Shown here in pieces: positions 1-22,302 of a stretch of 22,302 nucleotides of DNA. A program made the translations under genes and the position numbers. Numbering within the stretch: the stretch's first letter is position 1; each line of letters opens with the position of its first letter. Location of the stretch: positions 1 to 22,302 of IMG/VR virus record IMGVR_UViG_3300025133_000644, one strand, 5' to 3'. This stretch comes from a virus. The notes under the pieces are model-generated. The model made no database searches and was not told the origin of the DNA. It saw only the letters and a list, made by a program, of their open reading frames with translations.

Positions 1-94
1 GTCAAAAGAGTTGTACAATCTCAACTATGACCTCGCCTTCGGTAAGATAACTCAAGAAGAATACAACGAACTTCGGGAGGAACTAGGGGAATGA
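1..94 (+). CDS. 3' end of an upstream early gene (partial)
   Basis: An open frame enters from the left edge (first full codon at 2) and stops at TGA 92-94, giving 30 C-terminal residues. The stop overlaps the ATG of the RNA polymerase gene in an ATGA junction, so the two are probably translationally coupled. The visible residues include YDLAFGKITQEEYNELREEL, which resembles the short C-terminal SHOCT-type helix-turn-helix motif (a gly/lys-ile-thr turn followed by an acidic amphipathic helix). That likeness is weak, and the function of the whole protein cannot be told from this fragment. The identity of the reading frame is supported only by its openness, composition and the coupled stop. Confidence 0.55.
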   Translation, partial: SKELYNLNYDLAFGKITQEEYNELREELGE

Positions 95-2532
95 TATGGG
101 ATACAGAAACTGAAGACGTTCAGTTAGAGCGAAGAAACTGTCAAACTATTTTTGAACAGGACATGCTTGAGTATGGTCGCCATAAGTATTGGAAAGAATA
201 CGAGCGAGCACCAGACGAAGGTATTCCTGAGCAATGTCTTATTGATTCCTCTGTTAAAGAGTTAGAGTCTAAGTATCAGGAATGGATTGATACTATATGT
301 AATTCTCCTCGCTCCCCCCAATGGGTTTATCCCTTGTTGGAATTAGGCGCAAGAAAGATGGCTGATATTACCATCCGAGCTGTTATCCGACATTGGATGT
401 CCCCAAACTTCTGGGGTAAGGAAGAATGGAAAGAGGGGCATCGCCCACCTCTAGCACAGAAGATTGCTTTACAAATATCTTCTGATGCCGCTGATATTAT
501 ATCTTTTCAGCGAGCTAAAGACGCGCATTATTTAGACTGGAAGAAACAATCTAAGTTTATAAAGAACTGGACACCCAAAAGATGTCTTGCTTTTACAAAG
601 AAGATGCAGAAGAATATAAAGATGACAACCAAGCAACGGCATAGTTTTGGACATCATATGATAGAGATAGCAGCCAGCTCCAACATCATTGTGATAAACC
701 AGAAGAAGATAAAGATAAAGAAGGGGTTCAGGACGTATTCCTTCGTTGAGTTCCATGAAGATGTCTTAAGAGAGCTTCATGAACGGCACGATCTACTTCA
801 AAACTCTGTACTAGTTTATCGACCAATGATTACTCCCCCAATAGATCACACTTTGACTTCAAGTGGGGGGTATATTCATACTAATTTAAGAAAACCTCTA
901 GTACAAAGATATAGATCTAATTTCTTTGGCGATGAACCAAAGCAACAAAGGTTTTCAGAACCCTCTCAGCTAGTACTTGATGGTCTAAATGCTATGATGA
1001 GAACAGAATGGGCTGTGAACTCAGAGGTTCTTGAAGTTATGGAAACTATGTTTAAGAACAATAGCGGCCTAGCAAACCTGCCTATATATTCCTTCACTAA
1101 CTTTATTTTCAGTGAACCTTATCCTAAAGAGGGTACCAAAGAAGAACAATCGAAATGGCTAAGGGCAAAGGAAGAAAGCTGGGGTGATTGGTATAAAGAG
1201 GAACAAGCTAGAGGACGAATGCTGGTTCGCCTTCAGCTAGCCAAGGATCTAGAGGTGTGGGATTATTTTTATCACGTCTTTACTTTGGACTTTAGAGGAC
1301 GCGCTTATACTACATGTGAGCTGCTGTCTCCCCAATCCTCTGACTCTGACCGTGGACTGATACGCCTTGGTAATAGACGCAAGCTTACACCCGATGGTGA
1401 GTATTGGCGGAAGATAAATATTGCAAATCTTTTTGATAAAGATAAGTTACCCTTTGATCAGAGGGTAAAATGGGCAGAAGATAATTGGGATATGTTTTTC
1501 GAGATTGCCAAAGATCCTTATAATAACAAAGTTTGGGTAGACGATGCAAAGAAAAAGAACAAATCTTGGCAAAGACTTTCGGCCATCTTTGATATAGCAA
1601 AGAACGATGGGTGTTCTGATATACCTGTTCAAGTTGATGGTAAGTGCAATGGAAATCAACACTGGTCAGCAATTATGGGTGATAAACCCATTGCTCATCT
1701 AACTGGGGTGTTACCTTCGGATGTACCACAAGACTTATATCAATATGTTGCTGATGAAACAACAGAATACTGTGAATTAAAAGCAAACGAAAACCCTTGG
1801 CTATCTACATTTATGGAGCACTGGAACGAGGGTATTGATAGGAAAGTAACCAAGCGGAGTACCATGTGTGAAGCCTATGGGCTGACCTTCTATGGGATAC
1901 AAAGATATCTACAAACAGAAGGACACTTGGATTGGGTACCTAAAGAGAAGCGAACCGCAGCGATAGTTGAAATGGCTAGGGCTATAAAGGCATCGTTGGA
2001 TAGGACGCTAATTAATTCTAATAGAGGTAAGACTTATCTTAAAGATGTCGCAAATATTAGTAGCGATAATGATAAACACCTGAGCTGGATAACACCTAGT
2101 GGTTTTAAAGTAGTACATTATTACACCCGAAGACAGTCCAGAAGATCTACCGCCAAACTTTTTAACAACAAAGAACTACACTTTTTTGTTAAGACCGCTA
2201 CACCCTGTCCACGAACAGCGAGACAGGCTATAGCACCTAATTATATTCATTCTTTAGATGCTTCACATATGTTCTTAACTATCCACAAGCTAGTTACCTT
2301 AGGGATAGAAGATTACTGCATGATACATGATTCATTTGGTTGTCATGCTAATAATATACCGCTTTTAATGAAGACATTGCGAGAAGAGTTCAAAGAAATG
2401 CATAGAACAAATCTTTTATTAAATTTTAAACACGATGCAGAGCAACATATTGGTATAATTCTCCCAGATGTTCCCGAGAGAGGGGACTTAGAGATCGAGG
2501 GGGTGTTAGACTCTCAGTATTTCTTTGCTTAA
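91..2532 (+). CDS. T7-like single-subunit DNA-directed RNA polymerase
   Basis: This 813-residue protein is a phage single-subunit RNA polymerase (T7 gp1 family, 883 residues in T7) that transcribes phage genes from phage-specific promoters. Landmarks are in the family order: DFRGR near residue 410; motif A with catalytic Asp516 in VDGKCNGNQHW (T7 D537); motif B with Arg584, Lys588 and Tyr596 in RKVTKRSTMCEAYG (T7 R627, K631, Y639, same spacing); motif C HDSFG with Asp747 (T7 D812). The C terminus YFFA resembles the FAFA foot of T7 RNAP that contacts the active site. The start is ATG 91, with a GGGAGG-like Shine-Dalgarno at about 75-80 and an ATGA overlap with the upstream stop. About 70 residues fewer than T7, mostly on the N-terminal side, so the promoter-recognition domain may differ. 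The identification is very secure. Confidence 0.97.
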   Translation: MIWDTETEDVQLERRNCQTIFEQDMLEYGRHKYWKEYERAPDEGIPEQCLIDSSVKELESKYQEWIDTICNSPRSPQWVYPLLELGARKMADITIRAVIRHWMSPNFWGKEEWKEGHRPPLAQKIALQISSDAADIISFQRAKDAHYLDWKKQSKFIKNWTPKRCLAFTKKMQKNIKMTTKQRHSFGHHMIEIAASSNIIVINQKKIKIKKGFRTYSFVEFHEDVLRELHERHDLLQNSVLVYRPMITPPIDHTLTSSGGYIHTNLRKPLVQRYRSNFFGDEPKQQRFSEPSQLVLDGLNAMMRTEWAVNSEVLEVMETMFKNNSGLANLPIYSFTNFIFSEPYPKEGTKEEQSKWLRAKEESWGDWYKEEQARGRMLVRLQLAKDLEVWDYFYHVFTLDFRGRAYTTCELLSPQSSDSDRGLIRLGNRRKLTPDGEYWRKINIANLFDKDKLPFDQRVKWAEDNWDMFFEIAKDPYNNKVWVDDAKKKNKSWQRLSAIFDIAKNDGCSDIPVQVDGKCNGNQHWSAIMGDKPIAHLTGVLPSDVPQDLYQYVADETTEYCELKANENPWLSTFMEHWNEGIDRKVTKRSTMCEAYGLTFYGIQRYLQTEGHLDWVPKEKRTAAIVEMARAIKASLDRTLINSNRGKTYLKDVANISSDNDKHLSWITPSGFKVVHYYTRRQSRRSTAKLFNNKELHFFVKTATPCPRTARQAIAPNYIHSLDASHMFLTIHKLVTLGIEDYCMIHDSFGCHANNIPLLMKTLREEFKEMHRTNLLLNFKHDAEQHIGIILPDVPERGDLEIEGVLDSQYFFA

Positions 2533-2543
2533 AGGAGAAGACC

Positions 2544-2780
2544 ATGACAAGAGCTAGTTATGTGATATTGAGTGAGGGTGACATGGAATACACGATAGAT
2601 TACCTAACAAAATTAGCGTTGGAACCCGGAGATAATAAACACGCGAACATTATCTTCCCAAGCGATGGGCTTATGTGTATTTTTATGAATAATTTATTCC
2701 AAAGCTTCGTAGTAAATAGCGTACCGCAAGAAAATAACCTTGATCTCATATTAAACATCCCAGACGAACAGGAGAATTAA
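2544..2780 (+). CDS. Small hypothetical protein (78 aa)
   Basis: I do not recognise this protein. It is 78 residues, acidic, without signal peptide or membrane segment, and ends in an acidic, Asn-rich tail (IPDEQEN). It starts at ATG 2544 behind a strong AAAGGAGAAGA Shine-Dalgarno, 11 bases after the RNA polymerase stop, and its stop directly abuts the ATG of the metallophosphoesterase gene at 2781. Position just downstream of the polymerase is where T7-like phages place small host-takeover proteins (gene 2-type inhibitors of host RNA polymerase, for example), but no sequence feature here supports such a role. It is called real because of the tight packing and good ribosome-binding site. Confidence 0.7.
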   Translation: MTRASYVILSEGDMEYTIDYLTKLALEPGDNKHANIIFPSDGLMCIFMNNLFQSFVVNSVPQENNLDLILNIPDEQEN

Positions 2781-3440
2781 ATGACAAGGGTTTTAGTAAT
2801 AGGTGATCTACACCTACCGGCAGAACGGGATGATTATCTTGATTTCTGTCGAGACATAAAGAAAAAGTACAGAACAAATGCTACTGTGTTTATTGGAGAT
2901 GTAATCGACCATCATGCTATTTCTTTTCACAACAAGCACCCCGAAGCAGAGGCTGCTCAACAAGAGTATGGTTCTGTTATGGAATCTCTAAAAAATTGGA
3001 GAAAAATTTTCAGGGATGCTAGTGTATGTATTGGGAATCATGATGAGAGAGTCCATAGACTAGCTGCCGCATCAGGCATCCCTTCTATGTATCTTAAAGA
3101 CTATAAAACAGTATACGGCACTCCAAATTGGGAGTGGGACTACGAATTTATAATCGATGGAGTATACTATACTCACGGAACAGGATCTTCTGGTATGACA
3201 CCGGCTCTCAACATAGCAAAGTCTATGGGAAATAGTGTGGTATCAGGCCATGTTCATTCGGTGGGGGGTATTAATTATACCTGTGGTCCGAAAGAGAATA
3301 AAATATTTGGTTTTAATGTACCAAATGGAGTTGACAGAGATCACAAACTAATGTATTATGGCCGCAACTTCTTAAGAAAACCAGTCAACGGGGCTGGTGT
3401 AGTAATAGATGGAAAACCTTATATGGAGGTAATGAATTGA
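2781..3440 (+). CDS. Calcineurin-like metallophosphoesterase
   Basis: The 219-residue protein carries all the metal-binding blocks of the calcineurin-like phosphoesterase fold in order: GDLH (Asp9, His11), GD (Asp40) in GDVIDHH, GNHDE (Asn86, His87), His132 in YTHG, and GHVH (His157, His159). Such enzymes use two metal ions to hydrolyse phosphomonoesters or phosphodiesters; phage members include Ser/Thr phosphatases, nucleases and nucleotide phosphodiesterases. The substrate cannot be told from sequence. Lack of a signal peptide suggests a cytoplasmic enzyme. The gene directly abuts the previous one and its stop TGA (3438-3440) overlaps the TTG start of the next. Its place in the early block between RNA polymerase and SSB suggests a role in host takeover or nucleic acid processing; this is inference. 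Confidence 0.9.
   Translation: MTRVLVIGDLHLPAERDDYLDFCRDIKKKYRTNATVFIGDVIDHHAISFHNKHPEAEAAQQEYGSVMESLKNWRKIFRDASVCIGNHDERVHRLAAASGIPSMYLKDYKTVYGTPNWEWDYEFIIDGVYYTHGTGSSGMTPALNIAKSMGNSVVSGHVHSVGGINYTCGPKENKIFGFNVPNGVDRDHKLMYYGRNFLRKPVNGAGVVIDGKPYMEVMN
3425..3430 (+). promoter_or_regulatory. Strong Shine-Dalgarno serving a TTG start
   Basis: GGAGGT lies 6 bases before TTG 3437, which opens the only downstream frame. The nearer ATG at 3432 is in the frame of the preceding gene and runs into its own stop after two codons. The perfect Shine-Dalgarno is the main reason for accepting the TTG start. Confidence 0.65.
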
Positions 3441-3625
3441 GTACAGAAACAGAGATGAAGACCGAGAATACTGAGGCTGAAGAGCCAATGTATTGTAAGG
3501 TCGATGATATTAAGGCATTTATGGAGCAGGTAGTTATTGCCTTGCTCTCAGTCGTAAACGGAATTAATAGCTCTATGGAAGAGCTATCCAATAGGAGTGA
3601 AAATAGTGATGACAACGAAGATTAG
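3437..3625 (+). CDS. Small acidic hypothetical protein (62 aa, TTG start)
   Basis: The 62-residue product is highly acidic, with Glu-rich N-terminal (STETEMKTENTEAEE) and C-terminal (NRSENSDDNED) ends flanking a short amphipathic middle (roughly residues 22-48) that could form a helix. I do not recognise a family. The start is TTG 3437, which overlaps the TGA of the metallophosphoesterase gene and has a perfect GGAGGT behind it. The last part overlaps the start region of the SSB gene by 17 bases in another frame. Its acidity could suggest DNA mimicry or a small partner protein, but nothing in the sequence proves that. Confidence 0.6.
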   Translation: MSTETEMKTENTEAEEPMYCKVDDIKAFMEQVVIALLSVVNGINSSMEELSNRSENSDDNED

Positions 3626-4136
3626 TCCTTTTACCACGCACACGATGGACGTTGTGTGGTCCCATCTCCATGCCCATGACACCAAGTTTGGTGAAGATTC
3701 TGCTAACCACAGTATCACTGTCCTTGTTGACAAGGAGCTTCAGAAGAAGCTTGACGAGGTAGTTAAGGAAACTGGAGCAACTAAGATTAATGGAATGCGA
3801 GTTGATGATGAGGGTCGTACTCTTCTGAAAGCCAAGTCTAAGACTATGGTTAAGAAGGGTATCAAAGTATTTCCTTGTCGTGATGCCGCAGCAGAACGTA
3901 CAGAAGCAGTCCCCTTTGGAGGTGACAAGGTTCGGCTTCGCCTTGCCCCTGCTGTCCTTACCCGTGATGGTAGCTTAAGTGTTTACCTGAATGGTGTACA
4001 AATCATCGAGAAGAACTCCGGTGGTTTGGGTGACAACGGTGGGTTTGAAGCTACTTCTGGTTTCGATGGGGCAAATTTCAAAGCACCTGAATCAACGTCT
4101 TCGGACAGTGATCAGGACGATGATCTCCCCTTCTGA
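3609..4136 (+). CDS. Single-stranded DNA-binding protein, T7 gp2.5-like
   Basis: The 175-residue protein begins MTTKISPF and ends in a Gly/Asp/Ser-rich linker followed by the acidic tail SDSDQDDDLPF. An acidic tail with terminal Phe is typical of ssDNA-binding proteins (T7 gp2.5, and the DDIPF of bacterial SSB) and mediates contacts with polymerase and helicase. The body (residues about 5-140) contains alternating strands and many basic residues, fitting an OB fold. Its place between the early genes and the resolvase/helicase matches T7 gene 2.5. ATG 3609 is chosen; in-frame GTG codons at 3606 and 3597 are alternatives, and the AGGAG at 3593-3597 would fit GTG 3606 (8 bases) or ATG 3609 (11 bases). 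The stop overlaps the next ATG (TGATG). Call rests on tail, size and synteny, since the OB body is divergent. Confidence 0.83.
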   Translation: MTTKISPFTTHTMDVVWSHLHAHDTKFGEDSANHSITVLVDKELQKKLDEVVKETGATKINGMRVDDEGRTLLKAKSKTMVKKGIKVFPCRDAAAERTEAVPFGGDKVRLRLAPAVLTRDGSLSVYLNGVQIIEKNSGGLGDNGGFEATSGFDGANFKAPESTSSDSDQDDDLPF

Positions 4137-4506
4137 TGCCTGAGTGGGTTTTCCCAATCAGTCCCGTCGCAGCAAGTAGGCCCCGTGTCTCACGGCACGG
4201 GGCTTACTTTGCTGGCCCTTATAAGGTCTTCAGGAATGAGTGTATTGATATTATAGACTTCGTTCTTGGTCCAGACTTCCAGCCCTATGAGCAGCCCCTT
4301 AAGGTTGATGTCGAGTTGTTTATCCGTAGGCCTAAGACTACTAAATTAGTTATGCCTAAAGCCGACATTGATAACTTTCTCAAGGCTGTGTTAGATTCTT
4401 TGAACAAGAAACTTTGGATTGATGATAATATTATTCAATCAATATATGCCACTAAGCAATGGGCTGAGGTAGGAGAAGAGGGTTACTTTACGGTTGGAGT
4501 AGACTT

Positions 4507-4516
<10 letters not shown>
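4136..4516 (+). CDS. RusA-like Holliday junction resolvase / endodeoxyribonuclease
   Basis: The 126-residue protein has the RusA layout: an N-terminal Arg-rich segment (SRPRVSRHG, residues 14-22) and the catalytic block PKADIDNFLKAVLDSLN (Asp77, Asp79, Lys83) followed by WIDD (Asp96/Asp97). In E. coli RusA the equivalents are Asp70, Asp72, Lys76 and Asp91, with matching spacing. These homodimers cut four-way DNA junctions with a metal cofactor. In T7 this genome position, right after gp2.5, holds endonuclease I (gp3), an unrelated junction nuclease, so RusA appears to replace it. ATG 4136 overlaps the SSB stop (TGATG) and has no good Shine-Dalgarno, suggesting coupled translation. The 3' end overlaps the first tRNA by 10 bases, and the 5' coding part contains a 14-bp hairpin. 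Confidence 0.92.
4174..4209 (+). other. 14-bp hairpin inside the start of the RusA-like gene
   Basis: Arms 4174-4187 and 4196-4209 pair over 14 bp (13 Watson-Crick and one G-U, g4179-t4204) around the 8-base loop TCTCACGG. The inner part (GCCCCGTG/CACGGGGC) is unusually GC-rich for this genome. It covers about codons 13-25, which encode the Arg-rich N-terminal motif. There is no T-run after it, so it does not look like an intrinsic terminator. A role as an RNase III processing site or translational control element is inferred from T7 biology. Confidence 0.7.
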
Positions 4517-4580
<64 letters not shown>

Positions 4581-4582
4581 TA

Positions 4583-4671
4583 TGACTCTGCCGAGTACAA
4601 AGCCTTCTGAAAACGACAGGTACGGTAGTACGGGAAAGCCCGTCAGACACGGTGGCTTGTGTCCAGAGTCA
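4583..4671 (+). ncRNA. Candidate structured RNA between tRNAs, with possible pseudoknot
   Basis: The 95-base spacer between tRNA-Arg and tRNA-Leu contains no credible gene but folds strongly. Its ends pair perfectly over 8 bp (4583-4590 TGACTCTG with 4664-4671 CAGAGTCA). Directly stacked on that is a 5-bp hairpin (4646-4650 GACAC with 4659-4663 GTGTC, 8-base loop). Five loop bases (4654-4658 GGCTT) are complementary to 4600-4604 AAGCC, giving a possible pseudoknot. A further hairpin ACGGG-AAAG-CCCGT is at 4630-4643. The 8-bp plus 5-bp coaxial arrangement resembles an acceptor/T-arm, but there are no D or anticodon arms or T-loop bases, so it is not a tRNA. It may be a stable small RNA, a processing element or a ribozyme; no known consensus was recognised. 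Confidence 0.45.
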
Positions 4672-4675
4672 ATCC

Positions 4676-4748
4676 GGCTCCGTAGCCCAATGGCAGAGGC
4701 AGTGGACTTAAAATCCATACAGTCTGGGTTCGAGTCCCAGCGGAGCTA
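4676..4748 (+). tRNA. tRNA-Leu (anticodon TAA) with a short variable loop
   Basis: Acceptor GGCTCCG (4676-4682) pairs with CGGAGCT (4741-4747; 1-72 is G-U), discriminator A4748. The D-stem is only GCC/GGC (4685-4687, 4698-4700). The anticodon stem is GTGGA/TCCAT (4702-4706, 4714-4718), loop CTTAAAA, anticodon TAA at 4709-4711. The variable region is just 5 bases (4719-4723). The T-stem is CTGGG/CCCAG (4724-4728, 4736-4740) with loop TTCGAGT. It would read UUA. Bacterial tRNA-Leu normally has a long variable arm; its absence makes the charging identity uncertain. CCA is not encoded. Confidence 0.88.
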
Positions 4749-4750
4749 TT

Positions 4751-4823
4751 GGGCTGGTAGCTCAGTGGTTAGAGCACTCGACTCATAATCGATTTGTCGT
4801 CAGTTCAAATCTGACCCAGCCTA
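4751..4823 (+). tRNA. tRNA with CAT anticodon, probably Ile2 (alternatively elongator Met)
   Basis: Acceptor GGGCTGG (4751-4757) pairs with CCAGCCT (4816-4822; 1-72 is G-U), discriminator A4823. D-stem GCTC/GAGC (4760-4763, 4772-4775) with an 8-base loop; anticodon stem 4777-4781/4789-4793 has a C-T mismatch at the outer pair; loop CTCATAA, anticodon CAT 4784-4786; T-stem GTCAG/CTGAC. The D-loop AGTGGTTA and the core GACTCATAATC closely follow the pattern I recall for bacterial tRNA-Ile2, whose C34 is converted to lysidine to read AUA. It lacks initiator features. Ile2 also fits the other two tRNAs, which both serve A-ending codons. No CCA is encoded. Confidence 0.9.
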
Positions 4824-4837
4824 TTAAGGAGAAGAAC

Positions 4838-4861
4838 ATGTATATTAAGGAGTTACCATGA
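4838..4861 (+). CDS. Possible 7-codon leader ORF
   Basis: ATG 4838 follows a strong AAGGAGAAGA Shine-Dalgarno and opens a frame encoding MYIKELP before TGA 4859-4861, which overlaps the ATG (4858) of the next ORF. That next ORF has its own AAGGAG at 4848-4853. The leader could help deliver ribosomes to the 40-residue gene after the tRNA cluster, or it could be a chance product of duplicated Shine-Dalgarno sequences. No function is known. Confidence 0.3.
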   Translation: MYIKELP

Positions 4862-4980
4862 AAAGATTTGACCCCGAAGAACTACCATGGTATGATGATG
4901 CATACTTTGATGGTATTGATATCATTATCGACCAAGAAATTCTTGATGCTTGGGAAGATGAGGATGAGGATGCCATCTAG
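4858..4980 (+). CDS. Acidic 40-residue hypothetical protein
   Basis: ATG 4858, 5 bases behind AAGGAG, encodes 40 residues ending at TAG 4978-4980. The product is very acidic (about a third Asp and Glu), with a C-terminal WEDEDEDAI tail, and has no membrane segment. It overlaps the start of the zincin gene by 11 bases in another frame, and the repeated GAGGAT of its tail supplies that gene's Shine-Dalgarno, so translation of the two is likely linked. I do not recognise a family. Small acidic phage peptides often bind host proteins or mimic DNA, but that is speculation here. Confidence 0.55.
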   Translation: MKRFDPEELPWYDDAYFDGIDIIIDQEILDAWEDEDEDAI

Positions 4981-5299
4981 TATATACTTTATTGAGAAGA
5001 CTATTGAGTGGTGTCGTGGCCTCTTCTTAATCAACAGTGAGTATGTCATTGATTATAAGAGAATTGAACTAGAAGATTGTTGGGGTGTCACAGAAATGTT
5101 AAACGACACTTCATTTATGATCTCTATCCATCCAAACATGTGCGTACGCGATACAATAGCCACTGTTATTCACGAGATGCTGCATGTTAAACAGTGGGTT
5201 CATGCAGCAAAGAGAGATTCTTGGGACGACGGCGAGCAGGAGAGTGAAAGCCTGCAATATAAACTAACAGATCTTATGTGGAGTCTTGGTCTAATCTAA
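4970..5299 (+). CDS. Small HExxH metallopeptidase-like protein (zincin)
   Basis: The 109-residue protein contains VIHEMLHVKQ, a HExxH zinc-peptidase motif (His68, Glu69, His72), preceded by a hydrophobic helix and followed about 20 residues later by Glu-rich GEQESES (Glu89, Glu91, Glu93), any of which could be the third ligand of a gluzincin. Size and layout are like those of minigluzincins and other minimal zincins; the exact family is not certain. No signal peptide is seen, so a cytoplasmic target is likely. ATG codons at 4958, 4964 and 4970 are all in frame; 4970 is preferred because GAGG lies 6 bases before it. Frame openness back to a TTG at 4868 only reflects overlap with the acidic 40-mer. 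In T7 the equivalent position holds the zinc amidase gp3.5, which is unrelated in motif. Confidence 0.75.
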   Translation: MPSSIYFIEKTIEWCRGLFLINSEYVIDYKRIELEDCWGVTEMLNDTSFMISIHPNMCVRDTIATVIHEMLHVKQWVHAAKRDSWDDGEQESESLQYKLTDLMWSLGLI

Positions 5300-5315
5300 A
5301 TAAAGGATAAAACTG

Positions 5316-5588
5316 ATGGGTAGATTAAAATCATTCATGTTACTTGAAGGTGGCGAGGCAATTATGTGGGAGCGACACGGTGAGGTCTATGAAGGACAAG
5401 TAGAATACCTCCAGTCCGATACCCACTCAATGACCGGGGAATCTTATGTCGTTTCTCGGCAAGATGGCGAGGTGTATAAGGAATATACCGTATACCCCTC
5501 AGAAATACGTTTCGATAAGATGATACAGGCCAGAAATATTAAGAGTCGGCTTGATACACTTATAAGAGGAGAAGATTTAGATGATTAA
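5316..5588 (+). CDS. Hypothetical protein (90 aa)
   Basis: This 90-residue protein is not recognised. It is mixed in charge and appears rich in beta strands (GEAIMWERHGEVYEGQVEYL, then SYVVSRQDGEVYKEYTVYP), which suggests a small beta-barrel, followed by a helical, acidic C terminus (RLDTLIRGEDLDD). No membrane segment is present. ATG 5316 has AAAGGA 8 bases upstream, and the gene ends within the first codons of the lipoprotein-like gene, overlapping by 8 bases. The tight coupling argues that it is real and co-translated with the membrane-protein pair that follows. Confidence 0.7.
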   Translation: MGRLKSFMLLEGGEAIMWERHGEVYEGQVEYLQSDTHSMTGESYVVSRQDGEVYKEYTVYPSEIRFDKMIQARNIKSRLDTLIRGEDLDD

Positions 5589-5973
5589 ATTACTAGCACT
5601 CGCGTTGGCAACGTGTATAATGGTAGGATGCAGTGCCACCAGCATCATACCGGGTATGTCTTCGATGCCAGACGGAGCAGTGACTGCCGTCTCGGGATCA
5701 AGTGCATGCTCACCCATGCTCGGGTGGATCGGGGGCCTATGTCTCATAGGAGGCATGGTCCTACTCGTAATTTCCAGAGGAACTATGGGATGGAGGCCTC
5801 TGATTGGTGGTATAATTTTTATAGCCATTAACTGGGCACTTGCCTTGTATGGTGGTTGGTTCTTCCTGCCTGTTGCTATCTGTACTGGTGCAATCAGTCT
5901 AGCATGGACAGGAAAGATTGTTTGGAAGATCGTCAACGATGACGAGATTAAACTTAAGGAGATGAAGCTATGA
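5581..5973 (+). CDS. Membrane protein with lipoprotein-like signal
   Basis: The 130-residue protein begins with MIKLLALALATCIMVGC, a charged start, hydrophobic core and a plausible lipobox (MVGC, Cys17). A Ser/Gly/Pro-rich stretch (18-42) follows, then hydrophobic segments at about 45-63, 71-88 and 92-113, and a charged, Lys-rich C terminus. It may thus be an inner-membrane protein or lipoprotein with up to three further membrane helices; the lipobox Met at -3 is not ideal. ATG 5581 has AGGAG about 9 bases upstream. Its TGA overlaps the ATG of the 41-residue membrane protein at 5970. Possible roles include superinfection exclusion or envelope modification; nothing specific is visible. No endolysin neighbours it, so a lysis role is not favoured. 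Confidence 0.7.
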   Translation: MIKLLALALATCIMVGCSATSIIPGMSSMPDGAVTAVSGSSACSPMLGWIGGLCLIGGMVLLVISRGTMGWRPLIGGIIFIAINWALALYGGWFFLPVAICTGAISLAWTGKIVWKIVNDDEIKLKEMKL

Positions 5974-6095
5974 TGGAATGGATTAATAGCACGCTTGGTA
6001 TTATCTTTTATTCTGTGGCAATGTTCTCTGCTGGTGCATGGATGGGTCGTCCTTTGATGACGTGGCTGTACTACAAGATGCCGTGGACAAAGTGA
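5970..6095 (+). CDS. 41-residue single-span membrane peptide
   Basis: ATG 5970 overlaps the previous stop (ATGA) and encodes 41 residues. The middle (about residues 8-27) is a hydrophobic span with small residues (SVAMFSAGAW), and the C terminus is Trp/Tyr/Lys-rich (TWLYYKMPWTK), a typical interfacial end. GGAGATGAAG lies upstream as a Shine-Dalgarno inside the previous gene. Coupling with the 130-residue membrane protein suggests that the two act together. I do not recognise a family. Holin- or antiholin-like or exclusion functions are possible but unsupported. Confidence 0.65.
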   Translation: MMEWINSTLGIIFYSVAMFSAGAWMGRPLMTWLYYKMPWTK

Positions 6096-6119
6096 GATTA
6101 AAGTAAAGTGAGGATTTAA

Positions 6120-7838
6120 ATGTCTAAAGTTATTGAACGGGACAGGTGTCCAGCCTGTGCTGCGAAGGGCGAGGATACGAAGGGTGACAACTTAGCTATC
6201 TATGATGATGGTCATAAGTTTTGTTACGCATGTAAATATTATGAACACGGAGGTACATCTAAAGTGATGTCTAAACAACCCCCCGCAACCAATGGCCTGA
6301 AGTTCCTTAACGGTAAGCTTCAGGCCATTGGTAGTCGAAAGATTACTGACGAAACTGTACGCAAGTACGACTATGAAACCATTGAGAAAGAAGGTAAGCG
6401 GGTAGAGATCGCTTCGTTCTATAGGGATGGTGTAAGGATTGCACAGAAATTGCGTGGTCCTAATAAAACTTTCCAATGGAGAGGCGAAACATCTGGAGTT
6501 CCCTTGTGGGGACAACACCTATTCAAGAAGAATGGTGGTCGGATGATCGTTATTACCGAGGGTGAGATTGATTGCATGACAGTCAGTCAGCTTAATGGGA
6601 ATAAGTATCCTGTTGTCTCTCTTCCTAACGGTGCCGCTGGTGCTGCAAGGGCAATCAAAGACAACCTTGAGTTTGTTTGCGGTTACAAGGAAGTTATCTT
6701 GATGTTCGATCAGGATGAGGCAGGTCAAGAGGCAGTCAAGTCTGTTGCTGATCTCCTCCCCCCCGGTAAATGTAAGGTAGCCAAGCTGCCTTATAAGGAT
6801 GCTAATGAATGTCTTGTTAATAACCAAGGTAAGGCAGTCATCAATGCTATGTGGGAGGCACAGCAGTACTCACCTGATGAGATTGTTCATGTGTCTCAGG
6901 TTATCAATGAAGGAATGGTTGACCCCCGAGTCTATCCCTTTCCCTTTGACAACCTATCTGAGTTCCTTCTTGGCCAGCGTAGTGGAGAAATTACTCTTTG
7001 GGCTAGCGGCACTGGCAGTGGCAAGTCTACTATCCTACGTGAGGTTATCCATCATCATTTAATTGAAGGTCGTAGTGTTGGTGCTATCATGCTTGAAGAA
7101 TCACCACAAGAAACGGTGGATGATATGGTATCTCTAATGATTAACAAACCTGTTCGAGCTATTCGAGCAAAGAAAATCATGAATGAGCTACGTGTGAAAC
7201 TAGGTAAAGATCCTATTAACATTGATATCATTGATGATCTAACCGATGAGGAGTATGCGGATGCTAGGAAACTGCTTGAAACCAACTCCCTTTATATTTA
7301 TGATCACTTGGGTAACTCGGGTCTACAGAATCTGTGTGCTCGTATTGAGTTCATGGCTGTATCTCTTGATGTTGACGTTATTGTTCTCGATCATATTACC
7401 GCTGCTGCTGCTGGCCTACTTAGTACAGACAGTGACTTCGACGGAGGATCATCAGAGCGACTCCTTATAGATAACATTATGAAAGAGCTTCGGTCCTTAG
7501 TATCAAGAACTGGTGTTCGAATTGATGTCGTCTCTCAACTTAAGAAGACAGTCAAGGCATACGAAGAGGGTGATCGGATTACCCTTCAGGATCTGCGTGG
7601 CTCTGGCTCCCTTGCTAGTGTACCAAACACAGTCATTGCTCTTGAGCGTGACAGGCAGAACCCTGATCCAGCTGTTGCCAATACTACCACTGTTCGTGTT
7701 CTCAAGAACAGGCTCACTGGTAGATCTGGAGTAGCAACATGTCTTCTGTTTGATCATGGAACTGGTAGGCTTAAAGAAATAGACTTTGCTGTTGGAGATG
7801 ACGGAAAGGTTTTAACAGATGATGCGACTGGCTTTTGA
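6120..7838 (+). CDS. Primase-helicase, T7 gp4-like
   Basis: The 572-residue protein (566 in T7) makes RNA primers and unwinds DNA at the phage fork. The N-terminal zinc-binding domain has Cys10, Cys13, Cys35, Cys38. A TOPRIM primase domain follows with ITEGEID (Glu147) and FDQDEAG (Asp197, Asp199). The RecA-like DnaB-type helicase has Walker A GTGSGKST (297-304, Lys302), Walker B IVLDH and a late motif LRGSGSLASVPNTVIALERD matching the T7 helicase. The C terminus LTDDATGF ends in Phe after acidic residues, as in T7 gp4, where the tail docks on the polymerase. ATG 6120 has GAGG upstream. A strong internal Shine-Dalgarno before Met50 suggests a second, zinc-finger-less product. The 3' end overlaps the polymerase gene by 20 bases. 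Confidence 0.97.
   Translation: MSKVIERDRCPACAAKGEDTKGDNLAIYDDGHKFCYACKYYEHGGTSKVMSKQPPATNGLKFLNGKLQAIGSRKITDETVRKYDYETIEKEGKRVEIASFYRDGVRIAQKLRGPNKTFQWRGETSGVPLWGQHLFKKNGGRMIVITEGEIDCMTVSQLNGNKYPVVSLPNGAAGAARAIKDNLEFVCGYKEVILMFDQDEAGQEAVKSVADLLPPGKCKVAKLPYKDANECLVNNQGKAVINAMWEAQQYSPDEIVHVSQVINEGMVDPRVYPFPFDNLSEFLLGQRSGEITLWASGTGSGKSTILREVIHHHLIEGRSVGAIMLEESPQETVDDMVSLMINKPVRAIRAKKIMNELRVKLGKDPINIDIIDDLTDEEYADARKLLETNSLYIYDHLGNSGLQNLCARIEFMAVSLDVDVIVLDHITAAAAGLLSTDSDFDGGSSERLLIDNIMKELRSLVSRTGVRIDVVSQLKKTVKAYEEGDRITLQDLRGSGSLASVPNTVIALERDRQNPDPAVANTTTVRVLKNRLTGRSGVATCLLFDHGTGRLKEIDFAVGDDGKVLTDDATGF
6249..6269 (+). promoter_or_regulatory. Probable internal translation start in the primase-helicase gene
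   Basis: GGAGGT at 6249-6254 is followed by in-frame GTG 6264 (9 bases) and ATG 6267 (12 bases), codons 49 and 50. Initiation here would give a form of about 523 residues that lacks the zinc-binding domain but keeps TOPRIM and helicase. T7 makes such a pair (gp4A and gp4B, from Met64). The Shine-Dalgarno is better than the one at the main start. Confidence 0.6.
6288..6332 (+). repeat. Perfect 15-bp inverted repeat in the primase-helicase gene
   Basis: Arms 6288-6302 (ACCAATGGCCTGAAG) and 6318-6332 (CTTCAGGCCATTGGT) are exact reverse complements separated by 15 bases. The RNA would be a long stable hairpin starting 19 bases after the internal ATG 6267, in the linker between zinc-binding and TOPRIM domains. 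Chance occurrence of a perfect 15-bp pair at this distance is unlikely. Confidence 0.85.
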
Positions 7839-9513
7839 TATTGAAGCTAATGGTCTTAATGAAGTGGTAATTAATAAGAAAGGATCTCCTGTTCCAGAAG
7901 GGGACAGAATCTTTTGCCTCGTTATAATTGATATTGACTCGGGTGATACTTATACTTTCTCCGAGGAATGCATTGATCTAGGTGTTGCCCTTCTACGTAA
8001 GGCTTCTCTTATTGTAGGACACAACATTGCAATGTATGACCTACCCATGCTCGAACGTAAGCATGGGCCAATTAATACACCATACTATGATACCCTGATT
8101 GTATCTCGTATGATGTATCCTGATAAGCTTGACCACCCACTTGGTGGTAACTCTCTTACTTGCTGGGGTACACACCTTGGCTTGGAAAAGATTGACTTCC
8201 ATGACTTTACAGAATTCTCACCAGAGATGGAGAAGTATTGTGTTAGGGATGTGGAGTTAGTAAGGAGTATCTATTTTCGTCAAAGAAACTTCATAGGTAA
8301 ATATCCTAAGTCTATTAAGCTTGAGCATATGCTCTCTCGTATTATTGCTAGGCAGATTGACAATGGCTTTGGCTTTGACCTTGATGCTGCTGATCAGTTT
8401 GAACGAGATTTACTTATGGAAAAGGTGGAGATCGAAGACAATCTTTGTCAGATCTTCCCGCCCATTGTTGAGGAACGCTGGTCCGACAAGACAGGTAAAC
8501 GTCTAAAGGATAAGGTTACTCACTTCAACCCCGCCTCTCGTCAGCAAATTGCCATGAGATTGGGTGAGAAGTATGGGTGGGAGCCATCTAAAACCGAGAA
8601 GGGAAACCCGAAGGTTGACTCTGCTGAACTCAAGAAGCTACCTTGGGATGAGGCCAAGGAGCTTGTCAAGTATTTCGATATTATTAAACTACTTGGTATG
8701 GTTGAGGATTGGATTTACCGTGCGACAACGAGTCGTGATGGTCGTATCCACGGCAACGTCAATACCCAAGGCACTGTTACTGGTAGGATGACTGCATCGC
8801 AGCCTAACCTACAGCAGGTGTCAGGAGACAGCCGTGCTCGCTCTCTCTTCAAGCCTCGCGATGGTTGGTTACAGGTAGGGATTGATGCCTCTGGGCTAGA
8901 GGCCCGCCTGCTAGCCAATCGTATGGCTGTCTGGGACGGCGGTGAGTTCGGTAGGTCTGTATTACATGACGACATCCACACCGTAAACCAAAAGAAAGCT
9001 GGCTTACCTGATAGAACTTCTAGCAAGACTTTCTTCTATGCTCTTATCTATGGAGCTGGTAACGAAAAGATAGGCAAGATTATTGGTAAGGGTTCTGGTG
9101 CTGGTAAGAAAATCAAGGAGAGATATCTTGATGAAATGCCTGCACTAAAGATGCTGCTTAAGAACTGTAAGTTTCAGGTAGCAAAGAAGGGTACCCTCAC
9201 TCTCTTAGATGGGCGTGAGGTTCCTTGTCGTTCGGCCCACAAGGCATTGAACGTACAGATCCAAGGAGATGGAGCAATGATTATGAAAGTTGCACAAACC
9301 ATCCTCAATCACTTGCTAAAACCCTATGAGGGAAGGTATAATTTCATGGCTACTGTTCACGATGAGTGGCAGCTTGAATGCGATCCTGCTATTGCTGAAG
9401 AGGTTGGCGAGCTTGGGGTTCGAGCTATTAAAGAAGCAGGGATACGGCTTGGTTGTGTAGTTGACATGGACGGTGAATATCGAATAGGAAATAACTGGGC
9501 AGATTGCCACTAG
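7819..9513 (+). CDS. Family A DNA polymerase, T7 gp5-like
   Basis: The 564-residue protein (704 in T7) has a 3'-5' exonuclease domain with DIEANG (Asp7, Glu9), HNIAMYDLPML and YCVRDVELV, and a family A polymerase domain with motif A DASGLEARLLA (Asp356), motif B KTFFYALIYG (Lys403, Tyr407) and motif C VHDEW (His514, Asp515, Glu516). Tyr407 is at the position of T7 Tyr526 and E. coli Phe762. Only about 22 residues separate the exonuclease-end segment (Phe213) from HFNPASR (Phe236), where T7 holds its thioredoxin-binding insertion nearby, so that insertion appears to be missing. ATG 7819 and 7822 are adjacent; the first is used. The gene overlaps the helicase by 20 bases, so they are coupled. 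Confidence 0.97.
   Translation: MMRLAFDIEANGLNEVVINKKGSPVPEGDRIFCLVIIDIDSGDTYTFSEECIDLGVALLRKASLIVGHNIAMYDLPMLERKHGPINTPYYDTLIVSRMMYPDKLDHPLGGNSLTCWGTHLGLEKIDFHDFTEFSPEMEKYCVRDVELVRSIYFRQRNFIGKYPKSIKLEHMLSRIIARQIDNGFGFDLDAADQFERDLLMEKVEIEDNLCQIFPPIVEERWSDKTGKRLKDKVTHFNPASRQQIAMRLGEKYGWEPSKTEKGNPKVDSAELKKLPWDEAKELVKYFDIIKLLGMVEDWIYRATTSRDGRIHGNVNTQGTVTGRMTASQPNLQQVSGDSRARSLFKPRDGWLQVGIDASGLEARLLANRMAVWDGGEFGRSVLHDDIHTVNQKKAGLPDRTSSKTFFYALIYGAGNEKIGKIIGKGSGAGKKIKERYLDEMPALKMLLKNCKFQVAKKGTLTLLDGREVPCRSAHKALNVQIQGDGAMIMKVAQTILNHLLKPYEGRYNFMATVHDEWQLECDPAIAEEVGELGVRAIKEAGIRLGCVVDMDGEYRIGNNWADCH
8044..8067 (+). other. 8-bp hairpin inside the DNA polymerase gene
   Basis: CCCATGCT (8044-8051) pairs with AGCATGGG (8060-8067) around an 8-base loop. 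It lies in the exonuclease domain coding region. It is weaker than the hairpins in the RusA and helicase genes and may be chance. Confidence 0.35.
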
Positions 9514-9522
9514 GAGAAGAGT

Positions 9523-9846
9523 ATGTGTTTGATTAATATTTATATTGCGGGGCCCATGCGTGGTGTTAAGGATATGAACCACGAGGAGTTCAACAAAGCT
9601 GATGAGTATTTAACAAAGAAAAGATTTTACAAGACATTTAATCCCGCTCGGTTCGATAAGGAATCTGGTTTGTCCGGTGAATATCTTGAGTCTAATGAGG
9701 GACTTCGTGTTGTTATGCGACGAGATTTACAGGACTTAATGGAATGTCATGCCATCTATATGTTAAATGGATGGGAGAGATCTGAGGGTGCTAGAATAGA
9801 ACATGCCCTTGCTGTCATGTTAAGAATGACTATTATTTATCAATGA
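9523..9846 (+). CDS. DUF4406 / nucleoside 2-deoxyribosyltransferase-like protein
   Basis: The 107-residue protein starts with IYIAGPMRG (residues 6-14) and ends with an acidic-Asp helix (RRDLQDLMECHAIYMLNGWE) and SEGARIEHALA, which is the signature of DUF4406, related to nucleoside 2-deoxyribosyltransferases. That superfamily cleaves or exchanges the N-glycosidic bond of (deoxy)nucleosides, with the Glu of the EHALA helix being the usual catalytic residue. Its place after DNA polymerase and before dNMP kinase fits nucleotide salvage or use of modified bases; the phage member's reaction is not known. ATG 9523 has AGGAGAAGA just upstream, and the TGA overlaps the next ATG (ATGA). Confidence 0.85.
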   Translation: MCLINIYIAGPMRGVKDMNHEEFNKADEYLTKKRFYKTFNPARFDKESGLSGEYLESNEGLRVVMRRDLQDLMECHAIYMLNGWERSEGARIEHALAVMLRMTIIYQ

Positions 9847-10352
9847 ATTTTGTAGATACAGAAGTAGAAGCAGTCTTTTATAATGATAGTAGTAATGATG
9901 GACTTCCAGCTAGGTTATATCAGTTTATAACGAAACAAAAGATTGCCCATTGTTCCTTGAGATTCATTCAGGGTGAGAGAAGATACATGGTAATCATTCA
10001 CCAACGAGGTGGAATGTACTTTGTACCAGAGAACAGATATTTCTGGCTCATGGAAAAAGAAAAGATTGATGTGGGAGAAACCACAGTTCCGTTAGGAACT
10101 GCCCCCATAAGCTTGACCCAGCTCTCTTGTTTTATTGACAGGCCGGATTTTGAGATATCCCCCTTCTTGGTTAATGCTTTCTGGTGGCTGCTTGGAAGAC
10201 ACATATCTAAAACATATCAACCAATGACATGTTCTCTTATTGTGTGTATAATACTAAGATTTTGTGGCTTTGATGTGAGTTTACACGTCACCCCACATCA
10301 GTTGTATAAGGAAATTTCAGATGGAATTAATAACAATCTCCGGACCAGCTAG
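9843..10352 (+). CDS. Unknown protein, possibly a permuted papain-fold (NlpC/P60-like) enzyme
   Basis: The 169-residue protein is not firmly recognised. It has an N-terminal His (His36 in KIAHCSLRF) followed by strands, and later TCSLIVCIILRFCGFD (Cys130) at the start of a hydrophobic helix, then VTPHQLYKEI. The order His-then-Cys with Cys at a helix start, and a closing segment of the type 'TPxxLY', resembles circularly permuted NlpC/P60 cysteine hydrolases (YaeF/YiiX-type). Catalysis is not proven and the hydrophobic Cys helix could also be a membrane segment. It is coupled to the DUF4406 gene by ATGA and its last 32 bases overlap the kinase gene. Confidence 0.6.
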   Translation: MNFVDTEVEAVFYNDSSNDGLPARLYQFITKQKIAHCSLRFIQGERRYMVIIHQRGGMYFVPENRYFWLMEKEKIDVGETTVPLGTAPISLTQLSCFIDRPDFEISPFLVNAFWWLLGRHISKTYQPMTCSLIVCIILRFCGFDVSLHVTPHQLYKEISDGINNNLRTS

Positions 10353-11016
10353 GGTTGGTAAAACAACCATGGCTTATTTGATTGCTAAGGAAGCGTTCGC
10401 ACTTGGCTTCATCCCTAAAGTACTCGGGTTTGCGGAGCCTCTTAAGATAGAAGCTGGTAACAGGGGCCTAACTAAAAAGGATTCTCCTGCAAAATACAGG
10501 GAGTTTTGTCAAGTACAGGGGGCTTTAAAGAGAGAGGGGGATCCTAACTATTGGGTTAACTCCTTCGAAAAGATTCTTCTATCAGTTTATGAGAAAGAAT
10601 TACAGGATCTGAAGGATGGCAGGGGACATTGGGAAAGGTGTATTATTATTGATGATTGTAGATACGAGAACGAGTTGTCCTTAGCAAAGAAACATAAGGG
10701 TGTGTGTATTTACATGAGTCCCGGTAAAAGAATACTTGAGGATCACGATGCTGATTGGAGAAACCACCACTCGGAGGAATTATCCCGAAAGATTGAGGAG
10801 GGCGACGATGAATCAAAAGCCTTGTTCAACTACCTAATGCTCAATGATGGTGATAAGGAAGACTTAGAAACAAAAGTGGAGACGATGGCTCCTATTTGGT
10901 GTAATCTACAAGCTGGGTTTACTCAAGAGTTCCCTGTAACGCTATCTGATTTAATGGAGGAGCTTGCTGATCTTCTTATGTTTGATATGGAGGAAGATAC
11001 TGATGAAGATACTTGA
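10321..11016 (+). CDS. Deoxynucleoside monophosphate kinase
   Basis: The 231-residue protein begins with a P-loop GPARVGKT (residues 8-15, Lys14, Thr15) and has the later motif IIIDDCRYENELSLAKK (about 111-127), which is characteristic of phage dNMP kinases such as T4 gp1 and T5 dnk. The enzyme phosphorylates dNMPs, released by host DNA breakdown, to dNDPs in the cytoplasm. The C-terminal part (about 155-231) is very acidic and ends LMFDMEEDTDEDT, which looks longer than needed for the kinase fold. ATG 10321 overlaps the previous gene by 32 bases; GGAAAT lies just before it. The 3' end overlaps the exonuclease start by 14 bases. Confidence 0.85.
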   Translation: MELITISGPARVGKTTMAYLIAKEAFALGFIPKVLGFAEPLKIEAGNRGLTKKDSPAKYREFCQVQGALKREGDPNYWVNSFEKILLSVYEKELQDLKDGRGHWERCIIIDDCRYENELSLAKKHKGVCIYMSPGKRILEDHDADWRNHHSEELSRKIEEGDDESKALFNYLMLNDGDKEDLETKVETMAPIWCNLQAGFTQEFPVTLSDLMEELADLLMFDMEEDTDEDT

Positions 11017-11737
11017 ATGCCCGGAAGAGGCTATCCTTGATGGTGATATTCTGGCGTACAGAGCGGCATTATTAGCCGATACTTCTGATGAATCTTTTAT
11101 CCCGTCCATCCTAGAAGAAATGCTAGCGTTCTGGCTCCCTATCGAAGCCCACGATTTCAAAATGGCTCTGTCCTGTAGCCGGACCCAGAACTATAGACGA
11201 GAGCTTTGGCCTAACTATAAGAAAAATAGGGAGACAAAGCCAGAACCAGATCTTTTGGGTGAAGTAAGAGAATATATAAGAGATGTTTACACTTGCCTCG
11301 AATTCCCTCGAATTGAGGCAGACGATATTATGGGAATGAACGCTGAGGACTGCGTTGCAGTTACCATTGATAAGGATCTTAGGGGTGTAGCTGGGTGGCA
11401 TTACAATCCCTTCAAAGAGGACTTCCCTACTTATATTAGTAATACAGAGGCCGAAGAATTCTTTTGTATCCAGTGGATGGCGGGCGACAACACGGACTGC
11501 ATCCCCGGACTATGGAGAATAGGGCCTAAGAGGGCAAAATCTTTCTTGAAAAAGTGGGGGGATTGCGATAGACACACCAAGATTATTGAGTTATACTGCG
11601 AAGATCGTTATAAACCCAAAGATACCTGCGATCTTGAGGGATATGATCTAGCATTAGCTATGGCTCGGTGCGTAAGAATATTAACAGCAGGGTGTTACGA
11701 TATAGAAACAGAGAAAATATCCTTGTGGACTCCCTAA
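11003..11737 (+). CDS. 5'-3' exonuclease, T7 gp6-like (FEN family)
   Basis: The 244-residue protein has the layout of T7 gene 6 and the flap-endonuclease/5'-exonuclease superfamily: ILDGDILAYRAA (Asp13, Asp15), a basic arch region (YKKNRETKPEP), FPRIEADDIMGM with clustered metal-binding Glu/Asp, VTIDKDLRG, and QWMAGDNTDCIPGL...IGPKRAKSFL (metal-binding Asp and helix-hairpin-helix). It digests 5' ends, removes RNA primers and turns host DNA into nucleotides. The frame is open from 10964, but ATG 11003 is preferred: GGAGG lies at 10989-10993, and the residues before it do not fit the family. A 10-bp interrupted hairpin sits at 11294-11320. Followed by 34 noncoding bases before the reductase gene. 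Confidence 0.93.
   Translation: MKILECPEEAILDGDILAYRAALLADTSDESFIPSILEEMLAFWLPIEAHDFKMALSCSRTQNYRRELWPNYKKNRETKPEPDLLGEVREYIRDVYTCLEFPRIEADDIMGMNAEDCVAVTIDKDLRGVAGWHYNPFKEDFPTYISNTEAEEFFCIQWMAGDNTDCIPGLWRIGPKRAKSFLKKWGDCDRHTKIIELYCEDRYKPKDTCDLEGYDLALAMARCVRILTAGCYDIETEKISLWTP
11294..11320 (+). other. Interrupted 10-bp hairpin in the exonuclease gene
   Basis: TGCCTC/GAGGCA (11294-11299, 11315-11320) and AATT/AATT (11301-11304, 11311-11314) pair around a 6-base loop with a bulged G11300. CCTCGAATT also occurs twice in the segment as a direct repeat (11296-11304 and 11306-11314). It covers codons just before the IEADD catalytic motif. May be chance. Confidence 0.35.
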
Positions 11738-11771
11738 AGTTGGGGTATAAAGGATAGAAGGAGTAAAAAGA

Positions 11772-13685
11772 ATGGATAATTTTCAGCAATTCATTGTGAA
11801 GAGCAAGTATTGCCGCTGGGATGAAGAGAAGAAAAGGCGAGAAACTTGGGAGGAATGTATAGATCGTTACTATGACTATATTGAATCTCGTTTTGAGTTA
11901 TCTGGGCAGCTTGCGGACCTGCGAGATGCTACCCTTAACCGGGAAGTCTTCCCTTCAATGAGGGCTTTGATGACCGCCGGTCCTGCCGCTGAAGTGGATG
12001 ATGTATGCATGTACAACTGTTCATATATACCTATTAATAATATTCGATCCTTTTCGGACGTGATGTATGTCCTGTGCTGCGGTACTGGTGTTGGATTCTC
12101 TTGTGAAGCAAGTGTAATTAATGAGCTACCTGAAATTCCTGAGGATATTACCCGATCGCATGATACAATTATCTCGGTACCTGATTCGAGAGAGGGTTGG
12201 GCAGATTCATTTAGGTTATTACTAGCTAATCTTTATTCTGGGATCCACCCCACATGGGACACTAGTCTCATTAGGCCAGCAGGTGCTAGACTTAAGACCT
12301 TTGGTGGTAGATCTAGTGGCCCAGAGCCTCTGGAAAAGCTGTTTAGGTATATAGTAAAGGTATTCAATAAGGCCAAGGGCCGCAAACTATCATCACTTGA
12401 GGTACATGATATTATCTGTATGACAGGTGAGATCGTAATAGCTGGTGCTGTACGTAGATCAGCTCTCATCTCTCTCAGTGATCTACATGATCGAGAGATG
12501 GCTACTGCTAAGTCAGGTCCATGGTGGGAGAGCTCTGGACATCGCAGATTAAGTAATAACTCAGCGGTCTACGATACCAAGCCCTCCCTATCACAGTTCC
12601 TCGACGAGTGGGCGGCTATGTACAACTCACGTTCTGGTGAGAGGGGTATCTGTAATCGAGAGGCGTTGTCTATGCTTGCTGAGAGATCGGGAAGAGAAGT
12701 AGAAGGAATAGACTTCGGGACAAATCCCTGCTCAGAAATTATCCTACGTCCAAAACAGTTCTGTAATTTAACAGAGGTTGTAGTACGAGCAGACGATGAC
12801 CTTGATTCTCTATCTTCCAAGGTAGCTTATGCCACTATTCTTGGCACAATCCAGTCGGCCTGTACTAGGTTTTCTTACTTGGACTCTGATTGGCAAAGGA
12901 ACTGTGAGGAAGAGCGACTGCTTGGTGTATCCTTTACAGGTATCTATGACAACGGCCTGATGTGTGGGTTGAGGGGGACTCCTAAGCTTCGCTGGACTCT
13001 TCAGAAGCTCAAGGATGTTGTTCAAGAGACTAACCTTGTGTGGGCTGAGAGGCTTGGTATCAATCCAAGCAAGGCCATTACGTGCTGTAAGCCAAGTGGT
13101 ACAACCTCTTGCGTTGCTGGAACATCTTCAGGCATGCATCCTAGGTATTCAATGTATTATATAAGAAGAGCACGTATTGATATGCAAGATCCGATCTGTC
13201 AATTCATGATAGATCAGGGCGTTCCCCACGAGCCTTGTGTAGCTACCCCAGACAAGACCATGGTCTTCAGTTTCCCTATTGCGTCTCCAGCAGGGTGTGT
13301 AACTCAAGAGGGAATTGATCCTATTAAGCACCTTGATTTGTGGCTTGAGTACCAAAAGACTTGGTGTGACCATAAGCCTAGTATTACTGTGTCCTATACT
13401 GATGACAGTTTCCTTGAGACTGGTCAATGGGTATGGACTAATTGGGATTACGTGAGCGGTGTATCGTTCCTTCCCTATGATAATAATGTGTATGATCAAG
13501 CTCCGTTTGAAGCTATTAGTAAAGCTGAGTATGATCGTATGTTAGAACAAATACCTACATCTATTAACTGGGATGGATTATCTAAGTATGAAACTAAGGA
13601 TATGACTACCAGTTCACAAGAGCTTGCCTGCCAAGGCGGAGCGTGTGAAGTTGTTGATATTACGGAGAATACATATGCAACATAA
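11772..13685 (+). CDS. Class II (adenosylcobalamin-dependent) ribonucleotide reductase
   Basis: The 637-residue protein matches the monomeric B12-dependent ribonucleoside-triphosphate reductase (Lactobacillus RTPR, 739 residues). NPCSEI gives Asn318, the thiyl-radical Cys320 and Glu322; Cys331 in FCNL lies 11 residues on, as C408 and C419 do in RTPR. Cys83 (MYNCSYIP) is the other half of the redox pair (C119), and Cys620/Cys625 (ACQGGACE) are the C-terminal shuttle (C731/C736). CKPSGTTSCVAGTSSGMHP is the conserved substrate/phosphate loop. It reduces ribonucleotides to deoxyribonucleotides without needing oxygen or a second subunit, but needs cobalamin from host or environment. ATG 11772 has GAAGGAG upstream. 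It lies in the nucleotide module between exonuclease and virion genes; its 3' end overlaps the next gene by 11 bases. Confidence 0.95.
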   Translation: MDNFQQFIVKSKYCRWDEEKKRRETWEECIDRYYDYIESRFELSGQLADLRDATLNREVFPSMRALMTAGPAAEVDDVCMYNCSYIPINNIRSFSDVMYVLCCGTGVGFSCEASVINELPEIPEDITRSHDTIISVPDSREGWADSFRLLLANLYSGIHPTWDTSLIRPAGARLKTFGGRSSGPEPLEKLFRYIVKVFNKAKGRKLSSLEVHDIICMTGEIVIAGAVRRSALISLSDLHDREMATAKSGPWWESSGHRRLSNNSAVYDTKPSLSQFLDEWAAMYNSRSGERGICNREALSMLAERSGREVEGIDFGTNPCSEIILRPKQFCNLTEVVVRADDDLDSLSSKVAYATILGTIQSACTRFSYLDSDWQRNCEEERLLGVSFTGIYDNGLMCGLRGTPKLRWTLQKLKDVVQETNLVWAERLGINPSKAITCCKPSGTTSCVAGTSSGMHPRYSMYYIRRARIDMQDPICQFMIDQGVPHEPCVATPDKTMVFSFPIASPAGCVTQEGIDPIKHLDLWLEYQKTWCDHKPSITVSYTDDSFLETGQWVWTNWDYVSGVSFLPYDNNVYDQAPFEAISKAEYDRMLEQIPTSINWDGLSKYETKDMTTSSQELACQGGACEVVDITENTYAT

Positions 13686-13896
13686 TTTTGAAACTATTAA
13701 ACGCAAGATAGGGATGGGTGGGAATGTCCTGCCTGCTGAGGTTGTCTTATGTTTAAGAGAATTGTTATTTCAGTTTGATAGTATTAAGGAGAGACTTGAT
13801 GGACTGGAGACAAGTACCAAGAGTGGACAAGGAGCTGGTTCAGTATCTAAGGGAAAAGTTTCCGAGTCCAAAGTACAGTCCAACAGCAACAAATGA
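13675..13896 (+). CDS. Small hypothetical protein (73 aa)
   Basis: ATG 13675 overlaps the reductase stop and has CGGAGA 7 bases upstream; the frame is open further back (to 13624) only because it shares bases with the reductase. The 73-residue product has a helical middle (VVLCLRELLFQFDSIKERLDGLE, shown by hydrophobic spacing; about residues 22-44) and a Ser/Lys/Gly-rich, low-complexity tail. I do not recognise it. The last 98 bases are also coding for the next small gene in another frame. Being a coiled-coil-like helix with a basic tail, it may be a small structural or assembly protein, but this is a guess. Confidence 0.55.
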   Translation: MQHNFETIKRKIGMGGNVLPAEVVLCLRELLFQFDSIKERLDGLETSTKSGQGAGSVSKGKVSESKVQSNSNK

Positions 13897-13990
13897 TGAG
13901 CTTGTTAGACTAATGGCTATTCAGTATGGTATACAAGAGCTAATTGGGGCTATAGAAACTTTAATATCCTTACAGAGGAAAGGAACCTAA
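13799..13990 (+). CDS. Small hypothetical protein (63 aa)
   Basis: ATG 13799 sits 6-8 bases behind AAGGAGAG and starts a 63-residue frame (the frame is open to TTG 13775, but ATG is better placed). The product begins MDWRQVPRVDKELVQYLREKF, then a Pro/Ser segment (PSPKYSP) and a C-terminal helix (about residues 33-60) ending in QRKGT. No family is recognised. The structured composition, good Shine-Dalgarno and continuation beyond the end of the overlapping gene all argue for translation. It ends 1 base before the next ATG (13992). Confidence 0.55.
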   Translation: MDWRQVPRVDKELVQYLREKFPSPKYSPTATNDELVRLMAIQYGIQELIGAIETLISLQRKGT

Positions 13991-13991
13991 T

Positions 13992-14462
13992 ATGGGATTT
14001 TTTAACGATATACTTAGTGGAATTTCTGACATAACAGGTATTAGAGAAATTAGTCCTGAGTATACGAGAGAGTATGAAGAGACTAAAGTTCGTCGTCGAG
14101 TAGAAGCTGACCAGAGAAAAGCTCGGAAGGAACTTCAGACACGAATGAGGTCTAAGAATGCTGATATAAGAAGAAAAGCTAAAAAAGAATTCCATAGAAT
14201 GGAACAAGATCACGAAGAAAAGATTGGCAAACTTCGGAGGGATAGAACTGTTCTTCGTAATAAGAATAAAGAAGAAGCTCGTAAGCGACTAGCCATAGGT
14301 TCAAACACACCGGGTTCTACTACCAGTCCTACTGACTATATAGGAAAGGTCCAGAGTTTATCTAGGTTGGGTAACTTAACACCCCTAAGTTCAGCAGCAA
14401 AAAGCAGAGGCCATATACCACCACCCCTTGAACGGAGTGATATAGAGAGGAGACCTAAGTAA
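13992..14462 (+). CDS. Charged helical protein before the portal gene (156 aa)
   Basis: The 156-residue protein has a short hydrophobic N terminus (MGFFNDILSGISDITGI), a long, highly charged Arg/Lys/Glu helix (about residues 25-102) that is probably a coiled coil, and a Pro/Ser/Gly-rich tail (103-156). It is strongly basic overall. ATG 13992 has AAAGGAACC upstream. The stop overlaps the ATG at 14462 (TAATG). I do not recognise a family. A virion-internal or assembly role is suggested by its place immediately upstream of the portal and by the N-terminal start, which is similar to those of some virion proteins of podoviruses; it is not certain. Confidence 0.65.
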   Translation: MGFFNDILSGISDITGIREISPEYTREYEETKVRRRVEADQRKARKELQTRMRSKNADIRRKAKKEFHRMEQDHEEKIGKLRRDRTVLRNKNKEEARKRLAIGSNTPGSTTSPTDYIGKVQSLSRLGNLTPLSSAAKSRGHIPPPLERSDIERRPK

Positions 14463-14827
14463 TGGGAGGATTATTGGGAGGAGTTGATATGCCAACAGGA
14501 ATGAGTGCAGAAGACAGAAAGGGTCTTCTGGATCATGAGAATCTATTAGCTGCTGAGCGTGATAAAGAAGCACGGAATTTTCAAAGAGAACAAGACAAGT
14601 TACGACAGCAACAAGAAAAAGAAATACGCCGAGCTACCGAACTTCAGGAAGCTGACAGAATTCAGGCTTTAGAGGAAAGTGAACAGGCTGCCGCTGGCGT
14701 TGCCAGTACAGGGAACGAGGTTGCTCAGGCGGATAGAGACCGTAAGGTTACTGAGATGTGGGGAGCTTTAGATGCAGGACAAGATACCCGAACTACACCT
14801 AGTGTAGAAGAGCAGAGACCGGAGTAA
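14462..14827 (+). CDS. Gln/Glu-rich coiled-coil protein before the portal gene (121 aa)
   Basis: The 121-residue protein starts MGGLLGG, continues with a long charged helix (about residues 15-85) rich in Glu, Gln, Arg and Ala, and ends in a Thr/Pro/Glu tail (TRTTPSVEEQRPE). It is acidic, in contrast to the basic helical protein just upstream, and the TAATG overlap means that the two are made together, so they could pair. I do not recognise a family. Portal follows after 6 bases. Confidence 0.65.
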   Translation: MGGLLGGVDMPTGMSAEDRKGLLDHENLLAAERDKEARNFQREQDKLRQQQEKEIRRATELQEADRIQALEESEQAAAGVASTGNEVAQADRDRKVTEMWGALDAGQDTRTTPSVEEQRPE

Positions 14828-14833
14828 TCAAAT

Positions 14834-16423
14834 ATGAATACACACCTTGTAGATAGATTTAGAACATTAGACTCTTGTAGGACTTCTAAGTTAGAGAGAT
14901 CTAGGTATTGTTCTAGTCTTACTGTACCTTCTATTCTACCTCCAGATGGTTGGACAGAGCAGGACCAATTACCGCAACCGTATAGTTCTGTTGCAGCAAG
15001 AGGTGTTACCGCTATGGCTAGTAGGATGCTCAGTGCTTTGCTCCCATTAAATGATACCCCCTTCTTCAGATTTGATGTAGCCTCAGGGGCTCAGCCAGAA
15101 CTTGAGGTGTATTCTTATTTGAGCGATTTAAGTTATCAGGTTTACAACAAGTTATCCTCTGGTAATTTAAGAGAAACTATATATCAACTCCTCCAACACC
15201 TTATTGTGATTGGAGATGTGATGGTATTAATCGAAGATGATCTTAATCTGAGAATCATTAGGCTTGATCGTTTTGTTGTACGTAGAGATGTGTATGGAGA
15301 TATTGAAGAGGTTATTTATAAAGAGTATGAGGCTATGGCGGAAGAGAAGGATAACGCGGAGATGTTTACTTCCTCATTGGATATGGACAGCCGTCAAGGA
15401 TATAAGCCTCTCTACACCCAGCTTAAGAAAAAAGATAGGGGATGGGCATCAAGAACAGAAGACAAGGACGGTAACGTCACTAACTCTGGAAGTTATACCG
15501 TTCCAAACTTTACCGTCTTGAGATGGGCAGGTATTCCCGGAGAAAACTATGGTCGAAGTCATTGCGAGGATCTTATTGGTGACATCAAAGCATTGGAAGG
15601 ATTTACTGAGGGTTTGATTAATGGTATCACTGCCTCATCAATATTCTGGATGGCTGTAGATCCTACAGGAATGGCAGAGGTTGATGATATCAACGGCACG
15701 CCAACGGGAGGTTGGATTGGTGCTAGACCTAATGAAGTACATGTTGTATCTCCAGCTGCTACTATGAATCCTCAGATTGGACATACTCAGTCGGGTGTCG
15801 ATATTCTCCGTAGGGAATTAGGAAGAGCGTTCCTTATGGACAGTGCAGGCATCCCCAACAAAGATCGCGTTACTGCTACGGCTGTGAGAATGTTAGGCCA
15901 AGAACTAGAGAACGTACTTGGTGGAGCTTTCTCTGCCATTGCTAGAGATCTTATGAAGCCTTTGGTTTCTAGAACAGTATTCCTTATGATCAACAATGGT
16001 ATGGTTGATGATAGGTTACAAGGATTATTTAACAAAGAGGATGGTCTGTTGGATGTTGAAATCGTTACAGGACTTCAAGCATTGAGTCGAGAGTCCGATC
16101 TACAGAAGCTCATGCAAATGGGAGAGATGGTTAGAAACCTCCCAGAGCCAGCAGCTATGATGTTTAGATGGGATGAGTATGGAAAGGCTTTAATTACCTC
16201 CCTTGGCTTTAATGCTTCAATATGGGTTAAGAGTGAGGAAGAGGTGAAGAAAGAACAGATGGAACTGGCCCAAGCACAAGGGCAGATCCAAGGCGCTCAA
16301 CAAAATGAGTTGGCTGCCAATCAGATGGTACAACAAGTTATGGGTCAAGCAGCTCAACAAGACTTAGAACAAACCGGTGGGGCTGGTATCCAACAAGCAA
16401 TGCAGCAGATGCAAGGAGTATGA
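14834..16423 (+). CDS. Head-tail connector (portal) protein, T7 gp8-like
   Basis: The 529-residue protein (536 in T7 gp8) matches the T7-like connector: an N-terminal Arg-rich helix with SLTVPSILPP, then SSVAARGVTAMASRMLSALLPLNDTPFFRF, central GDVMVLIEDD and later WAGIPGENYGRSHCEDL, DKDRVTATAVRMLGQELENVLGGAFSAIARDLM-type elements (seen at about residues 335-375), and a Gln-rich C-terminal tail (from about 482). It forms the dodecameric ring through which DNA is packaged and to which the tail attaches. ATG 14834 is 12 bases after GGAG, a long spacing. Arginine codons here are mostly AGA/AGG, in contrast to the capsid gene. Confidence 0.95.
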   Translation: MNTHLVDRFRTLDSCRTSKLERSRYCSSLTVPSILPPDGWTEQDQLPQPYSSVAARGVTAMASRMLSALLPLNDTPFFRFDVASGAQPELEVYSYLSDLSYQVYNKLSSGNLRETIYQLLQHLIVIGDVMVLIEDDLNLRIIRLDRFVVRRDVYGDIEEVIYKEYEAMAEEKDNAEMFTSSLDMDSRQGYKPLYTQLKKKDRGWASRTEDKDGNVTNSGSYTVPNFTVLRWAGIPGENYGRSHCEDLIGDIKALEGFTEGLINGITASSIFWMAVDPTGMAEVDDINGTPTGGWIGARPNEVHVVSPAATMNPQIGHTQSGVDILRRELGRAFLMDSAGIPNKDRVTATAVRMLGQELENVLGGAFSAIARDLMKPLVSRTVFLMINNGMVDDRLQGLFNKEDGLLDVEIVTGLQALSRESDLQKLMQMGEMVRNLPEPAAMMFRWDEYGKALITSLGFNASIWVKSEEEVKKEQMELAQAQGQIQGAQQNELAANQMVQQVMGQAAQQDLEQTGGAGIQQAMQQMQGV

Positions 16424-16426
16424 TAA

Positions 16427-18151
16427 ATGACAATTGAAGCACAATCAGCAAACTTTGGGACAAGGACTGTGATAGCAGGATCTTCAATATACAAGACAGG
16501 CTCAAGTACAGATCTAACAAACTCTACTAATACTTTAGTATCCGAAAAGGTTAGTACTTCTACCACTAAGATCAAGGGTACAGAAATAGTGGCTGCCCTT
16601 AATATTGGTACAGCTTTTACTACTAATGGAACGGCGGCGGTAGCAGGAACCGCTAGTTTAACTTTAGCTGATTCCAAATATACGCTAGCTGATACTACCG
16701 GTACAACTCCTGCTTTGACTATCGAGACTCCTACTGCTACAAGAACGTTCTTTCAAGATAAATCAGGTACTGCGGGCACTGCTACCTTTACCTTTGATAA
16801 GGCTGCTGTTGTCGGGCAAAGCATTGCTATTACCATGGTTAAACCTGATGGGACTTCTGTTACTAAGGCTTTTAAATCTGCTGCGGTGGGCACAGCAAAC
16901 GGAACTGAAGCGTTGGGTTTCGTACAATTTGCTACATATGATTCAGGGTCTGTCGGTGACGCAGCTCAGGCTGAGGATTCTGCTGCTAACTTTAAGACAG
17001 CTTTAGAAAGTGCTGCGGGTTTTGGAGATACTGCCAATGGTGATCTCGTAAATGCATATGCTAATGTTACTTCCGTTGCAGAGGGTGCAGGGGCTGCACA
17101 GGGTAAAGTTATTATCGAAGCTACTAGACCGGGTACTGTGACTAATAAGGCGATAACACCTACAGCTACCTCAGCCTCGGCTGTAAATGCAATTGATACA
17201 ACTGGATTTGATTTCAGTAACGCAGATGCTTCATTTACAATACTTATTCCAACATCCGCAGGTGGCTTAGGTGGCACAGCTGTTACAATTGATTTGGATT
17301 GGGATATAGATACAGCTGTCGTTAGTGATGCAAATACCATTTCGATTGGTTGCTATGGTCTAACGGATGCACAGACTGCCGCTGCTATTATTAACGCTTT
17401 GAATGGAGTAACCTCCAGCATCATCGCCTATGCAACATCAGGCAACGGAGAAGCTTCTGATGACTTAGGTATCGTTGCTGCACAAGGTTCAAGTGATACT
17501 CAGATTACAATTACAATTGATGATACGGGAGAGGACACCAATCTTTCTGGTGCAATAGCTACAGCAGGTGGTGTGGATATGGTTGATGAAACCGACTTTA
17601 CTGGTGGTACTAAATGGAACGATGCTTGTAGTGTAGCGGTTCCTGCGGCAATGACGGGTGGGGTTGATGATACAGCATCACTGGCTCAGGCTGAGGTTAA
17701 CTTGTCTCATGGTGGTCGGTGGGCAGGATATAAGCTTGCGGAAGCTGTGAGCCATGCAACAAATGGGTTAGGTAACTATGGTCTTACGGCAACTAATGTG
17801 AATAATGTTGTTACGTTCACCGCTTTAGCTGGAGCGGCGGGTAACTCAACTACGTTTACTACGAACGCTTCATGGCCCCAACTTTCTACTGTCTTACCTC
17901 CTAAATATACTACAGGAGGTATAGATGCTACTCCGCCAAATCTTGCTTATCGAGTCTCGTTAGATGGTATCACCTATACAGATTGGACTGAGATAGTTTC
18001 CGATGTTGGGGCTAATGTTACAGGTATTAAATTAGGCACCTTTACTGTTCCTAATAGTGTTCCCTATATTCAGTTCGGTTTCAACACTAATTCTGGTAAC
18101 TTAACTTCTAAAACAGGAAGTGTATCCTTTGAATTTGTAGGTGGAATATGA
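16427..18151 (+). CDS. Large Thr/Ala/Gly-rich virion protein with repeated beta-rich domains
   Basis: The 574-residue protein is poor in Arg, Lys and Cys and rich in Thr, Ala, Gly, Ser and Asp, with mostly beta-strand patterning. Three degenerate units share the outline 'strand - AAxxLxxAI helix - strand - G(x)N-type turn' at about residues 115-250, 285-385 and 420-480; key segments are NFKTALESAAG, TAAAIINALNG and GYKLAEAVSHA. A C-terminal unit (about 505-574) has YRVSLDGITYTDWTEI, like a carbohydrate/immunoglobulin-type sandwich. I read it as a surface-exposed structural protein (head fibre, decoration or tail fibre-type); no named family can be assigned. In T7 no such gene lies between portal and scaffold. 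ATG 16427 is 1 codon after the portal stop; its stop overlaps the next ATG. Confidence 0.65.
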   Translation: MTIEAQSANFGTRTVIAGSSIYKTGSSTDLTNSTNTLVSEKVSTSTTKIKGTEIVAALNIGTAFTTNGTAAVAGTASLTLADSKYTLADTTGTTPALTIETPTATRTFFQDKSGTAGTATFTFDKAAVVGQSIAITMVKPDGTSVTKAFKSAAVGTANGTEALGFVQFATYDSGSVGDAAQAEDSAANFKTALESAAGFGDTANGDLVNAYANVTSVAEGAGAAQGKVIIEATRPGTVTNKAITPTATSASAVNAIDTTGFDFSNADASFTILIPTSAGGLGGTAVTIDLDWDIDTAVVSDANTISIGCYGLTDAQTAAAIINALNGVTSSIIAYATSGNGEASDDLGIVAAQGSSDTQITITIDDTGEDTNLSGAIATAGGVDMVDETDFTGGTKWNDACSVAVPAAMTGGVDDTASLAQAEVNLSHGGRWAGYKLAEAVSHATNGLGNYGLTATNVNNVVTFTALAGAAGNSTTFTTNASWPQLSTVLPPKYTTGGIDATPPNLAYRVSLDGITYTDWTEIVSDVGANVTGIKLGTFTVPNSVPYIQFGFNTNSGNLTSKTGSVSFEFVGGI

Positions 18152-18357
18152 ATGTCAAAGACAGTGGGTGGGAAAAATACAAGGTCCATGTGGTCCACGA
18201 ACTTGAGAGATCAAACAGAAGGCTCGGTGATATTGATAAAAGATTATCAAAGATAGAAAGCAAGCTTGCTGTTCTTGATACTAAGGTGTATGCTGCAACA
18301 TTTATCTTCAGTGCTTTTTGTACTGCTCTGTTTAACCTTGTAGCCGGGGGACTTTGA
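18148..18357 (+). CDS. XhlA-like coiled-coil/membrane peptide (69 aa)
   Basis: The 69-residue protein has a charged N-terminal part with a heptad-like helix (ELERSNRRLGDIDKRLSKIE, to about residue 45) and a single C-terminal membrane span (about residues 48-67, FIFSAFCTALFNLVAGGL). This is the layout of haemolysin XhlA/holin-associated peptides of phages, in which the helix lies in the cytoplasm and the span anchors it. XhlA-type proteins help lysis along with a holin, but no endolysin or holin is in the window. Alternatively it is a small virion or tail-chaperone component. ATG 18148 overlaps the previous stop (ATGA). Confidence 0.65.
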   Translation: MNVKDSGWEKYKVHVVHELERSNRRLGDIDKRLSKIESKLAVLDTKVYAATFIFSAFCTALFNLVAGGL

Positions 18358-18358
18358 T

Positions 18359-19930
18359 ATGGATAAAGGCACGCCCTTGAAAAGACTAGAGGTTATAGGG
18401 ACTGACTCTAATTCATGTCTCAAAGCCAATCATTCCAGCTTCCTTGGAAGAGGAACTAGGGATTTTATATTATCGCGGCGGCATGCCATACTAGAAAATA
18501 AGGGCTTCTTGGTTCCAGAAGATTGGGATACTTCTTGGGATATAAGTATTGGGCCTATTTGGACTCCAGAGCGATTAGGCTCGTCTGTTGTTAAGTGTTG
18601 GCTCTCCCCGGAGTATTTTCATCCGTGGGATCCCACATCTACTGAAACTCTAGTGTTTCAACCCCCCGAATCCTCGGCAGTAGACCGTACTATTACGTCT
18701 TCTGGATCTCAATCTGAAACTTCTGATACTATGAATGTTGGAAGTCATTATGATAATAGAAACAGGACAGTAATGGTATGGGATCTAAGTCAAATCCCCT
18801 CGACTTCTACAATTTCAGCGGCAACAATTACATTGAAACATCACTCAGATAATTGTAGTGGAGATAAGACAGTACAAGGATTTAGGCTCACTCAAACAGG
18901 TGTGAACGAGTCTTGTAGTTGGACCACGTATGATGGTTCTACTGGCTGGACCACAGACGGTGGGGATTACACAGAAACTAACGGCATCAGTCAAGTAATA
19001 GACTGCGATACAGGGTCGGACTTTGTTGATTCCTCCGCTGATCTTGTGGCCCTTGTTCAGGATGCTGTTGACAACCAATCAGGTTCTTTACGTATAATCT
19101 TTGCCGCCGAAGAAGAGATTGACGGCCCAGAATCAGGAGCTCAGAGGATTAAGTTCCATAGTAGTACGGCAGCCTCCTCCTCAAATAGACCAAAGATATC
19201 AGTGACATATGTAGACCCAGCCAAAGCTGCTAAATTATATCAGCTTGATGATAGATCAGGTAACGGAATAGAGTTCCAACAAAATGATAGCAGTGAGTAT
19301 CTACCAGATAAAAGTGACTTACTTAACTCTTTTGCAGGGGTATCTTTCAATGGGTCGAATGAGTTCTCAGAAGATGATTCCCATTCCGGGGATCAAGAGT
19401 TTGATGTAGGAACAGATGACTTTGCTTGTGCCTTACTGATAGACGTAGGAACGGCTTCTGGAGGAGAGGATTTTATTATCTCCAAAGGGCAATCTAGCAC
19501 TGGTTGGGGTATCAGTGTAGATACTAATCGAAGTGCTAAGGATATTTTCTTCAGAATAGGTGCTGATATCCTGACTTCCAGTAGTTCTTGGTCTTCCGCG
19601 AACGATATAATCTTAGTTGTTTGCGAGAGGAGTTCTAGCTACAGCAAGATACATGTTAACGGAGTTCTTAAGGCTACTTCTGGATCAGTACATAATGATG
19701 ATCCTGATACCAGTAATAATGTTTTACTAGGAGCAGTAAAGACTGTCTCAGGTAAAGATAGTTACTGGGACGGAAGCATCTATGAGATGGTATTCCTCAC
19801 AGGAACCTTATCATCAGATAACCGTGAAAATATTGAGGGATATATCTGTCATAAATTCGATAAATTAGATTTACTTCCGACAGATCATTCCTATAAAACA
19901 GTCCCACCAAGGGTAAACATAAAGGGTTGA
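18359..19930 (+). CDS. Adhesin-like virion protein with DNRLRE-type and LamG-type domains
   Basis: The 523-residue protein has an N-terminal part (1-90) without recognised domain, then a DNRLRE/CBM96-like domain (about 92-280; landmarks VGSHYDNRNRTVMVWDLSQI, ISAATITL, SCSWTTYDG, ISVTYVDP) and a concanavalin/LamG-3-like domain (about 290-510; GVSFNGSNEF, FACALLIDV, SKIHVNGVLKAT, WDGSIYEMVFLTGTLSS, IEGYICHKFD). The final 'IEGYICHKF' is typical of LamG domains in phage and marine bacterial surface proteins. These domains bind glycans or form rigid surface modules, so it is a good receptor-binding or head-fibre candidate. No signal peptide. ATG 18359 follows the XhlA-like stop by one base. Domain calls are from motif memory and not from a profile search. 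Confidence 0.75.
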   Translation: MDKGTPLKRLEVIGTDSNSCLKANHSSFLGRGTRDFILSRRHAILENKGFLVPEDWDTSWDISIGPIWTPERLGSSVVKCWLSPEYFHPWDPTSTETLVFQPPESSAVDRTITSSGSQSETSDTMNVGSHYDNRNRTVMVWDLSQIPSTSTISAATITLKHHSDNCSGDKTVQGFRLTQTGVNESCSWTTYDGSTGWTTDGGDYTETNGISQVIDCDTGSDFVDSSADLVALVQDAVDNQSGSLRIIFAAEEEIDGPESGAQRIKFHSSTAASSSNRPKISVTYVDPAKAAKLYQLDDRSGNGIEFQQNDSSEYLPDKSDLLNSFAGVSFNGSNEFSEDDSHSGDQEFDVGTDDFACALLIDVGTASGGEDFIISKGQSSTGWGISVDTNRSAKDIFFRIGADILTSSSSWSSANDIILVVCERSSSYSKIHVNGVLKATSGSVHNDDPDTSNNVLLGAVKTVSGKDSYWDGSIYEMVFLTGTLSSDNRENIEGYICHKFDKLDLLPTDHSYKTVPPRVNIKG

Positions 19931-19933
19931 TGT

Positions 19934-20062
19934 ATGGCTAAGAAAAGAAAACCTAATAAACGGAAGAAACCAAAAAAAACGTCTGCATCAGTAGGCCCTA
20001 AAAATTCGAGTAGAGCTGCTGCGAAAACGTCTCGCAGTGGTATTATCTCAAAATCTTATTAA
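19934..20062 (+). CDS. Very basic 42-residue protein
   Basis: ATG 19934 encodes 42 residues, of which about 16 are Lys or Arg and one third are Ser/Thr/Ala. The first half is almost wholly basic (KKRKPNKRKKPKK) and the second is SxxxxR/K-rich and ends ISKSY. There are no acidic residues. TTGATGT overlaps the previous stop region; the Shine-Dalgarno is weak (AAAGGG about 8 bases upstream). Such a peptide would bind DNA, RNA or the acidic scaffold; a packaged DNA-condensing virion protein is possible. It lies 14 bases before the scaffold gene. I do not recognise a family. Confidence 0.6.
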   Translation: MAKKRKPNKRKKPKKTSASVGPKNSSRAAAKTSRSGIISKSY

Positions 20063-20076
20063 GGAGTATATGATTT

Positions 20077-21036
20077 ATGACTAATGAACAAGTTGAACAA
20101 TCCTCTGACGGGACTCAGCTTAATATAGGAACTCAAGAATCTCAATCGGTTACATTTCCAACAAAAGTTGATGATTCCCCTCAAATTACGGCTGAGAAAA
20201 AGGCCTTTAAAACTTATGTAGAGTCCACAGGACAACCGGTTCCTGAGAACTTCACCGATGTTGACGCATGGTTTTCTAGTTTAAAGGAAGCACAGGCAAA
20301 CTATACTCAGGGACAGCAAGAAATTGCAGATCTTAAGAGACAATATAATGAGCAAGGTTTACCTGAAGCTGCAAGTAATGTTGATGATGAAGGTCCAGCT
20401 GTAGGTGCAGCTCCTCCTGTATCTGAACTAACTTCTGAAAGTCCAGAGTTACGTATTCAGAAACAAGTAAAGGAAGAAGCTTCTGCTGAAGCAGCATCTA
20501 TTGGTGTAGATCAAGAAACTTACGATGCGTGGGCAATGGAAATGGCTTCGACAGGAGTCATCTCTGACGACACGAGATCGTCTATCAAAGACAAGACAGG
20601 CTTTTCAGAAAGAATGATTGATGATTACGTGGCAGGCCAGAAGGCTAGGCTGCGTGAGAATTTTGCACAGGCTGCTAACATAGTTGGCGGTCAAGAAAAA
20701 CTACAAGAAATATTTAACTGGGCTTCTAATAACCTTTCGGAAGAAGACCAGCAAGTTGTGAACATGGGTCTTGCGTCTCGATCATATGAAGTAACCCTTC
20801 GTGGGTTAAATTCTATGTATGGTCAAGCTGTTACCTCCCAGAAACAAGCTGAGCCAGCTCCTAGTAAGAACTTGGCTTCAGCTCCTGATAGCGAAGTAGG
20901 TATTAGGCCTTACTCTTCGAAGTCAGAATTTTCTAAGGAACGTAACAACATTAAGTTTCAGCAAGATCCAAAATATAGACATATGGTTGAAACCAGAATG
21001 TCTATCACGGACTGGAATACTATGTCCCAGTTCTAG
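20077..21036 (+). CDS. Capsid assembly scaffolding protein, T7 gp9-like
   Basis: The 319-residue protein is acidic, helical and Gln/Glu/Ala-rich, as expected of scaffolds (T7 gp9, 307 residues). Order: disordered N-terminal part (1-45), helix with coiled-coil pattern (about 50-90), acidic linker (95-125), helical core (130-265) and a C-terminal segment IRPYSSKSEFSKERNNIKFQ...DPKYRHMVETRM, the usual 'PYSSKSEF/DPxYR' signature near the end of T7-like scaffolds, which binds the capsid shell. It directs prohead assembly and leaves before DNA packaging. ATG 20077 has AAGGAG 14 bases upstream with an intervening ATG at 20070 out of frame. The capsid gene follows after 176 noncoding bases. Confidence 0.9.
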   Translation: MTNEQVEQSSDGTQLNIGTQESQSVTFPTKVDDSPQITAEKKAFKTYVESTGQPVPENFTDVDAWFSSLKEAQANYTQGQQEIADLKRQYNEQGLPEAASNVDDEGPAVGAAPPVSELTSESPELRIQKQVKEEASAEAASIGVDQETYDAWAMEMASTGVISDDTRSSIKDKTGFSERMIDDYVAGQKARLRENFAQAANIVGGQEKLQEIFNWASNNLSEEDQQVVNMGLASRSYEVTLRGLNSMYGQAVTSQKQAEPAPSKNLASAPDSEVGIRPYSSKSEFSKERNNIKFQQDPKYRHMVETRMSITDWNTMSQF

Positions 21037-21164
21037 GGTTAATGCGGACCCTTTGGTAACTGTTTAAGTTGACCACGCCTCCCCTTTGGATAAAGCGCAA
21101 GGTAATGTCAGAGCTAATAGGAACCCCCAGTAGAAGACTCCTTCGGGAATAATCTAAAACTTGG

Positions 21165-21181
21165 TATAAATTCCGTTTATA
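21165..21181 (+). repeat. Inverted repeat in the capsid leader
   Basis: TATAAA (21165-21170) and TTTATA (21176-21181) are exact reverse complements around TTCCG. It lies about 20 bases before the putative phage promoter start. Being AT-rich, it may ease DNA opening or may be chance. Confidence 0.45.
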
Positions 21182-21182
21182 T

Positions 21183-21205
21183 AAATAGTTTTAATTATAG
21201 GGAGA
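21183..21205 (+). promoter_or_regulatory. Candidate phage RNA polymerase promoter before the capsid gene
   Basis: The block ends in TATAGGGAGA (21196-21205), identical to the -4 to +6 region of the T7 class III consensus promoter, with G21200 as +1. The upstream recognition part (21183-21195, AAATAGTTTTAAT) does not match T7, as expected of a diverged polymerase. T7 also places a strong promoter (phi10) upstream of its capsid gene. The GGGAGA is also the likely Shine-Dalgarno of the capsid gene (7 bases before ATG 21213), so the match may partly be coincidence. TATAGGGA also occurs inside genes at 6420 and 18394. Confidence 0.4.
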
Positions 21206-21212
21206 AAAACCT

Positions 21213-22302
21213 ATGGCTTTTATTACAGGTGATAATGTCGGTAACACCGGCTTAACTTATCGTGGCAACGTTGGTGTTGCTGCGGGGACATCCGGTGTAA
21301 ACCCGGATACTGGTGATGGTAAACTTTGGCTTCCTATTTGGGCGGGCGAAGTAATTAATGCGTATGACGAGTACAACATGTTCGAAGGTCTGGTTACATC
21401 CAGAACTATCGTTAGTGGTACTACGGTCGAGTTCCCAGTCACGGGCACTGTAGACCTTCGTCCAACGTGGGATGCTGGTGAGGAACTGATCGGTGGTCAG
21501 AACTCCAAGGCAACTACGTTCCAAGTCAAGCTCGATAAGCGACCAATGGCCGCTCACTTCGAAATTGACAACGTGGATCTCATGTTATCTCAGTGGGAGT
21601 TCCGTAGTGAGCTCGCACGTCAAGCTGCTATGACTCTGGCTAATACTAGAGATAAGCAGTTGTTCTCGTATATTGTGCGAGCTGCTCTCAGTGATCAGCT
21701 TGCCAAGGATCCTCGTCCATCGATGAGCCTTGACAGCGTTATGTATGGTGACAACGATGGTAATACTAGTGAGCTTGAGCACTGGGGTATTCAAGGAAGT
21801 TCGTCGACACAACGGGCGACAGGAGCTTTATCAGCTCTTGAGTGTGTTGAAAAGTTCATTGTGCATCTTCAAGAAAGCAACATTCCTTATGGCAACTTAT
21901 ATATGGCCGTGACTCCGCAGTGTTTCATGGACATCCGTTCGTTGGGTGTTGCTCGTGTTTCGACAGATCTTGACGATGGTGGTCGCCAGCCTTACTTCGG
22001 TGGTGTTGCTGATGAGGGTGGACTTGGTGCTGGTTGGAAGCAGAGTCTTGGTCAACTTCATGACTCTCTTGAGTACATGGGTTGCCGAATCATTAAGAGT
22101 AATCATGTCTTTACGACGGCGTATGATGTGGGTAATGTTACTGATGCTAACTTCAACAGTGACTTCGATCCGGGAGGCACTTACGAGACTGAAGGTCTTG
22201 GCGAAGCCAAGTACAACCTTCAGTTTGGTTCTGCCGGTGTCAAGGCAGCGATCTGGACCCCTGAATGCATCGGCAATGTCCGACTTCAGGGTCTGAAAGT
22301 TG
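21213..22302 (+). CDS. Major capsid protein, T7 gp10-like (partial)
   Basis: The frame starts at ATG 21213 behind GGGAGA and runs open to the window end (363 codons; C terminus missing). It has the outline of T7-like HK97-fold capsid proteins: a short N-terminal arm, then VINAYDEYNMFEGLVTSRTI, TVEFPVTG and GEELIGGQ (E-loop region), FEIDNVDLMLSQWEFRSELARQ (backbone helix onset), and the P-domain with LYMAVTPQCFMDIRSL. It forms the icosahedral shell. Arg codons are 13 CGN to 2 AGA in the visible part, unlike the portal gene, fitting high expression. It follows the scaffold gene as in T7. Confidence 0.95.
   Translation, partial: MAFITGDNVGNTGLTYRGNVGVAAGTSGVNPDTGDGKLWLPIWAGEVINAYDEYNMFEGLVTSRTIVSGTTVEFPVTGTVDLRPTWDAGEELIGGQNSKATTFQVKLDKRPMAAHFEIDNVDLMLSQWEFRSELARQAAMTLANTRDKQLFSYIVRAALSDQLAKDPRPSMSLDSVMYGDNDGNTSELEHWGIQGSSSTQRATGALSALECVEKFIVHLQESNIPYGNLYMAVTPQCFMDIRSLGVARVSTDLDDGGRQPYFGGVADEGGLGAGWKQSLGQLHDSLEYMGCRIIKSNHVFTTAYDVGNVTDANFNSDFDPGGTYETEGLGEAKYNLQFGSAGVKAAIWTPECIGNVRLQGLKV

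Follow-up and report, generated by a model that had tools for sequence, protein, structure and literature searches.

The 94-nt spacer between the tRNA-Arg and tRNA-Leu genes of the window (the whole 22,302-nt stretch of DNA analysed, which is itself a 22.3-kb virus record) appears to encode a conserved, pseudoknotted, stem-closed small non-coding RNA, shortened here to 89 nt. In our alignments, a closing stem (P1), a hairpin abutting it (P5), and a pseudoknot made by the P5 loop are the conserved core of an RNA family with compensatory changes. The strongest support for this observation is comparative, in that these helices are found again, with compensatory changes, in relatives. We consider it likely that the element is a trans-acting small RNA that would be cut out by tRNA processing where it lies in tRNA clusters.

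The gene set of the window is that of a T7-like podovirus and also includes primase-helicase and PolA genes. Comparison of the window PolA with named collections returned mostly marine Autographiviridae (37-39% identity), and the source is a marine virus of bacteria. The features of the locus are as follows.

91-2532: phage RNA polymerase gene
4136-4516: RusA-like resolvase gene
4506-4581, plus strand: tRNA-Arg (TCT), upstream neighbour (ARAGORN and Rfam RF00005)
4583-4671, plus strand: whole element, a pseudoknotted RNA and short family member (covariance model R1)
4583-4590, plus strand: P1 5' strand, TGACTCTG; 5 of 8 family P1 pairs changed on both sides
4591-4600, plus strand: J1, conserved single strand CCGAGTACAA leading from P1 to the pseudoknot; nearly invariant in 14 distinct family cores
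4601-4604, plus strand: pseudoknot 5' strand, AGCC; A4601-U4657 becomes G-C in some members
4607-4619, plus strand: small hairpin CTG-AAAACGA-CAG, read from the sequence; the model alignment puts a deletion there
4620-4627, plus strand: GTACGGTA, corresponding to the post-P4 segment of long members (TTACGGTA) by comparison with L082-L089
4630-4643, plus strand: V2 hairpin ACGGG-AAAG-CCCGT, a variable-hairpin site in other members
4646-4663, plus strand: P5 hairpin GACACG-GTGGCT-TGTGTC; 6 of 6 P5 pairs changed on both sides across the family
4654-4657, plus strand: pseudoknot 3' strand, GGCT, in the P5 loop; family alignments mapped to window coordinates
4664-4671, plus strand: P1 3' strand, CAGAGTCA; 5 of 8 family P1 pairs changed on both sides
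4676-4748, plus strand: tRNA-Leu (TAA), downstream neighbour (ARAGORN and Rfam RF00005)
4750-4824, plus strand: tRNA-Met (CAT) (ARAGORN and Rfam RF00005)

An open reading frame at 4582-4788 crosses two tRNAs and was taken as spurious. Promoter-like matches around the element were only moderately above shuffles and delimited no transcription unit. The tRNA-Leu (UAA) gene at 4676-4748 is only 73 nt long, with a short variable arm compared with bacterial class II leucine tRNAs, and this form recurs in relatives.

Architecture of the spacer element

An earlier note on this DNA had proposed that the spacer ends pair over 8 bp, that a 5-bp hairpin stacks on this stem, that five bases of its loop can pair with 4600-4604, and that a further hairpin lies at 4630-4643; each of these features was found again in the sequence. 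P1 is a perfect closing stem of 8 Watson-Crick pairs in the window, and P5 abuts it with zero gap, the stem GACAC/GTGTC (4646-4650/4659-4663) being extended by a sixth pair, G-U, at 4651-4658. The complementarity of AAGCC (4600-4604) to GGCTT (4654-4658) in the P5 loop corresponds to the family strand AGCC (4601-4604) plus one A, while the V2 hairpin is formed by 5 bp between ACGGG (4630-4634) and CCCGT (4639-4643). In dinucleotide-preserving shuffles of the spacer, the 8-bp end stem was obtained in 102 of 200,000 cases and the full layout of stem, abutting hairpin, and loop complement in 1 of 200,000. Plain minimum-free-energy folding of the spacer gave a weak signal (z = -1.9 to -2.2), because such folding cannot model the pseudoknot and prefers another fold.

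Where the other members found all carry a 3-bp helix (P2), a variable hairpin (V1), and a helix (P4) with a TGTAAGAT loop, the window has none of the three, and the short hairpin at 4607-4619 occupies their place. Since P1, J1, the pseudoknot, and P5 are intact in the window, the P2-V1-P4 domain was treated as peripheral. We propose that P1 and P5, together with the pseudoknot that the P5 loop makes with the strand following J1, would form one compact core; covariation shows these pairings, and in three dimensions the conserved J1 strand may run along P5.

Family membership and compensatory changes

The two ends of the element were first picked up by BLAST in L020 and L067 (L-numbers denote fetched stretches, with L001 covering 3000-6330 of the window and L088 and L085 being the contigs of L020 and L067, respectively). 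Pattern scans of IMG/VR then returned L082-L089, followed by L097 and L100 and finally by L113-L118, L120, and L121, so that the family is carried by at least 18 IMG/VR contigs besides the window, with identical copies in L113 and L116 and close ones in L114 and L115. Full-length members share P1 (8 bp), J1 (YCGRGUACAA), the strand pairing with the P5 loop, P2, V1, P4 with its 8-nt loop (UGUAAGAU), an optional V2 hairpin, and a 6-bp P5 abutting P1.

In a 12-member alignment made without the window, 98.6% of the cells were paired, and pairing in slid controls was only 39-48%. Changes on both sides were observed in 17 of 31 pairs, a level reached by 0 of 500 shuffles, with most of these changes splitting two clades and so representing few independent events. 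An alignment restricted to the core, with 14 distinct members and the window among them, gave the same result (98.4% paired), and P5 was paired in 100% of the cells. These alignments call for caution, having been guided by hand: one clade carries a single N placeholder in its P5 loop, and one V2 hairpin was removed. P1 changes between GACTCTG/CAGAGTC and CGTTCCY/RGGAACG; more independent evidence comes from changes within clades, which affect P5, V1, P4, the pseudoknot, and the last pair of P1. At the pseudoknot pair 4601-4657, most members have A-U, and L113, L118, L120, and L121 have G-C. Covariation in homologues, which the earlier note had named as one check on its structure, was thus found and extends to the pseudoknot. 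An alternative pairing of AAGCC with a GGCUU after P4 is possible in L114, L115, L117, and L118 and impossible in the others; as it is limited to these four contigs, the loop pseudoknot was preferred.

The window copy was then compared with covariance model R1, which had been built without it. R1 matched exactly 4583-4671 on the plus strand as its sole match in the window (40.5 bits, E=1.2e-9, E-values of home-made models being rough), and the best chance matches scored 20.4 bits (an isolate phage) and 19.5 bits (coding DNA). Among the 89 fetched stretches, R1 matched the window and L020 only. The window copy has P1, the abutting P5, and the pseudoknotted pairing of the P5 loop with the post-J1 strand, the pairs of this pseudoknot having been checked by hand. 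Moreover, the two ends of the element show 100% identity over 26-30 nt with contigs that reach only 64-69% DNA identity in their coding genes, a difference that points to strong selection or recent transfer.

Further searches covered isolate phages and other collections, in copies of the databases from which near relatives of the window may be missing. Among INPHARED phages, a similarity search with the window element and an L097-type element gave weak matches in coding genes only. R1 found no member in eight isolate or fosmid phage records; its three matches there, one of 20 bits that lies antisense inside a ribonucleotide reductase gene and two weaker ones, were judged to be chance. The IMG/VR pattern CGAGTACAARGCCTTC yielded no further member, its extra matches looking like coding sequence with R1 scores of at most 19.5 bits, and L119 was set aside as a chance match in apparent coding sequence. 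Scans of two genome collections likewise gave no member, one being empty and the other returning two contigs of Bacilli metagenome-assembled genomes that R1 did not recognise.

Genomic settings and proposed mode of action

The family occurs in three settings. The element sits in the Arg-Leu tRNA spacer of the window, L082, and L085; within tandem arrays of other stem-closed elements, with no tRNAs, in L020, L083, L084, L086, L087, and L089; and 3' of a manA RNA in a third group, at a distance of 4-6 nt in L113, L114, L117, L118, and L120 and of 171-179 nt in L097 and L121. The arrays are joined by linkers like ACAATCTA, lie upstream of the RNA polymerase gene where they can be placed, and end shortly 5' of a small ORF with a ribosome-binding site. 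The presence of the same RNA in three unrelated settings argues for a function of its own.

Few further array-bearing contigs came from a related-loci search that used the L020 RNA polymerase as query. Tandem stem-closed arrays were seen in L020 (100-510), L039 (1-400), L084 (minus strand), L086, L087, and L089, with no Rfam match except tmRNA in L087. Matches to tmRNA or permuted tmRNA in element-bearing contigs lie at about 2221-2302 of L087 (minus strand), 6560-6896 of L121, and 7212-7472 of L120.

The position next to manA, a riboswitch candidate (IMG/VR; PMC2864571), and the arrays that stop just before a small ORF could suggest a cis-acting riboswitch-like or leader domain controlling a downstream gene, as could L121, in which an ORF starts a few bases past the element. 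We regard this explanation as unlikely because the downstream feature differs between genomes: a tRNA gene comes next in the window, L082, and L085, a terminator-like hairpin follows in L114, L117, and L120 (z -4 to -6.5) and a weaker one in L100, and L097 has a consensus promoter for the next gene 3' of the element. The ORF of L121 indicates that a terminator is not universal; the mechanical terminator scan missed the L097 and L114 hairpins, both of which were read from the sequence, that of L114 also being folded. No downstream gene is common to all settings, and a conserved 5'-UTR position before related genes, the usual mark of a riboswitch, was not observed, what follows being a tRNA, a structured element, a terminator-like hairpin, or an ORF.

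The exact fit of the element to the Arg-Leu spacer of the window, and its presence in the same slot in L082 and L085, would also suit a cis element needed for the processing or folding of the flanking tRNAs, one of the roles suggested in the earlier note. This reading is highly improbable, since the element is missing from relatives that carry the same tRNAs and occurs in other phages without tRNAs: the three tRNA genes keep their order in L007, L009, L014, L016, L017, and L019, where the Arg-Leu spacer is 2-3 nt, and no tRNAs accompany the element in L020, L084, L086, and L087. Absence from close relatives with the same tRNAs had been listed in the earlier note among the grounds for discarding its proposal; it was observed, and it counts against the processing role.

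Among the IMG/VR PolA relatives, the Arg-Leu slot is variable, being empty or holding small ORFs or other elements. This variability, together with the window copy being alone in lacking P2-P4, could fit a decayed remnant or selfish insert, the family being real and the window copy a non-functional leftover. The window copy could be partly decayed; as an explanation of the copy as a whole, we find a leftover very unlikely, as decay would strike helices and loops alike, whereas the retained core is perfect, with 8 of 8 P1 pairs, 6 of 6 P5 pairs including one G-U, and J1 and the pseudoknot unchanged.

In L035 the Arg-Leu slot holds a different stem-closed element. In the closest relatives, L003 (4840-5347) and L004 (287-794), it is 508 nt long and contains two small ORFs as well as a partial copy of tRNA-Leu, which continues into what may be another structured element. 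Other inter-tRNA stem-closed elements were seen in L023 (4014-4062), L035 (1966-2026 and 2101-2178), and the Leu-Met spacer of L067/L085, the pseudoknot type of L067 being found again in the L020 array. Closing stems of 9, 11, and 19 pairs in these other spacers were unreached in 500 shuffles.

We therefore return to the trans-acting small RNA, which we favour. The element would be co-transcribed with tRNA-Arg, tRNA-Leu, and tRNA-Met and may be released by the maturation cuts that form the tRNA-Arg 3' end and the tRNA-Leu 5' end, after which the closed P1 stem and the pseudoknot would stabilise the freed RNA. Once free, it would work in trans, and J1 and the pseudoknot would most likely be what it presents to a partner, whether protein or RNA, during infection. 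The earlier suggestion of a structured, pseudoknotted RNA is borne out by the conserved core and its compensatory changes, and its further suggestion of a stable small RNA is probably correct.

Comparison with known structured RNAs

No Rfam family matched the element, whether in the window at the gathering score, in L001 up to E=5, or in the relatives searched. Conservation with compensating mutations and the lack of a catalogued match together suggest that the element is probably a functional viral RNA of an undescribed type. ARAGORN and the Rfam tRNA and tmRNA models returned the three neighbouring tRNAs and nothing else; we also set aside an interpretation as a tRNA-like or permuted tRNA, in which P1 stacks on P5 as an acceptor does on a T-arm, for lack of a cloverleaf or tRNA model match.

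Theta ribozymes are small pseudoknotted HDV-like phage RNAs that lie by tRNA genes and cleave at the tRNA 3' end (PMC10879173), and the element resembles them in being small, pseudoknotted, and adjacent to tRNA genes in a phage. This likeness, including the position beside a tRNA 3' end, is what would speak for a new self-cleaving ribozyme that separates or trims neighbouring RNAs, a reading to which we give very little credence. No Rfam ribozyme, theta or HDV-like types included, matched up to E = 5 in L001, in agreement with the earlier statement that no hammerhead or HDV-type consensus fits. The layout also differs from that of theta ribozymes, as the entire RNA is enclosed by its outer stem and a hairpin loop near the 3' end makes the pseudoknot. 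Moreover, the window copy lacks the P4 loop that is invariant in other members, and the element is present where no cut is obviously needed, so that the self-cleaving RNA once proposed gained no support.

GOLLD and ROOL are structured phage RNAs often found near tRNA islands, GOLLD often exceeding 800 nt (PMC12286853). The element shares with them its structure and its location near phage tRNAs and differs from them in that they are much larger, and their Rfam models gave no match in the window or the relatives searched.

The manA and wcaG RNAs were described as riboswitch candidates from marine metagenomes and T4-like cyanophages by Weinberg et al. 2010 (PMC2864571), and both are catalogued as cis-regulatory. 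Like the element, manA (RF01745) is a marine phage RNA found near tRNAs, and it adjoins the element in several contigs; it differs in sequence and fold, is about 200 nt long, and gave no match in the window at the gathering score or in L001 up to E=5, and the window is without manA. The wcaG RNA (RF01761) resembles the element as a phage RNA within a tRNA cluster, that of S-CREM1, but does not match it and is catalogued as cis-regulatory. In the isolate cyanophage S-CREM1, manA takes up the Leu-Asn tRNA spacer, lying 1 nt from tRNA-Leu and touching tRNA-Asn (PMC9964418); manA and wcaG lie inside the tRNA cluster of its record OP535465 (L147; 1633-2002 and 1246-1462). In ACG-2014f KJ019102 (L152), ARAGORN found unannotated tRNA-Arg and tRNA-Asn genes around a 213-nt spacer in its manA-like region. 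The occurrence of manA beside the element in several genomes, and its filling of a tRNA spacer in an isolate, give a concrete reason to test trans-action against the riboswitch reading, raising the possibility that manA and wcaG also act in trans.

Judging from the tandem arrays of related phages, there may be a larger set of viral RNAs. As a tentative extension, which we hold to be less likely than not, the element may be one of a set of exchangeable stem-closed RNA modules of marine phages, manA and wcaG among them, that are slotted between tRNAs or into ACAATCTA-linked tandem arrays and would contribute to host takeover by acting in trans, each alone or together as a single multi-domain RNA.

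The role of non-tRNA spacer RNAs in phage tRNA clusters is an old question. Phage T4 encodes its stable RNAs C and D, small non-tRNA RNAs, within the tRNA cluster, and the likeness of the element to these is one of location alone. A well-supported RNA family is hereby added to phage tRNA clusters, and the element is a further case of a structured RNA in such a cluster.
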